Assembly (NCBI RefSeq): GCF_001050195.2
Contig: NZ_DF967965.1
Location: forward strand, 1,753,150-1,817,149
Direction: 5' to 3'
DNA from: Anaerolinea thermolimosa
GTDB lineage: Bacteria > Chloroflexota > Anaerolineae > Anaerolineales > Anaerolineaceae
Length of the DNA: 64,000 nucleotides
The translations under genes and the position numbers were made by a program. This document shows, in pieces, positions 1 to 64,000 of this stretch (position 1 is the stretch's first letter; each line of letters starts with the position of its first letter). The notes below the pieces were generated by a model that saw only the letters and a program-made list of their open reading frames with translations, ran no database searches and was not told the DNA's origin.

Positions 1-923
1 CCCATAAAATTAGAAGCCTTGTCAGGGCTTCCACCGAGAAGTTCATTCTCTCGAACGCATAATTCCTTAAGTGCAAGATATTCTACCGTGGTAAATTCAG
101 GTCCCACATTGGCTCCCCCCATCCCCGTTTCCGGATACATCTCAGGGTTCTCCACCCAGTCAGTGTAATGGCCTTTGATCAGGCTTCCATACGGACTGAC
201 CAGATCAAATAGGCGTTTCGCCACTTCTACATCAAAACGAGTAGTATGGAGATCCGTCCCAACTTGCGTCACCAGAAATACTGGCCAGACCTCACTCAAT
301 CCAGCATGATCGAGCTTCTTCTTTAGAAGGATGAGAAACTCTCGGAATCGGTCAAATTCCACCAGTCCGCCATGGACTTCATCGGAGCCAACTTCATAAG
401 CAACCTCGGGCAATCGATGAAGTTTCCGTTCCTTCTCAACGGCTTCAATCAATGAGACAGCCCGATCCACAACCACCTCAATGGCGGGTGCCATATCAGG
501 TGGCAGGCTTCGGTCAACGGTAGTATCAATATGTAGTAGAGCATATCCGGCATGAAGGCAGGCAAACAGGCTTTCTTTGACTTCCGCTTCGGTCTTCGAA
601 TAAGGAAATTGCGCCTGGTTGTCTTTCAGCCATGGACCTCCGTGGTCAAGGCAAGGATACAAAGGCCCATTCCAGTTTATCCTGTTGGCCAGCCTTTGCA
701 TGTCTTCCACAAAACTTTTCGGAGTCCAGCCGGTATAGCCACCATCACGATCCACCTGGTTCAATGTCGCAGCGAACAACATCACACTTCGATGCGAAGC
801 TGCTGCTTGAATTGCGGCCTCCAATACTGCGCCGGAATTTGGGCATACTGCCAGCAGAGTCATTTTTTGTCCCTGCTTTCGCAGGTCAATAAGCCGCCGG
901 ACAACTTCTTTCAGTGGCTTCAT
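1..923 (-). CDS. GatZ/KbaZ-like subunit of D-tagatose-1,6-bisphosphate aldolase (3' end cut by window edge)
   Basis: The reverse strand reads open from an ATG at 923 to the left edge, giving about 307 residues without a stop. The start [18 protein letters not shown], the [15 protein letters not shown] segment, the LDHGGPW motif, and [11 protein letters not shown] and [13 protein letters not shown] are typical of the COG4573 family. GatZ/AgaZ/KbaZ is described as the non-catalytic partner of class II tagatose-bisphosphate aldolase; a kinase role on tagatose 6-phosphate has also been proposed. It starts 7 bases after the stop of the LacD-like aldolase, so the two are probably co-transcribed. 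The usual class II partner GatY is not seen; the neighbour is a class I enzyme. The C-terminus lies outside the window. Confidence 0.82.
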
Positions 924-930
924 AAGTTTC

Positions 931-1908
931 TCACTCCGGATATTCAGCGTGCCATTGTACACCGATCGGTTCAGGTTGATAAAATTCATTCCATGGGCGA
1001 GCCAAGGCGTTGACGAGAGAAGTCACACGCTCCATACGATCTCGAGCAGTAGTGTTCAAGAAATCTAAACGCGCTTGCCCTGTAAACTCCGTCGCTTCCT
1101 TCCACACAGCCCTTCCCACAGCTACTCCAGAAGCTCCCGCAAGACAAGCCGCCGTGACCTGGCGCATATAGGTTTCTATTCCCACAGAGGCCGATAACAA
1201 TACCCATGGTACAACACTTGCCTCACTAAGAGCCGTGCATGCCTTGCGCCACTCCATTTCATCGGATACTGCCTCAATATCCAGTGGAAATTCGGCTTTT
1301 AAAACATCCACTCCCAGGGGCGTCAGGCGACGCGCAGTTTCAACAACTACCCACTTGCGCTCATCAGGAGCGAGTTTTTTACGAGAAGGATCGATCGAAT
1401 AGGAAAGCGGCTCAAGAAACAGTGGAAGGTCTTCGCGAGCGCAAAGATCGGCAACCTCTCTAACCAGGGTTTCAATCATCGAGGCCGTCGGCGCATTGGG
1501 ATGATAATATACCAGCAGTTTTACAGCACTGGCTCCCATACGGCGAGTTTTCGCTACGCTCCAACCGGGTAAAATTTTGCTCTCACGGGCATCCGGGTTA
1601 CCCGAATACCCTGAAGCCTCTACTGCCACCAGCATACCCGTCGTCCCGGGTAACGCCCCTGTAGCGATAATTTGAGCCGCACTCAACTCAGGATCAACCA
1701 GAACCGCGCTACTAACGGGAGCAAGAGCCCGAACCAGATCCACTTTAAAAAAGATCATTTCATCGCGGGTAGTGGCAGCGGGGTCATCAGGATGCAATAA
1801 CTGGCGCAAATTATTGCGGTGATCCAGTGCACAAATCGCAAAGACTCCTCGCCCCGTCGAGGTCTGCTGTAAACCACGAATTTTACCGATCGAAAGAGTT
1901 TTTGACAT
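931..1908 (-). CDS. lacD: LacD-family class I aldolase (tagatose-1,6-bisphosphate aldolase-like)
   Basis: This 325-residue protein has the LacD/COG3684 pattern: [13 protein letters not shown] near residue 28, DPELSA near 92, [11 protein letters not shown] near 148, FLEPLSY near 181 and VLKAEFPLD near 222. The lysine of the last motif is the expected Schiff-base residue. Family members cleave tagatose 1,6-bisphosphate to dihydroxyacetone phosphate and glyceraldehyde 3-phosphate; related proteins act on sulfofructose phosphate, so the substrate is inferred. The start has AGAGGAAAA just upstream. It is the first gene of a pair with the GatZ-like gene and is divergent from the hydrolase at 2078. 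Confidence 0.82.
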
Positions 1909-2021
1909 TTTTCCTCTGATTATCCCTTCTCAGGAGAGTTGGTTGAATTTATCACCGGTTAAATTTTAGCACCGTTGGTAAAACTGACTTTCCGATACCG
2001 ATCTACATTAACAAACCGTTC

Positions 2022-2027
2022 TATAAT
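2022..2027 (+). promoter_or_regulatory. candidate -10 box for the alpha/beta hydrolase
   Basis: A perfect TATAAT lies 50 bases before the ATG at 2078 in the divergent spacer. No convincing -35 box sits at 16-18 bases, so the call rests on the -10 alone. Confidence 0.4.
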
Positions 2028-2077
2028 GAATGAATACAGCAAAATAATGGATTACCCACTTTGGGAGGCCTTACTTC

Positions 2078-3151
2078 ATGTCCACCATAATTTTACGCTC
2101 CAGCGAATTCCCCGAGCTCCAACCTGCATTCGGGTTATGGCAACTCTATCATCCCGAAGACGCACCCTATCGATTTACAGCTCAAACTATGGATGAGGCG
2201 CGTTCCTGGCAAGCGAAGGTGCGCCCCGCTTTAGACCAGGCCATCGGGTTTACCAATTTACCTGCTGCACCCTTTGAACCAAAATTACTGGAAACCGTGG
2301 ATAAAGGAAATTACCGCCGTGAAAAGTGGCTTATACGGACATGGCAACATGCTCTTCTCCCATTTTACCTTCTCATCCCCAAACACGTCACTCCCCCCTA
2401 TCGGCTGGTCCTGGCCTTGCATGGACATGGTTATGGGGTTAAAGATATCGTTGGCCTTTGGGAAGATGGCGAGGAACGCAACACCCCGGATGGATACCAC
2501 CGTGACTTTGGAGTGGCTCTTTGCCAGCGGGGTTTCATGGTAGCCGCTCCCGAAATTTCCTGTTTCGGAGAAAGGCAAACTGATTTCTCTTATTTGAATC
2601 AAACCATTGGGCAACCCGTGCCTACAACCTGCCATCACACTGCAGCCCTGGCAATCCACCTTGGAGGATCGGTAATTGGTCTGCGCGCTTTTGACGCCCG
2701 CCGTCTGCTTGATTACCTGCTCACCCGCCATGATGTCGACCCGCAACGAATCGGCGCCATGGGAATTTCTGGCGGGGGAATGCATACCTTTTTTTCTGCC
2801 TGCCTCGATGAGAGAATTCGCGCCGTGGTAATCAGCGGATATTATTCTTCGTTCCGGGCCAGTATTCTGGCTATGGATCACTGTTTCTGCAATTATGTCC
2901 CTGGTTTAGCTCGCTTCGGAGAGATGCATGACCTCATCGGCCTTATTGCTCCCCGCCCGGTACTTGTGGAAAGCGGTAATTATGACCCAATCTTTCCCAT
3001 CACTGCAGTACAACAGGCTGTCAGCCATGCCAGAGAAAAGATCTATTCCATTTATAGTGCTACGGGCGAGTTGGAAACCGATCTGTTTGAAGGCCGCCAT
3101 CGCATCCATGGCCGTCGTGCCTACGATTTCCTTTGGGAAAAGCTGGATTAA
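2078..3151 (+). CDS. alpha/beta hydrolase, acetyl-xylan-esterase/dienelactone-hydrolase-like
   Basis: This 357-residue protein carries an alpha/beta-hydrolase fold. It has ALHGHGYG near residue 110 (oxyanion strand), the nucleophile elbow GISGGGMH near 231, an acid in SGNYDPIFP near 307 and a late histidine in EGRHRIHGRRAYDFL near 341. The pattern resembles the large-insert hydrolases that often deacetylate plant polysaccharides; the true substrate is unknown. There is no signal peptide, so it is probably cytosolic. GGGAGG about 10 bases upstream supports the ATG. It stands alone on the plus strand, divergent from the aldolase genes, and ends inside a strong terminator. Its place among sugar genes suggests carbohydrate-ester cleavage. 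Confidence 0.75.
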   Translation: MSTIILRSSEFPELQPAFGLWQLYHPEDAPYRFTAQTMDEARSWQAKVRPALDQAIGFTNLPAAPFEPKLLETVDKGNYRREKWLIRTWQHALLPFYLLIPKHVTPPYRLVLALHGHGYGVKDIVGLWEDGEERNTPDGYHRDFGVALCQRGFMVAAPEISCFGERQTDFSYLNQTIGQPVPTTCHHTAALAIHLGGSVIGLRAFDARRLLDYLLTRHDVDPQRIGAMGISGGGMHTFFSACLDERIRAVVISGYYSSFRASILAMDHCFCNYVPGLARFGEMHDLIGLIAPRPVLVESGNYDPIFPITAVQQAVSHAREKIYSIYSATGELETDLFEGRHRIHGRRAYDFLWEKLD

Positions 3152-3153
3152 AA

Positions 3154-3188
3154 AAACACACGCCAGGAACAAATCCTGGCGTGTGTTT
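3154..3188. terminator. bidirectional rho-independent terminator
   Basis: A perfect 14-bp stem (AAACACACGCCAGG with CCTGGCGTGTGTTT) encloses a 7-base loop directly after the hydrolase stop. The A/T flanks let it work on both strands, so it also ends the broken minus-strand locus. Confidence 0.85.
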
Positions 3189-3205
3189 GCCTTCATAACA
3201 GGATT

Positions 3206-3333
3206 TCACCTTCCACTCAGCCCTGCAGTGGCAATGCCACTGACGATCTGCCGTTGGAAAAAGGCATAAAGAATCACCGGAGCGATGGTGGCAAGAACAG
3301 CTCCCGCCATTGCCAATCCACGCTTTTTACCCT
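3206..3333 (-). pseudogene. C-terminal remnant of a MalG-type sugar ABC permease
   Basis: In a frame different from the overlapping open frame, the reverse strand encodes about 40 residues ending in RGLAMAGAVLATIAPVILY, FFQRQIVSGIATAGLSGR and stop. This is the hallmark C-terminus of carbohydrate ABC permeases (last transmembrane helix, then FQRxxVxGIxxGxxKG). Nothing upstream of about 3333 continues it; the sequence there belongs to a histidine kinase. It is therefore a truncated remnant left by a deletion or rearrangement. No other sugar-ABC gene is nearby. Confidence 0.75.
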
Positions 3334-4038
3334 TCGGGCTTCTTCCGCAATCTGGGTCATCACCTTTAATCGTTGAGAGAGCCTTGCCAGTTCTCGATTG
3401 GCTTGCAGCAGGTCTTCCTGAGTCTCAAGCAGTTCTTCCCTTTGCCGACGCGCTTCCGCGATATTGACTCTGGCCTGGTGAAAATTGGTCATCGCCCACT
3501 CAGTCAGCGTTAACATGGCGCTTGTTGCCGCCCAGCCCAACACACCACCTCCGAGGCTCCCTGCAAGTACCAGTACAAGATCCAGAGAGGTCAGAGGTGG
3601 ATTGGCATGATGCCCAAGAAAAAGCACCAGGAGGAGGACAGCGCCTTCGACCGCCAGTGCAAAACCCCATCCCATTGTCACCATTCCTATGAGCGGCAGG
3701 AAAATCAGAAGCAAACTGATTTGAGGAATCTCAAACAGCAAATATCCGAGCACAATTAAACCCATCAGCCCAGTCTGCCAGACAATTTGAGACAGAAAAA
3801 ATTGATGCCGTCGAATCATTCCTGAAACCAATCCCCCCAGCCCCAGAAGAAGGACCATGATTGGCGTCGTTCGAAGCAACAATTCCCCCGGGTGGCTGGC
3901 GGTTACCCAGACCAATCCAACCAGCGATAACACCAGAACGCAATAAACCACCGATTGTTGAGTGGTCTCGACGAGGTCAGCGATGGACTCGGAATATTCT
4001 CGTTCCTGAACCAGAATCGACCGAAGTAATGCCCACAT
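3274..4038 (-). pseudogene. truncated sensor histidine kinase (membrane domain and start of coiled coil only)
   Basis: The 254-codon frame starts with about six hydrophobic segments (residues 30-185), then a charged coiled coil that reads LSQRLKVMTQIAEEARR. In histidine kinases this leads directly into the HisKA box, but here the frame turns into 18 unrelated residues (VKSVDWQWRELF...) and stops. Those 18 residues are an out-of-frame reading of the permease remnant at 3206-3333, which puts the breakpoint at about 3330-3340. The phospho-acceptor His box and ATPase domain are absent, so the product cannot be a kinase. The 5' part has no stops, which suggests a recent event. An alternative is that it survives as a membrane protein of unknown role. 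Confidence 0.75.
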
Positions 4039-4056
4039 TCCAACCCTCGCTCCCTT

Positions 4057-4099
4057 AAAAATAGAACCTTCTGATGCCTTAATATCAGGTATCAGAAGG
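4057..4099 (-). terminator. candidate rho-independent terminator of the galK operon
   Basis: Arms CCTTCTGATACCT and AGGCATCAGAAGG (one G-T wobble) close a 7-base loop. On the minus strand they are followed by TTCTATTTTT. It lies about 50 bases past the stop at 4147. Confidence 0.6.
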
Positions 4100-4146
4100 A
4101 TAGTAAACCCAGATGAGCAAAATTTATGCCATCGCTAAGAACGCAT

Positions 4147-5019
4147 TCAATCAGAATACAATCCGGCTTCTTCGATCACCGCCGCCAGATCGGTCGATTT
4201 CACTTTGATCAATTCCCATTGTTCCACGTGAGTCATGCTCGCGCCCGGTTCGATGACCGTCATTGGGCTCTGTGTCTCTATCTCGAGGAATTGATCCATC
4301 ACATAAATTTCGGCATTACATCCATAATCAGCAAACTGCCCCGATTTCACTTCAAACCGCTTGATAAAAAGATATTCCCCGTACAGGTAAGCGATCCACC
4401 CACAGGGATTAAATACTCCTACTTTGAAAGCGTAAGGTTTAGGCTCTCCTCGAACTGCAAACCAATCATTCTGCATGATAAAGCGCATATCCGCTACATC
4501 CGAATAAGGCCACAGGGCAATCTGCCGATCAGCCAGCAATCCCTTATGGACACCCGGTTTCCGTAACGGAACAATACCGGTTCCCCCCATACACATCTGC
4601 GTAATAGCCCAGGCGGCCACTTCAACCGGCCAGACATGATGATTTTCCAGTTTATGTTCCACATACACCACCGGCTTTTGAGGGTCCATGGTAAAACGGA
4701 TGGACTTCCGCACGCGGTTATGCGGTTCAATTGGCCCTTCTACCAGCATTTCGAACCCATCCTTCTTGACTTGCACTCCTGAGTCATCCGGTTCGTACGA
4801 GCGGGGAGAAGCTTCGGGGGCATGCCAGAGACGATGGCCACCTAAAAAGTGGTAAGGCCCCCACTCGGTAACCGCTACAGCCGAGGGTGCTTCTGCCATC
4901 AGGTTTACATTGCTCCCGGCAGGAATCAGGCGGACAACACGCGGCCCTCCATCGGCCAGAACCTCAATGGAAAAATGAGGATTACTCAATGCTACGGTTT
5001 GACGTCCATAATACAACAT
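4147..5019 (-). CDS. galactose-mutarotase-like beta-sandwich protein, function unknown
   Basis: The 290-residue protein begins LYYGRQTVALSNPHFSIEV and has the look of the aldose-1-epimerase/DUF4380 superfolds: an N-terminal GGPRVVRLIPAG strand pair, HFLGGHRLWHAPEA near residue 65, and VEVAAWAITQM near 135. The catalytic His/Glu of true mutarotases cannot be placed confidently. I chose the ATG at 5019 because the galactokinase end supplies AGGGAGAA just upstream; an in-frame ATG at 5040 would overlap galK by 17 bases. Tight coupling to galactokinase suggests a role in presenting or sensing sugar anomers, but this is inference from context. Confidence 0.6.
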   Translation of the reverse strand: MLYYGRQTVALSNPHFSIEVLADGGPRVVRLIPAGSNVNLMAEAPSAVAVTEWGPYHFLGGHRLWHAPEASPRSYEPDDSGVQVKKDGFEMLVEGPIEPHNRVRKSIRFTMDPQKPVVYVEHKLENHHVWPVEVAAWAITQMCMGGTGIVPLRKPGVHKGLLADRQIALWPYSDVADMRFIMQNDWFAVRGEPKPYAFKVGVFNPCGWIAYLYGEYLFIKRFEVKSGQFADYGCNAEIYVMDQFLEIETQSPMTVIEPGASMTHVEQWELIKVKSTDLAAVIEEAGLYSD

Positions 5020-5023
5020 AGTT

Positions 5024-6319
5024 TTATTCTCCCTGTTCAAGATTCAAACGAACCGATCCTGCGGATCGAATCATCACCGGATAACAGGCTCCTTCTCCAA
5101 AAACTTCTTCCATCTTTTTCACATATTCCTCAACCATCTCCACCGGGACAAACGCCTGGATCGTCCCTGCAAATCCCCCTCCATGCACCCGGCAAGCCCC
5201 TCGATTTCCGAGGAAATATCGTGTAAGGGTCTGAGCCAGAGCAATCCCCTGGTGTTGGGGATTACGAATGGAATAATTGTTTTGCAACTGCATCCAAGAA
5301 CTTCTCCCCGATTCATTGACCAGCTCGAGAAAACGCTGGAAGTTCCCCTGTTCCAGAGCTTTCACCTGTTCTACAACACGGTCATTATCGTCGAAAAAGT
5401 GGAACGCCCGTAGCAAAGCCCGATCACTCACTTTACCCCGCAGCGCAGGAAGCGAAGCCAAAACCTGTTCTCGACTCACATCTCGAAGAACCTTTCCACC
5501 CAGAGCCTGAGCCACCGAGCGCATATCACTGGTAATCCCCGCGTAATCATCGGTAAGGTCGGCATGGTCTCCCCCGGTTTCCACAATCACCAGCGCATGT
5601 CTGCTATGCGAAAAGTCATAATCTAACTTTTGCACCACCGGATTGCGGTTATCCCGGAAATCAATCGTCACAAACCCGCCCACTGCACAGGTAGTCTGAT
5701 CCATCAAACCGCATGGTTTCCCAAAATAATTGTTTTCTGCATACTGCGAAATAATCGCATTGGTCACCGGATCGATTCTTCCCTCATTATAGAGGTGGTT
5801 GAGAATGGAAACGATCCCCACCTCAAATGCTGCCGATGAACTCAAACCAGAACCCTTCGGCACATTACTGGTAATACAGGCATTGAATCCCCCGATTTTC
5901 CATCCAGTTTCCTGCATCCTCGCACAAATTCCTCGAATCAAAGCCCCGGTGGTATACCGCTCTTCTTCCTGTGCCTCCAGCACTCGGGTGTCTACTACAA
6001 CCTTCGGGTAACCTTCCGAGTAGACGGTGATAACCCCGTCATCGGTCGGGCTTGCCACTGCAATCAAATCGAGATCCACTGCCGCCGCAAGCACTCTGCC
6101 AGCATTGTGATCAGTATGATTTCCCCCCACCTCCGTGCGACCCGGCGTAGAAAAAAGAGATAAATCTCCATCCGCTCCAAACAGATCCACAAACCTTTCA
6201 ACCAGCCCACACCAACGATCGGCCATTCTAATAAGCATCCCACTCTTATCACCATAAAGCATACAAAGCGACGGGGCATCAGGCCTCAGTGAGTTTAATA
6301 TTCTCTGCAATGACAGCAT
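5024..6319 (-). CDS. galK: galactokinase (GHMP kinase)
   Basis: This 431-residue protein shows the galactokinase signature GRTEVGGNHTDHNAG near residue 60, the ATP-binding GHMP loop PKGSGLSSSAAFE near 155, and the third motif RVHGGGFAGTIQAF near 379. It phosphorylates alpha-galactose at C1 as the first Leloir step. The N-terminus carries about 35 residues more than E. coli GalK, as in several clostridial and chloroflexal versions. GAGGAAAAG directly precedes the ATG. It is the first gene of a two-gene unit with the mutarotase-like protein; galT and galE are not in the window. Confidence 0.93.
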   Translation of the reverse strand: MLSLQRILNSLRPDAPSLCMLYGDKSGMLIRMADRWCGLVERFVDLFGADGDLSLFSTPGRTEVGGNHTDHNAGRVLAAAVDLDLIAVASPTDDGVITVYSEGYPKVVVDTRVLEAQEEERYTTGALIRGICARMQETGWKIGGFNACITSNVPKGSGLSSSAAFEVGIVSILNHLYNEGRIDPVTNAIISQYAENNYFGKPCGLMDQTTCAVGGFVTIDFRDNRNPVVQKLDYDFSHSRHALVIVETGGDHADLTDDYAGITSDMRSVAQALGGKVLRDVSREQVLASLPALRGKVSDRALLRAFHFFDDNDRVVEQVKALEQGNFQRFLELVNESGRSSWMQLQNNYSIRNPQHQGIALAQTLTRYFLGNRGACRVHGGGFAGTIQAFVPVEMVEEYVKKMEEVFGEGACYPVMIRSAGSVRLNLEQGE

Positions 6320-6437
6320 CTTTTCCTCAGTCTGAAAAAAATCGGGTTCAACTCAATTTTACCTGCAATGGCTGATCTGACAAGTTAGCCAGGCCAGAAA
6401 AACCTGACCAGTGTAACATCATTGGGTTTGCGAATGC

Positions 6438-6446
6438 TGGTACAAT
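6438..6446 (+). promoter_or_regulatory. candidate extended -10 promoter
   Basis: TGGTACAAT is an extended -10 element (TGn plus TACAAT) 70 bases before the start at 6517, in the spacer divergent from galK. The same nonamer recurs at 37125. Confidence 0.5.
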
Positions 6447-6516
6447 CATCCTGAGTATTTTTTTCCTATCACGTTTTCCAACTTTCTGGACGCCAACCAC
6501 CCTTCCTGAGGAAGCG

Positions 6517-7650
6517 ATGAAGCCCACGAAAATCATTCAGCCAATCCGCCAAAAATGGCCCGGAACCATGACCGATCGAGAACGGTTTAACCGCCAAATG
6601 CATTACCAGCCCTTTGACCGATGCTTTAACATGGAATTTGGGTACTGGGATGAAAATTTTACAGAATGGCCTCTTTTCTATGAAAACGGGATTACCTGTA
6701 ACGAAGAGGCTGACCAATTTTTTAATTTCGACCGTATTTTTACCATCGGTGGTAACGTCTGGATGAACCCACCCTTCGAGCGTGAGATTGTTGAAATTCG
6801 AGAACGAACCAGGGTTTTGATCAACGAAGACGGCCTCCTTGCCGAAGTCCCTCTGGACGGGCATGATACCATTCCCCACTTCATTCGATCCAGCATTGTA
6901 ACCCCCAACGACTGGAAAAGAGTAAAGGCAGAACGATTTCGCTTGGATGATCCAGCCAGAAAAGTGGATGTTAACGCTCTTAAACAACAGCATCCCGACG
7001 ACCGCGATTATCCCCTGGGAATCTGGACTGGCTCAATGATCGGGAAAATCCGCGATATGCTCACCTTTGAAGGGCTGGCGTACGCCATCTATGATTATCC
7101 AGAAATGGTTGAAGACATGGTAGAAACCGCCTGCCAGCTGGTTGAACAGGCGTTGGATCAGCTTTTGCCACACTTTCAGTTTGACTTTGCCGCCGGCTGG
7201 GAAGATATTGCGTATAAATCAGGACCAATCGTATCTCCAAAATGGTTTCGCAGGGTGATAACTCCAAGGTATCGCCGAATTGCTGATAAATTACATGCTC
7301 ACGGAGTGGATCTCTGGTATATTGATTGTGACGGTGATGTGCGTCCTATCCTGCCATACATGATGGAAGGTGGGGTTAACTGTTTGTTCCCTTATGAGGT
7401 TAATTCATGCACCCATCCGGCTGAATTGCTCAAAGAATATGGGAAAGACCTGCGCATTATGGGCGGCTTCGATAAAATCGAGCTTGGAAAAGGGCGCGAA
7501 GCGATTAAAAGATATATGGATACCCTGGTGCCACTGGTGGAACGCGGAGGATATATACCATTTTGTGATCATCGCTGTCCGCCCAATGTTACCCCTGAAG
7601 ACTATCTGTATTATTTAGACCTGAAGGAAGAATATTTTAGCCTTCATTAG
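6517..7650 (+). CDS. uroporphyrinogen-decarboxylase-family (URO-D/MtaA-like) protein
   Basis: The 377-residue protein starts with the typical MTDRERFNRQMHYQPFDR, then has a TIM-barrel URO-D pattern: TFEGLAYAIYDYPEMVEDM near residue 187, YIDCDGDVRPILPYMMEGGVN near 266, LRIMGGFDKIELGKG near 312 and IPFCDHRCPPNVTPEDY near 350. Stand-alone members outside heme operons are often corrinoid-linked methyltransferases; no heme or corrinoid gene lies beside it, so its substrate is unknown. GAGGAA upstream supports ATG 6517; ATG 6568 (MTDRERF) is an alternative. The closing ends 81 bases before the next gene, so the two may be co-transcribed. Confidence 0.72.
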   Translation: MKPTKIIQPIRQKWPGTMTDRERFNRQMHYQPFDRCFNMEFGYWDENFTEWPLFYENGITCNEEADQFFNFDRIFTIGGNVWMNPPFEREIVEIRERTRVLINEDGLLAEVPLDGHDTIPHFIRSSIVTPNDWKRVKAERFRLDDPARKVDVNALKQQHPDDRDYPLGIWTGSMIGKIRDMLTFEGLAYAIYDYPEMVEDMVETACQLVEQALDQLLPHFQFDFAAGWEDIAYKSGPIVSPKWFRRVITPRYRRIADKLHAHGVDLWYIDCDGDVRPILPYMMEGGVNCLFPYEVNSCTHPAELLKEYGKDLRIMGGFDKIELGKGREAIKRYMDTLVPLVERGGYIPFCDHRCPPNVTPEDYLYYLDLKEEYFSLH

Positions 7651-7731
7651 AGGAAAAAGACAGGCCTTGAGCCGTGAGGTTAAGACAAACCCATCGAAAT
7701 GGCCGTGTGAAGCCTGCAGGAGGTTAATAAG

Positions 7732-8568
7732 ATGAAGATCGAAGAGGCATTCTGGCAAACAGAGGACGGTGCCCGTCTTTATACCCGTTCCTGGCTTTGC
7801 GAAGATGAACCCCGCGCCAGTATTGTGCTGATTCACGGATTGGGGGAACATTGTGCCCGATATGATCATGTTGCTAGGGTTCTTACTGCACATCACTTGA
7901 ACATAATATCTTTCGATCAACGTGGTCATGGCCGAAGTGATGGCAAGCGCGGCGACATCCCGGGCCTTAACACTGCACTCCATGACATAGACCACTTCGT
8001 CGCATTGGCACAATCGAGTCATCTTCCAGTATTTCTCTACGGACACAGCCTGGGTGGGTTGGAAGTATTATTTTATGCATTGAAGCGTCAACCAGAAATT
8101 GCCGGTGTGATATGCACCAGTCCGGCGCTGGCAGTCGGTGCCCCTGTGCCCCCCTTGAAAGTATTTCTGGCAAGGGTGCTGAGCCGTATCGCACCGAGTC
8201 TTCAGATGAATAACGGCCTTGACGTGAACAATCTCTCTCACAACCAGGAAGTGATTCAGGCTTACACTTCCGATCCGTTAGTTACCCCTTTAATTTCTGC
8301 CCGCCTGGGGCTTGACCTCATTCAAACCGGGCCATGGGTGATGAGCCAGGCCGAGCGCTTCCCTGTACCCTTGTTGTTGATGCAGGGCACAGAAGACCAC
8401 CTTGTATCTCCTCAGGCCACTCGTCAATTTGCCGAGAAAGTGCCCTCTCACTTACTCACGTTTCGCGAATGGCCTGGCCTTTATCATGAACTCCACAACG
8501 AGCCCCAGCAGGAAGAAGTAATTGCCTTTATCATCCAGTGGATTAAAAAAACAATCGATCACTCTTAG
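7732..8568 (+). CDS. alpha/beta hydrolase, monoacylglycerol-lipase-like
   Basis: This 278-residue protein belongs to the serine aminopeptidase S33/PldB group. It has VLIHGLGEHCARYDHVA near residue 33, DQRGHGRSDGKRG near 63, the nucleophile elbow GHSLGG near 105, an acid in MQGTEDHLVSP near 221 and a catalytic His in GLYHELHNE near 252. Family members hydrolyse monoacylglycerols or lysophospholipids. There is no signal peptide. A strong GCAGGAGG lies 8-10 bases before the ATG. Confidence 0.83.
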   Translation: MKIEEAFWQTEDGARLYTRSWLCEDEPRASIVLIHGLGEHCARYDHVARVLTAHHLNIISFDQRGHGRSDGKRGDIPGLNTALHDIDHFVALAQSSHLPVFLYGHSLGGLEVLFYALKRQPEIAGVICTSPALAVGAPVPPLKVFLARVLSRIAPSLQMNNGLDVNNLSHNQEVIQAYTSDPLVTPLISARLGLDLIQTGPWVMSQAERFPVPLLLMQGTEDHLVSPQATRQFAEKVPSHLLTFREWPGLYHELHNEPQQEEVIAFIIQWIKKTIDHS

Positions 8569-8652
8569 CAAGCATCTCCTCAGACCAGCAAAATTTTCCA
8601 GGGAGAGTGCCGGGGCACGTTGAGATTCCCGCCAAACCGGGACATTTTACAC

Positions 8653-8682
8653 TTGAATGATTGGAGAAACTCTTTCTACAAT
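8653..8682 (+). promoter_or_regulatory. candidate sigma-70-type promoter of the glyA-gcvT fusion
   Basis: TTGAAT and TACAAT are separated by 18 bases. A start near 8689 would give a leader of about 130 bases that contains the hairpin at 8727. Confidence 0.5.
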
Positions 8683-8726
8683 GATAGTATGATGAAGGTT
8701 TGTACCACCCCAATAACCCATCTCTC

Positions 8727-8765
8727 AAGGCCGTTATGTATCAAAACGGCCTTTCTTGTTGTTTT
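8727..8765 (+). terminator. terminator-like hairpin in the glyA-gcvT leader
   Basis: AAGGCCGTT and AACGGCCTT form a 9-bp stem with a 9-base loop, followed by the T-rich TCTTGTTGTTTT. It is about 160 bases past the hydrolase stop and 55 bases before the fusion start, downstream of the promoter candidate. It could end the upstream transcript or act as an attenuator. Confidence 0.6.
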
Positions 8766-8819
8766 ACCCATCGTTTAGTGTTAAGATTCAACGATGCAAA
8801 CCCTGATGGAGGCACATTC

Positions 8820-11800
8820 ATGAATGATTTTCTCTTTCGCGGTGGTCTGGCCGATATAGATCCAGATGTTTATGAATTGACCCAGATTGAAACTGAACGC
8901 CAGGTTCGCAAATTGATCATGATTCCAAGCGAGAGCGCTGCCCCTCTGGCTGTGCGTGAAGCCCTGGCTTCCAGCTTCCAAAATCTATATGCGGAAGGAT
9001 ATCCTGACGAAGAAACACGTACCATGACCGAGCAGGACATCCTTGACTACCCTGCACGTTTAGCTCATTACCGCCGCTATGCTGACCCACGATACTATAA
9101 AGGCGTTGAATACGCCGATATTGTCGAAGCGCTCGCGCGTCGGCGGTGTGCCGAATTATTTGCCACCCCTGCCTTCACACCAGACCACCTGCTCGTTAAT
9201 GTTCAACCCCTTTCTGGTGCACCCGCCAACAACGCGGTTTACACCGCCGTTCTCAACCCCGGCGACACGATCCTGGGCATGAACCTCCTTCATGGGGGGC
9301 ATCTCAGCCATGGATCGTCAGTGAATCGTTCCGGAAAGTTCTATACAGCGGTTCATTATGGAGTCAATCCTGAGACCGAACAGATTGACTATGATAATGT
9401 CAGGCAACTGGCTGAACAACATCGTCCAAAAATAATTATTGCCGGGTATTCTTCCTACCCCTGGGTTCCCGATTGGACTCGCTTCCGAGAAATTGCCGAC
9501 TCTGTAGGTGCATTGCTCCTAGCCGATATTTCCCATATTGCGGGACTGGTTGCTGCCGGTATCGTCCCCTCGCCAGTCGGCATCGCCCACGTGATCACGT
9601 TTACCACCCACAAAACCCTTTGTGGCCCACGCGGAGCCTGTATTATAACCACAGACCCTGCTCTGGGTAGAAAGATCGACCGGGCGGTCTTCCCGGGTGA
9701 GCAAGGGGGCCCGCATGTTCACACCATTGCCGCGATGGCAACCGCCTTTAAACTTGCCCGGACCGAGTCTTTCCGGAATTTACAGGCTCAAATCGTCCAG
9801 AATTGCAAAGCCCTCACCAATCGCCTGGCCGAACGCGGATTACGCATTCCATTCAAAGGCACAGACACTCATCTAACCAATGTCGATTGTAAAAGCATTC
9901 TTGGCCCTAATGGAACCCCTCTTTCTGGAGATATGGCGGCCCGCATCCTGGATATCGTCGGGATTGTTTGCAATCGCAACACCATCCCGGGCGACAAAAC
10001 TGCCCTCAACGCTTCGGGTATTCGGCTCGGAACTCCATGGGTGACCCAGCGCGGCCTCAAAGAAGAAGACATGACCGCCATAGCCGACATTATTGCCGAT
10101 GTATTGCAGGCCACCACACCCTACGTCATTGAAACCCGTACCGGTCCCGCTCAGCGCGCAAAGGTTGAGTTTGCAGTCTTCGAAGATGCCCGAAACCGGG
10201 TTAATCAACTGACCGAAAAAGCAGGCCGCGATACTTCAGTGCAATACCATGGCTACCCTCACTTTTTTGCTACTTCTGATCTACCCCAAACCTCAGACTC
10301 ATGGACGTCTCTGACCTTATCCGGTGAGCATGTTCGTTCTTTTGCCGATTATGCCTTCACCTCTCGTATTGAAGAGTTATCGATTCAAGAAAGCCAGCCC
10401 ACCCGGCTGAACACCCCTGTTGGTGCCGTAGATGGTATTCTCACCCTGATAAACCACCAAACCCTGCAATTTAGTTTTCCATCCTCTCATTTTGGTCTGG
10501 CCGCCACATGGTTAAGAGATTTATCCGACGGCTATGTTAAATTTGACGAGGATGTGACCCGTCGGCTGCCAGGCCCCATTCTCGTGCAGGAAAGTACTCT
10601 ATCACCTGTAACCCGGGCAAGTGGCGACCCGCAAGACATTACCAAACCCTACTACATTGGAAAAAAACCTGCCAGCCTGCCTGCCCGCCCTGAATTTCAC
10701 TGGGAAGAACCTGTCACTTCATCTTTTTTAAAGCGCACTACCCTCTACGATATCCATAAACAAATGGGAGCGCGTCTGGTCCCCTTTGCCGGATGGGAAA
10801 TGCCCGTTCAATACACTTCTGTCATGGAAGAACACCTGGCAACCCGGCAGGCAGCAGGATTATTTGATGTTTCCCACATGGGAGTGTATCAGGTTGAAGG
10901 GCCCGATGCATCCTCCTTCCTGGATAGTGTCTGTGCCAATGATATTGCGGCTCTGCAAGTAGGCGAGTCCTGCTATACCCATTTCCTCGACCCCGATGCC
11001 AACGTTATTGATGATCTGCTTGTTTACTATCGCGCTCCAGAAAAATACCTCGTGGTGGTCAATGCATCAAACGATGATAAAGATTGGGCCTGGCTGAACG
11101 CTGTCCTTCATGGAGATGTGCTGATCGACCGGGAAGACCCTTCTGTCAGAGCTTTTGGATACCGCGCGCTCTTGCGGAACCTGCGTGATCCAGCAGCAGG
11201 TGATGAGATGCGGGTCGATATTGCCCTGCAGGGACCTAAATCGAGGGATATCCTTCTTGCGCTGGGATGTGATTCGGGTACACGGAAACGTATTATCGCC
11301 TTAAAGCGCACGGAGCTCTGCGAGGCCACTCTGGGAGGTTTCAACCTGGTTGTTTCCAGAACAGGTTACACCGGCGAAAAAATGGCGTTTGAATTATTTG
11401 TCCATCCCCAGAAAGCTCCCGAATTATGGAATGCCCTGCTTCAAGCTGGAGAACCTTTTGGGTTAAAACCATGTGGTCTGGGAGCACGGGACTCACTTCG
11501 TACAGAGGCTGGCCTGCCTCTTTATGGGCATGAAATGGGTGGCCATCTTAACCTGGGAGTTGGTGAGGCTGGGTTTGGGTCTTACATAAAAATTTATAAA
11601 CCCTGGTTCATCGGAAGAAGCGCCTTTATTCAACGGGAAAGTAAGCGTTCAGGCGTGGTTGTCCGCTTCCGGTTTAACGAAAAAGGAGTGAGAGTCGCTC
11701 ATCTTGGCGATCCAGTGGTAGATATAAAAGGGCGCGTCATTGGCACTGTCACAAGTTGTTCGATCGACAGCGAAGGCACCCTTACCGGCCAGGCCTACGT

Positions 11801-11954
11801 TGAGCTCCCCTATGCAGTAGAAGGTACTCCTATTGCCATCTTTCAATCGGCTTCGGCCAGGCCAGGAAAAGCCCCCGCTGAGCTCAAACCCGGTGACCGC
11901 ATCATCCTGCCAACCCCTGCGACTGTCGTCAGCCGCTTTCCCAAACTTGGCTGA
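8820..11954 (+). CDS. bifunctional serine hydroxymethyltransferase / aminomethyltransferase (GlyA-GcvT fusion)
   Basis: The 1044-residue protein joins two folate enzymes. Residues 15-440 are SHMT: MIPSESAAP near 34, NLYAEGYP near 55, LLLADISHIAGLVAAG near 232 and the PLP lysine K265 in TTHKTLCGPRG. Residues 640-1035 are GcvT: GARLVPFAGWEMPVQY near 651, GLFDVSHMG near 681, SRTGYTGE near 850 and the late GTVTS barrel. Both produce 5,10-methylene-THF, one from serine and one from the glycine cleavage system. About 170 residues between them (465-635) match neither. In SHMT the motif after the PLP lysine is usually TLRGPRG; here Cys268 replaces the Arg. TGGAGG supports ATG 8820. The GcvH and GcvP genes are not in the window. 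Confidence 0.92.
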   Translation: MNDFLFRGGLADIDPDVYELTQIETERQVRKLIMIPSESAAPLAVREALASSFQNLYAEGYPDEETRTMTEQDILDYPARLAHYRRYADPRYYKGVEYADIVEALARRRCAELFATPAFTPDHLLVNVQPLSGAPANNAVYTAVLNPGDTILGMNLLHGGHLSHGSSVNRSGKFYTAVHYGVNPETEQIDYDNVRQLAEQHRPKIIIAGYSSYPWVPDWTRFREIADSVGALLLADISHIAGLVAAGIVPSPVGIAHVITFTTHKTLCGPRGACIITTDPALGRKIDRAVFPGEQGGPHVHTIAAMATAFKLARTESFRNLQAQIVQNCKALTNRLAERGLRIPFKGTDTHLTNVDCKSILGPNGTPLSGDMAARILDIVGIVCNRNTIPGDKTALNASGIRLGTPWVTQRGLKEEDMTAIADIIADVLQATTPYVIETRTGPAQRAKVEFAVFEDARNRVNQLTEKAGRDTSVQYHGYPHFFATSDLPQTSDSWTSLTLSGEHVRSFADYAFTSRIEELSIQESQPTRLNTPVGAVDGILTLINHQTLQFSFPSSHFGLAATWLRDLSDGYVKFDEDVTRRLPGPILVQESTLSPVTRASGDPQDITKPYYIGKKPASLPARPEFHWEEPVTSSFLKRTTLYDIHKQMGARLVPFAGWEMPVQYTSVMEEHLATRQAAGLFDVSHMGVYQVEGPDASSFLDSVCANDIAALQVGESCYTHFLDPDANVIDDLLVYYRAPEKYLVVVNASNDDKDWAWLNAVLHGDVLIDREDPSVRAFGYRALLRNLRDPAAGDEMRVDIALQGPKSRDILLALGCDSGTRKRIIALKRTELCEATLGGFNLVVSRTGYTGEKMAFELFVHPQKAPELWNALLQAGEPFGLKPCGLGARDSLRTEAGLPLYGHEMGGHLNLGVGEAGFGSYIKIYKPWFIGRSAFIQRESKRSGVVVRFRFNEKGVRVAHLGDPVVDIKGRVIGTVTSCSIDSEGTLTGQAYVELPYAVEGTPIAIFQSASARPGKAPAELKPGDRIILPTPATVVSRFPKLG

Positions 11955-12024
11955 TCACTGGCACTCGGGTAGCCGGATTTTATAAGGCAAACCTGTGATT
12001 TTTGACCAGAAGGAGAATGGTGAT

Positions 12025-13257
12025 ATGCCGACACTTTGGGACCATCGCTTCGCACAACGAACACATCGTATGAAGAGTTCTGCTATTCGGGAACTATTAA
12101 AATTGACCGAAGACCCTGAGATCATTTCCTTCGCCGGGGGGCTGCCAGCTCCCGAAGTCTTCCCGGTAGAAGAATTCGTCGAAGCTTGCACCAAAGTGCT
12201 CAGAGAAAAGGGAGATTGGGCTTTGCAATATGGTTCAACCGAGGGGTATACCCCCTTACGAGAAATGATCGCACAACACACTTCCCGGTATGGTATTGAG
12301 GTCACCGCTGAGAACATCCTGATCACCTCCGGATCACAGCAGGCACTTGACCTTCTTGGTAAAGTATTCATCAACCCCGGAGATCACATCCTCACCGAGT
12401 CCCCCACTTACCTTGGCGCCTTGCAAGCCTGGAATCTCTACGGAGCCGAATACGTCACTGTGCCCTCAGATGATGATGGAATCATCACCGATCACCTCGA
12501 AAGTGCCCTTCGCACCGGCCCCAAGTTCATCTACGTGTTACCCAATTTCCAAAACCCCACCGGGGTTACTATTTCTCTCGAAAGACGCTTGAAAATCGTC
12601 GAACTGGCCGATCATTACGGCGTTCCCATCGTTGAAGATGACCCCTATGGACAGTTACGGTTTGAAGGGGAACCTCTCACGCCCATCGAAGTCCTCGACA
12701 GCCAGAAACATCACAACGGTCATTGCTACACCGGCAACGTAATCTATCTCAGCACCTTTTCCAAAATACTGGCCCCAGGCATTCGGCTTGCCTGGGTAGT
12801 GGCCCCTCCAGAAGTGATCCGTAAGCTGGTTATGGCCAAACAGGGAACCGATCTTCATACTTCAACCTTCAATCAAATGGTTGCGTATGAGGTGAGTAAA
12901 GGCGGTTTTCTCGATCGCCATGTTCAAAAAATTATCCAGGTTTATCGGGAACGCCGCAATGTGATGCTCGAATCACTTTCCGAGCACATGCCTGAAGGAG
13001 TACGCTGGACGCACCCAAGGGGTGGCTTATTCCTGTGGGTTACTCTGCCCGAAGGCATGAGCAGCCTGGAACTTTTCAAAGAGGCTGTTAAACAAAAGGT
13101 GGCATTTGTGCCCGGCGAGTCGTTTTTCCCATGCGGTGGTGGAGAAAATACCATGCGCTTGAATTTTTCTATGATGCCACCCGAGAAAATTAACGAAGGC
13201 ATCTCCCGCCTCGCCAGAGCAATTAAAAATGCCCTTGCTTCCGAAAGAAGAGGCTAA
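12025..13257 (+). CDS. PLP-dependent aminotransferase, 2-aminoadipate aminotransferase (LysN)/MocR-like class I family
   Basis: The 410-residue protein begins MPTLWDHRFAQRTHRMKSS and has IISFAGGLPAPEVFP, LQYGSTEGYTPLREMIA, ITSGSQQALDLLGKVF and LPNFQNPTGVT. The PLP lysine lies in YLSTFSKILAPGIRLAW, and the late FVPGESFF and MRLNFS complete fold type I. There is no GntR DNA-binding domain, so this is an enzyme rather than a MocR regulator. Close relatives transaminate 2-aminoadipate, leucine or aromatic amino acids; the substrate here is unknown. I use ATG 12025 because AGGAG lies 9 bases upstream; a GTG at 11995 is possible. It follows the folate fusion by 70 bases without a terminator. Confidence 0.85.
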   Translation: MPTLWDHRFAQRTHRMKSSAIRELLKLTEDPEIISFAGGLPAPEVFPVEEFVEACTKVLREKGDWALQYGSTEGYTPLREMIAQHTSRYGIEVTAENILITSGSQQALDLLGKVFINPGDHILTESPTYLGALQAWNLYGAEYVTVPSDDDGIITDHLESALRTGPKFIYVLPNFQNPTGVTISLERRLKIVELADHYGVPIVEDDPYGQLRFEGEPLTPIEVLDSQKHHNGHCYTGNVIYLSTFSKILAPGIRLAWVVAPPEVIRKLVMAKQGTDLHTSTFNQMVAYEVSKGGFLDRHVQKIIQVYRERRNVMLESLSEHMPEGVRWTHPRGGLFLWVTLPEGMSSLELFKEAVKQKVAFVPGESFFPCGGGENTMRLNFSMMPPEKINEGISRLARAIKNALASERRG

Positions 13258-13286
13258 TAAGCCATCCCCGTTCTTTTGACCTGAAT

Positions 13287-13317
13287 AAAAAAAGCGGCCT
13301 GACGGGCCGCTTTTTTT
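13287..13317. terminator. bidirectional rho-independent terminator
   Basis: A7-GCGGCC and GGCCGC-T7 arms form a 13-bp stem around a short loop between the convergent aminotransferase and thioredoxin genes. Confidence 0.92.
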
Positions 13318-13332
13318 ATCAGTTTTATGAGC

Positions 13333-13686
13333 TCATTTTCCTGCGTTGGTTTTCACCACATCCAGAAATTGAGCTACCATATCACGCAATACCTTTTCAG
13401 GCATGGCACCAACCTGCCGATGAACTACTTTACCATTAGCTACAAACAGCATCGTGGGGATTCCCTGCACCCCGTATTTCATCGCCCATTCAGGGTTCTC
13501 ATCAGTGTTGACTTTTGCCACGATCAGCGAGCCAGCGTATTCCCTGGCAATTTTATCCAGCATCGGTCCCACCACCTTACAGGGTCCACACCAGGGCGCC
13601 CAGAAGTCCACAATTACCGGTAAAGAAGACTGCAGCACCGTCTTTTCAAAAGCTGCATCCGTTACATGAATTGGTTCATTGATCAT
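13333..13686 (-). CDS. trxA: thioredoxin
   Basis: This 117-residue protein has the classic fold with the redox site FWAPWCGPCK near residue 27, VNTDENPEWAMKYGVQGIPTM with the cis-Pro near 76, and the terminal helix. It reduces protein disulfides in the cytoplasm. It lies 52 bases downstream of the OmpR-type regulator on the same strand and may be read with it, though a 14-base perfect palindrome sits in the gap. It ends at a shared terminator. Confidence 0.95.
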   Translation of the reverse strand: MINEPIHVTDAAFEKTVLQSSLPVIVDFWAPWCGPCKVVGPMLDKIAREYAGSLIVAKVNTDENPEWAMKYGVQGIPTMLFVANGKVVHRQVGAMPEKVLRDMVAQFLDVVKTNAGK

Positions 13687-13701
13687 AACCTTACTCCATT
13701 T

Positions 13702-13715
13702 CGCACACGTGTGCG
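13702..13715. promoter_or_regulatory. 14-base perfect palindrome upstream of thioredoxin
   Basis: CGCACACGTGTGCG lies 16-29 bases before the thioredoxin ATG. It may be an operator or an mRNA hairpin that masks the weak ribosome site; no known regulator matches it with certainty. Confidence 0.35.
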
Positions 13716-13737
13716 GTTTGATTTCTGAGTATTTATA

Positions 13738-14499
13738 TCAGTTTCTGTCCGACTCGTCCAGCCCCCTGGATGAAGATCCTTCCTGTCGTTTACGGAAGTC
13801 CACAAAACGATATCCAACACCTCGCTCTGTCAGAATATATTTTGGATTCGAAGGATCTTTTTCAAGCTTTTGCCGCAGATAATTGATATACAGTCGTACA
13901 TAATGAGCTTCATCACGATACTCATATCCCCAGACCTTCGTCAACAGCTGATCATAAGTCATCACCCAACCGGCATTCTGAACCAGATGGTACAGCAATC
14001 GGTATTCTGTCGGCCTGAGTTTAACCAGTTGACCCTCCAACCAGACCTCACGCCTGCCAAAATCAATTTTTAACCGATCATCTACCTCGATAATTTCACT
14101 CCGTGAAGCAGGATTGGCAGCTTCAGTGCGGCGTAATACTGCCCTAACCCGACTAACCAGCTCCCGGGGGCTAAAGGGTTTGGTAATGTAATCATCTGCG
14201 CCTAGTTCCAAACCTTTCACCCGGTCATCTTCCTCTCCCTTGGCGGTTAACATAATCACCGGGACGTTACTGCTCTCCCGGATGAGTTTTAGAACCTCAA
14301 ACCCATCTAAATCCGGAAGCATTACATCCAGAAGAACCAAATCTGGTAAATGCTCTCGAATGGCATCCAGCGCCTGAAAGCCACGATATGCCGGGATCAC
14401 ATGAAACCCATCATGCTCCAAATTCAGGCGAATGAATCGAACCATTCGCTCTTCATCATCCACTACCAGAATGGTTCGGTTCTTAAAATCATCAGACAT
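13738..14499 (-). CDS. OmpR/PhoB-family response regulator, orphan
   Basis: The 253-residue protein starts [20 protein letters not shown]. The receiver has the acidic pair DDE, the phospho-acceptor Asp in [14 protein letters not shown] and Lys in [11 protein letters not shown]. The C-terminal winged helix (residues 140-240) has [17 protein letters not shown] and RGVGYRF. It is a DNA-binding transcription factor of the two-component type. No histidine kinase adjoins it; its neighbours are Ser/Thr kinase signalling genes, so cross-talk is possible but unproven. A frame-extended start at 14601 would overlap the small protein upstream and is not supported by a ribosome site. Confidence 0.9.
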
Positions 14500-14503
14500 A
14501 GTA

Positions 14504-14743
14504 TTATTCCCGGATGAATGTAATAATTTCTTCTTCCTCGCCAGTTGGCATAATCTCAATAAAGTTAACCCGTATGAGGGGCCAGGCCACTGTCGAGACA
14601 TTGGCTTCCAGATATGGCAGGTCTTTCCCGTCTCTGCGGCGAGGATTTTTTACCACAATTAAAGTGTCCTGCGGCCCAGGCATTGCTTCCATTTCGCCCA
14701 GTACAGGATCATCATTCATGATATGCACTAACACCGTCGGCAT
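14504..14743 (-). CDS. small conserved protein of unknown function in the signalling cluster
   Basis: This 79-residue acidic protein starts [17 protein letters not shown] and includes [17 protein letters not shown] and the acidic tail [12 protein letters not shown] do not recognise a domain. GAGGAG sits 5 bases before ATG 14743, a clear ribosome site; the longer frame from 14755 has none. It lies 8 bases after the FHA gene stop and 4 bases before the response regulator, so it belongs to the same operon. Its beta-rich pattern could be a small binding adaptor, but that is a guess. Confidence 0.7.
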
Positions 14744-14751
14744 AGATCTCC

Positions 14752-15270
14752 TCACTTACGAATAAGGATCTGAATTGTAAATTTTCCCAGGGCGATCATA
14801 TCCCCGTGATTGAGCGGATAATCTACGTGAGGAACGATTTTTTGCCCGTTCACCCGGGTACCGTTGGCTGATCCCAGGTCTGTGATGACGATGCGTTGAT
14901 TGTGAATCTTCAACGCAGCATGGAGCCGGGAGACCCCCTTCGAATAAGCCTCGTAGGGTGACAGGTCAACATCGGGAAGAATAGGCTGCCCCTCTGCAGT
15001 TCGCCCGATAGTAAACTCGGTTTGCCCTGCAAGGTTGATGATCTGTCCCGAATCGACGATATGAAGCGATACAACCGCGTCTGCCGTAGGTGCCATGGCA
15101 GTGCCGTTCAATGGAGTTTGCACTGGCGGCTGCACTGCAAGCACATCGGATGGATTGCGTTGGATGTGCTGGGTGGTTGGCACCTCGGTTACGACCAGTT
15201 GAGCACCACATTCGCTACAAAAGAGCGATCCCGGCATTTCTTCATGATGGCAGTTAGGACATAGTATCAT
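14752..15270 (-). CDS. zinc-ribbon and FHA-domain protein
   Basis: The 172-residue protein opens with a zinc ribbon, [20 protein letters not shown] (two CxxC knuckles, residues 3-22). A Pro/Thr-rich linker follows, then an FHA domain at 85-170 with [40 protein letters not shown] and [12 protein letters not shown]. The Arg, SxxH and NG positions used to bind phosphothreonine are present. It probably recognises a substrate phosphorylated by the kinase upstream. The ATG overlaps the stop of the DnaJ-vWA gene (ATGA), which indicates translational coupling. Confidence 0.9.
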
Positions 15271-16733
15271 AGTTTTTGCTCCAGTCCGGACGGGAGCAGC
15301 AGTGCCCTCGTTCCATATTTTATCCGTTTATCCCCTTCTTTGCTGAATCGACGGCTTTGCTGAATATGTTCGGCTTCCATTAAAACCGTATGGGCCAGTT
15401 CACGATCACCCTGAGACAGCAGGTGTGTTGCCAGATAGTGGAGATGTTTGGTCGCTTTATCAATCTGCCCATCCGTAACTTCTTTACGAATGCGCTCTTG
15501 TAGCCGATATAGGGTAAGTTTGGCCATGGCTTCCACGAGCGTTGGTGGAGGGGTCTCACGATCCACCTGATCACTGACGGGTCTGGTTACATCAATCACA
15601 AGCCGGGTACGGGCTGACTTTTTCGAGGGAATTTCCATGCGAATGGAACCCTTCATGATGGTCAATTTGTCCACTTCGGCAGCCTGCGGATGGATTAAAA
15701 ACTCAAACAGGAAAGTCATGCTCTTCCGAAACATGATCGTTCCCAGAGGAATTGCATTGGAAACAGCGAGCGGGGTTGTTTCGGGGTGCAGCCGAAAAGC
15801 GTACCTGAGCTCAACACCAGGGGAGGATTCAAATTCCAAAGTCAGCCCACGCGCATAAGTGTTGCTGAGCACAGACAGCTTTTGCTCGAAGAAGCGGGTA
15901 AGATCCTTGGGGCCAGAAACGAACATTGAGCTACTTCCACTCGCGGTCGAAATTCGGTCGAGCAGTACATCGTTCCATTCATGGCCAATTCCCAGCCCGC
16001 TGATGGCTATCCCCTCTGCCGCGGCCTCATCAGCCAGAAGAATACAGGCTTCATCATCACCGTAGGTATGCCCATCCGTGAGTAAGACCAGTTGCCGCAT
16101 ATATCGGGGGTCAATACTGCGTAACTGTTCAATCCCCAGTTGCAACCCCTGGAAAATTTCAGTACCTCCCCCCGTTTGCAACATACTGATTCGCCCGTCA
16201 TCTTTTGGCATCTCAGAAACCCGGGTTGGCGGAATGATGACTTCTGCCCGATCACTAAAAGCCACCACGGAAATTAAATCCTGAGGTCGAAATTGCCTCA
16301 GCAACTGCAAAGCACTGCTCTTCACCATATCCATCCGTGCCCCATGCATTGAAGTAGAACGATCCAACACAAGGCAGAGATGGAACGGGGGTAAATCCTT
16401 GAAATCAAAATCAGCCGTGCAGATCAGATCACAAAGCACATAATATAATTGCTGTTCCGCAATACGCGGAATAACCATCCGGCTAAATTTAAAATTAACA
16501 GAAATTTCCGGCCCGCGTTTGATTTCCTCGGGCAGCTTGGCGTCGTACGCAGCCCGCCTTTGGGGATTGGAGAGTACCTCGTATGCTTCTTGAATCTCTA
16601 TGAACTTCCGCTGAGCGTTCGCCTCTTTGTTTACATCCGGGTGATATTTGCGAGCAAGGTCAAAATAAGCCCCGCGGATTTCCTCAGGCGTCGCGTCGTA
16701 GGGTACTCCCAGAATAAAATAGAAATCGTCCAC
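15267..16733 (-). CDS. DnaJ-domain / von Willebrand factor A protein
   Basis: This 488-residue protein fuses a J domain (residues 3-66, with the HPD motif in ARKYHPDVN) to a vWA domain (about 115-300) that has an intact [16 protein letters not shown] at D124, plus a Thr/Asp in [12 protein letters not shown]. The C-terminal third is beta-rich then helical ([28 protein letters not shown]), as in vWA proteins of the TerY/YfbK type. The J domain would recruit an Hsp70, the vWA domain would bind a metal-dependent partner. GTG is the likely start. It is translationally coupled to the FHA gene. Confidence 0.88.
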
Positions 16734-16749
16734 GGCCTTATTCCCGTTT

Positions 16750-17658
16750 TTAACTCAAGTACTCCACCAGTACAACACTGATGTTATCCGGGCCTCCGGC
16801 GGCATTGGCAGCTTCAACCAGTTGATGACAGGCGTGGGGAAGGTTTTTACTGGAATTAATGATCCTGAAAATTTCTATTTCTGGCACGACTCCCCACAGT
16901 CCATCACTGCAGATCATCAGGTACCCGGGATGCGGTAAATCAAAAGTGTTGACATCTGCCCTGAATGGTTCCGCCTGCCCCAGCGCTCGATACAATACAT
17001 TCCGTTGCGGATGATTCATGGCCTCTTTTTCGGTAATCTGACCAAGTTCCAGGAGCCTTTGGACATACGAATGATCTTGTGTGACTACTTTCATTCTACC
17101 ATCAGGAAAGATAAAGTAGGCCCGGCTGTCACCCACATGAGCTGTAGTTACCTGCTCGCCAATCACCAATGCTGCGGTCAGGGTTGTACCTCCCCCTGGA
17201 GCATTCCGCTGTACCAGGCGATGAGCTTCACGTACCCCACCCTCCATGACTTCCTGAATGCTGTCACTCATACCTTCTTCGCGCACACCCAGCAAAGGCC
17301 CATACAGTTTATTGAGTACATAATCCGCCATGGAACGCGCAGCAACACTGCTGGCAATCTCCCCGTTCTGGTGACCTCCCATTCCATCGGCCACAATATA
17401 GATACCAACCGGAATATCTCTGACCCCATCAGCTAAAAGGGCAGTAAAGGTAAAAATCGTATCCTCGTTATGATCTCGCTGGCGCCCAACCGATTGAGCA
17501 ACTCCCACGGATAACTGGGGAGGCTGCAATCGGATTCTCGCACTTGACACCAGTTGTAGCTGCTCATCCGATAACGGAGCGGTTTCTACCCCCTGACCTG
17601 AAGGTCTGGTTTCTTTCTTTTTCTTCAAACCAAAGATTGATTGAATAAAATCGAGCAC
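16750..17658 (-). CDS. PP2C-family serine/threonine protein phosphatase
   Basis: The 302-residue protein has all metal-binding motifs of PP2[15 protein letters not shown] near residue 56, [18 protein letters not shown] near 86, [26 protein letters not shown] near 155-180, [12 protein letters not shown] near 252 and [13 protein letters not shown] near 288. It removes phosphate from Ser/Thr, probably opposing the kinase encoded just upstream. A lysine-rich N-terminal stretch of about 45 residues precedes the domain. The start is GTG with GGGGAGG seven bases upstream. It lies between the kinase and the DnaJ-vWA genes on one strand. Confidence 0.95.
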
Positions 17659-17697
17659 GCATTCCTCCCCATCTCCAAACCCGACACCAGTAAAGTG

Positions 17698-19578
17698 TCA
17701 GGTCAAAAGTGCATAAAGGATGTGATCGGCAGAACCAATAAAGAGAATATCATTGTAAATAGTGGGAGCGCTGGTAATTGGCCCGCCCGTTTGGAACTTC
17801 CAGCGCAATCGTCCGGTTCGATATTCCAGACAGTATAAATTTCCGTCCGCCGATCCACAGTACAGGGAATCGCGATGGACAATCGGAGATCCACTTACCT
17901 GATGATCGGTTTTAAATCTCCAGATTTCTTTTGAGCTGCCCCCATCAACACAATAAATATACCCATCCGCCGACCCCACAAAAATATAGCTATCCGCATT
18001 ACAGGGAGTAGAGACAGAGCCCTTGCCCATGCGAAACCGCCAGATAGCCCATCCAGTCCGTGCATCTACTGCGTATAAAGTTGAATCCAGGCTGGTAAAG
18101 AAGAGGGTATTTCTCACTACCAGCGGAGAAGCAATAATTTCCCGTTTGGCCCGAAAACGCCATTTGACTGTTCCTCTGAAATCCATGCAGAACAAATCAC
18201 CGCTCTCTGACCCAAAAAAAAGCTGGTCTCCCTGAATAAAAGGCGAGGAACGTACTGGCCCACCGGTGTCGTATTTCCACACCCGCCGGCTGGATAATAT
18301 ATTCACTGCGTGCATCGAGCCGTCATCTGACCCAATGAAGACGTGCCCTTCCGCAACCTGAGGGGAACAGCGAATCGGCCCATCCGTTGGATAGGTCCAG
18401 TTAAGCTTTCCCGTTCTGGAGCTCAGGGCGTACAATCGGTTATCCTCCGACCCGAACAACACCATCCCTTCTGCAAAAGCAGGCCGGCTGACAACCCCAC
18501 CCTCTGTCGGATATTTCCAGAGAAATTTCCCGTCGTTTACATCCAGAGCGTAAAGATTATTATCATACGAACCCACAAAAAGAATCCCGTTGTCTACCCC
18601 GGGAGAACCCCGAATCTCATCCTCGCACTGGAAGGTCCACATCGGTTTGATGCCATCATCCTTCGTCAGAGAGATCGATTTAGTGGAAATTCGAGATAAA
18701 ATACCCGTTTTACGGGCGGCCGCAATGAGTGCCTCCTTCATTTCCTCTGCTGACTGAAACCGATCTGCCGGATTATACTGAACAGCGGTGCTGATGATGG
18801 CCTCCATCTCAGGTGAAACAGCAGGGTTGAACCGCCGCACCGGTCTTTCGTTGAAAGTAAAGGGAGTCTCTACCCTGGGGTCACGTTTTGTGAGCAGATG
18901 ATGTAAAGTGGCACCTAATGCGTAAATATCGGCCAGGGGGGTGGCTTCGCCGCGATACTGTTCTGGGGGTGAATATCCCTCTGTACCAATCATCGTCCCT
19001 TTTTGACCCACCCGAAAGGCCTTCGCAATCCCAAAATCAACCAGCACGATATGCCCATCCTGATTGACCATGACATTGGATGGTTTCATATCCCGGAAGA
19101 TGATTGGTTCGGGTTTATGATTATGTAAGTATTGAAGCACATCACAAAGCTCAATAGCCCAGGAAACAACCTGCTCTTCGGGTAACGGCCCCGGCGAAGC
19201 ATTGAGGATATCCTCAAGGTCACGGCCATTGATAAACTCCTCTACCAGGTAAGAACGTTGATCGTGGCTGAAATAATCAAAAATCCTGGGAATGGAGGGA
19301 TGGCTCAAAGTCGCCAGGATGTTTGCTTCACGCTCGAAATTTTGAATAATAGTCTGACGTACCTGTTCATCCCGCGCCTGGTTGATCATTTCTTTCACGG
19401 CAACCAGCTTGACCACATTGGGAAAATGTAAATCCCGTGCCCGGTAAACGGACCCCATTCCTCCCACCCCTATGACCTCTTGAATCAGGTACCGGTTGAT
19501 GAGCACACTTCCGGAGCGCAGCTGGTCTTCAGGCTGTGAATTTTGATTGAAGTTCTGGGTTATCCGTTGTGTTTCCAC
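17698..19578 (-). CDS. serine/threonine protein kinase with C-terminal PQQ-type beta-propeller
   Basis: Residues 28-290 of this 626-residue protein form a Hanks kinase: GVGGMGSVYRARDL, the lysine in LVAVKEMI, the catalytic loop IIFRDMKPSNVMV (F for H in HRD), DFGIA and GTEGYSPPEQY. Residues 310-626 are eight short repeats of the type LYALDVNDGKFLWKYP, predicted to form a PQQ-like propeller. No transmembrane helix or signal peptide separates the two, so the propeller is cytosolic, unlike the extracellular sensors of many kinases. GTG is the start with GGCAGGAG upstream. It heads the signalling operon. Confidence 0.93.
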   Translation of the reverse strand: METQRITQNFNQNSQPEDQLRSGSVLINRYLIQEVIGVGGMGSVYRARDLHFPNVVKLVAVKEMINQARDEQVRQTIIQNFEREANILATLSHPSIPRIFDYFSHDQRSYLVEEFINGRDLEDILNASPGPLPEEQVVSWAIELCDVLQYLHNHKPEPIIFRDMKPSNVMVNQDGHIVLVDFGIAKAFRVGQKGTMIGTEGYSPPEQYRGEATPLADIYALGATLHHLLTKRDPRVETPFTFNERPVRRFNPAVSPEMEAIISTAVQYNPADRFQSAEEMKEALIAAARKTGILSRISTKSISLTKDDGIKPMWTFQCEDEIRGSPGVDNGILFVGSYDNNLYALDVNDGKFLWKYPTEGGVVSRPAFAEGMVLFGSEDNRLYALSSRTGKLNWTYPTDGPIRCSPQVAEGHVFIGSDDGSMHAVNILSSRRVWKYDTGGPVRSSPFIQGDQLFFGSESGDLFCMDFRGTVKWRFRAKREIIASPLVVRNTLFFTSLDSTLYAVDARTGWAIWRFRMGKGSVSTPCNADSYIFVGSADGYIYCVDGGSSKEIWRFKTDHQVSGSPIVHRDSLYCGSADGNLYCLEYRTGRLRWKFQTGGPITSAPTIYNDILFIGSADHILYALLT

Positions 19579-19666
19579 ACAGTTCTCCTGCCAATAAAGT
19601 TACGGATCGACTCATCATTCCTTCAGGGACATTTCCCCCTGCACAATTTGGCTTTAACTTGGTTAA

Positions 19667-19694
19667 ATTATATGCTACATCCACGAGATTGCAA
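19667..19694 (-). promoter_or_regulatory. candidate promoter of the kinase-phosphatase-FHA operon
   Basis: On the minus strand TTGCAA and TATAAT are 16 bases apart, about 90 bases before the kinase GTG start. Confidence 0.5.
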
Positions 19695-19781
19695 TTGAAT
19701 ACTCCTTGCAGTTTCTTAAGAGTTATCGCGATATTCCCCCTGGCTTTTATATTGCACCTATGACTCACAATCAATCGCGGT

Positions 19782-19787
19782 TAAAAT
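19782..19787 (+). promoter_or_regulatory. candidate -10 box of a leaderless purB transcript
   Basis: TAAAAT is followed by exactly six bases and then the purB ATG, and there is no Shine-Dalgarno sequence. Transcription would start at the A of the ATG. Confidence 0.45.
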
Positions 19788-19793
19788 AAACCC

Positions 19794-21221
19794 ATGGTTT
19801 CTTTCTCAGAATATCTTTCCCCTTTTTCCTGGCGATATGCCAGCCCGGAAATGCGGCAGCTTTGGAGCGAAAACCAGAAACGTTTGACCTGGCGAAAGAT
19901 CTGGGTGGCTCTGGCACAGGCTCAATCTGAATTTGGTTTGGTTTCTACAGAGCAGGTCGCTGAGTTAATCGCAGCAGCCGAAACTATCAACCTCCAACGG
20001 GCGCTAGAAATTGAGGCCGAAATTCACCATGACCTCATGGCCGAAGTGCGCACCTTCGCTGAACAATGTCCCACCGCTGGCGGTATCATTCACCTGGGTG
20101 CCACATCCATGGACATTGAAGATAACGCTGAAGCCCTTCGAATGCGTCAGGCTCTCGAAATTATTTTACAGAAACTCACCCAACTTTTATCTATTTTTGC
20201 CGACCAGATACGCACTTACGCCGCAACTCCCATCATGGCCTTTACCCATCTTCAACCAGCTGAGCCATCTACCCTGGGTTACCGTTTGAGTTTCTACGCT
20301 CAGGATCTACTGGCCGATTTTCAAGATCTGAAAAGGCTTAAGAATCAAATCAAAGGGAAAGGGTTTAAAGGAGCCGTTGGGACAGCTGCCTCGTATATTG
20401 AGTTACTGGGAGTAGAAAACTTCCAGCGATTCGAAAACCGCCTCAGCGAATTACTTGGACTCCCATTTTTTGATATTACCTCGCAAACTTATCCTCGCCG
20501 ACAGGATTATGCCGTTCTATCTTCGCTGGCCGCGATGGGATCGACTCTGTATAAACTGGCCTTTGACCTGCGCATCCTTCAATCTCCCGTCATCGGAGAG
20601 TGGTCCGAGCCTTTCGGCTCCAGGCAGGTCGGTTCCTCAGCCATGCCCTTTAAGCGAAATCCAATTCAGGCAGAAAAGATCGATTCACTGGCTCGGTTAC
20701 TGGCTTCGCTCCCACAGGTTGCCTGGAACAATGCCGCCCATTCTCTGCTTGAGCGTACCCTTGATGACAGTGCCAATCGCCGGTCCATTCTTCCCGAAGC
20801 CTTCCTCATCGCCGATGAACTGCTCACCGTTTCCAATCGCATTGTGCGCAATTTAAAAATCAACCTCAACGCGATCACCCAAAATGTCAATAAATTTGCC
20901 CCCTTTGCCGGTACAGAGCGCCTGCTCATGGCTTTGGTGACAGCCGGTGCTAACCGCCAGGAAATGCATGAGCGTTTACGCGACCTTGCCATGCAGGCCT
21001 GGCAGGCAGTTCAGTCTGGCAGGGCTAACCCTCTGTCGGAGATGATCGCCGTCGATCCCATCTTTCAACAATTCCTCGATAACGAGACTCTTCAGTCTAT
21101 TCTGAAAACCGATGAGTACACCGGTATTGCCGAAGAAAGGGCAATTGCCCTGGCTAATACAATTGTTAAGTCAATCGAAGTCTCTGATGAAGTACAATAT
21201 ACCCACAGGAGGGTAGAATGA
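19794..21221 (+). CDS. purB: adenylosuccinate lyase
   Basis: The 475-residue protein has the fumarase/aspartase-superfamily signature GSSAMPFKRNPIQAEKI near residue 283, HHDLMAEVRTFAEQC near 80, GGIIHLGATSMDIEDNA near 98 and AFTHLQPAEPSTLGYR near 150. The enzyme splits SAICAR and adenylosuccinate to give fumarate in purine synthesis. No other purine gene is close. The start lacks a ribosome site but has a -10-like box six bases upstream. Its stop overlaps the start of the DUF362 gene. Confidence 0.95.
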   Translation: MVSFSEYLSPFSWRYASPEMRQLWSENQKRLTWRKIWVALAQAQSEFGLVSTEQVAELIAAAETINLQRALEIEAEIHHDLMAEVRTFAEQCPTAGGIIHLGATSMDIEDNAEALRMRQALEIILQKLTQLLSIFADQIRTYAATPIMAFTHLQPAEPSTLGYRLSFYAQDLLADFQDLKRLKNQIKGKGFKGAVGTAASYIELLGVENFQRFENRLSELLGLPFFDITSQTYPRRQDYAVLSSLAAMGSTLYKLAFDLRILQSPVIGEWSEPFGSRQVGSSAMPFKRNPIQAEKIDSLARLLASLPQVAWNNAAHSLLERTLDDSANRRSILPEAFLIADELLTVSNRIVRNLKINLNAITQNVNKFAPFAGTERLLMALVTAGANRQEMHERLRDLAMQAWQAVQSGRANPLSEMIAVDPIFQQFLDNETLQSILKTDEYTGIAEERAIALANTIVKSIEVSDEVQYTHRRVE

Positions 21222-22444
21222 TGGCTCAATTCCCGGGTAAAGGTAAGGTGGCTGTAATTAAAACATCGCCTCGCACCGTGCTGGACGACATCGAACTCGT
21301 CATGCGTCAGGCTGGCGTTGAACAGGCGCTCCCTAAAAACGTTACCACTGGTTTAAAGATCAACATTTCATGGCAAACATGGTATCCTGCTTGCTCCAGC
21401 ACACCATGGCAACTGGAGGGGGCAATTCGAACCCTTCAAAAACTCGGTTATCGTGATCTGGTCGGCATTCATAATGATACCGTCGTAGTCGATACTTCGG
21501 TTGGGGAAATCAACAACAAGCATCGCTTTGTCACTGATACCTATGGAGTACCCTGTATTTACCTGTATAACGAAGAGTTTGAATGGACCCGTTACGAACC
21601 TAAAAGCCATTCATTCCTGGTTCTGGACAAAGTATTCCCCGATGGGGTATATATCCCTAAAGCACTGGTCGGGAAGAACATTGTTCATTTACCCACGGTA
21701 AAAACGCATGTATTCACAACCATTACAGGGGCGATGAAGAATGCCTTCGGCGGGTTGCTCCACCGCAACCGCCACTGGACCCACAGTGTGATTCACGAGA
21801 CTCTGGTGGACTTGTTGATGATCCAGCAAGAAATTCATCCGGGAATTTTCGCCCTTATGGACGGAACCTTCGCAGGAGATGGCCCCGGCCCCAGAGCGAT
21901 GCGCTGGCATGAGAAAAATATCCTCCTCGCGTCGGCAGATCAGGTGGCCATTGATGCGGTCTCCGCGAAATTGCAAGGGTTTGATCCGATGTCCATCCCC
22001 TTCATTCGCATTGCTCATGAACTCGGTCTGGGGGTTGGTGATCCCCGTGAAATTGAAATTGTCGGATATGATATCAATCAGGAAGAACCCTGGAATTTTG
22101 TTCAGGAAGATACTTTTGCCTCACGTGGCCAAAAGATGATCTACCACGGCCCACTAAAACCTTTTGAGAAAGTCTTGCTACAAAGCCCCATTGTGCCGTG
22201 GTCTTATTTTGCCAGCAACTTTTATCACAACGTATACTGGTATCCGTTTGTGGGAAGAAAGCGTGTGCAAGAAGCCCTCAAGACCCCCTGGGGACAATTG
22301 TTTTCCTCGTATGGAGACGGACGGGTAGTCATGCCAGGGATGGAACCCAAGACAGTTGTTCAGGCAGCCGTTGGGCTCAGCGCCCTCACCGCCCTGGCTG
22401 GCGTCCTCCTGTGGACATTTGGCCGAAAGAAACCACGCCGTTGA
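21218..22444 (+). CDS. DUF362-domain protein with C-terminal membrane anchor
   Basis: This 408-residue protein carries DUF362: KVAVIKTSPRTVLDDI at the start, GLKINISWQTW near 45, VHLPTVKTHVFTTITGAMKNAFGGL near 155-180, LMDGTFAGDGPGPRAM near 213 and ADQVAIDAVSAKLQG near 240. No ferredoxin cysteines are visible, unlike many family members. A hydrophobic helix at 385-402 followed by RKKPRR could anchor it. The function of the family is not established. GGAGGG lies just before the paired ATGs, and the start overlaps the purB stop by four bases. Confidence 0.85.
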   Translation: MMAQFPGKGKVAVIKTSPRTVLDDIELVMRQAGVEQALPKNVTTGLKINISWQTWYPACSSTPWQLEGAIRTLQKLGYRDLVGIHNDTVVVDTSVGEINNKHRFVTDTYGVPCIYLYNEEFEWTRYEPKSHSFLVLDKVFPDGVYIPKALVGKNIVHLPTVKTHVFTTITGAMKNAFGGLLHRNRHWTHSVIHETLVDLLMIQQEIHPGIFALMDGTFAGDGPGPRAMRWHEKNILLASADQVAIDAVSAKLQGFDPMSIPFIRIAHELGLGVGDPREIEIVGYDINQEEPWNFVQEDTFASRGQKMIYHGPLKPFEKVLLQSPIVPWSYFASNFYHNVYWYPFVGRKRVQEALKTPWGQLFSSYGDGRVVMPGMEPKTVVQAAVGLSALTALAGVLLWTFGRKKPRR

Positions 22445-22453
22445 TCAGCCATC

Positions 22454-22492
22454 AACCGCCGTCCACAAGGTCAAGGGCGGCGGTTTTTTTTT
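22454..22492 (+). terminator. rho-independent terminator after the DUF362 gene
   Basis: AACCGCCG and CGGCGGTT arms with a 16-base loop are followed by nine T. Confidence 0.85.
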
Positions 22493-22832
22493 ATGAAGAA
22501 TTTCGACATTCATTACATGGGCATAATGCCCTTAAATAATGCCAGGTGTAGATTCCAAAATGATGACCATCTTCCCATTCGAAAGTGATCGCGTATTGCC
22601 CGACCATTTCCAGCCTCGTTAATCGATTTTCCGCCGAATCCTCCCGGAAATGTTGGAACACTTTCGGATCGGGTTCCGGACTCATGTTTTCGTGCCCTCC
22701 CCGGCATGTAGCGCATGGGCAGGCCGCTCTAAGCAACCAGAAAGGATAGACCGAGTGATGCCCATCTTTCCATTCCACCGTTAATTCTTTCTTCGTTTTT
22801 GATGCTTTAATAGAAACGGGTGATTCGTCCAT
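22491..22832 (-). CDS. DUF971 protein (gamma-butyrobetaine-hydroxylase-like N-terminal domain)
   Basis: The 113-residue protein contains LTVEWKDGHHSVYPFWLLR and, at its end, FEWEDGHHFGIYTWHYLR, which together define DUF971. Two cysteine clusters, CPCATC and CPCNEC, sit directly after these segments and probably bind one metal, as in the N-terminal domain of gamma-butyrobetaine hydroxylase. The stand-alone bacterial proteins have been linked to iron-sulfur handling, but no partner gene is present here. It follows no close neighbour: a SH3 gene starts 500 bases upstream on the same strand and ends 10 bases before it. Confidence 0.85.
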   Translation of the reverse strand: MDESPVSIKASKTKKELTVEWKDGHHSVYPFWLLRAACPCATCRGGHENMSPEPDPKVFQHFREDSAENRLTRLEMVGQYAITFEWEDGHHFGIYTWHYLRALCPCNECRNSS

Positions 22833-22841
22833 GAGTTTCCT

Positions 22842-23333
22842 TCAGGGAGTAGGGGTTGGAGTGTTCCCAACCACACTGAGATATTTGGATACCGCCCAAC
22901 CACTTCGGGTTGGATCATAGGGCGCTTCCAGGTACCACCAGACAAAGTCTCCGCTAAAACGAGGGCCGTCCTTCACCAGGAAAACTTCAGACTCATACCC
23001 CAGGAAACGTGGAGACTGGTCAGTACCTGGCCCTGCACGCAGTCGTAACCCATCACCGCCCGTACCTGTTATTTGCACGAAAAGACCAACTCTGATTCCA
23101 TCGACCACTGGCCCCTCCGTCGTCGCGGTTGCCTCAGGGGTTAAAACCATCATGGTCGGGGTTACAGTGGGGGCCGGTATCACAGTCAGAAGGGAAGGAT
23201 TCCGTCCTCCAGCATCCGAAGGCAATGGATAAAAATAGAGAAAACCCACCAGAAACATCGTCAGCGTTCCAGAAATAGCAACCGCCCCAAGAATTACCCA
23301 GAGATTAATCCGACTTCGAAGCCATTGCCACAT
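22842..23333 (-). CDS. membrane-anchored bacterial SH3-domain protein
   Basis: The 163-residue protein begins with a short basic stretch and one transmembrane helix (residues 12-34). A Pro/Thr-rich linker follows (VIPAPTVTPTMMVLTPEATAT), then a bacterial SH3 domain at 80-155 with GLRLRAGPGTDQ, VWWYLEAPYD and GWAVSKYL. Such domains bind cell-wall or other ligands outside the membrane. It ends with another TPTPTP tail. It starts four bases after the antiporter stop, so the two are co-transcribed; a functional link is not evident. Confidence 0.8.
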   Translation of the reverse strand: MWQWLRSRINLWVILGAVAISGTLTMFLVGFLYFYPLPSDAGGRNPSLLTVIPAPTVTPTMMVLTPEATATTEGPVVDGIRVGLFVQITGTGGDGLRLRAGPGTDQSPRFLGYESEVFLVKDGPRFSGDFVWWYLEAPYDPTRSGWAVSKYLSVVGNTPTPTP

Positions 23334-23336
23334 AGT

Positions 23337-24419
23337 TCAGGGTAACAGAAAGAAACCAATCCCAAGAATTAAATACACTGCAAGTAAAGCGGCCCCTTCC
23401 AGCCAGTTAGATTCACCGTCTGCCGCAACCAGCGCGGCAATCACCACTGCAGCCCCAAGCGCCAATAGTTCGAACTGGTTGAATATAAGTGTAAGCGGAT
23501 GCCCCAGGAGTAAACTGACAAAAACGAGTAATGGGGCCACAAAGAGTGCGATCTGCAGGCTGGATGAAACAGCGATTTCCAGGCTGAGTTCCATCTGGTT
23601 ACGCCCTGCCACCTGCACTGCAACCAGGTGTTCAGCAACATTGCCAATAATTGGGATCAAAATGATCCCCAGAAAGAATTCGGAGAGCCCGAGGTTTTCT
23701 GTAACATTTTCAACTGCTCCAACCAGCAGTTCACTCATTACCACAACCCCAATCGTGGCTACCGCAAGCAATATCACTGCTGGAACCAGACCCATTTCTG
23801 GAGCAGGTCGCTTTCCGCCATCATGATAGGCCATTGGACCTTTGGCTGTCTTCAGGCTATAAAAGACCCCCAGCCCATACAAAATCATCATAATCGCTGC
23901 TACACCCAGGCTGAGAGCTTCAACCTGAATTGAGAACTCCGACCCAATAGAATGGCTGAACAAAGAAGGAACGACCAGTGCAATAATAACCAGAGTTAAT
24001 AAAATCGCATGGTTACCGGCCTGTCTTCGGTCAAAAGTCTGCAAACCGTGTTTCACGCCGCCCACCACCATCGAAAAACCCATTACCAGCAGGAGGTTCC
24101 CCAGAATGGAACCCGTTATTGACGCTTTGACCAGCTCCAGGTACCCTTCCCGGATGGCAACCAGCGTAATGATCAATTCAGCAGCATTTCCAAGTGTGGC
24201 ATTGAGTAAGCCACCAATCCTTGGCCCGGTAATTGCAGCCAGGGCTTCTGTGGCTTCTCCAATCAATCCGGCTAAGGGAATCAAACCAACAGCAGAAATC
24301 AAGAACACCCATGCCGGGTTCCAGTGCACAAGTTCGGCTATAAATGCCAGTGGAACGGCCAGGAGAAGAATATTAAGAGGTTTTCTCTTGATGAAATAGA
24401 TGATGGATCTGTTATGCAT
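23337..24419 (-). CDS. calcium/proton antiporter, CaxA/ChaA-type
   Basis: The protein has about eleven hydrophobic segments and the paired antiporter repeats: LGNAAELIITLVAIREG near residue 75 and GNVAEHLVAVQVAGRNQMELSLEIAVSSS, here split as IIGNVAEHLVAV and EIAVSSSLQIALF, near 265-290. The acidic GNxxE motifs are the cation sites. It extrudes Ca2+ against H+. I set the start at ATG 24419 (MHNRSIIYFIKRK); the frame extends upstream to 24497, but that would overlap the divergent kinase start and its promoter. It shares a divergent promoter with a Ser/Thr kinase. Confidence 0.85.
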   Translation of the reverse strand: MHNRSIIYFIKRKPLNILLLAVPLAFIAELVHWNPAWVFLISAVGLIPLAGLIGEATEALAAITGPRIGGLLNATLGNAAELIITLVAIREGYLELVKASITGSILGNLLLVMGFSMVVGGVKHGLQTFDRRQAGNHAILLTLVIIALVVPSLFSHSIGSEFSIQVEALSLGVAAIMMILYGLGVFYSLKTAKGPMAYHDGGKRPAPEMGLVPAVILLAVATIGVVVMSELLVGAVENVTENLGLSEFFLGIILIPIIGNVAEHLVAVQVAGRNQMELSLEIAVSSSLQIALFVAPLLVFVSLLLGHPLTLIFNQFELLALGAAVVIAALVAADGESNWLEGAALLAVYLILGIGFFLLP

Positions 24420-24429
24420 CTTGCCACTT

Positions 24430-24445
24430 ATTATAATGTTATAAT
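24430..24445. promoter_or_regulatory. divergent -10 boxes between the antiporter and the kinase
   Basis: TATAAT occurs on the minus strand at 24430-24435 and on the plus strand at 24440-24445 (a second plus copy at 24432-24437), 10 and 14 bases from the two start codons. Confidence 0.5.
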
Positions 24446-24459
24446 CGTTCAAAGACGCT

Positions 24460-25593
24460 ATGGAACGAAACATTCCAGATACACCCATGCTCTCCAACCG
24501 TTATAAACTGCTGGAAACCATCGGGGCCGGCGGTATGGCAGTTGTTTATCGGGCGCAAGACATGATGCTGGAGCGCCCCGTTTCTATTAAACTCCTCCGG
24601 CAGGATTTTTCTGGCAACCCGGCCTTTCGGGAACAATTTCGGCGCGAAGCCAAAGCCGCGGCAAACCTTTCGCATCCGAATATCGTCACCGTCCACGATT
24701 TTGGTTTTGATGCAGGGCGATTGTTCATTGTCATGGAATACGTCCCGGGTAAAAATCTCAAGGCGCTGATCCGCGAGCGAGGCCCATTGCCGGTAGCAGA
24801 AGCCGTCAATCTCATTGCCCAGGCCTGTGCCGGTATCGGCTACGCGCACAGAGCAGGTATTGTTCACTGCGACGTCAAGCCTCATAATATGATCGTCACC
24901 CCGGACCATCGCCTCAAAGTCACCGATTTTGGGATCGCTCGTGCCCTGGCTTCCATCAATCCTGATGAACACACCGACGAAGTCTGGGGTTCGCCCCAGT
25001 ATTTCTCTCCCGAGCAGGCCGCCGGCTTAGCCCCGTCGCCGGCCAGCGATGTTTACTCGCTGGGTGTTGTCCTTTATGAACTGCTCACCGGCCAACTCCC
25101 CTTCACTGCCACCGATGCTCAGGAACTGGCTCGTCAACACCGCGAAGCCCGCCCTGTTCCTCCCAGGCGGTTAAATCGTGACATTCCCCCCGCTTTAGAA
25201 CAGATTATCCTGAAAGTTCTTTCCAAGGAACCCTCTCAACGTTATCGTTCAGCAGATCAACTTGGTAGATTACTTGCCCCATTTGCCGCCCAACCCGAAA
25301 CTCTGCAACCTTTTCCAGTCGAACAACCTCGTTCAACCCCTGCCCCGTTTATTCCACAGACGCAGGAACCTGTGAGCCGCCCCAGGCCAGTATACTCTCA
25401 GCCATCCCAACCGCTTAACCAGCCGCCAGCTCAACCTTCTGGAGAAGAACAACCCACTTCCGAGCCTTTCCTCTCCCCCCTCTTTACTCCCGATATCCTA
25501 ATTTTAGCGATCATTGCAATCGTATTATGGGTTGGAATGCTTCCCTTTGGAGCTTATGTCCTCCTGAAACTCGGCATTCTTGGTGTACCTTAA
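24460..25593 (+). CDS. membrane-anchored serine/threonine protein kinase
   Basis: The 377-residue protein has a complete Hanks kinase domain at about 14-270: IGAGGMAVVYRAQDM, the lysine in VSIKLLRQDF, the catalytic loop IVHCDVKPHNMIV (C for R in HRD), DFGIARA and GSPQYFSPEQA. A Pro/Gln-rich linker of about 65 residues leads to one transmembrane helix near 345-370 with almost nothing beyond it, so there is no extracellular sensor. ATG 24460 is used; MLSNRYK at 24487 is an alternative. It is divergent from the Ca2+/H+ antiporter and is followed at 4 bases by rpe. Confidence 0.9.
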   Translation: MERNIPDTPMLSNRYKLLETIGAGGMAVVYRAQDMMLERPVSIKLLRQDFSGNPAFREQFRREAKAAANLSHPNIVTVHDFGFDAGRLFIVMEYVPGKNLKALIRERGPLPVAEAVNLIAQACAGIGYAHRAGIVHCDVKPHNMIVTPDHRLKVTDFGIARALASINPDEHTDEVWGSPQYFSPEQAAGLAPSPASDVYSLGVVLYELLTGQLPFTATDAQELARQHREARPVPPRRLNRDIPPALEQIILKVLSKEPSQRYRSADQLGRLLAPFAAQPETLQPFPVEQPRSTPAPFIPQTQEPVSRPRPVYSQPSQPLNQPPAQPSGEEQPTSEPFLSPLFTPDILILAIIAIVLWVGMLPFGAYVLLKLGILGVP

Positions 25594-25597
25594 ACCG

Positions 25598-26257
25598 ATG
25601 ACAACCATCACAATTTGCCCTTCTATTCTTTCCGCCGATTTCGCATTTCTGGCAGACCAAATCTCTCAGGCAGAAGCCGCCGGGGCAGACTGGTTCCATG
25701 TTGATGTGATGGATGGCCATTTTGTCCCCAATCTCACCATGGGCCCATTTATTGTGGAAACGCTCCGTCGGCTTACCAGTTTACCCATCGATGTCCACCT
25801 GATGGTGGAGAATCCCGATGTGATGATTCCGTGGTACGCAGCCGCTGGCGCAAATCGTATCTCAGTTCAAATTGAGACCTGCCCGCATATCTTTAGAACC
25901 GTAGAATCTATTCGTGCTCTTGGGTGCAATCCGGGAGTCGTTTTGAACCCTGGTACACCCGCTGCAACCCTCGAAGAAGTGCTTCCTCTGGTCGATCTTG
26001 TGCTGGTCATGACTGTGAATCCGGGTTATTCAGGTCAGCAGTTTATCCCTAGGATCCTTCCCAAAATAAAGAAGGTGAGTGACCTCATTTCTACTACGGC
26101 CAGCCAGGCAATGATTCAGGTGGATGGAGGAATTGACCCAACCACCCTTCCCTTATGCTACCAGGCAGGCGCAAAGGTTTTTGTAGCTGCTACCAGTGTA
26201 TTTAAACATCCGAACGGTATCGCCGCAGGAATTGCAGCTTTACGTTCAGCAATTTAA
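25598..26257 (+). CDS. rpe: ribulose-phosphate 3-epimerase
   Basis: This 219-residue TIM barrel starts MTTITICPSILSADFAFL and has WFHVDVMDGHFVPNLTMGP, PIDVHLMVENPD, LVLVMTVNPGYSGQQFIP and IQVDGGIDPTTLPL, with all metal-binding His and Asp residues. It interconverts ribulose 5-phosphate and xylulose 5-phosphate in the pentose phosphate pathway. An in-frame GTG at 25580 overlaps the kinase end, but the ATG at 25598 gives the normal family N-terminus. It probably shares the kinase transcript and ends at a terminator. Confidence 0.95.
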   Translation: MTTITICPSILSADFAFLADQISQAEAAGADWFHVDVMDGHFVPNLTMGPFIVETLRRLTSLPIDVHLMVENPDVMIPWYAAAGANRISVQIETCPHIFRTVESIRALGCNPGVVLNPGTPAATLEEVLPLVDLVLVMTVNPGYSGQQFIPRILPKIKKVSDLISTTASQAMIQVDGGIDPTTLPLCYQAGAKVFVAATSVFKHPNGIAAGIAALRSAI

Positions 26258-26290
26258 ACAAAAATCGCGGCTGCCTGCCGTGATTTTTGT
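26258..26290. terminator. bidirectional rho-independent terminator
   Basis: ACAAAAATCGCGG and CCGTGATTTTTGT arms (one G-T pair) lie between the convergent rpe and rpmB genes. Confidence 0.8.
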
Positions 26291-26316
26291 CTCAGATTGA
26301 AATCAGAACTTTAAAT

Positions 26317-26499
26317 TTACGAAATCTTAACCATCGTCCGGATACACTTCGCGCACAACACCTTGCGGACCTTTCGACCATTTTCCAGCACCGTGACGCG
26401 CTGCAGATTCGGGCGGAACGTCCGTTTAGTGGCGCGGTTTGAGAAGCTTCGGTTGTGCCCGAATACTGTTGTTTTACCGCACTTTTCGCACTTTGCCAT
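26317..26499 (-). CDS. rpmB: ribosomal protein bL28
   Basis: The 60-residue protein begins MAKCEKCGKTTVFGHNRSFSN and ends in VRKVLCAKCIRTMVK. The two CxxC pairs make it the zinc-binding (C+) form of L28, with the family core ATKRTFRPNLQRV. It is part of the large ribosomal subunit near the E site. It is a single-gene unit, divergent from the Asp23 gene. Confidence 0.96.
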   Translation of the reverse strand: MAKCEKCGKTTVFGHNRSFSNRATKRTFRPNLQRVTVLENGRKVRKVLCAKCIRTMVKIS

Positions 26500-26630
26500 T
26501 TTTTAATCCTTTCTTGCTATAATTGCAGGTCGATGTCAGGACAAGGAAACCCATCCCGCCACGAGCGGAAATTTTACCACAGCTCGTAACGATCGACAAG
26601 AACTGTGGGTTTACATAAAAGGCTGGGCGT

Positions 26631-26987
26631 ATGAATGATAGTAATAATCCAATCGGAAATATTTTTGTATCTTATCGGGCCATCGCGACCGTGGCCTGTC
26701 AGTCAGCCCTATCCTCTTACGGCGTGGTAGGGTTGGCCGCCAAAAACCTTGCTGAAGGACTGGTTCAGGTACTTGTGAAAGACCCTACGCTTGGGGTTGA
26801 TGTTCGCTTTGATGAGAAACATATCAAGATTGATCTGTATATTATTGTTGAATACGGAACCCGGATTAAAGAAGTTGCCAATACCGTATCGGAAAATGTA
26901 CGTTACCAGGTAGAAAAAACGTTTGGCCTGCCGGTGAGCGAGGTGAATGTTCACGTCCGTGGTCTGCGTATCAGCAACATTGATTAA
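26631..26987 (+). CDS. Asp23/Gls24-family envelope-stress protein
   Basis: The 118-residue protein has the DUF322/Asp23 pattern: IFVSYRAIATVACQSAL, VDVRFDEKHIKIDLYIIVEYG and VRYQVEKTFGLPVSEVNVHV. In Firmicutes such proteins are often encoded beside fakA, as here (27 bases to fakA). A weak ribosome site (AAAGGCTGGG) precedes the ATG. A possible -10 TATAAT lies at 26518-26523, and a 6-bp CCACAG/CTGTGG stem may form in the 5' leader at 26577-26608. Confidence 0.9.
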   Translation: MNDSNNPIGNIFVSYRAIATVACQSALSSYGVVGLAAKNLAEGLVQVLVKDPTLGVDVRFDEKHIKIDLYIIVEYGTRIKEVANTVSENVRYQVEKTFGLPVSEVNVHVRGLRISNID

Positions 26988-27014
26988 TGTGATCTTTACT
27001 AGTCTGGAGATGGA

Positions 27015-28703
27015 ATGAGTATCGAGGAAGCCAATCCCACTTCACCTGCAGGAAACCCAACGGGAGAACGAAAGACCCTGGATGGTCAGGGACTGCGAAA
27101 GCTTGTCGAAGCTGGTCTGGTCTGGCTCAGAACCAATCAGCAAACTGTAAACGCGCTCAATGTATTTCCCGTTCCAGATGGAGATACCGGTACCAACATG
27201 GTACTCACCATGCAGGCGGCTTATAATGAGGTAGCAAATTCAGGGGAGAAAAATATCGGCAAGATTGCCCATGATATTGCTCAGGGAGCTCTCATGGGAG
27301 CACGCGGCAATTCGGGCGTCATTTTATCCCAAATCTGGCGCGGTTTTGCTCGCGCTCTTGACAACCTCGAAACCATGAATGCTGATCTTTTTGTTCAGGC
27401 AATCCATGAAAGCCGCAATACTGCTTATAAAGGGGTTGTCCGTCCGGTCGAAGGCACGATCCTGACCGTGATTAAAGATATCTCTGCCGCTGTTGACGAA
27501 GCCCGAAAAGAGAACGATGACCTGGTTATTTTATTAGAAAAAGCTGTAGAAGCAGCCGACGCTTCCGTCAAACGCACCCCGGAACTCCTACCCATCCTGA
27601 AACAGGCAGGTGTAGTGGATTCTGGCGGGAAAGGTCTCTTTTTCATTCTGGAGGGCATGTTGCGAAAAGTTAAAGGCCTCACCCTGGAAACCAATGTTGC
27701 CGCCGTCCAGCCTCTCTCGGCAATGCAAATCGAACAGTCGGTGGAAGAAATCGAACCCGGTCAGGATTATGAAGTGGTGGTAGATTTTCGCCCACGCCAT
27801 GAGTTAAATTTAGAAAAGTTCTATGCCGATCTGGCAAACATGGGTACTTCCATCCAGGTTGGTGAAGGGGATGGAATGTATCGCATGCACATTCATGTCC
27901 CAACCGAGAAACGCTACACCCCCATCGACTACATTATGGGGCTGGGCACCATTACCAAAGTGGCCATGGAAAACCTGCTCGCCCAGATGGAAGAAATGGA
28001 GCAAAAACCTGAAGCCCCCAAGCTTTCCCTGACGCCAGTGAAGCCCGGGCAGATCGCCGTGGTAGCCGTTGCTCCTGGCCCCGGCATCGCTCGTATTTTC
28101 GCCAGCCTGGGTGCCGCGGCCATCGTGGAAGGCGGCCAAACCATGAATCCAAGCACCGAGGAGATCCTTTCGGCCTTTGAAAATTTACCCACGGATAAAA
28201 TCATCATCTTACCCAATAACAAAAATATCATTCTGGCAGCTCAGAACAGTGCTGAGGTTACCGTAAAAAAGGTCAGGGTGATCCCATGCCGCTCCGTTCC
28301 CCAGGGAATCAGTGCTCTTTTCTGCTACGACCCGGATGGTGACCTGGAGGAAGTAGCCGAAGAAATGACCCGGGCGATCACCGAAGTTGAAACCGGAGAA
28401 ATTACCACCGCCACTCGATCCGTTGAACTTAATGGTGTTAAAGTGCAACAGGGCGAAGTCATTGCTTTGCTGAATGGCGAACTGGTCCTTTCATCCCATT
28501 CTTTGGAAGAAGCCTTGCTTGGTTTACTCCAACAAGCCAGTACAGAAGATCGCGAGCGGATCACCTTTTTCTATGGTGATAACATTTCCCGTTCCGAGGT
28601 AAACCGATTGGTAGACCTTGTACGAGAAAAATACCCCAACCATGAAATCGAACTCCATGAAGGTGGACAGCCAAATTACCAATTCATCATCGCCATCGAA
28701 TAA
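27015..28703 (+). CDS. fakA: fatty-acid kinase catalytic subunit FakA (DAK2-domain protein)
   Basis: This 562-residue protein has a DAK2 domain at about 25-210 with NVFPVPDGDTGTNMVLT and GALMGARGNSGVILSQIWRG, the Asp and Gly residues that hold Mg-ATP. A central domain (KRTPELLPILKQAGVVDSGG, then VVVDFRPRHE) and a C-terminal domain (residues 330-562) match YloV/FakA. It phosphorylates fatty acids carried by a FakB/DegV protein, and that partner is encoded 3 bases downstream. The acyl phosphate feeds phospholipid synthesis. Confidence 0.92.
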   Translation: MSIEEANPTSPAGNPTGERKTLDGQGLRKLVEAGLVWLRTNQQTVNALNVFPVPDGDTGTNMVLTMQAAYNEVANSGEKNIGKIAHDIAQGALMGARGNSGVILSQIWRGFARALDNLETMNADLFVQAIHESRNTAYKGVVRPVEGTILTVIKDISAAVDEARKENDDLVILLEKAVEAADASVKRTPELLPILKQAGVVDSGGKGLFFILEGMLRKVKGLTLETNVAAVQPLSAMQIEQSVEEIEPGQDYEVVVDFRPRHELNLEKFYADLANMGTSIQVGEGDGMYRMHIHVPTEKRYTPIDYIMGLGTITKVAMENLLAQMEEMEQKPEAPKLSLTPVKPGQIAVVAVAPGPGIARIFASLGAAAIVEGGQTMNPSTEEILSAFENLPTDKIIILPNNKNIILAAQNSAEVTVKKVRVIPCRSVPQGISALFCYDPDGDLEEVAEEMTRAITEVETGEITTATRSVELNGVKVQQGEVIALLNGELVLSSHSLEEALLGLLQQASTEDRERITFFYGDNISRSEVNRLVDLVREKYPNHEIELHEGGQPNYQFIIAIE

Positions 28704-28705
28704 CT

Positions 28706-29554
28706 ATGAGTTCTCTCTGCATCCTGACCGATAGCGCCGTTCAATTCACCCAACCAGGATTTGCAGGCCGGGCTGATGTACGCATTCTCTCTTATGATGT
28801 TGACTTCCATGGGAACGTTTACCCGGAAGGCGAAGGCCTTAAACCGTCTGCTTTACCGCCCTCAATCTACGGTAACACCGCTCCGAACCTGGTCGTCCCT
28901 TCACCCGAGAAGATCCTGCAAGTTTTTCAAAGTCTTGCGTCGTATTATCGAGAAATTATCGCCATCTTCACGTCCAGCGAGTTAACCCCGTTGTATCATC
29001 AGGCTGAACTGGCTGCTACGGCAGCCAAAAGCCAGATTCCTATCACCCTGATCGACTCTCAAACCACTTCGGTAGGCCTTGGTCTTCTCGTCCAGCTCGC
29101 TGCAGAGTGCAATGCTAACGGTCTCCCATCCATGGAAATTGAACGACAGGTAAGAAAAGCTATTTCCAGAGTCTATTCTCTGCTTTGCACAGCTGGCCTT
29201 TCTTATCTGAGCAAATCGGGCTTTATTGACCCTGCCCAGGCTACTGTTGGAGAAATGCTTAACCTCATTCCAATCTTCTCGCTTGAGGAAGGGAAGCTTA
29301 GCCCCCTTGAAAAACCCCGTAACCTGCGTGCAGTGATGGATTTCTTTCAGGAATTTTTAAGCGAGTTTGATCATCTGCAACATATTGCCCTGGTTCAGGG
29401 AGTTGCCCCCTTTCACCATGAATCGCACCTCTTAAGAGAATTCGTGCAGGATCACTTCCCATCGACCCAGTTCACTGAACACACCATCAACCTTCCATTA
29501 GCCATCCTGACCGGCCCTCGAACGCTTGCCTTGATGATTATGGAAGCTGAGTAA
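28706..29554 (+). CDS. DegV-family fatty-acid-binding protein (FakB-like)
   Basis: The 282-residue protein has the DegV features: LCILTDSAVQF at the N-terminus, PSPEKILQVF near 72, IFTSSELTPLYHQAE near 88 and LIDSQTTSVGLGLLVQLAAE near 112, then a C-terminal domain with SYLSKSG. The Ser/Thr residues in TDS and TSSEL hold the fatty-acid carboxylate. It would present fatty acids to FakA, whose gene ends 2 bases before it. Confidence 0.9.
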   Translation: MSSLCILTDSAVQFTQPGFAGRADVRILSYDVDFHGNVYPEGEGLKPSALPPSIYGNTAPNLVVPSPEKILQVFQSLASYYREIIAIFTSSELTPLYHQAELAATAAKSQIPITLIDSQTTSVGLGLLVQLAAECNANGLPSMEIERQVRKAISRVYSLLCTAGLSYLSKSGFIDPAQATVGEMLNLIPIFSLEEGKLSPLEKPRNLRAVMDFFQEFLSEFDHLQHIALVQGVAPFHHESHLLREFVQDHFPSTQFTEHTINLPLAILTGPRTLALMIMEAE

Positions 29555-29567
29555 AAAAGCAATACGG

Positions 29568-29573
29568 TAAAAT
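29568..29573 (+). promoter_or_regulatory. candidate -10 box of a leaderless recG transcript
   Basis: TAAAAT is six bases before the recG ATG (AGGCTT between), with no Shine-Dalgarno site. Spacing is identical to that of purB. Confidence 0.45.
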
Positions 29574-29579
29574 AGGCTT

Positions 29580-32003
29580 ATGGCTTCATCGATCTTAAAA
29601 TTAAAAAAATTCCTCTCTCTCGAACGAGAACGCCATTTTGACAACCGCGCTGTGGTTGGCGGGCTGGATAAAGTCATTCCAATCTGGCAGAAAGAGGCAC
29701 TTTCAGATGGATTGGACGAAGAGGTTATCGCATCCATCGTGCTCCAACTCCAGCGTTACTCCTCTCTGGATGTATCATCTCGGGAAGAAACCATCAAAGC
29801 AATTTTCAATGCGTTGGATGATCCTGAAGGCCCAAAACCCGTAGAGGGCATAGAGCCTGATCCCAGTGAGGAGTCGAAACCCGCTCCTCAACCCAGAGTC
29901 CCTCATCGCTTGAATATTGACCTGAATGCACCGGTGACGGTGATCCCTGGGGTTAGTAAACAAAAAGCGGCTATCCTGGCCAGGCTGGGTTTACATACCC
30001 TGGAAGATGTTCTTTATTACTTCCCACGCCGATATGACGATTACAGCCGGATGAAACCCATCAACCGGCTGACGTATGGCGAAGAAGTGACTGTGCTTGG
30101 CACCATCGTAGCCGTTCAGACACGTCCCATCCGCGGCGGAAAATCTCAACTGACCGAGGCCGTTCTCTCGGATGGCACAGGAACTTTGCGGCTGAGCTGG
30201 TTCAATCAACCCTGGCGGGAGAAAGCCCTTCATCAGGGAGACCAGGTAACTGTTTCTGGAAAACTGGATATGTACCTGGGACGCCTGGTGATGAACATGC
30301 CAGAGGTGGAGGAACTGGAAAAAGAACACCTGCATACCAGTGGTATCATTCCAGTGTACTCGCTCACATCGTCGATCAGCCAGAAGCAATTGCGCAGTAT
30401 CATTCACGAAGCGGTACGCTTCTGTGCTCCTCGAATGGAAGATTACCTGCCCGAATCCATCCGCCTGAATCTCAAGCTGATGGATTTGGGGGTGGCTTTA
30501 TACCAGGTGCATTTTCCTGATAGCCAGGATACCCTTGACCAGGCACGCTGGCGATTGGCCTTTGATGAAATTTTCCTCTTACAACTCGGTGTTCTCCGCC
30601 AAAAATACACCTGGAAGAGGGTCGAGGCAAGACGATTTGACACCCCATCCCAGTGGCTGGAAGAACAAATTAGTCGTCTTCCATTCCCGTTAACCGGGGC
30701 CCAGCGGCGCGCGCTCGATGAAATTGCCCGCGATTTGCAATCCGGGCGGCCAATGGATCGGTTACTGCAGGGAGATGTTGGCTCCGGGAAGACCGTGGTG
30801 GCAGCTCTTGGCATGGCCATGGTAATGCGTCATGGAGCTCAGGCGGCACTCATGGCACCCACTTCCATCCTTGCCGAGCAACATTATCGTAATCTCTCTC
30901 GCCTGTTGACAGCAGGAGATGAACACTCTCCTGCCCTGCTATCTCCCGAAGAGATCCGTCTTCTTGTCGGAGATACTCGCGAATCCGAAAAGGAAGAAAT
31001 CCGCACTTTGCTGGCCGAGGGGAAAGTAAAACTGGTCATCGGCACCCATTCCCTGATCGAAGACCCAATTACTTTCCAGGACTTACAAATGGTGGTCATC
31101 GATGAACAGCATCGGTTCGGGGTTGCCCAGCGGGCTCTTCTTCGTGCTAAAGGGAACAACCCTCATCTGCTGGTCATGACTGCCACTCCCATCCCTCGTT
31201 CCCTTGCCCTCACCATCTATGGCGACCTGGATCTTTCCATCATGGACGAAATGCCCCCCGGACGGCAACCCGTGGAAACTCACGTTCTTCATCCTCTTGA
31301 ACGAGAACGTGCTTACCAGCTCATTCGAAGCCAGATCCAAGCCGGTTACCAGGCTTTTATCATCTACCCCATGATCGAACAAAATGGCGATAATGGAAAA
31401 GCTGAAGCCCTGGCGGCGGTGGAAGAACACCAAAAACTTCAGAGAGAAGTCTTCCCCAATCTTCGAATCGGCCTTCTCCACGGGAAAATGCGCCCTGATG
31501 AGAAAGACGAGGTCATGGCTCGCTTCCGCGACGGAGAATTTCACATACTGGTTTCCACATCAGTCGTCGAAGTAGGTGTGGATATTCCAAACGCTACCGT
31601 CATGCTGGTCGAGGGAGCGAACCGATTCGGGCTGGCTCAACTGCATCAATTCCGCGGCAGGGTTGGCCGGGGAAACGCCAAGGCCTACTGCCTCTTGATT
31701 CCGGATCACGAAGATGCCCTTGAGAACGAGCGTCTGGCTGCCATGGCCGAGACAAGCGATGGCTTTGTCCTTGCTGAATATGATCTTGAACAACGCGGCC
31801 CGGGAGAGTTCCTGGGTACCCGCCAGGCTGGCTACAGTGAATTGAAGATGGCCAAGTTAACCGATGTCAAGCTGATCGAAAAAGCACGCCAGCAGGCACA
31901 GGCTATTTTTGAAAAAGACCCTGACCTCGCAGCGCCCGAACACGCCGCGCTGACCGAAAGACTCAATCGGTTCTGGGGCGCAGGTAGAGGAGACATAAGC
32001 TAA
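29580..32003 (+). CDS. recG: ATP-dependent DNA helicase RecG
   Basis: This 807-residue protein has the RecG wedge/OB domain (GVSKQKAAILARLGLHTLEDVLYYFPRRYDDYS near 125-160 in two runs), Walker A in LQGDVGSGKTVVA near 405, DEQH in MVVIDEQHRFGVAQR near 505, TATPIPR, and motifs V-VI in VVEVGVDIPNA and QFRGRVGRG. It unwinds and regresses branched DNA in replication-fork rescue. About 110 residues precede the canonical start and contain a coiled coil (LERERHFDNRAVVGG); similar extensions occur in other Chloroflexota. It overlaps coaD by one base. Confidence 0.96.
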   Translation: MASSILKLKKFLSLERERHFDNRAVVGGLDKVIPIWQKEALSDGLDEEVIASIVLQLQRYSSLDVSSREETIKAIFNALDDPEGPKPVEGIEPDPSEESKPAPQPRVPHRLNIDLNAPVTVIPGVSKQKAAILARLGLHTLEDVLYYFPRRYDDYSRMKPINRLTYGEEVTVLGTIVAVQTRPIRGGKSQLTEAVLSDGTGTLRLSWFNQPWREKALHQGDQVTVSGKLDMYLGRLVMNMPEVEELEKEHLHTSGIIPVYSLTSSISQKQLRSIIHEAVRFCAPRMEDYLPESIRLNLKLMDLGVALYQVHFPDSQDTLDQARWRLAFDEIFLLQLGVLRQKYTWKRVEARRFDTPSQWLEEQISRLPFPLTGAQRRALDEIARDLQSGRPMDRLLQGDVGSGKTVVAALGMAMVMRHGAQAALMAPTSILAEQHYRNLSRLLTAGDEHSPALLSPEEIRLLVGDTRESEKEEIRTLLAEGKVKLVIGTHSLIEDPITFQDLQMVVIDEQHRFGVAQRALLRAKGNNPHLLVMTATPIPRSLALTIYGDLDLSIMDEMPPGRQPVETHVLHPLERERAYQLIRSQIQAGYQAFIIYPMIEQNGDNGKAEALAAVEEHQKLQREVFPNLRIGLLHGKMRPDEKDEVMARFRDGEFHILVSTSVVEVGVDIPNATVMLVEGANRFGLAQLHQFRGRVGRGNAKAYCLLIPDHEDALENERLAAMAETSDGFVLAEYDLEQRGPGEFLGTRQAGYSELKMAKLTDVKLIEKARQQAQAIFEKDPDLAAPEHAALTERLNRFWGAGRGDIS

Positions 32004-32527
32004 TGGTCCGAGCTTTCTTCCCGGGAACATTTGATCCCATCCATTATGGGCATATTAACATTGCCCGACGAGCATCAAGAATCTTCGATGAATTAATCGT
32101 AGCCGTATACGATCGCCCGTTAAAATCCCTCCTTTTTTCTCCCGAAGAACGCATTGCCCTAGTGCGAGCCGCATTCAAGGAAGAAGAAAATATCCGGGTG
32201 ATCGGGTATCGAGGGCTTACCGTTGACGCATGTCGCATGAACGGAGCGCAGGTCATCGTCAGAGGCTTGCGTGTGTTCAGCGACTTCGAATACGAATTCC
32301 GCATGGCCCTGGCCAATCAACGCCTTGGCCCGGATATTGAGGTGGTTGCATTCATCACCGACGAACAAAACACCTTCCTCTCATCCTCTACAGTGCGCGA
32401 AATCGCCTCCCTCGGCGGAGATGTCAGCAGCATGGTACCTCCGCATGTAGCCCTGGCCCTGCATCGCCGTTTTTTTGAGCTGGGAGAAGGTCAGCAAATT
32501 GTCCCGCAAACCTCACTACGTGATTGA
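32003..32527 (+). CDS. coaD: phosphopantetheine adenylyltransferase
   Basis: The 174-residue protein has the nucleotidyltransferase start FFPGTFDPIHYGHINIARRA with the TxGH-like HYGH, RGLRVFSDFEYEFRMALAN near 88, and the ISSS-type STVREIASLGGD near 130. It makes dephospho-CoA from 4'-phosphopantetheine and ATP. Its start overlaps the recG stop. Confidence 0.95.
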   Translation: MVRAFFPGTFDPIHYGHINIARRASRIFDELIVAVYDRPLKSLLFSPEERIALVRAAFKEEENIRVIGYRGLTVDACRMNGAQVIVRGLRVFSDFEYEFRMALANQRLGPDIEVVAFITDEQNTFLSSSTVREIASLGGDVSSMVPPHVALALHRRFFELGEGQQIVPQTSLRD

Positions 32528-32608
32528 GATGTACGCTATAATCAATACAGGCCTTCTGGCCTGAACATTGCAACGAAGGGGTTAACCGAGCCGTTTGCGG
32601 AGGAGCTC

Positions 32609-33088
32609 ATGGATATCTTGCATTTGGTGGATCGATTAGAAGAGTTGTTTAACGAAAGCCGCCCTTTGCCTTTTTCTCACAGCGTTATTGTCAATGAAGA
32701 CCGTATGCTGGATCTGATTGACCAAATGCGTGTCTCGATTCCTGAAGAGATCAAGAAAGCTCAGCAATTACTGGCTCAGCGTGACCGAATTCTTGCACAG
32801 GCTCAGGAAGAAGCCAACCGAACCCTGGCGCTGGCTCGCGAAAAAAGCGAAGCCCTTGTAAGCCGCGATTCCATCGTTGCTGAAGCCCAGGCCCGGGCTG
32901 AACAAATCATCGCACAGGCGTACCAGGAAGTGAATGTTATTAAACGCGAAGCCGATGAGTACGTGCTGGAAACATTAACCCGCATCGAAGCCGAGATGGA
33001 GCGCTTGCTTACTCAGGTACGCAACGGAGTCAGGACGATTCAGAGCGAACGTCAGGCGGCCTCTTCTAATCCCCCCAAAGAAACCTGA
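32609..33088 (+). CDS. coiled-coil protein, SepIVA/DivIVA-like, downstream of coaD
   Basis: The 159-residue protein begins MDILHLVDRLEELFNESRP, then VIVNEDRMLDLIDQMRVSIPEEIKKA, followed by about 90 residues of Ala/Glu/Arg-rich coiled coil. Actinobacteria carry a protein of the same pattern directly after coaD (Rv2927c/SepIVA, a septation factor), and the gene order is the same here. Automatic annotation often calls these ATP synthase subunit B-like because of the coiled coil, but there is no membrane helix. GGAGGAG precedes the ATG and a -10 TATAAT lies at 32537-32542. The division role is inferred. Confidence 0.6.
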   Translation: MDILHLVDRLEELFNESRPLPFSHSVIVNEDRMLDLIDQMRVSIPEEIKKAQQLLAQRDRILAQAQEEANRTLALAREKSEALVSRDSIVAEAQARAEQIIAQAYQEVNVIKREADEYVLETLTRIEAEMERLLTQVRNGVRTIQSERQAASSNPPKET

Positions 33089-33124
33089 TAAAATTCACCC
33101 CCCTCCCCGGGGGGTGAATTTTAT
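33088..33124. terminator. bidirectional terminator between the coiled-coil gene and lon
   Basis: ATAAAATTCACCCCCC and GGGGGGTGAATTTTAT arms form a 16-bp stem with a 5-base loop. It overlaps both stop codons. Confidence 0.9.
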
Positions 33125-35604
33125 TCCCCTTCTTCTTGCTCAGCCTCTTGTTTTTCTCGCTCACGCCACCGCGGAAGCGGAGCATTTTCATCGGGTGGAT
33201 GAAGGGCGATTTTCAAAACCTCTTCCATCGAGTTAACCGTGATCACCTTCAAATCAGCAAGAACTTTCTTTGGCACATCCACCAGATCTTTTTTATTCCG
33301 TTCCGGTAAAATAATGGTTTTTAATCCGGCCCGATGAGCAGCCAGTACTTTTTCACGCACTCCCCCGATGGGCAAAACCCGGCCACGTAAAGTGATTTCG
33401 CCTGTCATCCCCACATCGCGGTAAACCTTCCGTTCTGTAAACGCCGAGATCAAAGCCGTTGCGATGGTAATCCCGGCACTTGGGCCATCTTTGGGAACCG
33501 CCCCTTCCGGAACATGAATGTGAACATCGAGGCCTTCGAAGAGGTTAGGATCCAGCCCAAATTCTCGACAGTGGGCTTTGAGGTACGAAAGAGCTGCCTG
33601 GGCAGACTCTTGCATGATCTCCCCCACAGAACCAGTGATCTGGAGGTTGCCTTTCCCTTCCATGATCAACACTTCTACAGGCATGATCTCGCCGCCATTT
33701 TCTGTCCACGCCATCGCGGTGGCCACACCTACTTCATCCTGCCGCTCTGCTTCGGTCTGGAAGAATTGTGGCGGCCCAAGAAAACGCTCTACAGTCGCCG
33801 CACCGAGCCGTTTTGGATAGGCTTTCTTCTCCGATTTTAATCGCGCCACTTTTCGGCACATACGCCCTATTTCTCGTTCCAGGTTACGCACCCCGGCTTC
33901 GTATGTGTATTCCCGGATAATCCTGCGAATAGCCTGATCCTGGAAGGTTACCTCACCCTCCTCCAGTCCACTTTCTTCCAGCTGGCGAGGAATCAAGTAG
34001 CGCCGGGCAATTTCGAGTTTTTCTTCTTCAATATACCCCGGGAACTCGATCACCTCCATCCGATCCAACAGGGCAGGTGGAATGCTTGCCAGCGAATTTG
34101 CAGTAGTGATGAACATCACCTTGGAAAGATCAAACGGAATCTCGAGGTAGTGATCGGAGAATGCATAATTTTGTTCAGGGTCAAGAACCTCCAGTAAGGC
34201 CGCCGAAGGGTCTCCACGGAAATCGGCTCCAAGCTTGTCAATCTCATCCAGCATAAACAGGGGGTTGAGCGAACCTGCCCGACGCATGGTTTGCAGGATG
34301 CGGCCTGGTAATGCCCCAATATAAGTACGCCGATGCCCACGAATCTCAGCTTCGTCCCGCACACCACCTAGCGATAACCTCACAAAGTTTCGCCCCAGGG
34401 CTTCGGCAATTGAGCGTCCTAAAGAAGTTTTTCCGGTTCCCGGAGGCCCGGAAAAACATAAAATGGGCTGACGAAGTTTCTTCGGCTGTAAACTGCGAAC
34501 CGCGATATATTCCAGAATCCGGTCTTTGGCATCTTTAAGGCCATAATGATTGCGTTCCAGCACCTCCGCAGCGTGCTTAACATCCAGATTGTCCTCCGTG
34601 AGCGTGTTCCACGGAAGTTCCAGGATCCAATCCAGGTAGGTGCGGATAATTCCCACTTCCGGTGCCATTGCCGGCATCTGGCTTAAGCGCTCCACCTCTT
34701 TAAGGGCCACTTTGCGGGCTTCATCAGGCAGAAAAGTCTTCTCGATCTTCTCTCGAAGTTCGGTGATGTCGCGCGTCCAGATATCTCCTTCACCCAGCTC
34801 TGTCTGGATGGCCTTCATCTGTTCACGAAGGTAAAATTCCCGCTGGCTACGGTCGACCTCGTTTTGAACCTTGCTTTGAATTTCATCTTCCAGCTGTAAA
34901 ACATCCAATTCCTGGGCAAGCAACCAATTCAAACGTTTCAAACGTTCTCTTGGATCAGGAAGGAGCAGGAGGGTCTGACGTTCTTTGAACGGCAAAGAGA
35001 TCGCCGTAGCAATCATATCTGCCAGCCATCCCGGTTCTGGAATATTGATGGAAAACAAATGGGCTTCGTCTGGCAGGCTTCGATCAAGTTGCACACATTT
35101 TTCAAAAAGGTCTCGCGCGGTACGCATAAGAGCATCGAGTTCGCGGTCGATCTCGATGGGCTCATGAATTGGCCTGGCTTTTACCCGATAATACGGCCCT
35201 TCATCCACAATTTCGACAATTTCCACCCTGCGGCGGCCCTGTACCAGGGCAGAGTGATTGCCATCGGCCAGAGAAATTAATCGCCCAACGGCAATTTCCA
35301 CACCAATTGGCAGAAAATCCTCTGGCCCAGGCAGGTCTACCTCAGAGTTCTGCTGTACCAGGCCGATCATCGTCTCTTCGGCCAGCTGAGCATCCTGTAC
35401 TGCAATCAGATTTTCTCCCGGGCTGATAAAAACCGGCGAAATCATGCGCGGGAAAACAAGCATATCCCGCATGACAAAAGCGATGCATTCGATTAACCCC
35501 TCCGCATCAGGGATAGCATCTGGAATTTCGTATAATTCTTCAGTGCGTTGTTGTAAATTATTCGTGTACTCGTCAGAATCCTGCTCGGACCAATCGTCTT
35601 TCAT
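33121..35604 (-). CDS. lon: ATP-dependent Lon protease
   Basis: This 827-residue protein has an N-terminal substrate-binding domain (to about 240), a AAA+ module with GPPGTGKTSLGRSIAEAL near 375 and MLDEIDKLGADFRG, and a C-terminal Ser/Lys protease. The nucleophile Ser is in PKDGPSAGITIATAL near 707 and the Lys in GVREKVLAAHRAGLK near 750. It degrades damaged and regulatory proteins. A poly-acidic tail (EAEQEEGE) closes the protein. Its start is 14 bases after the folC stop; GATAAT also sits six bases before the ATG, so a leaderless start is possible, but GAGGA is present too. Confidence 0.97.
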   Translation of the reverse strand: MKDDWSEQDSDEYTNNLQQRTEELYEIPDAIPDAEGLIECIAFVMRDMLVFPRMISPVFISPGENLIAVQDAQLAEETMIGLVQQNSEVDLPGPEDFLPIGVEIAVGRLISLADGNHSALVQGRRRVEIVEIVDEGPYYRVKARPIHEPIEIDRELDALMRTARDLFEKCVQLDRSLPDEAHLFSINIPEPGWLADMIATAISLPFKERQTLLLLPDPRERLKRLNWLLAQELDVLQLEDEIQSKVQNEVDRSQREFYLREQMKAIQTELGEGDIWTRDITELREKIEKTFLPDEARKVALKEVERLSQMPAMAPEVGIIRTYLDWILELPWNTLTEDNLDVKHAAEVLERNHYGLKDAKDRILEYIAVRSLQPKKLRQPILCFSGPPGTGKTSLGRSIAEALGRNFVRLSLGGVRDEAEIRGHRRTYIGALPGRILQTMRRAGSLNPLFMLDEIDKLGADFRGDPSAALLEVLDPEQNYAFSDHYLEIPFDLSKVMFITTANSLASIPPALLDRMEVIEFPGYIEEEKLEIARRYLIPRQLEESGLEEGEVTFQDQAIRRIIREYTYEAGVRNLEREIGRMCRKVARLKSEKKAYPKRLGAATVERFLGPPQFFQTEAERQDEVGVATAMAWTENGGEIMPVEVLIMEGKGNLQITGSVGEIMQESAQAALSYLKAHCREFGLDPNLFEGLDVHIHVPEGAVPKDGPSAGITIATALISAFTERKVYRDVGMTGEITLRGRVLPIGGVREKVLAAHRAGLKTIILPERNKKDLVDVPKKVLADLKVITVNSMEEVLKIALHPPDENAPLPRWREREKQEAEQEEGE

Positions 35605-35617
35605 TCGTCCATTATCC

Positions 35618-37033
35618 TCATTTTGCGGCTTCAGGTTGCATCTGTCGAGATTTTAACCAAATCTCTCGCACAGCTGCAGCGATAAACAAACTACCCGCTG
35701 CTACGACAGCAGCTTCTTCCTTCACAGCAAGCTCCAGCGCACGTTCCAGAGCTTTCTCCACCGGTGTAAGCGCCTGAGCAGGCACCCCAAACCTGTGAGC
35801 TAATTCTACCAATTTTTCGGCTTCTGCCGCCCGGGGATGTACCGACTGCGTGGCAATCAACCGGCGAACCCGGGGAAGCAGTTCTTCAAACATCCCATGA
35901 ATATCTTTGTCTTCAGAGGCACCAAACAATAAAATAATCGGTTTATCGGGTAAATAATCATCCAGCGTCAGGCGTAACTTCAGAGCCGAATCCCGATTAT
36001 GGGCTGAATCCACCACCAGAAGGGGATTGCGTCCCAAAATCTCAAACCTGGCTGGCCAGAAAACGGATGAGAATCCATCTGAAATGGCTCGCTCGTGAAT
36101 TTCAATCCCTTGCGCCCGAGCCACTTGCAAAGCCGCAAAAGCTGTAGCCGCATTCTGCACCTGATGATATCCGAGCAATGGAATATGCAACCTCATCGGT
36201 TGCCAGGGATGGTTACCGCCACTCTCAATGAATTGATCCACGAGCATTTGTTCATCCCTTCGCCAGATCCAAAAAGTTTGCCCCTCCAATGAACGTGACC
36301 TCAAAGCAAAGAGATAATCCTGCCCCACTTCTACTACCGGAGACTTCCGTTCCTCAGCGATGCCTCTCACAACCAGTCGGGCTTCTTCCCGTTGTGGGGC
36401 TAATACTAACGGCTTACCTGGCTTGACAATCCCTGCTTTCTCCGCAGCGATCTTACCCAGTGTATCTCCTAAAACGTTCATGTGATCCATCGAGAGCGAG
36501 GTAATCACACTTACCAGCGGGTCGACCACATTCGTGGCATCCAATCGTCCTCCGAGCCCCACTTCTATGACACCAATATCACACTTGTTCCTGGCAAAGT
36601 AAAGAAAAGCCAGGGCAGTGGTGATTTCAAATGTGGTTAACCGCTCGACCTGCATCACCTTAGGTTTAATCTCTTCTACCAGTAAAGTAAACTCATCATG
36701 GTCGATGGGTTGTCGATTGATTTGAATACGTTCAGCATAATCCTGTAAATGAGGAGACGTATATAGCCCCACCCGATAGCCTGCCGATTGGAGCACAGAG
36801 GCGATCATCGCCGCCGTTGAGCCCTTTCCCTTTGTGCCAGCCACATGAATAACCGGATATTGCAGGTGAGCATCTCCCAGCAAGTGCATTAACTGGTGCA
36901 TCCGGCCAAGGTCGAATTTTTCCGGAGTATAGCGGAAGTTACGCGTCAGGCTATAATCAACAAAACGGTACAGGTAATCCAGGGCTTCCTGGTAAGCAAT
37001 TTCATCAACCATGCTTCGTTGCTCTCTATTCAT
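35618..37033 (-). CDS. folC: dihydrofolate/folylpolyglutamate synthase
   Basis: The 471-residue protein has the Mur-ligase-type P-loop HVAGTKGKGSTAAMI near residue 44, YTSPHLQDYAERI, FEITTALAFLYFA, VIEVGLGGRLDATNVV near 160 and SLSMDHMNVLG. It adds glutamate to folates, which links to the folate-dependent GlyA-GcvT enzyme elsewhere in the window. It probably forms an operon with lon. Confidence 0.94.
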   Translation of the reverse strand: MNREQRSMVDEIAYQEALDYLYRFVDYSLTRNFRYTPEKFDLGRMHQLMHLLGDAHLQYPVIHVAGTKGKGSTAAMIASVLQSAGYRVGLYTSPHLQDYAERIQINRQPIDHDEFTLLVEEIKPKVMQVERLTTFEITTALAFLYFARNKCDIGVIEVGLGGRLDATNVVDPLVSVITSLSMDHMNVLGDTLGKIAAEKAGIVKPGKPLVLAPQREEARLVVRGIAEERKSPVVEVGQDYLFALRSRSLEGQTFWIWRRDEQMLVDQFIESGGNHPWQPMRLHIPLLGYHQVQNAATAFAALQVARAQGIEIHERAISDGFSSVFWPARFEILGRNPLLVVDSAHNRDSALKLRLTLDDYLPDKPIILLFGASEDKDIHGMFEELLPRVRRLIATQSVHPRAAEAEKLVELAHRFGVPAQALTPVEKALERALELAVKEEAAVVAAGSLFIAAAVREIWLKSRQMQPEAAK

Positions 37034-37124
37034 GAACGTCTAACGAGTGGCATTGTAACCGTGCAAATAAGATTATGCAAGAGGAAATTATTGTCCCTGA
37101 CCTCAGATCATCTCTATTTTTCTT

Positions 37125-37133
37125 TGGTACAAT
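37125..37133 (+). promoter_or_regulatory. candidate extended -10 promoter for the DUF503-SDR-radical-SAM genes
   Basis: TGGTACAAT lies 28 bases before ATG 37161, in the spacer divergent from folC. It is identical to the box at 6438. Confidence 0.5.
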
Positions 37134-37160
37134 AATCAGACTGAACTTGGATGAATTGGC

Positions 37161-37445
37161 ATGAAAATTGGCGTACTTACCCTTCATCTTCACCTGCCCG
37201 GGTGTACCTCTCTCAAAGAAAAACGCGGCAGGATAAAGCCCGTGTTATCGAGATTGCATCGAGAATACAACCTGGCCACTGCCGAAATTGACCTGCAAGA
37301 TCAATGGCAGAATGCAGTGATCGCTGCAGTTACCGTCAGCAATGACGCCACTCATGTTCGACAAATGCTGCAAACCGTGGTAGATTTTATGCTTGTTCAT
37401 TCGGCAGATCTGGAAGTGGTCGATAACCAGATCGAATTGATCTAG
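37161..37445 (+). CDS. DUF503 (YlxP-family) protein
   Basis: The 94-residue protein has the family pattern MKIGVLTLHLHLPGCTSLKEKR, then RREYNLATAEIDLQDQWQ-like sequence (HREYNLATAEIDLQDQWQN) and VVDFMLVHSADLEVVDNQIELI. Its fold is a small ferredoxin-like domain; relatives sit near rbfA and truB in Firmicutes. The biochemical function is not established. It leads a plus-strand run of four genes spaced by 10 bases or less. Confidence 0.9.
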   Translation: MKIGVLTLHLHLPGCTSLKEKRGRIKPVLSRLHREYNLATAEIDLQDQWQNAVIAAVTVSNDATHVRQMLQTVVDFMLVHSADLEVVDNQIELI

Positions 37446-37455
37446 GGAGAACACT

Positions 37456-38247
37456 GTGGATTTAGGACTAAAGAATAAAGTTGCTCTGGTCACTGGTGCA
37501 AGCCGCGGGTTGGGATTTGCAACCGCCCACCTTCTGGCACAGGAAGGAGCCGAAGTGGTGATCAACGGTCGCGACCCATACCGTTTGGAACAGGCACGCC
37601 AATCTATTGCATCCCATACCGGAGTCAGGGTGCTTGCCCTTCCGGGTGATGTAACCCTGCCTGAAACGCCTGCCACCCTTCTCGATCAAATCACCCGCCA
37701 AGTAGGGAGGCTCGATATCCTCATTACCAACACGGGTGGCCCTCGACCCGGGAGTTTTGAATCTCTCGAAGAAACCGACTGGCAACAAGGGATTGACCTT
37801 TGTCTGATGGCTCACGTGCGCCTGATCAAGGCGGCATTACCCCTTTTAAAACAATCCCAAACAGGGTCGATTCTCACAATCACTTCCATTTCGGTTAAAC
37901 AGCCCATTCAGAACCTCATTCTTTCAAACAGCATTCGTGCTGCCACCGTCGGGTTAACCAAGTCACTGGCCCTCGAACTTGGGGCCCAGGGCATACGGGT
38001 GAATTCCATCCTACCCGCCTGGACCGAAACGGAACGAATCCGCGAGTTGCTGGAAAACCGGGCCAGGATAAATGGCACCACGTTCAAAGAAGAGTTAGAC
38101 AAACAATCCAGAGAAAGCCCTCTGGGACGAATTTCAACCCCGGACGAATTTGCCCGTGCCGCCGTTTTTCTGGTCAGCCCGGCAGCATCTTATCTTACCG
38201 GAGTTATGTTACCAGTGGATGGTGGCATGTATAAAGGAACTTTTTAA
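37456..38247 (+). CDS. SDR-family oxidoreductase with an altered catalytic motif
   Basis: This 263-residue protein has the NAD(P)-binding VTGASRGLGFATAHLL at residue 12, the NNAG-like ITNTGGPRPG near 89, and SISVKQP near 144. At the position of the catalytic YxxxK it reads SNSIR (Ser157, Arg161), so the Tyr and Lys are absent. The C-terminal part (LTGVMLPVDGGMYKGTF) is normal for FabG-like proteins. Whether it keeps reductase activity is unknown. The start is GTG with AGGGAGA upstream. The stop overlaps the next start (TAATG). Confidence 0.85.
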   Translation: MDLGLKNKVALVTGASRGLGFATAHLLAQEGAEVVINGRDPYRLEQARQSIASHTGVRVLALPGDVTLPETPATLLDQITRQVGRLDILITNTGGPRPGSFESLEETDWQQGIDLCLMAHVRLIKAALPLLKQSQTGSILTITSISVKQPIQNLILSNSIRAATVGLTKSLALELGAQGIRVNSILPAWTETERIRELLENRARINGTTFKEELDKQSRESPLGRISTPDEFARAAVFLVSPAASYLTGVMLPVDGGMYKGTF

Positions 38248-40157
38248 TGTTAACGCCCGAACAAATTGAACAGCATCTTCACCGTATTTTATTAAAAGTT
38301 CAAAAACCAGGTCGATACGTCGGGGGAGAACTCAACCAGACGCTCAAAGACTGGCAGAGCGTATCTACTCACATCGCTTTAATCTTCCCGGATATTTACG
38401 ATCTGGGGTTACCGAATCTGGGGCTGGCAATCCTTTATGATCAGATCAACCAGCGCCCCGATGCCCTGGCCGAACGGGCATACGCTCCCTGGACCGATAT
38501 GGAAGCCGAGATGCGTAAAGCAGGTCTGCCCATTTACAGCCTGGAAAGCAAACATCCGCTCTCGGCTTTCGACATTCTGGGATTTAGCCTGCCCTATGAA
38601 AGCCTGTACACCAACGTCCTTACCATTCTGGATCTTGCTGGAATTCCTCTCCTTGCTAACGAACGAGATGAGTCTTCTCCCTTGATCATTGCTGGAGGAC
38701 ACGCGGCCTTCAACCCTGAACCAATGTCCCGCTTCATCGATGCCTTTGTGATCGGCGAAGGTGAAGAAGTCATTCATGAAATAATCAACGTTCATCAGGC
38801 ATGGAAGGAAAGTGGCACCTCACGAAATGATCTCTTCGTTAGACTTTCGGCTATTCCTGGGGTTTACATCCCAGCCCTTTATACGGTAGATTATCATCCC
38901 GATGGAACTGTTCAAGCGATCCGCCCTCTGATTGAGACCGCTCCCATCCCCATCGTCAAACGCATTGTCCCCACGCTCCCCCCTCCCCTTACCCGGTTCC
39001 TGGTACCATCCATTGATATTGTGCACAACCGAATTGCCATCGAAATCATGCGGGGATGTACCCGTGGGTGCCGATTCTGTCAGGCCGGCATGATCACCCG
39101 TCCGGTTCGCGAAAGGAGTGTGGATGAAATCATTCAGGCCATCGAGGAAGCCCTTGATCTGACCGGTTATGAAGAAGTTGGCCTGCTTTCTCTCTCTTCG
39201 TCTGACTACACGCATATTCGGGAGCTGGTCGATCGGGTGAGTCAACGCTTTGGTGACCGGAAATTAACCGTGACCCTGCCATCTCTGCGGATTGAGTCCT
39301 TCTCAGTACAACTCATGGATCAGCTCCACGACCTGAGGCCCGGGGGTGGTTTCACCCTTGCACCCGAGGCGGCCACAGAACGCATGCGCCAGATTATTAA
39401 CAAAGGCATTTCTTCACATCAATTCCTTGAAACCATCCGCGCCGTTTTCGACCGTGGCTGGAACACAGTGAAACTATACTTTATGATCGGTCATCCTGAG
39501 GAAACCCTGGAAGACGTCCAGGCCATTGTAGACCTCTGCCACACAGTACTGGCTGAAGGGCACAAACGGGTTGGCGGCAGGGCTCGCGTTCATGTGGGAG
39601 TAAGCACCTTCATTCCTAAAGCACACACACCCTTTCAATGGGTGGCCGTAGATTCGATAGAGCAGATCCGTCTGAAACAGGATATCCTGCGGCGAGGGTT
39701 GCGCGCTCAGGGTTTCAAACTTACCTGGGTAGAACCAGAGGTTACCCTTCTGGAAGCTTGGCTTTCGCGAGGGGATCGCCGTCTTGGAGAAGTGATCCTT
39801 CGCGCCTGGCAATTGGGTGCCAAATTTGATGCTTGGCAGGATCATTTTAATATTCAGCTTTGGCTCCAGGCATTCAACGATTGTGGCCTGGACCCAACCT
39901 TTTATAGCCACCGTCAGCGTTCTCTGGATGAAATTCTTCCCTGGTCACACATCAGCACAGCCGTGCGTGCACAGTATCTAAAACAGGACTTCCTGTGGAG
40001 CAAAGAAGGCCGCCTGCGAAATGATTGTCGGGATCATTGTTATGCATGCGGAATTTTACCGGAATTTTCTGACCTGCGTTTAAAGACCCCCCCTGAAGCC
40101 TGGAAGTGCCCACCCGTGAAAGTGAAGAAACCACTCCAGCGTGAGGCAACCCTATGA
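38247..40157 (+). CDS. TIGR03960-family B12-binding-type radical SAM protein
   Basis: The 636-residue protein has an N-terminal cobalamin-type domain (IALIFPDIYDLGLPNLGLAIL near 42) and a radical-SAM core with the cluster motif CTRGCRFC at C271, C275 and C278. LAPEAATERMRQIINKG and YFMIGHPEETLEDVQAI follow. Near the end, DCRDHCYACG-like cysteines (NDCRDHCYACGILPEF) may hold a second cluster. Family members are always found with a DUF2344 partner, here overlapping by four bases. The substrate is unknown; a tRNA or ribosome modification has been suggested for the pair. Confidence 0.9.
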   Translation: MLTPEQIEQHLHRILLKVQKPGRYVGGELNQTLKDWQSVSTHIALIFPDIYDLGLPNLGLAILYDQINQRPDALAERAYAPWTDMEAEMRKAGLPIYSLESKHPLSAFDILGFSLPYESLYTNVLTILDLAGIPLLANERDESSPLIIAGGHAAFNPEPMSRFIDAFVIGEGEEVIHEIINVHQAWKESGTSRNDLFVRLSAIPGVYIPALYTVDYHPDGTVQAIRPLIETAPIPIVKRIVPTLPPPLTRFLVPSIDIVHNRIAIEIMRGCTRGCRFCQAGMITRPVRERSVDEIIQAIEEALDLTGYEEVGLLSLSSSDYTHIRELVDRVSQRFGDRKLTVTLPSLRIESFSVQLMDQLHDLRPGGGFTLAPEAATERMRQIINKGISSHQFLETIRAVFDRGWNTVKLYFMIGHPEETLEDVQAIVDLCHTVLAEGHKRVGGRARVHVGVSTFIPKAHTPFQWVAVDSIEQIRLKQDILRRGLRAQGFKLTWVEPEVTLLEAWLSRGDRRLGEVILRAWQLGAKFDAWQDHFNIQLWLQAFNDCGLDPTFYSHRQRSLDEILPWSHISTAVRAQYLKQDFLWSKEGRLRNDCRDHCYACGILPEFSDLRLKTPPEAWKCPPVKVKKPLQREATL

Positions 40158-40813
40158 ACGGGTCTGCTCCTGAGACACTCCATCGATACCGTATAGTTTA
40201 TGCTCGAGGCGAAGAACTGCGGTATGTTGGCCACCTCGATATGCAGACGGTCTGGGAGCGTACTCTGCGCAGGGCTCGTGTACCGATAGCCTTCAGCCAG
40301 GGATTCAATCCACGCCCCCGCTTCCATATTGCTGCCGCACTGCCATTAGGGTTTACATCGCTTTGCGAGATTGCGGATCTCTGGCTTATCGAGGAAATGC
40401 CCATACCGAATCTTCTGGAACGACTACAAAAAGCTTCTCCACCGGGGCTGTCCATTCAGTCCATCATGGAAGTTCCACTCGACTGGCCAGCTCTCCAAAC
40501 CCAGGTATTACAAGCCGAGTACCGCGTTGATTTCTTCAATGACCTTCCTCTGGATGACCTGCAACAAAAGGTCCAGGGGATTCTTTCCCAGGCATCTCTC
40601 TCCAGAGTCTGGCGGAACAAATCCTATGATTTACGGCCTTTAATCCATGCAATTGAAATTATTCCCCCCTCTTCTTTAAAGCCATTCCCATCACTCAGGA
40701 TGCTGCTCTCCGCGCGAGAAGGTGCTACCGGTCGGCCAGAGGAGGTTCTCTCAACCCTGGGCATAGATGCAACAGAAGTGCGGGTGGAGCGCACCCGCCT
40801 TCTTTTAAACTAG
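40154..40813 (+). CDS. TIGR03936-family radical-SAM-linked protein (DUF2344)
   Basis: This 219-residue protein matches DUF2344: YRIVYARGEELRYVGHLDM, VWERTLRRARVPIAFSQGFN and PRPRFHIAAALPLGFTSLCE, followed by a domain ending in VRVERTRLLLN. It is often fused to, or beside, the TIGR03960 radical-SAM protein and RNase G; the latter is absent here. Its ATG overlaps the stop of its partner. Confidence 0.9.
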   Translation: MNGSAPETLHRYRIVYARGEELRYVGHLDMQTVWERTLRRARVPIAFSQGFNPRPRFHIAAALPLGFTSLCEIADLWLIEEMPIPNLLERLQKASPPGLSIQSIMEVPLDWPALQTQVLQAEYRVDFFNDLPLDDLQQKVQGILSQASLSRVWRNKSYDLRPLIHAIEIIPPSSLKPFPSLRMLLSAREGATGRPEEVLSTLGIDATEVRVERTRLLLN

Positions 40814-40850
40814 TTTTTGCCTCAAACCAGCATACCGGTATGGCCGGCTG

Positions 40851-41204
40851 TTATCTAATAGGCAGCCGATTGGCCTTTTCTCCAATAAATGGGAGCATTT
40901 TTACTCTCCCTAAAAGAGCATACACCATTCCCGTCAGCCATACCACTACTGCAACAAGCAGAGCACCGATCACCAGAGAAAAAAGCACCACCCCAAAAAG
41001 GAAACCGAAAGGAATCCATGTGAGGAGCCAGGTGATGACCACCCAGCCAACCCCTATACCCAGGATGAAAAGAAATAACCCAATCGATTGGCGCACGTGG
41101 AACATCACCAGAGAGCTCTTTCGCTGGAAAAACCAGGCATAAAGCCAGCTCACTACAGGGAGAAGATAAGCCAAGAAAGCCGTGATTCTTTGTGACAGCT
41201 CCAT
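40851..41204 (-). CDS. small membrane protein, DUF4870/Tic20-like
   Basis: The 117-residue protein has four hydrophobic segments, with FHVRQSIGLFLFILG near residue 35 and the closing KMLPFIGEKANRL, which resemble DUF4870. The function is unknown. It begins 2 bases after the OppF stop, so it is the last gene of the transporter operon. A second overlapping frame (40855-41217) has no recognisable sequence. Confidence 0.65.
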   Translation of the reverse strand: MELSQRITAFLAYLLPVVSWLYAWFFQRKSSLVMFHVRQSIGLFLFILGIGVGWVVITWLLTWIPFGFLFGVVLFSLVIGALLVAVVVWLTGMVYALLGRVKMLPFIGEKANRLPIR

Positions 41205-41206
41205 CG

Positions 41207-42238
41207 TTACTCTCCAATTCCCCTCAGTTTCAGCTCACTCGCAAAGTGACAGGCTACAAAATGACCCGGTTTGTTCTCCTCCAGGAGTGGCTCCTGCTGG
41301 GAACATACCGGCTTTGCATAATTACAACGTGGATGAAAAATACAACCCGAGGGTGGGTTTGCCGGACTGGGTACCTCACCCTGCAGACGTATCCGATTGG
41401 GACGAATGTCAGGATCTGCTGGTGGAACCGCCGAAAGAAGCGCTTCGGTATACGGATGTAAGGGGTTGCGCATGAGCTCGTCAGTATCAGCCAGTTCGAC
41501 AATCTTTCCCACATACATCACGGCAATCCGATCTGAAATATGCTCAACCACCGAGAGGTCATGGGCCACAAAGATCATGGTCAGCCCCAGGTCTGTTTGT
41601 AATCCCTTCATCAGGTTGAGCACCTGCGCCTGAACTGAGACATCCAGTGCTGAAACAGGCTCATCAGCAATGATCAACCTCGGATTGAGTGAAAGCGCAC
41701 GTGCCAGGCCAATCCGTTGTCGCTGACCTCCTGAAAACTCGTGCGGATACCGACGCATATAGGCCGGATTTAAACCCACCTCTCTCATTAACTGAGCTAC
41801 CCTTTCCTCGGCTTCTTTTCCGTGAGCCACCCCATGAATCTCTAACGGCTCAGAAATGATATCTTTTACCGTCAAACGCGGGTTAAGGCTGCTAAACGGA
41901 TCCTGAAAAACCATGCGCATTTCACGCCGCAAGGGCTTCATCTCTCGGAGGCTGATCTTCGCGACATCTACCCACTCACCTGTCTGCTTTCGAAAGCGAA
42001 CCTCCCCAGAAGTGGGATCATAGAGGCGTAAAATGGTCCGGCCAACGGTGGTTTTACCACACCCACTTTCCCCGACCAGGCCGAGCACCTCCTGTTCCCG
42101 CAAAGAGAAGCTCACCCCGTCCACAGCTTTAACATGGCCTGCCACGCGTTGAAGCAAACCGCGGTAGATCGGGAAATACATTTTCAAATTTCTTACTTCC
42201 AGAATATTATTATCATCCATGGTTTTGCTTTCGCTCAC
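41207..42238 (-). CDS. oppF: oligopeptide/dipeptide ABC transporter ATP-binding protein OppF/DppF
   Basis: The 343-residue protein has Walker [16 protein letters not shown] near residue 55, [17 protein letters not shown] near 164, Walker [15 protein letters not shown] near 185, and the C-terminal iron-sulfur-like [15 protein letters not shown] extension of Opp/Dpp ATPases. It powers uptake with OppD. Its GTG start overlaps the TGA of the multiheme gene (GTGA), so both are translated from one message. Confidence 0.93.
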
Positions 42239-44061
42239 TTCTCAATGGAGATGGTCGATTCTTCCATCAAAATGTCGGGGTCTGTAAACCCTTTTTCTTC
42301 AGCAAGCTTCTGGAATGTCCTGCGGAAAATCACCCTTACTCTCACCTGAGCCGCCTTTCCTGCAGGTAATTGGAAAGTAAACGTTTGAATATCCGTTGCC
42401 ATCGCAGCTAGACGTGTATCTTCAACCAGAGTAACCGGCCTCCAGTAAGCGGCGGTTGGCATCTCGCCAGTCCACTCATCGCGTAAGACTTTCATGAAAG
42501 TTTTCCCAGGCTGTCCGGCATAATTACCCGCCCAGGCCGGATTCACGCTTCCACTGACCAGCTTTAACGGCTGATTGTTCTCGTCCAGCGCCTCGACCAC
42601 CAGGATCATTTGCCGCATGGGAGCATCCGTAGGTACATGGTGACCCGTTAGATCATTCGTGATCCTCACCTCCACCTGAAGTTTCTCTCCGGTTCTCCTG
42701 GCCTGACTCTTGAGAGTAACTGAGTTTTGTAAAAGTTGCTCATCTGCAGCACCGGGCATGGTGTGATCATGAAATGGAACGTAATCCCGTTGAATGCCTC
42801 CCTGCTCCGGGAAAACCGTGTAATTCACATCCTTAACCGGCATGTGACATTCCTGACAGGTCTTCCCGGTTTTCGGATCACTGTAAGGGCTATCGAGCCA
42901 CTCACCGTATGAATTATAGATGACCGTACCACCCGATACCTGCCCAACACCTACAACCCCGCCAAATACACCATAATGACAGGGGGCACAAAATTCACTC
43001 TTCGATTCAAGCGGCAGATAACTCACCCGACGATTTACATCCAACAGAGTTCCAAAGAACACCTGCTGCCCTTCTTCGGGACGATACAGGCGATACGAAA
43101 GGATCCCGGGCATATCGGGCTTGGGCAGGCCGGTCGTTGAATCCAGGTAAACATCGCCAATTTTATGGCAAAAATCACACGTGATTCCTTCCAGCCCATC
43201 TCCACTCAAACCAATGGGTAAGGTAGCCGGGCTAATTACTCCACGAGAGCGTTCAATAGTCAGGTCGGTATGGCATCCTGACCAGCCACAATTCTGGGTG
43301 TTCGGCACTTTGGAAGCCACCGGTGTGTGGCAGGTAGCACAATTCCCGGCGCGATTAGGATAATCCAGCCGGAAACCCGGACCGTAATACGGTTGCGATG
43401 GATCAGGGGCCTGAGCTTTTCCGTCTATTCCAAGGCGGGTAGGTTGCCCCTGCCGCCCCTGAACATCACTTCCCGTATAAATGGACAAAAAGCGCTGGTT
43501 CTTTGCGGCTTGAGAATGAGCATCGGCCTGCCATTCAACATACTCGCGATGACACAACCCGCAACTGGCCGACCCTTTTACCCCTTGAAACGAAAACCAG
43601 GGGTAATCAGCATTATCTTTTTCAGGGAGCGGCTTAAGGGTGATAACCAGATGATTTCCCCCTTTCCAGTCAGGGGCACTTGGATTGACTAAAACCCAGC
43701 CCACATAATGTCCTTCCGCCCAAGCAGTTATATTCACCGGTGAGGTTCCACTGAGCCCTCTCAAACGGAAAGTACCATCCGCCCCCGTTTTAACCTGGGT
43801 GGATGTTCCCTGAATTTGCACAAGAGCTCCTGCCACTGGTCCCTGGCTATTCTCGACCACGCCGGAGACCTCATTGGGCAACGGAGTCAGATTGACCAGG
43901 GTTGGTGTACTTGCAGGGGTAGATGTCGCGGTAACTGACATCGTTGCACTAACCCCGGTCGGTGTCGGCGGTGCAGCCGCCTGTCCAGCCTCAATACATG
44001 CGACCAACCCGAAAACAACCGCCAGGCTAATAAAGATCCACACCGAAATCCAGTGCTTCAT
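42235..44061 (-). CDS. multiheme c-type cytochrome lipoprotein with N-terminal carboxypeptidase-regulatory-like domain
   Basis: The 608-residue protein starts with a signal and lipobox ([20 protein letters not shown] then AC). A Thr/Pro-rich linker is followed by a beta-sandwich ([19 protein letters not shown] to [14 protein letters not shown]). Six heme motifs follow: CGLCH (about 167), CATCH (241), CGWSGCH (258), CDFCH (295), CAPCH (358) and CQECH (402), in the style of cytochrome c554 relatives. A C-terminal beta-rich domain (430-608) has no cysteines. It would sit on the outer face of the membrane and carry electrons. The start follows oppC by 8 bases and its stop overlaps oppF, so it is embedded in the transporter operon. 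Confidence 0.88.
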
Positions 44062-44069
44062 CATCACTC

Positions 44070-45206
44070 CTACATTGCCGCATAAGGATCGGCAGCATCA
44101 CGCAACCCATCCCCCAGGAAGTTGAACCCCAGCACTGCAACCACCATAAAACCAATCGGGGATAGAATCCATGCATTCTGACCCAGGGTTTGAATATCCT
44201 GGGTATTCCGCATCATTAATCCCCAGCTAATCAACGGCTCAGTAATGCCAATCCCAAGAAAGCTTAAGAAAGATTCTGCCAGGATCACACCGGGGATAGT
44301 CAGAGTGAGAATGACAATGATATGACTCAGGGTATTCGGATATAGATGCCGGAAAATGATGCGGGCATCCGACGCCCCCATTTCTTTCGCAGCCAGGATA
44401 AAATCGGTCTCTCGCAGCGACATAACCTTGGCTCGCACCTCCCTGGCAAGGGTTGTCCAGGAAAGGAGGGCAAAAATACACGCCATAATGATGAAAACAG
44501 TGAACGAGTCCGCAGTTTTGGGCACCAATGCCGCTAAAGCCATCCAGAGAGGAAGATTGGGAAAGGCGCTGATGAATTCGGTAAATCGCTGAAGGACACT
44601 GTCGATCCAACCCCCATAGTATCCTGAAGCCACCCCCAGAATTGACCCAACCGCAATACTTATAATAGTCCCGAACAGGCTCATACTCAAAGAAATACGT
44701 CCGGCTTCACAGGCCTTTCCCCATAAATCACGACCCATTTTGTCGGTGCCAAGAATATAAACCGTTCCCCCTTCTTCAACCCCATAAAGATGTAAATTGC
44801 TGGGAATCAATCCCAGAATCTTATATTCAGGGCCTTTTACAAAGAAGCGCAGGAAATAAGCCTTGGTGGTATCCTCCATCCATAAAACCTTGAAAGTCTT
44901 CGGATCTAAGGTGTAGACATAATTGTAAACAAAAGGTCTCAGGTGGAATTTTCCCTCATGGTCGATGAAACGGACCCGTTGCGGAGGAATAAACGACGCC
45001 TGCAAATTGATTTCGTAAATGCTGGTCGGAGAGAAAAAGTCAGCGAAGATGGCCAGAATCAGCAGTGTCAAAACCATGAGACTCCCAACAATGGAGACCT
45101 TGCTTCGCCTGAAACGCCGCCAGACGAGCTGGAAATAACCCTCATTATGTTCCTGCCCGATGACACCCTGATCGTCGAATAGTTTTTTTCCCAATTCGTC
45201 ATTCAT
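44070..45206 (-). CDS. oppC: oligopeptide/dipeptide ABC transporter permease OppC/DppC
   Basis: The protein has the N-terminal helix of DppC ([21 protein letters not shown] in two runs) and the EAA loop in [23 protein letters not shown] near residue 265. Five further helices end in [18 protein letters not shown]. Between helix 1 and helix 2 it has an insertion of about 105 residues ([18 protein letters not shown]), larger than in E. coli DppC. I use ATG 45206; the open frame runs to 45287 and would overlap oppB by 62 bases. Confidence 0.9.
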
Positions 45207-45225
45207 AATCGTGTCACCCTTTGTT

Positions 45226-46221
45226 TTAACTATAGCGAATTCGCGGATCAAGAACGGCCAGGAAAAGGTCGGCCAGAAGATTGCCAATCAAAATGAGTGC
45301 TCCGTACATCAAAAGGAGCGATCCAGAAATGTAAATATCCTGGTTAACCAGGGATTCGTAAAACAGAGGCCCCATCGTTGGCAGCCCAAGGACAATGGCC
45401 GCTTCCAATTCACCCTGCATCATGTACGGAAGAACCGTGCCCTGATAGGCAACAATGGTATGCAGTGCATTGGGCACTGCATGTTTCATAATGACTTCAC
45501 TCTCCTTAAGCCCTTTTGCCCGGGCAGTAGTTACATACTGGCTATTCAGTACATCGAGTAAATTTCCTCGCATGACACGTAAGTTTCTGGCAACACCCCC
45601 CAGCCCGGCGATGAGAATGGCGGGCCAGATATGCTTCAACATATCTACTACTCTGGCCAGGCTCCATGGAGCCATAACAAATTCAGGAGAAAAGAAAGAA
45701 GAGATGCTTGGTTGTTTGAGCGTAATTACCAGGACATATAACAAAATAACTGCAATCGAAAAACGAGGCATGGATGTAAAAATAAAAGCCAGTACCGACC
45801 AGAAATTATCCCAGAAACCATATTTTCGAGGAGCAACAAAGATTCCCAAACCCACTCCGACGACGGTTGAGATCAGGTGGCAGATAACCGCCAATAACAA
45901 CGTCTTCGGTAAGCGATCTGCGATTAACTGACCTACATCCTTTCGATAGGCAAAAGAATACCCGAACTTTCCTTCGGTGACGATCCCTTTGATCCAGATA
46001 TAAAACTGTGTGGTCAGTGGTTTATCAAGGTCATACTGCTCACGGATGATCCTGGCAGCGTTGTCAGCTTCTTCCACCGGCGTTCCACGATCAATTAAAT
46101 ACTGGCGGTAGCGACTGGCAAAATCACCCGGGGGCAGTTTTATTACCACGAAAGAGACAATCCCAATGCCAATCAACATGAAAAAGGCAATAACCAGTCG
46201 GCGAATAATATAATTTAGCAT
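45226..46221 (-). CDS. oppB: oligopeptide/dipeptide ABC transporter permease OppB/DppB
   Basis: The 331-residue protein begins [20 protein letters not shown] and has the EAA loop [20 protein letters not shown] near 220, with six helices overall. GGAGGTGGC directly precedes ATG 46221; the longer frame to 46290 has no support. It forms the channel with OppC. Confidence 0.92.
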
Positions 46222-46307
46222 GCCACCTCCAGCAAACTTCTTTTCGGCCCAAGAGGGTTGGGCTGAGAAATGGATCATTTCCCAACCCAACCCGTTTTAC
46301 CAGCGAA

Positions 46308-48491
46308 TTACTTGTAAACCGGAATGGTCTCCGGGCGATTCTGCTTCAACTGCTGATCCACTGGCGTCCAGAGGGTATCCAGCAGAATGGCATCTTCCAC
46401 CCAAGTGTACATGAACACTGGCGTGCCATCCGGAACATTCTTGACGCGCTTGGCAAGGCCCAAACCATAGCGTCCAACGAAAACGCCAAGGTTGTACACA
46501 TTTTTCGTGAAAATGTTGTTGTACTGGAACATGATCTTCTTGCGGCCTTCCGAGTCGAAGGTCTTTCGATACTCATTGACCAGGTCAACCAGGCTTTGTT
46601 CGAAATCCATCATCTGACGCGGCTGGTCACCTTCACGATGCCAGTTGAACGTCTTGGTGATCGGAGCCAAGGCCGTCACATTGGTAAAGGGCAGAGCAAA
46701 GGCTTGCCCACCGCGATCGGCAGACATATCCCAGGTACCAGCATTGTCCACGTCGGAGTGGGTCGCGCTATCGATCACTTTCATATTGATCTTAATCCCT
46801 ACCGCTCCCCACTGGTTGACCAAAGCCTCGGCAACGCTCTGGGTTTCTTTGGCATCCTGCGAGGCAAGCAACTGTAACACCACGCTCTGACCTGCCATGG
46901 GGCCGCTCGTCCATTCCAGAACTCCATCATTATTGGTATCCTTCAGACCAATTTCAGCCAGCAGGATCTTGGCTGATTCAGGGTCGTAAGGATAATAAAC
47001 CACCGACTCGCGGTCAAAATCTGGAGCACCCGGGTAGAGTCCACCAGCCCAGCCACGCAGGAATGGACCTTTCATAATCGACTGCGCGATACCGTCCCGA
47101 TCCACCGCATAGCTCAGAGCCTGACGGAAGCGAAGATCACGGAACAGCTCACGTACAGCCTTATCGCGATCATTCTGGACGCCAACGCCGAGAGAGTAGT
47201 TGAAGGAAATATAATATCCCAGCGTCTCAGGCCCCCAGGTTACGGTGTATTTCGCATCCGGAGACTGCGCCTGGGTCATGGCCTCAACAAATGTGCTCGG
47301 ATTTTCCAGGTTCATGTGGTCGCAGTCACCTGCAATGGTGCACAGATCACGGCCAATTCCACTGGGCCCCTTGCGATACTGGATTTCGTCAAAGTAGGGT
47401 AGCTGATTTCCTTCCTCATCCACCTTCCAGTAATAGGGATTCCGGCGCATGATCATCAACTCGTCGGTCTTGTATTCCGTGATGACCCACGGCCCCAGGG
47501 TGACGAGAGGAAGTTTATCGGGGGGCAGCGCATCCGCAAAATCCTTATAGGTCGGCTTGGGATCTTTCGTGCTCCACTTGGGATGCAATGGTTTCAGTTG
47601 GTGTGCCGGCATCACATGGAAGTTGTCTTCGTTCATCAGGTAGAACACATCCAGTGGCTTCTGCACCGGGAAGGTGATTTTCACCGTGTAGTCATCCACC
47701 TTCTCCATAGTGGCCGGTTTGCCCTCCCAGGACCAGGCATCCTGGTGACGCGGCGCATTCACGTTGTCATCCAGAATATACCCTTCCCAGGTGAACATCA
47801 CATCATCCGCAGTGAAAGGCACACCATCCGACCATTTTGCGCCCTCAATCAGGTGCAGGGTTAACACATAGCCATCATCAGACCATTCCCAGCTCTTGGC
47901 TACCTCAGGCATCGGTTCGATATCCTGGTCGGCGCGGAATAACGGGCCTGTCTTCACCAGCGCGCCATACCGTGAGGTATAAGACTCGATCCCGAACCAG
48001 CCCATCGTCGTACCGGCCATATCGTTATACCCCGCAGTGGGACAGGCAGAGAACCCTCGCCAGAGATCGCCGTATACTCCGATCCCATCTTTCATGCCGG
48101 TTTTCATATAAACCGCTGGTTCTTTCGGTAGACGGTCCTTGACCGGTGGGAGTGTCCCATCGTTGACATATTTATCCAGCCAGGGGACTTGATGGTATTC
48201 CGGGAGAGCCTTGTAGGTAACGATCTGGCTGATGGGCAGACGCTTAACCTCGGCTCCTCCCACTTCGATCTTATTCGGTTCTGGATAGGGAATAGGAGGT
48301 TTCACCTCTGCCTTTGGTGCTGTGGTATCAGTCGGCTTCTCCGGGGCCTTGGTGGCAGTGGCTTCAACAGGTTTTGCCGTCTCTTTGGGAGCTTCGGTTG
48401 TGGCAGTTGGGGCTCCACAGGCGGTCAGGACGACTCCTGTGCCGGCTAAAGCGCTCAGCTTTAACCATTGGCGGCGAGACATCTTTTTCAT
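46308..48491 (-). CDS. oppA: extracellular solute-binding protein (SBP_bac_5 family) lipoprotein
   Basis: This 727-residue protein starts MKKMSRRQWLKLSALAGTG then VVLTACG. It thus combines a twin-arginine motif (SRRQWLKL) with a lipobox (LTAC), so it may be exported folded and then lipidated. A Thr/Pro/Ala/Glu-rich linker (residues 27-70) follows, then the family-5 binding fold with VAKSWEWSDDGYVLTLHL, WSDGVPFTADDVMFTW and RFRQALSYAVDR. It is longer than E. coli OppA (543). The ligand cannot be read from the sequence; family 5 binds oligopeptides, metals, sugars and others. AAGGAGAAG precedes the ATG. Confidence 0.92.
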   Translation of the reverse strand: MKKMSRRQWLKLSALAGTGVVLTACGAPTATTEAPKETAKPVEATATKAPEKPTDTTAPKAEVKPPIPYPEPNKIEVGGAEVKRLPISQIVTYKALPEYHQVPWLDKYVNDGTLPPVKDRLPKEPAVYMKTGMKDGIGVYGDLWRGFSACPTAGYNDMAGTTMGWFGIESYTSRYGALVKTGPLFRADQDIEPMPEVAKSWEWSDDGYVLTLHLIEGAKWSDGVPFTADDVMFTWEGYILDDNVNAPRHQDAWSWEGKPATMEKVDDYTVKITFPVQKPLDVFYLMNEDNFHVMPAHQLKPLHPKWSTKDPKPTYKDFADALPPDKLPLVTLGPWVITEYKTDELMIMRRNPYYWKVDEEGNQLPYFDEIQYRKGPSGIGRDLCTIAGDCDHMNLENPSTFVEAMTQAQSPDAKYTVTWGPETLGYYISFNYSLGVGVQNDRDKAVRELFRDLRFRQALSYAVDRDGIAQSIMKGPFLRGWAGGLYPGAPDFDRESVVYYPYDPESAKILLAEIGLKDTNNDGVLEWTSGPMAGQSVVLQLLASQDAKETQSVAEALVNQWGAVGIKINMKVIDSATHSDVDNAGTWDMSADRGGQAFALPFTNVTALAPITKTFNWHREGDQPRQMMDFEQSLVDLVNEYRKTFDSEGRKKIMFQYNNIFTKNVYNLGVFVGRYGLGLAKRVKNVPDGTPVFMYTWVEDAILLDTLWTPVDQQLKQNRPETIPVYK

Positions 48492-48637
48492 TGGATACTT
48501 CTCCTTACTTGACTGGTTGAATGACTCGATTGATCTAATCCTTCATCAATCGTCACAATACAATCGATCCTACAAATAAGGCCGCTAACAATAAAAAGCT
48601 GTGATACCTTCCCTTTTCATCACCTCCTTTTCGGAAT

Positions 48638-49666
48638 TCAATCTTCAGGGAACAGCCAGCAGGCCACTTTATGCCCTGGCTGGACCTCGTGAAACACAGG
48701 GGTTACTTCTCCGCAGATTTCCATTGCGTTCGGGCAGCGCGGTGCAAACGCACAACCGCGAATATCTTCTGAGGGGGTTGGCACCATACCTTTGATGGGA
48801 ATGAGCTCCTTTTTACCCTTGCGCCCCAACACAGGAACCGAATTTAACAATCCAATCGTGTAGGGATGCAATGGATGGTGAAACAGCTCACGGGTTTCTG
48901 CAAATTCGACAATCTTTCCCAGATACATCACCGCCACCTGGGAAGCCATTTGCGAGACAACCCCCAGGTTGTGGGTGATCAAGATAATGGATGATCCAAA
49001 ATCAGACTGTAACTGGTTCATCAGATCCAGAATTTGGGCCTGAACGGTCACATCCAGCGCGGTCGTTGGTTCATCTGCGATCAGAATTGCGGGATTGCAC
49101 GAAAGGGCCATGGCGATCATCACCCGCTGGCGCATCCCACCGCTCAACTGGTGTGGATACTCATGTAAGCGTTGCTTCGGATCGCTTATTTGCACCTTGG
49201 TGAGCATTTCTAGCGCTCGATCAAGTGCAGCTTTCCGCCCAACTTTTTGATGAAGCATGACAGCTTCAGCAATTTGATCCCCGACGGTATACAACGGGTT
49301 CAATGAAGTCATCGGTTCCTGAAAGACAATCGCAATCTCACCACCACGAATATTGCGCATTTCTAATCCATGAGGATCCAATTTGGTAATATCCACCACG
49401 TTTTGAGTATGCTTTTGGCGGAGTAAAATCTGGCCATCTACAATTTTCCCCGGCGGCGATTGGATCAGGCGCATGATGGACATGGCAAGGATAGACTTGC
49501 CACATCCACTTTCACCAACCAGACCCAGAGTACTTTGCCTGGGCAGAGATAGATCCACTCCATTAAGAGCCCGAATCGTGGCTTTCTCCAGAAAGAAATA
49601 CGTCTTTACATTTTTGACTTCAAGGATTGGCTCATTTTTAGTGGTAATTTGTTCATCGGGGATCAT
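48638..49666 (-). CDS. oppD: oligopeptide/dipeptide ABC transporter ATP-binding protein OppD/DppD
   Basis: The 342-residue protein has Walker [17 protein letters not shown] near 49, the signature LSGGMRQRVMIAMAL near 167, Walker B ILIADEPTTALDVT near 184 and the C-terminal AFAPRCPNAMEICGEV extension. It is the partner of OppF although four other genes separate them. Its ATG overlaps the TGA of the pseudo-receiver gene. Confidence 0.93.
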   Translation of the reverse strand: MIPDEQITTKNEPILEVKNVKTYFFLEKATIRALNGVDLSLPRQSTLGLVGESGCGKSILAMSIMRLIQSPPGKIVDGQILLRQKHTQNVVDITKLDPHGLEMRNIRGGEIAIVFQEPMTSLNPLYTVGDQIAEAVMLHQKVGRKAALDRALEMLTKVQISDPKQRLHEYPHQLSGGMRQRVMIAMALSCNPAILIADEPTTALDVTVQAQILDLMNQLQSDFGSSIILITHNLGVVSQMASQVAVMYLGKIVEFAETRELFHHPLHPYTIGLLNSVPVLGRKGKKELIPIKGMVPTPSEDIRGCAFAPRCPNAMEICGEVTPVFHEVQPGHKVACWLFPED

Positions 49667-50061
49667 GGGTTGGGTTCTGCCCTCCGGTTAGATAGATTCG
49701 ATCGAACCGCCAACACCTGCTGTACTGTAGTATGAAGCATTACAGGCAATACTGGTTTCACCAGAAAGACCTGAGCTCCCTGACTTAAACCCACCTTCCG
49801 CTCATCTTCAACGCTGCAGAGAATAACCGCCGGGGGAGCCACCAGGGCGAATATCTCCCTTAATAGGGTCCATCCTTCGTCTTCATTGCTGGCCGGCTCC
49901 AGAATTACTACATCAAATGACACCTCTTGCAGGAAGCGGCGGGTTTCTTCTACACTGGGAGTCGCAGTTACGGCGTAATCCGTTTCCAACTCACGCCTGT
50001 ACAGCTCAAGCGCAAGTGGATCCTCATCGACCACCAGCACCCTCGGCCTCTCATCAGACAT
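49663..50061 (-). CDS. stand-alone receiver-like protein with Glu in place of the phospho-acceptor Asp
   Basis: The 132-residue protein has a receiver fold: VLVVDEDPLALELYRREL with the acidic pair at residues 12-14, VSFDVVILEPASNEDEGW where the acceptor position holds Glu55, and AQVFLVKPVLP with the conserved Lys. There is no output domain. Glu at this position can mimic the phosphorylated state, so it may be locked on or regulated otherwise. It overlaps oppD by four bases and lies 196 bases after the hybrid sensor gene, all on the minus strand. It might be a transporter-linked adaptor or a phospho-independent partner of the sensor. Confidence 0.8.
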   Translation of the reverse strand: MSDERPRVLVVDEDPLALELYRRELETDYAVTATPSVEETRRFLQEVSFDVVILEPASNEDEGWTLLREIFALVAPPAVILCSVEDERKVGLSQGAQVFLVKPVLPVMLHTTVQQVLAVRSNLSNRRAEPNP

Positions 50062-50257
50062 ACTCGATGCTCCAAGGCATGATTACTCCTTATGTCAGCC
50101 AGGCCTTTTTAAAAATGCTCAATCGCCTGGAAGCCATTACACTGCTGAAAATTCACTTTTCAGCTGTTGACGCCATCCACATCAATATGGAATACTTTTC
50201 TAACTATACAGGGGAATTCAGCTTTCGTCTTGGACAAAAAAACGAGTCTTTTGGATT

Positions 50258-53200
50258 TTAGGGAGAAACCATCTTTCGGGTACTCTGTCTGAATACTCGC
50301 GGAGACATTCCCACTATCTTTGTAAATACCCGTGTGAAGTAAGCCGAGTCATTAAAACCAACCCGAATGGCAATTTCCGTAATGCTCTCACTCGAATGGG
50401 TGAGCATCTCCTTTGCTTTGACAATTCTCAATCTGCTCAAATAATCCCAGGGAGTCGTATGCATCTCGTTTCGGAATATCTGGCTGAGGTAATTCTCACT
50501 CACACAAACGGCTTCAGCAATCTCTTTCCGGCTGATGGTGTGATGAAAATTCTGATGGATGAAAGCCAGCGCTCTCCGTACCACTTCGCTGGTGTGAGAT
50601 GGGAAGCCCGACTCACATACGGCTTCTGGCTCAAAAATTTTTAACAACTCCTCATCCTCCAGAATTCCCTTGGTTACCAGTCCTGCCTTCAGCCCATTGA
50701 TACGCCCGATATCTTCAAAGGTTAATAACTTACCACTGCAAATCAGCACTGGAATGTTCTGTGTCCGCGGATTTTTCCGGACCTCATCAAGCACGGTGAA
50801 ACCATCTACTTCCGGCATCATCAAGTCGAGCAAAATAAAAGCCGGAGCTTCACTCTCAAGCATTTCCAGGGCAATCCGTCCATTCGAAGCGAAGAGGATA
50901 CGCCTGCCAGGGTATCGACGCTCAAGGAGTTTTTGGTAGTACTTTCGGGCATTCTCATCATCATCCACAACAAGAATAGGTTGTTGTGCTTCTTCAGCGG
51001 GAGCCATCTGGCTCACCCACTCGAGAACAGTATTACCCGACACAGGCTTATAAAGGATATTGGTAATCTGCTCGCCCTCAACAGATGATCGGTCTTCCCC
51101 GCCATCAAAAAGGATTACAGGCAGAGCTGTCCAATCCTGCTGTTTACTTAATTGTTGAATGATTTGCCAGTCTCGCCAGCACGAACCGTGAAGATCCCAG
51201 GCAATAGCCTGAGGCGCACCTTCAGCAAGCATGGCTGATAAATCGCTCATTCCCCGAATCTGCCTGGCGACCAACCCTCGTCGCTGGCATAAACGGATGA
51301 TTCCAGCTGGAATCTGCTCCCGGGTAGATACCACTAATAGAATCGACGGCGCAGATGAGTTATCCTGACGCACTACTGGGCGAGAAATCCCTGGCAGCGG
51401 CAAGTACACATGAAAAGTACTCCCAACCCCGGGCTGGCTTTCAAGGGTTAACAACCCGTCATGCAGGGCTACCAGATGCCGCGTAATGCTTAACCCCAGG
51501 CCGATCCCCTCTGGCCGCCTTTTACGATTGACACTACCAAAAGGCTCAAATATCTTCTCCTGTAATTCCAAGGGAATGCCCGTTCCAGTGTCTTCCACCC
51601 AGATATGAAGGTACGGCGGTTCCACATCGGCCCCCAATCGGATGACCCCACGTGAAGTGAATTTACGGGCATTGACCAGCAAATTAGTCAACACCTGCCT
51701 GAGTCGAACAAGGTCAGCTCGGATGGTCGGTAAATCATCTGGTACTTCTATTTCCCATTGAACGTGAGGATTGGCCGGTTCCGATTGTTGTACTCCGGTA
51801 AAAACCTCCCTGAGAAAAGGCGCAGGTTGAATTACTTCAAAATAAAGGTTCAAAGCACCGATCTCCGCCCGCGAGAGGTCTAGAAGATCGTTAATCATAT
51901 ACATGAGGTGTTCACCGCTTTTATATACATTGCGGATATCACTCTGTAATTCTTGCGCATCCTGTTCAGAGGGTGGCGACTTTAAGCGTTGTTCAATGGA
52001 CTGACTAAACCCAAGAATAGCGTTTAGTGGAGAACGCATTTCATGACCAACGTTCGCAATCAGCCGTGTTTTTAACTGGTTAGCTCGCTCGGCTGCCTCT
52101 CGGGCCTGCAGCGCTTCAAGGTACAGGTCGGCGTTTTGGATTGCGATGCCTAGCTGGCTGGAAAGCAACTTTAATCCCATGATTTCCAAAGAGGGTTGTC
52201 GTATGGGCTCAGAAGACTGCAAGTCGAGGACACCAATCACAGCCCCTCCGAGGAAAATGGGTAATACGGCCCGTGAACGCACCTTCTGCCACTCTTTACC
52301 GAAGCGCCACGAATGTGAGGTTCGCGTATCTGGAATAAAAATCGGCTGATGATGTTCGAAAACCTGTGTAATAAGCGGGTCTTCTGAAGCCGGGACAAGC
52401 CTTGCAGAAGGAGAAAGATCACCACCGTAAAAAATCAACCGTTTCTCTTGATCCGACCAGCGAAGGATTCTTACCCATTCGTAACCAAAATGATGCCTGA
52501 CCGCAGAAGCGAAAACCTCCACCAATTTTTCTCTTTCCAGCAACGAGCCAATTTTCTGAGAAATATCGGTAATCGCTTCCAGTTGCACCAGTCGATCATG
52601 TTCCTGTTGCCGGCTATATCCGACAAGATAACTCGGGAGGTCTGCAATCAATGTTAATTTTCGCGTTGCCACATTAGCGACATTGTCCCGGGTAATCAAC
52701 TGGAAAGTTTGCGGAAGGTGAGGTGGAAGATCTTCACCGTGAGCGGCCTTCCAGGCAAGGTCAACTGCTGCAACCCCCATATCTTCCGCAGCAATATCCA
52801 CTGTTGCCGACAGAGAACCCTCAGCTACCCCTGAGAGGGCCAGAGGATCGCCATTGAGGCCGACAAGTATGGTTCGATCGTCAACCACACTGGTTTTTCG
52901 TCCGGCATCTCTAGCAGCCAGGATCAGAGCATCCGACACCCCAAAAATTGCATCATACCGCTGGCGAGCGTGAGAAAACTTGTCCAGGAGGACAGAATAT
53001 GTTTGCTGGTAAGTCCAGAACGCGGATATCGCCTCGACCTCAACATTGGAATATTCCTTCAAGCCATCCTGAAATCCCTCTAACCGGCTTATACCCTTAA
53101 TGGGAATGGCCTCCTGTCCGGCATAGACACAGAGGACTCGTTTTTTATTGCCTAACCTGCTCCCCACATATTCACCTGCCAGTTTTCCACCCGGATATAG

Positions 53201-53554
53201 ATCGGTCATGGCAGTCATTAAAGAATGGATGGGTTGGATCTCAGCCAGACATATTACAGGAATACCTTCGCTAAACATACCGAGGAGAAATTCTTCGGTA
53301 GCCAGGGTACAAATCAAGGCATCGATCCCGTAAGCCAGCACCTGATCGACGAGAAAGTCTGAGGGAATCTCGAGTAATTCCTCAATAGTGGAAGCCGGAT
53401 GAAGCACCACCAGATCTGCCCCTCGCCGTTGATTGGCGTGAATAACGGCCTCATACACCTGAACCCAGAAAGGATCAGTGGGAATGATAATCACCCCAAC
53501 TCGCGGGATAAATTTCTGACTTTGAGAAAGGTGGTGGGAAAGTGAAACAGTCAC
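50258..53554 (-). CDS. cytosolic hybrid sensor: LacI-type binding domain, GAF, histidine kinase, two receivers, AraC output
   Basis: The 1098-residue protein has no signal peptide or membrane helix. Residues 17-300 are a LacI/periplasmic-binding fold (RVGVIIIPTDPFWVQVYEAV, GGKLAGEYVGSRLG, ILVGLNGDPLALSGV). Residues 330-475 look like GAF. HisKA has NVGHEMRSPLNAILGF with H504, then HATPase with NARKFTSRG, EDTGTGIP and GIGLGLSITRH. The first receiver (735-850) lacks the acidic pair; the second (859-970) is complete, with D910 in FILLDLMMPE. An AraC domain (990-1095) has ISRKEIAEAVCVSENYLSQIF and ITEIAIRVGFNDSAYFTRVF. The start is GTG, six bases after TATAAT. It probably senses an imported ligand and controls the Opp operon downstream. 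Confidence 0.92.
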   Translation of the reverse strand: MTVSLSHHLSQSQKFIPRVGVIIIPTDPFWVQVYEAVIHANQRRGADLVVLHPASTIEELLEIPSDFLVDQVLAYGIDALICTLATEEFLLGMFSEGIPVICLAEIQPIHSLMTAMTDLYPGGKLAGEYVGSRLGNKKRVLCVYAGQEAIPIKGISRLEGFQDGLKEYSNVEVEAISAFWTYQQTYSVLLDKFSHARQRYDAIFGVSDALILAARDAGRKTSVVDDRTILVGLNGDPLALSGVAEGSLSATVDIAAEDMGVAAVDLAWKAAHGEDLPPHLPQTFQLITRDNVANVATRKLTLIADLPSYLVGYSRQQEHDRLVQLEAITDISQKIGSLLEREKLVEVFASAVRHHFGYEWVRILRWSDQEKRLIFYGGDLSPSARLVPASEDPLITQVFEHHQPIFIPDTRTSHSWRFGKEWQKVRSRAVLPIFLGGAVIGVLDLQSSEPIRQPSLEIMGLKLLSSQLGIAIQNADLYLEALQAREAAERANQLKTRLIANVGHEMRSPLNAILGFSQSIEQRLKSPPSEQDAQELQSDIRNVYKSGEHLMYMINDLLDLSRAEIGALNLYFEVIQPAPFLREVFTGVQQSEPANPHVQWEIEVPDDLPTIRADLVRLRQVLTNLLVNARKFTSRGVIRLGADVEPPYLHIWVEDTGTGIPLELQEKIFEPFGSVNRKRRPEGIGLGLSITRHLVALHDGLLTLESQPGVGSTFHVYLPLPGISRPVVRQDNSSAPSILLVVSTREQIPAGIIRLCQRRGLVARQIRGMSDLSAMLAEGAPQAIAWDLHGSCWRDWQIIQQLSKQQDWTALPVILFDGGEDRSSVEGEQITNILYKPVSGNTVLEWVSQMAPAEEAQQPILVVDDDENARKYYQKLLERRYPGRRILFASNGRIALEMLESEAPAFILLDLMMPEVDGFTVLDEVRKNPRTQNIPVLICSGKLLTFEDIGRINGLKAGLVTKGILEDEELLKIFEPEAVCESGFPSHTSEVVRRALAFIHQNFHHTISRKEIAEAVCVSENYLSQIFRNEMHTTPWDYLSRLRIVKAKEMLTHSSESITEIAIRVGFNDSAYFTRVFTKIVGMSPRVFRQSTRKMVSP

Positions 53555-53560
53555 AAAGGA

Positions 53561-53566
53561 ATTATA
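53561..53566 (-). promoter_or_regulatory. candidate -10 box of a leaderless transcript of the hybrid sensor
   Basis: TATAAT on the minus strand is followed by six bases (TCCTTT) and the GTG start, with no Shine-Dalgarno site. Confidence 0.5.
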
Positions 53567-53678
53567 ACCACTTCTATGGCTGGTATGCTCTATTTAAAAA
53601 TTATCGAGGGGGTGATTCCAAAAACCTTCTGCCAGAGACACTGAAAAGTATAAGATCAAATTTCATTAAATAAGAAAA

Positions 53679-53692
53679 CTTTCATTTGAAAG
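53679..53692. promoter_or_regulatory. palindrome upstream of the hybrid sensor
   Basis: CTTTCA-TT-TGAAAG is a perfect 6-bp dyad about 125 bases upstream of the sensor start, in an AT-rich gap of about 240 bases (53555-53796) that shows no gene. It could be an autoregulatory AraC or operator site. Confidence 0.25.
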
Positions 53693-53796
53693 GATAAGAA
53701 AGTAGAGTCTTAATTTACCCTATCGGGATTGATCTCAAATGATAGCTTACGTTAAAACCATGATAGCGTGCTGGCAATGCCAGAAAAAATTCGCTT

Positions 53797-54049
53797 CAAA
53801 GGACATCGTCCCCTTTCGGGGGTTCGAACCTCTGCAGGTTTAAAAAAAAGGCTGGGGGGCAAAGGACACCGTCCCCTTCCGGGGGTTCGAACCTCTGCAG
53901 GTTTAAAAAAAGAGGCTGGGGGCAAAGGACACCGTCCCCTTCCGGGGGTTCGAACCTCTGCAGGTTTAAAAAAAGAGGCTGGGGGCAAAGGACATCGTCC
54001 CCTTCCGGGGGTTCGAACCTCTGCAGGTTTAAAAAAAAGAGGCTGGGGG
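53797..54049 (-). repeat. four tandem 63-64 bp units carrying copies of the tRNA-Gln 3' end
   Basis: Units start at 53797, 53860, 53923 and 53986 and are nearly identical; the outermost (53797) differs most. Read on the minus strand from the tRNA, each unit is a T-run, AAACCTGCAGAGGTTCGAA, a GC-rich hairpin insert (CCCCCGGAAGGGGACGGTG), and TCCTTTGCCCCCAGCC. The first and last parts equal the T-arm, acceptor 3' strand and flank of the adjoining tRNA-Gln, so the array derives from its 3' end. Because the unit is 63 bases, both strands appear as 120-residue open frames (repeating FKPAEVRTPGRGRCPLP and KGHRPLPGVRTSAGLKK), which I regard as artefacts. Confidence 0.85.
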
Positions 54050-54113
54050 CAAAGGATTCGAACCTCTACAAACAGATCCAGAGTCTGCTGTCCTGCCATT
54101 AGACGAGCCCCCA
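54043..54113 (-). tRNA. tRNA-Gln (anticodon CTG)
   Basis: The minus strand folds as a tRNA: acceptor TGGGGGC with GCCCCCA, D-arm GTC-TAATGGCAG-GAC, anticodon stem GCAGA/TCTGT with loop CTCTGGA (anticodon CTG), and T-arm AGAGG-TTCGAAT-CCTTT, with discriminator G. The TGGGG start and CCCCA-G end are typical of tRNA-Gln. The next bases are CCT, so CCA is not encoded and must be added. It lies 35 bases after the gltX stop on the same strand. Confidence 0.92.
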
Positions 54114-54148
54114 GAACTCTGATCGGCACCTAGTTTACCACCGATCAG

Positions 54149-55654
54149 TTAATTCTTCAAGGTTTCCTCTCCCCTTAAAATTGCAATCGCCTTTTCTATC
54201 CTCTTCAAAACCTTATCATGCCCAATAATTTCCATACTTTCAAAAAGGGGTGGACTCACTTTTTGACCGGTCACAGCCACCCGAAGAATACCGAACACCT
54301 GTCCAGCAGTTAATCCCAGAGACTCCACCAGGGCCCGCATAGGAGGTTCCGCCTCTTCCACCGTCAAACGTGGTAACCCCTTTAACACCTGATAGCATCG
54401 TTCCGCCACATCCGCTGATTGTTCAGCGGTCAACCCCTTGGCGATGAGATCCTCTCGGAGAGGGTGAATCTCTTCCTCAAAGAAAAACCCGGCAAACTGC
54501 ACCACTTCATCCAGAGTACTCAAACGTTCCTGGATTAATGGGATAATCCTCAACAGGAGACTGTCATCTACAAAATAACCTGCTCGCACCAGGAAAGGCT
54601 TTACCCTCCTCGCCAGGTCTTCCCGCTCCAGCCGACGGATATGGAGACCGTTAAAATGATCCAGCTTGGTAAAGTTAATCGCGGCTGGAGAAGGGTTAAA
54701 CCGATCAACAGAGAATTTCTGGATTAAATCATCCATGGTAAAAAACTCTGTCTGATCATCATAACTCCATCCCATCAAAGCAATCCAATTCACCACCGCC
54801 TCAGGAAGATATCCCAGCTCCGCAAGGTCTTTAATATAAATTGAAAATCCGTCTTTCATCGCATCAGCGGCATCCCGCTTGCTCATCTTTCCTTTACCGC
54901 TCGGTTTAAGAAATACCGATAAGTGATAGAACCTGGGCATTTCCCATCCGAAAGCGCGAATAATTAAACCGTGTAAGGGAAACGTCGGCAACCATTCTGA
55001 GCCACGCAAAACATGCGTGATTTTCATGAGATGATCGTCAACCATGGCCGCCAGATGATAAAGGGCAAGCCCATCTGATTTCACGATAATATAATCATCA
55101 AGCAACCGGTTTTCAACCGTGATCTCCCCCCTGATTTCATCCATCACTGTGGTCGTTCCTTCTTTGGGGGTTTTAAAGCGAATGACGTGTTTTTCACCAC
55201 GTGCAACTCTTTCTGCCGCCTCCTGAACATCCAGTGTTCGGCAGAGTCCGTCATAGTGGGGATTCTCTTTACGTTGTTGTTGCTCCTGGCGCAGCTTCTC
55301 AAGGCGCTGGGGAGAACAAAAACAATAATAGGCATGTCCACTCTCGATTAACTGCCTGGCATATTCCTGATAAATGGCTTTCCGCTCAGATTGGCGGTAG
55401 GGCCCGTAAGGCCCACCAACATCGGGGCCTTCATCCCATTGCAGTCCCAGCCAGTGCATTCCATCAATGAGCTCCTGCTCCGCTGTAGGTACGTAGCGTT
55501 TCTGGTCGGTATCTTCAATGCGCAGGATGAACTGGCCGCCAGTCTTTCGCGCCAGCAAATAGTTATACAGGGCCATTCGCCCGCTCGCCAGATGCATACG
55601 CCCCGTCGGAGAAGGCGCAAAACGCACCCTCACCGGTTGTTCAATACCTGTCAT
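54149..55654 (-). CDS. gltX: glutamyl-tRNA synthetase
   Basis: The 501-residue protein has the class I HIGH region FAPSPTGRMHLASGRMALYN, LRIEDTDQKRYVPTAEQE near 40, YHLAAMVDDHLMKITHVLRG near 197, and KMSKR in SGKGKMSKRDAADAM near 257, with the anticodon-binding domain after 330. It charges tRNA-Glu. In organisms without GlnRS it also charges tRNA-Gln, and no glnS is seen here. The tRNA-Gln gene directly follows on the same strand. Confidence 0.96.
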   Translation of the reverse strand: MTGIEQPVRVRFAPSPTGRMHLASGRMALYNYLLARKTGGQFILRIEDTDQKRYVPTAEQELIDGMHWLGLQWDEGPDVGGPYGPYRQSERKAIYQEYARQLIESGHAYYCFCSPQRLEKLRQEQQQRKENPHYDGLCRTLDVQEAAERVARGEKHVIRFKTPKEGTTTVMDEIRGEITVENRLLDDYIIVKSDGLALYHLAAMVDDHLMKITHVLRGSEWLPTFPLHGLIIRAFGWEMPRFYHLSVFLKPSGKGKMSKRDAADAMKDGFSIYIKDLAELGYLPEAVVNWIALMGWSYDDQTEFFTMDDLIQKFSVDRFNPSPAAINFTKLDHFNGLHIRRLEREDLARRVKPFLVRAGYFVDDSLLLRIIPLIQERLSTLDEVVQFAGFFFEEEIHPLREDLIAKGLTAEQSADVAERCYQVLKGLPRLTVEEAEPPMRALVESLGLTAGQVFGILRVAVTGQKVSPPLFESMEIIGHDKVLKRIEKAIAILRGEETLKN

Positions 55655-55666
55655 AACGCTCCGTTA

Positions 55667-56791
55667 TTATTCAAAAGATTTTCTACGAAGGATTACGCTC
55701 TCCACGAGCCCAATACCAATGGCTAATGATACCATTGAACTGCCGCCGTAGCTGATAAAAGGCAAGGTTAAACCGGTCACCGGGATCACATTCAGGTTCA
55801 CCCCAATATTGACCGCCATCTGAAAAAAGAGGAGAACCCCAAAACCATACGCAAGTAAAGCTCCAAAAGGATCCGCCGCCAGTGCCGCTGCCCGAAAACA
55901 GCGCAGAATAACAAAAACTAACAATAGAATGACTATCACTGTCCCCACAAACCCAAATTCTGAAGCCATTGCCGAAAAAATGAAATCGGTATGCCGTACT
56001 TTTAAAAATCGCAGCTGAACCTGAGTACTATTCCCGTACCCCTGGCCAAATAATCCCCCCGATCCAATCGAGACAAGAGCCTGCTCTACATTATAAGTAT
56101 TTCCATGGCGTGCATTCGGGTCCGGAAATAGAAAAGTAGCGATTCGCTCCAGTTGATAGGGCTGAATGAAGGGAATTTTCGCCCCGGAAAAAAGCAGAGC
56201 CAGCAAGAGGATGACGAACACCGTCCCAACGCCGGCCAGAATCCAGAGATACTTCACTGGCAGGCCGCTCACCCATAACATCGACAACCAGATAACGATA
56301 ATGACGATTGAGGTGCTCAGGTTGGGCTGAAGAAGAATCCAGAGCACCACCCCAAAAGTGAGCAGGAAGCTGCTGATTACCCATCGAAAGTTACGTGGCC
56401 GTTCGCGCGTCTGGGCAAAAAAATTAGCAAGCACGATAATCATAATAATTTTTGCCAGTTCCGACGGCTGAATCAGAATTAAACCGGTGTCTAGCCAGCG
56501 CGCCGATCCAAAAAGTGCCGTTCCAAAGATATAAATCATCAAAAGGGAAAAAATAGCCACCCCATACAACAATCTGGCCAATGATGACCAGTAACGGTAA
56601 TCAATCAAGGAAAGGACAATAATTAATCCAAAGCTAATGAAAACATAAATCACCTGACGGGTCACCAGTTCAGCCAGCACCTCATTACCGGCAATTGCCG
56701 AACGAATCATCGCAACGCCGAAGATAGACAGGATGATGACCGCCCCAAATAATAAGAAATCAAACTGTTTCCAGGTTTCACGCCGAAGCAT
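55667..56791 (-). CDS. rodA: peptidoglycan glycosyltransferase RodA (SEDS family)
   Basis: This 374-residue protein has about ten transmembrane segments and SEDS motifs: ARWLDTGLILIQPSELAKI near residue 98, RHGNTYNVEQALVSIGSGGLFGQG near 230-250 and NVIPVTGLTLPFISYGGSSMV near 335. It polymerises lipid II in the elongation complex with the PBP2 encoded six genes upstream. It follows minE by 41 bases and is followed at 12 bases by gltX. Confidence 0.94.
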   Translation of the reverse strand: MLRRETWKQFDFLLFGAVIILSIFGVAMIRSAIAGNEVLAELVTRQVIYVFISFGLIIVLSLIDYRYWSSLARLLYGVAIFSLLMIYIFGTALFGSARWLDTGLILIQPSELAKIIMIIVLANFFAQTRERPRNFRWVISSFLLTFGVVLWILLQPNLSTSIVIIVIWLSMLWVSGLPVKYLWILAGVGTVFVILLLALLFSGAKIPFIQPYQLERIATFLFPDPNARHGNTYNVEQALVSIGSGGLFGQGYGNSTQVQLRFLKVRHTDFIFSAMASEFGFVGTVIVILLLVFVILRCFRAAALAADPFGALLAYGFGVLLFFQMAVNIGVNLNVIPVTGLTLPFISYGGSSMVSLAIGIGLVESVILRRKSFE

Positions 56792-56832
56792 ATACTACCG
56801 CTATTTTCCAGACCTCTGGATCAGAAACCACT

Positions 56833-57096
56833 TTATCGTTTGCGCACAGCAGGTTTCAAAGGAATGTCTGCCAGAAGTCGATGCTCGCGGCCATCCTGTG
56901 ACATACTGATATTTACCCCCGCAGGATCAATAGGAACATATCGCGAGATTACCTCTAAAAGTTCGTTTTTCATCTCTTCCAACTGCATCGGGCTGAGATC
57001 AGTGCGATCATTGATCAATACCAGCTTTAACCGGTCTTTTGCCTGCCCGGCGCTGCGATTCTTTTGTCCGGTCAGCCATTCCAGCCAGCCTGCCAT
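56833..57096 (-). CDS. minE: cell-division topological factor MinE
   Basis: The 87-residue protein contains the MinE pattern AKDRLKLVLINDRTDLSPMQ then LEEMKNELLEVISRYVPID near residues 19-55, and a beta strand with VNISMSQDGREHRLLADIP. It stimulates MinD ATPase and limits MinCD to the poles. It begins one base after the minD stop. Confidence 0.93.
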   Translation of the reverse strand: MAGWLEWLTGQKNRSAGQAKDRLKLVLINDRTDLSPMQLEEMKNELLEVISRYVPIDPAGVNISMSQDGREHRLLADIPLKPAVRKR

Positions 57097-57097
57097 A

Positions 57098-57901
57098 TCA
57101 ATTTCCTCCTGAGCGCATCATCCGGGCTAACTTCTGGAAGAGACCCTCCTTATCATCCAGAGGCAGGAAGGGAACGGCCTCGCCGTTTAACCGACGTGCG
57201 ATATTTTGAAATGCCTCTCCTGCCTTCGATTTTCCGTCCAGAGCCACTGGCTGTCCTTTATTGGTACTGATCACCACATTTTCATCTTCAGGGATAATCC
57301 CAATCAGCTCGATGGCCAGCAACTCAACGACATCCTCCGCCGACAGCATGTCTCCCCGTTTTACAAGCACGGGGTTGAGTCGGTTAATAATTAACCGCGC
57401 AGGACCCTTTTCCTCGGCTTCAATCAAACCAATGATACGATCGGCATCACGTACCGCCGACACCTCAGGGTTCGTCACTACGATGGCCAGATCTGCCGGT
57501 GCAAGAGCATTGCGAAATCCACGTTCAATCCCTGCTGGAGAATCGATCAGAATCCAGTCAAATTCTCCACGCAAGTCATCCGTCAGCCGAACCATATCAC
57601 TGGGCGAAACGGCGTTTTTGTCACGCGTCTGAGCTGCAGGAATAAGGTACAGCTCAGGTAAGCGTTTATCTCGGATCATTGCCTGGCGCAACCTGCAACG
57701 GCCTTCCACAACATCAACCAGATCATAAACAATTCGGTTCTCCAACCCAAGCACCACATCCAGGTTTCGCAACCCGATGTCTCCATCCAGGCAGATCACC
57801 TTTTTTCCGATCCGTGCCAGTGCTACCGCCAGATTGGCCGTCGTGGTCGTCTTCCCGACGCCACCTTTTCCTGAGGTTACCGTGACCACTGTCGCTGACA
57901 T
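57098..57901 (-). CDS. minD: septum-site-determining ATPase MinD
   Basis: The 267-residue protein has the deviant Walker A VTSGKGGVGKTTTTANLAVAL near 8, split here as SGKGGVGKTTTTANL, then LDGDIGLRNLDVVLGLENRI near 38, LIDSPAGIERGF near 118 and a C-terminal amphipathic helix (DKEGLFQKLARMMRS). It recruits MinC and MinE to the membrane. It lies between minC and minE with short gaps. Confidence 0.96.
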   Translation of the reverse strand: MSATVVTVTSGKGGVGKTTTTANLAVALARIGKKVICLDGDIGLRNLDVVLGLENRIVYDLVDVVEGRCRLRQAMIRDKRLPELYLIPAAQTRDKNAVSPSDMVRLTDDLRGEFDWILIDSPAGIERGFRNALAPADLAIVVTNPEVSAVRDADRIIGLIEAEEKGPARLIINRLNPVLVKRGDMLSAEDVVELLAIELIGIIPEDENVVISTNKGQPVALDGKSKAGEAFQNIARRLNGEAVPFLPLDDKEGLFQKLARMMRSGGN

Positions 57902-57920
57902 TCTTTTTATTTACCCCTTC

Positions 57921-58610
57921 TTATCTTACTTTCGCCTTCCAGGTTTCAGTAACCACCCGGCCATCCTGAATTGAGACCATTTCAGGCTCTGGTTTTCCTC
58001 GCCGGGGTGGCAGGGTGAGTGTGTACCCGGCGATCCGTAATTGCATGGGATCCATTTCCATAGCACATACGACTGCCTTTTCATTCCCATCCATTCCGGC
58101 GTGGACCATACCTTTAAGACGCCCCCATACCACAACGCTACCCCCGGCATAAATTTCACCTCCAGGGTTGACATCCCCAATGACCACCACATGGCCATTG
58201 TGTGAGATTTTAAATCCCGAGCGTATCGTCCGGTGAACAAGAATAGCCGTTTCACCACCCAGGTTGGTATCAAGTGATCGTACGGTTCGTTCTGGCCGGG
58301 GGGTATGGATACGTGTCGCCAGCCCAAGGGCTTGAGCATTCTTTTCGGTTACCGGTGAGTTACTGAGAACAGCCCATAGAGCAATTCCCTTTTCGGAGAA
58401 ACGATCACGAAGCACACCAACTTCAGCTGCCCGCAGGATATGGTTTCCGACGTCCAGTGCTACGCGCGCCCCATTTAAAAAACCGGCTCGTTCTTCAAGC
58501 ATCTGATACAACGCAGATTCCAGCTCGGGCCACTCTCCTTCTCCCAGGGTAATCAACAGACCATCCCGAATACCTTTGATATTGACAGCCTGTTTATTCT
58601 GCATCACCAT
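57921..58610 (-). CDS. minC: septum-site-determining inhibitor MinC
   Basis: The 229-residue protein has an N-terminal domain (VNIKGIRDGLLITLGEGEW) and the C-terminal beta-helix at about 110-210 with TIRSGFKISHNGHVVVIGD, VNPGGEIYAGGSVVVWGRLKG and MVHAGMDGNEKAVVCAM. It blocks FtsZ assembly away from midcell. GGAG lies 11 bases before the ATG. Confidence 0.93.
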   Translation of the reverse strand: MVMQNKQAVNIKGIRDGLLITLGEGEWPELESALYQMLEERAGFLNGARVALDVGNHILRAAEVGVLRDRFSEKGIALWAVLSNSPVTEKNAQALGLATRIHTPRPERTVRSLDTNLGGETAILVHRTIRSGFKISHNGHVVVIGDVNPGGEIYAGGSVVVWGRLKGMVHAGMDGNEKAVVCAMEMDPMQLRIAGYTLTLPPRRGKPEPEMVSIQDGRVVTETWKAKVR

Positions 58611-58637
58611 ATCAAGATTGCTCCATCGGTCGATGAA

Positions 58638-60755
58638 TTAAGGAGTACCTGTCTCCTGCCCTGAATCAAATGCTTTGAGCCGGAAATAACTCTCGATCAC
58701 GTTTCGTACAATCGGAGCCGCTACACTCGCGCCTTCGCCACCATTATACACGAAAGCCACCACCGCAATTTCTGGATCATCATACGGAGCGTAACCAAAA
58801 TACCACGAGTGAGTTGGCCAGCTTCCACGGTTGCAAAGGTTTTTCTCTCGGGCAATATTGTCACAGTATTCTGCTGTGCCGGTTTTCCCGGCAGAATTCT
58901 GCACAGGCGAATTTTCCCAGACCTTTTTCGCCGTACCCTCGGTCACCACCAGGCGCATCCCTTCCTTGGCTAACTGAACTACCCAGGGTTGCACAGTCTT
59001 TGTCTCACCGGTTAAAAGGTTATTTTCGTCATACACCTTGATTACCGGATCTTTAGTAATATCCCATTTGAGTTTTGGCTCAAAGGGTTTAACCACATTT
59101 CCTTCAGAATCGAGAATGTCATGAATTAAAGTGGGCTGCATGTACTTTCCGTCATTGGCAAGAATCGCCGCTGAAACAAGCACCTGGAGGGGCGTAGCCA
59201 GAATATATCCCTGTCCCATGGAAGCAATATAAGTATCGCCCGGCAGCCAGCTCTCCCCCAGGTTGCGGCGTTTCCAGTCCGGGTTAGGAATCAACCCGCT
59301 CGCTTCACCGGGCAGCTCAATGCCGGTCCGTTGACCGTACCCGAGCGCCATGGCATATTCAGCCAATCTCCAGGGTCCCAGACCACTCACCCCATCCGGG
59401 GCGTAACCGCCACCAATCTTATAAAAATACACATCACAGGAGTTTGCCACCCCTTCTAACCAGTTCATTTCCCCGTGACCTTCCGGTTTCCAGCACACAT
59501 ATGTAAATGGACGTACCGGTTCATTTAACAAATTCCGTTCAATCACCGTAATCTGGCCAGGATCGTTTAATTTTTGCTCCGGAGTGACTACACCTTCATT
59601 AAGTGCCCCAATAGCCGTGGGCATCTTAAATACCGAACCTGGCGGGTGCTCTGCCGAGATAGCATGATTGAATAGTGGCTTCCAGGGATCATTTACTAGC
59701 TGATTGTAATAATCCCCGGGTATAAACCTGGCCATCCGGTTATTTTCGTACGTGGGATAATTCACCAGAGCAAGGATCTCTCCAGTTTTCGGATTCATGG
59801 CAATCACGACACCATTGGATGACCGGGTTTCATGAAACCAGTTATTCCAAAAGTTAATCTCACCAACCAGTGCTTCCTGCGCGGCGTTTTGCAACCGGGT
59901 ATCGATAGTCAAGCGAATATTATTCCCTGGCACAGGGTCAACCGGGGTGGTCAGATTACGCAGCTCCTTCCCTGAAACATCCACCTCCACCAGGCGTTCT
60001 CCGTTTTTTCCCCCCAGGATATCCTGCATGGTTGCTTCGATCCCTGCATAACCCACCTTATCTCTCCCGGGGACAAACCCTTTGTTTCGATAATAAGCCT
60101 CATCCACAGCTGGAATCGGGCCTAAAAAACCAATGATGGTGGAAGTAAGGGAACCTGTGGGATAATCGCGTACACTTTCCACTTCAATACCCACCCCGGG
60201 TAATTCTGACGAGCGGGCGCGAATCTTCATCGCCAGTTCAGGTTCGATATTGCACTTAATTCGCATGGGTGCATAAGGTGCGTTGGTATCGGCAATATAG
60301 ACAATCTGCATGATCCCCAGTTCAGTTCGGCATGGAGAAAACAGACGAACGGTTTCTTCATTAATCTCTCCCGCGCTGACCGGTACCCCAATGAGCGCCG
60401 ACAAACGCCGATACACTGCCTGAACATTTTCATCCAGATCGGTATTTAATTTTCTTGGATCTCCACCTGCTGAAGGATCACCAGGGAGTTCTGCTGGCGT
60501 AATCACAACGTTATAAGAAGCAATATTCCGCGCCAGCACATAATCATTACGATCATAGATGATGCCGCGTTGAGTTGGAACACTGATGCGAGTCGTTCGG
60601 TTTTCTTCAGCTTGCTCCAGGAATTTTGCCCCTTCAACCACCTGATAATCGAACAATTTATAAATGTAAAAACCAGCAATTAAAACTACCAGCACCATCA
60701 CACTGATCAAACGCCAGTGTTCAAACCAGAATGAATCAGAACGGCGATATTCCAT
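58638..60755 (-). CDS. mrdA: penicillin-binding protein 2 (peptidoglycan D,D-transpeptidase)
   Basis: The 705-residue protein has one N-terminal membrane helix (residues 17-38), the RGIIYDRNDYVLA pedestal motif near 63, and the transpeptidase triads: Ser374-xx-Lys377 in HPPGSVFKMP, SCD in GVANSCDVYFYK near 439, and KTGT in SAGKTGTAEY near 632. It crosslinks side-wall peptidoglycan with RodA. Its ATG overlaps the mreD stop. An insertion of about 45 residues precedes the second motif. Confidence 0.94.
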   Translation of the reverse strand: MEYRRSDSFWFEHWRLISVMVLVVLIAGFYIYKLFDYQVVEGAKFLEQAEENRTTRISVPTQRGIIYDRNDYVLARNIASYNVVITPAELPGDPSAGGDPRKLNTDLDENVQAVYRRLSALIGVPVSAGEINEETVRLFSPCRTELGIMQIVYIADTNAPYAPMRIKCNIEPELAMKIRARSSELPGVGIEVESVRDYPTGSLTSTIIGFLGPIPAVDEAYYRNKGFVPGRDKVGYAGIEATMQDILGGKNGERLVEVDVSGKELRNLTTPVDPVPGNNIRLTIDTRLQNAAQEALVGEINFWNNWFHETRSSNGVVIAMNPKTGEILALVNYPTYENNRMARFIPGDYYNQLVNDPWKPLFNHAISAEHPPGSVFKMPTAIGALNEGVVTPEQKLNDPGQITVIERNLLNEPVRPFTYVCWKPEGHGEMNWLEGVANSCDVYFYKIGGGYAPDGVSGLGPWRLAEYAMALGYGQRTGIELPGEASGLIPNPDWKRRNLGESWLPGDTYIASMGQGYILATPLQVLVSAAILANDGKYMQPTLIHDILDSEGNVVKPFEPKLKWDITKDPVIKVYDENNLLTGETKTVQPWVVQLAKEGMRLVVTEGTAKKVWENSPVQNSAGKTGTAEYCDNIAREKNLCNRGSWPTHSWYFGYAPYDDPEIAVVAFVYNGGEGASVAAPIVRNVIESYFRLKAFDSGQETGTP

Positions 60756-61252
60756 TAAGTCACCTCCTCAAGCGAAACCGACCGGGTCAGATCGGCCACC
60801 AGAGCATACACAGGTAAAGCCAGTAACAGGTTTAATAACAAACCTGGTAAGAGAACCAGGTTAATGCTCTCCACCATGGGCAGAGGTACTCCTTGAACAC
60901 GTAAGGTTATCCATTGAAAACCTTCTGACAGAACAGTGCCAATCAAGGTTGTAAGAAACATGGCCAGAACAGGCGTCTGCCATACCTGAGAGCTTAAGAA
61001 CCGCGCTAAAACGGCTACACCAAGATACGTTAACGGAAACACAAACCATGGCACCCCGGAAATGAAACCTACCATTAATCCGGCCATTAATGCCCATGCA
61101 ATGGAAGTTGTATCATGACGCCGGATTGCCACAGCAATGATCACAAGCAATACCAGATCGGCTGTCCCATGGAGTAAAACCAGAGAACGGAAAACAGAAG
61201 TCTGGAAAATGACCACCAGAATCATCACCGGAATTCCAAGGATAACAGCCAT
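60755..61252 (-). CDS. mreD: rod-shape-determining protein MreD
   Basis: The 165-residue protein has five or six membrane segments and the MreD arrangement, with SVFRSLVLLHGTADLVLLV near 18 and TTLIGTVLSEGFQWITLRV near 100. MreD sequences are weakly conserved, but the position between mreC and the PBP2 gene is diagnostic. The start has no clear ribosome site and follows mreC by 20 bases. Confidence 0.88.
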   Translation of the reverse strand: MAVILGIPVMILVVIFQTSVFRSLVLLHGTADLVLLVIIAVAIRRHDTTSIAWALMAGLMVGFISGVPWFVFPLTYLGVAVLARFLSSQVWQTPVLAMFLTTLIGTVLSEGFQWITLRVQGVPLPMVESINLVLLPGLLLNLLLALPVYALVADLTRSVSLEEVT

Positions 61253-61272
61253 ATTAAAAATTCAATGTCCTG

Positions 61273-62106
61273 TTATGGTATGAGAGGGGTAATATCAACG
61301 GGATTGAAATCGGTTACCACCAGTACCGCCCGCAACGTGGCAAAGTTCACCGCTGGCTGCACAGATGCCGTCTGAAACAACTCAGTTTCCATCCGTCGTA
61401 CCGACACCACCTGCCCAACAAGAATATTTTCAGGATAAATTCCCCCAAGAGCGGAAGTAAGAATCACATCACCCGGTTTCAGGGTTACATCCTGAGGAAC
61501 CATCTCCAGAGAGATATCTCCCGTAAGCGAACCAGTCAACATCGCTTCAATAGCCCCCGAAGCCAATTTTACATTGACTGCTGAACCTGCATCATTGATC
61601 AACTGGACTCTTGCTGCATTGGCGATGACAGCATCGATGCGCCCCACCAATCCCTGTGCAGTGACAACGGGCATTCCTCGCCGAAGCCCGTCATCTGATC
61701 CCTTGTCAATAATAACGTAATGAAGAAATGGGCTGGGGTCTCTCCCAATCACCGCCGCCGCCACATAGGTATCTTCCGGGCGTGAGCGGGCAAATCGTAA
61801 CAACTCATAAAGAAGCTCCGTATCTTTGAGCTGTTGCTGTAACTCAACCACCTGGCTTTGCAGGCGAGCATTCTCATTTTGAAGAATGTCCACCTGCTGC
61901 CGTAAAGCAGCCAGCTCCTGTGGAGAATTCAGCATCTGGTAGATCGCCGTGAACCGTATTGAAAGCCAGCGTTGTGTGGCGATCACCGGTGCAGAGGCCA
62001 GCGAAAAAACCGGCGTGAGGTAACCACCCAGTGCCAGAGCGAGAAGCCCCGCTCCCAGCAACACCAGCACTCCGGCCTTCCAGAACTTCTTAAGAACAAA
62101 AATCAT
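61273..62106 (-). CDS. mreC: rod-shape-determining protein MreC
   Basis: This 277-residue protein has an N-terminal membrane helix (residues 12-32), a coiled coil (LRQQVDILQNENARLQSQVV) and the beta domain with VAAAVIGRDPSPFLHYVIID, MPVVTAQGLVGRID and PGDVILTSALGGIYPENILVG. It links MreB to the periplasmic wall machinery. It lies between mreB and mreD. Confidence 0.94.
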   Translation of the reverse strand: MIFVLKKFWKAGVLVLLGAGLLALALGGYLTPVFSLASAPVIATQRWLSIRFTAIYQMLNSPQELAALRQQVDILQNENARLQSQVVELQQQLKDTELLYELLRFARSRPEDTYVAAAVIGRDPSPFLHYVIIDKGSDDGLRRGMPVVTAQGLVGRIDAVIANAARVQLINDAGSAVNVKLASGAIEAMLTGSLTGDISLEMVPQDVTLKPGDVILTSALGGIYPENILVGQVVSVRRMETELFQTASVQPAVNFATLRAVLVVTDFNPVDITPLIP

Positions 62107-62144
62107 AGGTCAACGGGGGAAAAGCGGCCAACATGGATCGACCA

Positions 62145-63209
62145 TTAACCGCGTGAACCGTTACGATCGATACTCACCAGGAATTTTTCGTATCGTTCCA
62201 GATCTTCCAGAATCATTCCTGCACCGCGTGCCACACAAGTCATCGGGTCTTCCGCAACCCATACCCTCAAATGGAGTTCCTCGGTCAACCGATCGGCTAA
62301 ACCCTGCAACTGGGCTCCACCCCCTGCCAGGCAAATACCTGTCTCTATCAAGTCAGCCACAATTTCAGGCGGGGCTTCATCCAGGGCATCTTTGATCGTA
62401 TCCACAATCACCTGAACCGAACCCGCCATTGACTCACGAATCTCTACCGAGGAAATTTCCAGCGACTCAGGTAAGCCAGAAATCAGGTTACGGCCCCGAA
62501 CCATCATTGTCTTCTCTTCAGGAAGCCGATATGCAGAGCCAATCTGGATCTTGACCTGTTCCGCCATGCGCTCTCCGATGAAGAGGTTGTACTTGTTGCG
62601 AATATAGTTAATAATATCCTGATCAAGCTCATCACCGGCTACGCGCAAAGACCGCGAGACCACAATTTCGCCAATAGACATCACCGCCACTTCGGTGGTA
62701 CCTCCGCCAATATCCACAACCATGGTACCCCGTACATCTGAGACGGGCAACCCTGCTCCCAGGGCGGCCGCACGTGGCTCCTCGATGAGAAAAACCTCCC
62801 GCGCCCCGGCTGCACTGGCCGCATCCAGAACTGCGCGTTTTTCAACTTCCGTAGCCCCAGAAGGGATTCCAATCACCACTCGCGGACGAGGCATCGGGAC
62901 AATGCTCTGTTGATGAGCCTTGCTGATGAAGTATTCCAGCATCGCGTGGGTAATTTCGAACTCCGAAATGACCCCGTCCCGCAGTGGACGGATTGCGATT
63001 ACATTCGTTGGCGTTCGCCCCACCATCTCTTTCGCCTGTACACCGATAGCAATGGGTCGGCGGGTACGTTTATCGATCGTCACCCACGAAGGTTCGTTTA
63101 TCACAATCCCCTTCCCGCGGACGTTTACCAATGTATTCGCTGTCCCAAGGTCAATGCCAATGTCCAGCGAGAATAAACCCAACAACCATCGAAAGGGATC
63201 AAACGCCAA
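62145..63209 (-). CDS. mreB: rod-shape-determining actin MreB
   Basis: The 354-residue protein has the actin-fold motifs SLDIGIDLGTANTLVNVRGK near residue 14, VIAIRPLRDGVISEFEIT near 70, MVVDIGGGTTEVAVMSIGE near 165 and GICLAGGGAQLQGLADRL near 292. It directs side-wall synthesis. The start appears to be TTG, with GGAGAA seven or eight bases upstream; no ATG or GTG fits the family N-terminus. It heads the morphogenesis operon. Confidence 0.95.
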   Translation of the reverse strand: MAFDPFRWLLGLFSLDIGIDLGTANTLVNVRGKGIVINEPSWVTIDKRTRRPIAIGVQAKEMVGRTPTNVIAIRPLRDGVISEFEITHAMLEYFISKAHQQSIVPMPRPRVVIGIPSGATEVEKRAVLDAASAAGAREVFLIEEPRAAALGAGLPVSDVRGTMVVDIGGGTTEVAVMSIGEIVVSRSLRVAGDELDQDIINYIRNKYNLFIGERMAEQVKIQIGSAYRLPEEKTMMVRGRNLISGLPESLEISSVEIRESMAGSVQVIVDTIKDALDEAPPEIVADLIETGICLAGGGAQLQGLADRLTEELHLRVWVAEDPMTCVARGAGMILEDLERYEKFLVSIDRNGSRG

Positions 63210-63267
63210 GGGAATGTTCTCCAGTGATACTATTTAAGTTGGTTTTCAGGTACATACCTTCGCCCGA

Positions 63268-63276
63268 ATTATACCA
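63268..63276 (-). promoter_or_regulatory. extended -10 promoter of the mre-min-rodA operon
   Basis: The minus strand reads TGGTATAAT about 60 bases before the mreB start. A -35 is not obvious, as expected for extended -10 promoters. Confidence 0.6.
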
Positions 63277-63334
63277 TTTTTCGGGACTCCTATTTTTTAG
63301 TCCTCCTTTCTACCCCATCCATGATAAATGTCAC

Positions 63335-63363
63335 TTGTTAAAGAGATAGGGGGGTCTTAGAAT
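63335..63363 (+). promoter_or_regulatory. candidate promoter of the iron-sulfur oxidoreductase gene
   Basis: TTGTTA and TAGAAT are 17 bases apart, about 85 bases before ATG 63451. Confidence 0.4.
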
Positions 63364-63450
63364 GGTATAGATTTTAACCGGATAAGATTACCTCTTTTAT
63401 CAAAACCGTGCGGTTTAGCCATTTTTCCACGTGAGGAGTGTAAAAGACGC

Positions 63451-64000
63451 ATGCTCAACGTAACCATCGATGGGAAATCTATTCAGGTTCCCGAAGGGAC
63501 CACTGTACTGCGGGCTGCGGAACAGGCAGGGATCAAGGTGCCAGTTTTATGCGATCACCCTCATCTCGTTCCTTTCGGCGGTTGCCGCCTTTGTGTGGTA
63601 GAGGTCGAAGGAATGCGCACCCTCCAACCGGCATGTTCCTTACCTGTAAGCAATAACATGGTCGTGAAAACCAATTCGGATAAAGTTCAGGCGGCAAGAA
63701 AATTTGTCTTAACCCTGATCTTTAGTGACCGCAACCATTTTTGCCCTTATTGCCAGGTCTCCGGTGGAGATTGTGAACTGCAAAATGCCGCCCTTGAGAT
63801 GGGTATGACTCACTGGGATTACCAGCCCAACTGGAAACCTTATCCGGTGGACGCTTCGCATCCTTACCTGGTCATCGATCATAACCGATGTATTCTTTGC
63901 CGTCGCTGCGTCCGTGCCTGCGGTGAACTGGTCGGGAATTTTACCCTTGGGATTGAGGAACGGGGAGCCAGCTCCATGCTCGTCTGTGATCTGGGCGTTC
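63451..64000 (+). CDS. NuoG/HoxU-like iron-sulfur subunit (5' part, cut by window edge)
   Basis: The open frame from ATG 63451 gives 183 residues to the window end. It begins MLNVTIDGKSIQVPEGTTVL and has a [2Fe-2S] ferredoxin domain (VPVLCDHPHLVPFGGCRLCV, then PACSLPV). A His/Cys cluster segment follows (HFCPYCQVSGGDCELQN), then the start of a two-[4Fe-4S] segment (NRCILCRRCVRACGE). This order is shared by NuoG, the HoxU diaphorase subunit and the N-terminus of NAD-linked formate dehydrogenases; the missing C-terminus decides between them. GAGGAG lies 12 bases upstream. Confidence 0.88.
   Translation, partial: MLNVTIDGKSIQVPEGTTVLRAAEQAGIKVPVLCDHPHLVPFGGCRLCVVEVEGMRTLQPACSLPVSNNMVVKTNSDKVQAARKFVLTLIFSDRNHFCPYCQVSGGDCELQNAALEMGMTHWDYQPNWKPYPVDASHPYLVIDHNRCILCRRCVRACGELVGNFTLGIEERGASSMLVCDLGV

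Follow-up and report, generated by a model that had tools for sequence, protein, structure and literature searches.

The 3' ends of tRNA genes are classic landing sites of phages and genomic islands, and some integrative elements use them as attachment sites. The known system nearest in layout to the arrays described here is RtT (Rfam RF00391, rttR) of the tyrT/tyrV locus of Escherichia coli, whose annotated copy number varies among E. coli records. In PMC2965389, rtT-like elements of enterobacteria are assigned to the BIMEs, and BIMEs are cited as terminators and attenuators; PMC12306157 counts rttR of E. coli among the REP-holding sRNAs. The array behind a tRNA-Gln gene of Anaerolinea thermolimosa shares the basic feature of RtT, tandem repeats behind a tRNA gene that contain the tRNA 3' end. 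Together with similar arrays at other tRNA genes, it seems to represent a poorly known type of non-coding DNA element that targets tRNA ends. No account of such arrays in Chloroflexota was found in a literature search that left most subscription papers outside its reach.

The tandem array behind tRNA-Gln

The window, that is the whole 64-kb stretch of DNA analysed, contains a sole tandem array according to Tandem Repeats Finder (53797-54056, minus strand; period 63, 4.1 copies, 96% matches, score 474), the units of which are 93-96% alike from end to end. It begins directly after an intact tRNA-Gln with the anticodon CTG on the same strand (54041-54113; ARAGORN, and Rfam RF00005 with 56.8 bits). 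The tRNA is preceded by a gltX-like gene for a class I Glu/Gln tRNA synthetase (54149-55654, minus strand; Pfam PF00749 and PF19269), a match to which was present in 40 of 41 genomes, A. thermolimosa counted among them. Tandem 63-bp units contiguous with a complete tRNA-Gln, as described in the original prediction, were thus recovered by Tandem Repeats Finder, ARAGORN and Rfam.

The units read, without exception, AGAGGTTCGAA, then CCCCCG(G/A)AAGGGGACG(G/A)TG, then TCCTTTG, followed by CCCCCAGCC and a T-run in all of them except the unit farthest from tRNA-Gln, which ends at TCCTTTG. They had been read as tRNA 3' ends copied with a hairpin inside the T-loop, and this interpretation is supported; the acceptor strand and T-run that had been ascribed to every unit are present in the others and missing behind the farthest one.

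Each unit can be divided into X, a copy of the 11 nt preceding the insertion point; I, a hairpin of 18-20 nt with a short tail; Y, the tRNA tail copied from the T-loop onwards; and Z, a spacer, often with a T-run or a terminator. In the window, all on the minus strand, the tRNA is followed by a Z spacer with a run of eight T, read from the sequence (54023-54040). In unit 1 the 11-nt copy X of the tRNA, AGAGGTTCGAA, lies at 54012-54022, the 19-nt hairpin insert I at 53993-54011 and the tail copy Y, TCCTTTGCCCCCAGCC, at 53977-53992. A T-run spacer (53960-53976) leads to unit 2 (X, 53949-53959; I, 53930-53948; Y, 53914-53929) and another (53897-53913) to unit 3 (X, 53886-53896; I, 53867-53885; Y with one extra C, 53850-53866). 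Behind the last T-run spacer (53834-53849), unit 4 consists of X (53823-53833), I with the loop GAAA (53804-53822) and a Y cut off after TCCTTTG (53797-53803), where the array ends. By manual reading, the 11 nt preceding the hairpin, AGAGGTTCGAA, are identical to the tRNA and the twelfth is mismatched; the hairpin lies six bases deeper in the T-loop than at the 39 loci surveyed below.

Folded as single strands, the four units were no more stable than shuffled sequences (z from -1.33 to +0.51), so the distinctive trait of the array is its repeated layout. A 72-nt query gave matches at E <= 0.001 in the A. thermolimosa genome only to the four window units, and CCCCGGAAGGGGAC, with up to one mismatch, occurs in this genome only at the window array and at one other place. 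The minus strand of the window also encodes, at 50258-53554, a 1098-aa protein composed of a sugar-binding-type sensor, GAF, histidine kinase, receiver and AraC helix-turn-helix domains.

Arrays and their units in A. thermolimosa and its relatives

Rfam identified 51 tRNA genes in the A. thermolimosa genome, the surroundings of which were retrieved; 47 are distinct, and the other four duplicate some of these. Hairpin units stand behind 14 of the 51 genes, representing 11 species: Ser(GCT) and Ser(GGA) with two loci each, Ser(CGA), Lys(CTT), Arg(GCG), Val(CAC), Asn(GTT) with two loci, Gly(TCC), Arg(CCT), Glu(TTC) and Gln(CTG). The array at tRNA-Gln exists as proposed, but its layout is not specific to this tRNA. 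The total is 53 units: a regular expression counted 54, but the match at L165:3258 falls outside the array, and units cut off before the T-loop were excluded. Six loci (Arg GCG, Val CAC, Asn GTT, Gly TCC, Arg CCT and Glu TTC) were found via their tail copies alone, with no hairpin pattern applied, and still have the C/G-rich stem and the tail TGNTA. The duplicated Ser GGA loci carry two and six units, respectively. The Ser(TGA)-Ser(GCT), Ser(GGA) and Asn(GTT) loci occur together with their arrays as duplicated segments (L165, L167, L200/L201). Repeats that differ from the hairpin arrays were noticed at tRNA-Arg(TCT) and tRNA-Lys(TTT) (L185 and L183): these are direct repeats several hundred bases apart, which start in the tRNA near the anticodon and continue downstream.

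In 1.354 Mb of A. thermolimosa DNA, roughly a third of the genome with a few stretches overlapping, the strict hairpin motif had two locations, a tRNA array and a site that lacks a tRNA; the window units, which have another tail, escape this motif. Dispersed copies unrelated to tRNA genes, the finding that would have spoken against the original prediction, were thus not encountered in the DNA scanned apart from that one site. Comparison of seven A. thermolimosa arrays gave 0-7 variable columns of 18-20 in I and 0-9 of 20 in Y; higher conservation of I than of Y is therefore not a constant feature.

The anatomy of the unit was studied at 39 loci, retained from 45 detected tRNA-unit pairs after six spurious ones, in which the 'unit' was a neighbouring complete tRNA-Ser, had been dropped; for one of the 39 (L176) the wrong unit was probably chosen. 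The detector used the first 14 nt of Y, and X played no part in it or in the patterns. It missed the window array, G001 (in which the hairpin, read by hand, also lies 6 nt deeper in the T-loop), G022 (L180) and L229. The repeating part may be written as Y-Z-X-I, Y being the replacement tRNA tail; it contains no gene and is mostly 58-110 bp long, with one f12 unit of about 240 bp. The stem has five pairs in register in 29 loci and four in 10, with an inner C4/G4 almost throughout and an outer pair that is T-A in 25 loci, C-G in five, G-C in one and an unpaired C/A in eight. G and T of the hairpin tail are fixed in 39 of 39 loci; most of the tails read TGNTA, three read CGNTG and one reads GGTTC. 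This conservation of stem and tail is partly built in, since most loci were found by C4/G4 patterns and some also by the TGNTA tail. The loops differ in sequence and length, and their sharing within genomes was not significant, with 13 of 87 pairs identical (permutation p 0.20; f12 alone, p 0.07; loops entered by hand, with the trailing G trimmed).

The X copy has a sharp boundary. Its identity to the tRNA is 0.62-0.95 at positions -1 to -11 and 0.03 at -12, staying near the control beyond; the control with other tRNAs gave 0.22-0.81, high only where all tRNAs agree. At least seven of the 11 positions match in register in 33 of 39 loci, whereas the next 11 positions (12-22) reach this level in none of the 39; five of the six remaining loci attain 7-9 matches after a shift by one base, and one fails. 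In 20 of the 39 loci the spacer ahead of the first insert contains a terminator hairpin, and nine others have a T-run no more than 4 nt from the tRNA end. For the remaining 10 the script detected neither; at least one of these (Glu TTC) shows a terminator by eye. The arrays end variously inside X, I or Y. Some units at L172, L175, L234 and L249 carry a second hairpin-like insert in the acceptor part, with tails resembling ATGCTGCG.

Within the genus, the unit pattern was matched in two of five genomes, and G001 has a single 74-bp unit behind gltX-tRNA-Gln; at the same place several relatives have, as judged by eye, a hairpin and T-run of the usual sort. Among 147 genomes of the family, 15 contained matches to a general pattern (T-arm, 25-55 nt, CCCCGNNNGGGG), and two genomes matched its reversed control. 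The matches inspected, which leave out G004, G005 and a second G001 match, include tRNA-linked units in G000, G007, G022, G430, G432, G451, G468 and G480, at tRNA-Ser, Lys, Arg, Gly and Glu, and units at contig edges with no tRNA in view in G434 and G481. Matches of another nature were those in G006 (a terminator), G424 (no tRNA) and one in G451 (CRISPR-like).

The stricter combination of hairpin, tail and TTCRA, which is likely to miss arrays, was found in 21 of 396 genomes of the class, and in none with the reversed control (the 64 A. thermolimosa matches include overlapping ones). Twenty of the 21 belong to the same order, of which 37 members were sampled: three of 11 in family f1, 17 of 24 in f12 and none of two in others. 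A tRNA lies upstream in all 20, with one or two loci inspected per genome; no tRNA was seen in the 21st genome, G395. Units situated at contig ends (G003, G434 and G481) suggest that short-read assemblies undercount the arrays.

Genome contigs were also scanned for a T-arm followed by CCCCGNAAGGGGAC, a pattern blind to the commoner GGGGATG form. Of the 11 stretches obtained, two are Anaerolineales arrays (L124 and L134), and the other nine were classified by eye as one CRISPR-like stretch, two single hairpins behind tRNA genes and six stretches without a called tRNA. A one-unit DNA search of the 396 class genomes returned mostly short weak matches, and none of the 29 loci examined showed an array; five hold a tRNA somewhere. 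The G007 and G049 matches stem from this search, the latter being a CRISPR array (L079, G049:C31) whose repeat has the core CCCCGGAAGGGGAC in common with the hairpin. There were five matches in viral contigs, with no tRNA called in any, none in plasmids and short ones at E 0.8 in eight phage records.

Possible origins of the arrays

The explanation tentatively preferred, at a probability a little short of even, is that the arrays are a family of short non-coding elements, which insert at the T-loop end of tRNA genes and are later changed by unequal exchange. Repeated insertion at tRNA 3' ends had been among the readings first offered, and it is the preferred one. Entry would occur by recombination between the X-I-Y junction of a copy, perhaps circular or perhaps linear, and the X-Y of a tRNA, which would regenerate the tail. 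Insertions breaking the tRNA would be lost through selection, and unequal exchange between the Y/Z repeats may make the arrays grow and shrink. Recognition of the element probably lies in the hairpin and takes place at the DNA level, so that no product would be needed. A second copy of the tail keeps the tRNA intact, the hairpin stands wherever two copies join, and removal of a Y-Z-X-I stretch leaves a normal tRNA.

This explanation is favoured by the same hairpin at the T-loop behind 14 of 51 tRNA genes of 11 species, by the six loci that fit although no hairpin pattern was used to find them, by the tRNA upstream of the loci inspected in 20 of the 21 class genomes with the stricter pattern, by the sharp end of X at 11 nt and by a pair of E. 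coli strains that differ by exactly one unit, while the unequal Ser GGA loci argue for changes in unit number. Between tyrT and tyrV, E. coli K-12 has one RtT unit and SK1144 none, the tRNA being intact in both. BLAST of the K-12 spacer against the SK1144 stretch gave no match. The sequence behind the K-12 tail copy resembles that behind the SK1144 tRNA, with 15 nt identical and then small differences. The pair is not polarised, since a unit lost by exchange between two tail copies would yield an identical empty site, so either state may be the older; moreover, the RtT insert is another sequence. The non-significant sharing of loops within genomes also speaks against the explanation, as does the negative outcome of the search for a Y1-type mobilising enzyme. 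A pair of empty and occupied sites was not found inside Anaerolineales, for which insertion is presumed by analogy.

Local tandem duplication without any mobile element is a rather unlikely but substantial alternative. Slippage or template switching would copy the tRNA tail and terminator, and the hairpin would be a by-product or a break-prone expansion junction. The units do bear the X and Y of the local tRNA, the arrays stop at various points of X, I or Y, and the first and last spacers are alike in several f12 arrays (L239-L241), as plain local duplication would give and as speaks against insertion. However, such duplication does not account for the occurrence of a single hairpin type at the T-loop of many tRNA species in two families, for the 11-nt X regardless of tRNA class or for the E. 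coli spacer Z, which is unlike the native flank. Slippage alone, as suggested in the original prediction, therefore does not explain one hairpin at one site across many tRNA species.

It is unlikely that the units are trailer RNAs of the RtT type, transcribed with the tRNA and processed to small RNAs acting as decoys or sponges. They lie on the tRNA strand and have the layout of E. coli RtT, which is annotated as an sRNA, but the terminator hairpins and close T-runs found before the first insert in 20 and nine of the 39 loci should halt many transcripts, single window units fold no better than shuffles, and the RtT model gave no match at its gathering threshold. Quite improbable, too, is the reinforcement of termination, for which tail-terminator units would be kept to stop read-through from strong tRNA promoters. 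Terminators differing in sequence recur in the units of many f12 arrays, and BIMEs, to which rtT-like elements are assigned, are cited as terminators and attenuators in PMC2965389. Yet this leaves the tail copies, the 11-nt X and the hairpin unaccounted for, and in 10 of the 39 loci the script detected neither a terminator hairpin nor a T-run.

REP elements moved by a RAYT, another of the initial suggestions, are highly improbable. Like the arrays, REP elements and BIMEs have a short GC-rich hairpin with a fixed foot, and rttR is listed as REP-holding in PMC12306157. All 21 pattern-positive genomes and 251 of the 375 others have a Y1_Tnp match, but within the order it fails to discriminate (20 of 20 against 14 of 17). 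Unlike REP elements, the arrays are tied to tRNA tails, the hairpin is hardly dispersed between genes in the third of the genome scanned, and no intact RAYT with an HUH motif, as judged by eye, was seen in the A. thermolimosa genome. The single Y1_Tnp match of this genome most likely corresponds to a 480-aa protein encoded beside polA (L317:8143-9585), which has a Y1-transposase-like C-terminal domain (Pfam E 3e-11) and no HUH motif by eye; from its sequence it seems not to be an active transposase and has perhaps been domesticated. No hairpin of this kind lies near it, and the search for a mobilising enzyme, which covered Y1-type helpers, found none.

That the hairpin is a CRISPR repeat which Cas1-Cas2 placed at tRNAs, or which serves as a short guide directed at tRNA, is hardly credible: the core shared with the G049 repeat, which at first looked telling, and a weak Rfam match to CRISPR-DR30 (19.5 bits against a cut-off of 50) are opposed by the repeats near two A. 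thermolimosa Cas1 loci and near the G007 Cas1, which look unrelated by eye, and by the tRNA copy that takes the place of unique spacers between hairpins.

Comparison with known systems

The window array resembles CRISPR arrays in its regular direct repeats with a hairpin, as well as in the similar core of one CRISPR repeat. With tRNA-integrating elements the arrays share a tRNA tail that is both restored and present as a direct repeat, the intact tRNA being accompanied by the Y copies. They differ in being short, gene-less and located at many tRNA species of one genome, with units too short to hold a recombinase gene. Possibly, if somewhat doubtfully, the arrays represent a class of gene-less integrative elements for which the T-arm is the attachment site. 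The site would consist of the 11-bp left arm X and the tail Y, and the hairpin I would fold out so that X and Y resemble an intact T-arm; RtT of E. coli would be another lineage of this class, whose range would then cross phyla and which would have escaped notice because only the tRNA is seen in annotation. A gene-less hairpin that marks one spot behind many tRNA species and obeys an 11-nt rule calls for an unknown recombination process.

The RtT covariance model, applied at its gathering threshold to 18 loci, gave four matches in the K-12 locus and none in the 17 Anaerolineales loci, and no match was obtained in the window stretch up to E 5. RtT also differs from the arrays in being linked to one tRNA species, in its spacing of 178 and in its insert of 65-70 nt of other sequence. 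What the two have in common is their position directly behind a tRNA, units that each end in a tail copy and a copy of the T-arm with a hairpin-rich insert in the T-loop; in K-12 the tRNA copy before the insert comprises 9 nt in a row and a match at position 11. The arrays give a frame for the RtT repeats of E. coli, which vary in presence and number between strains and can be studied in thousands of genomes.
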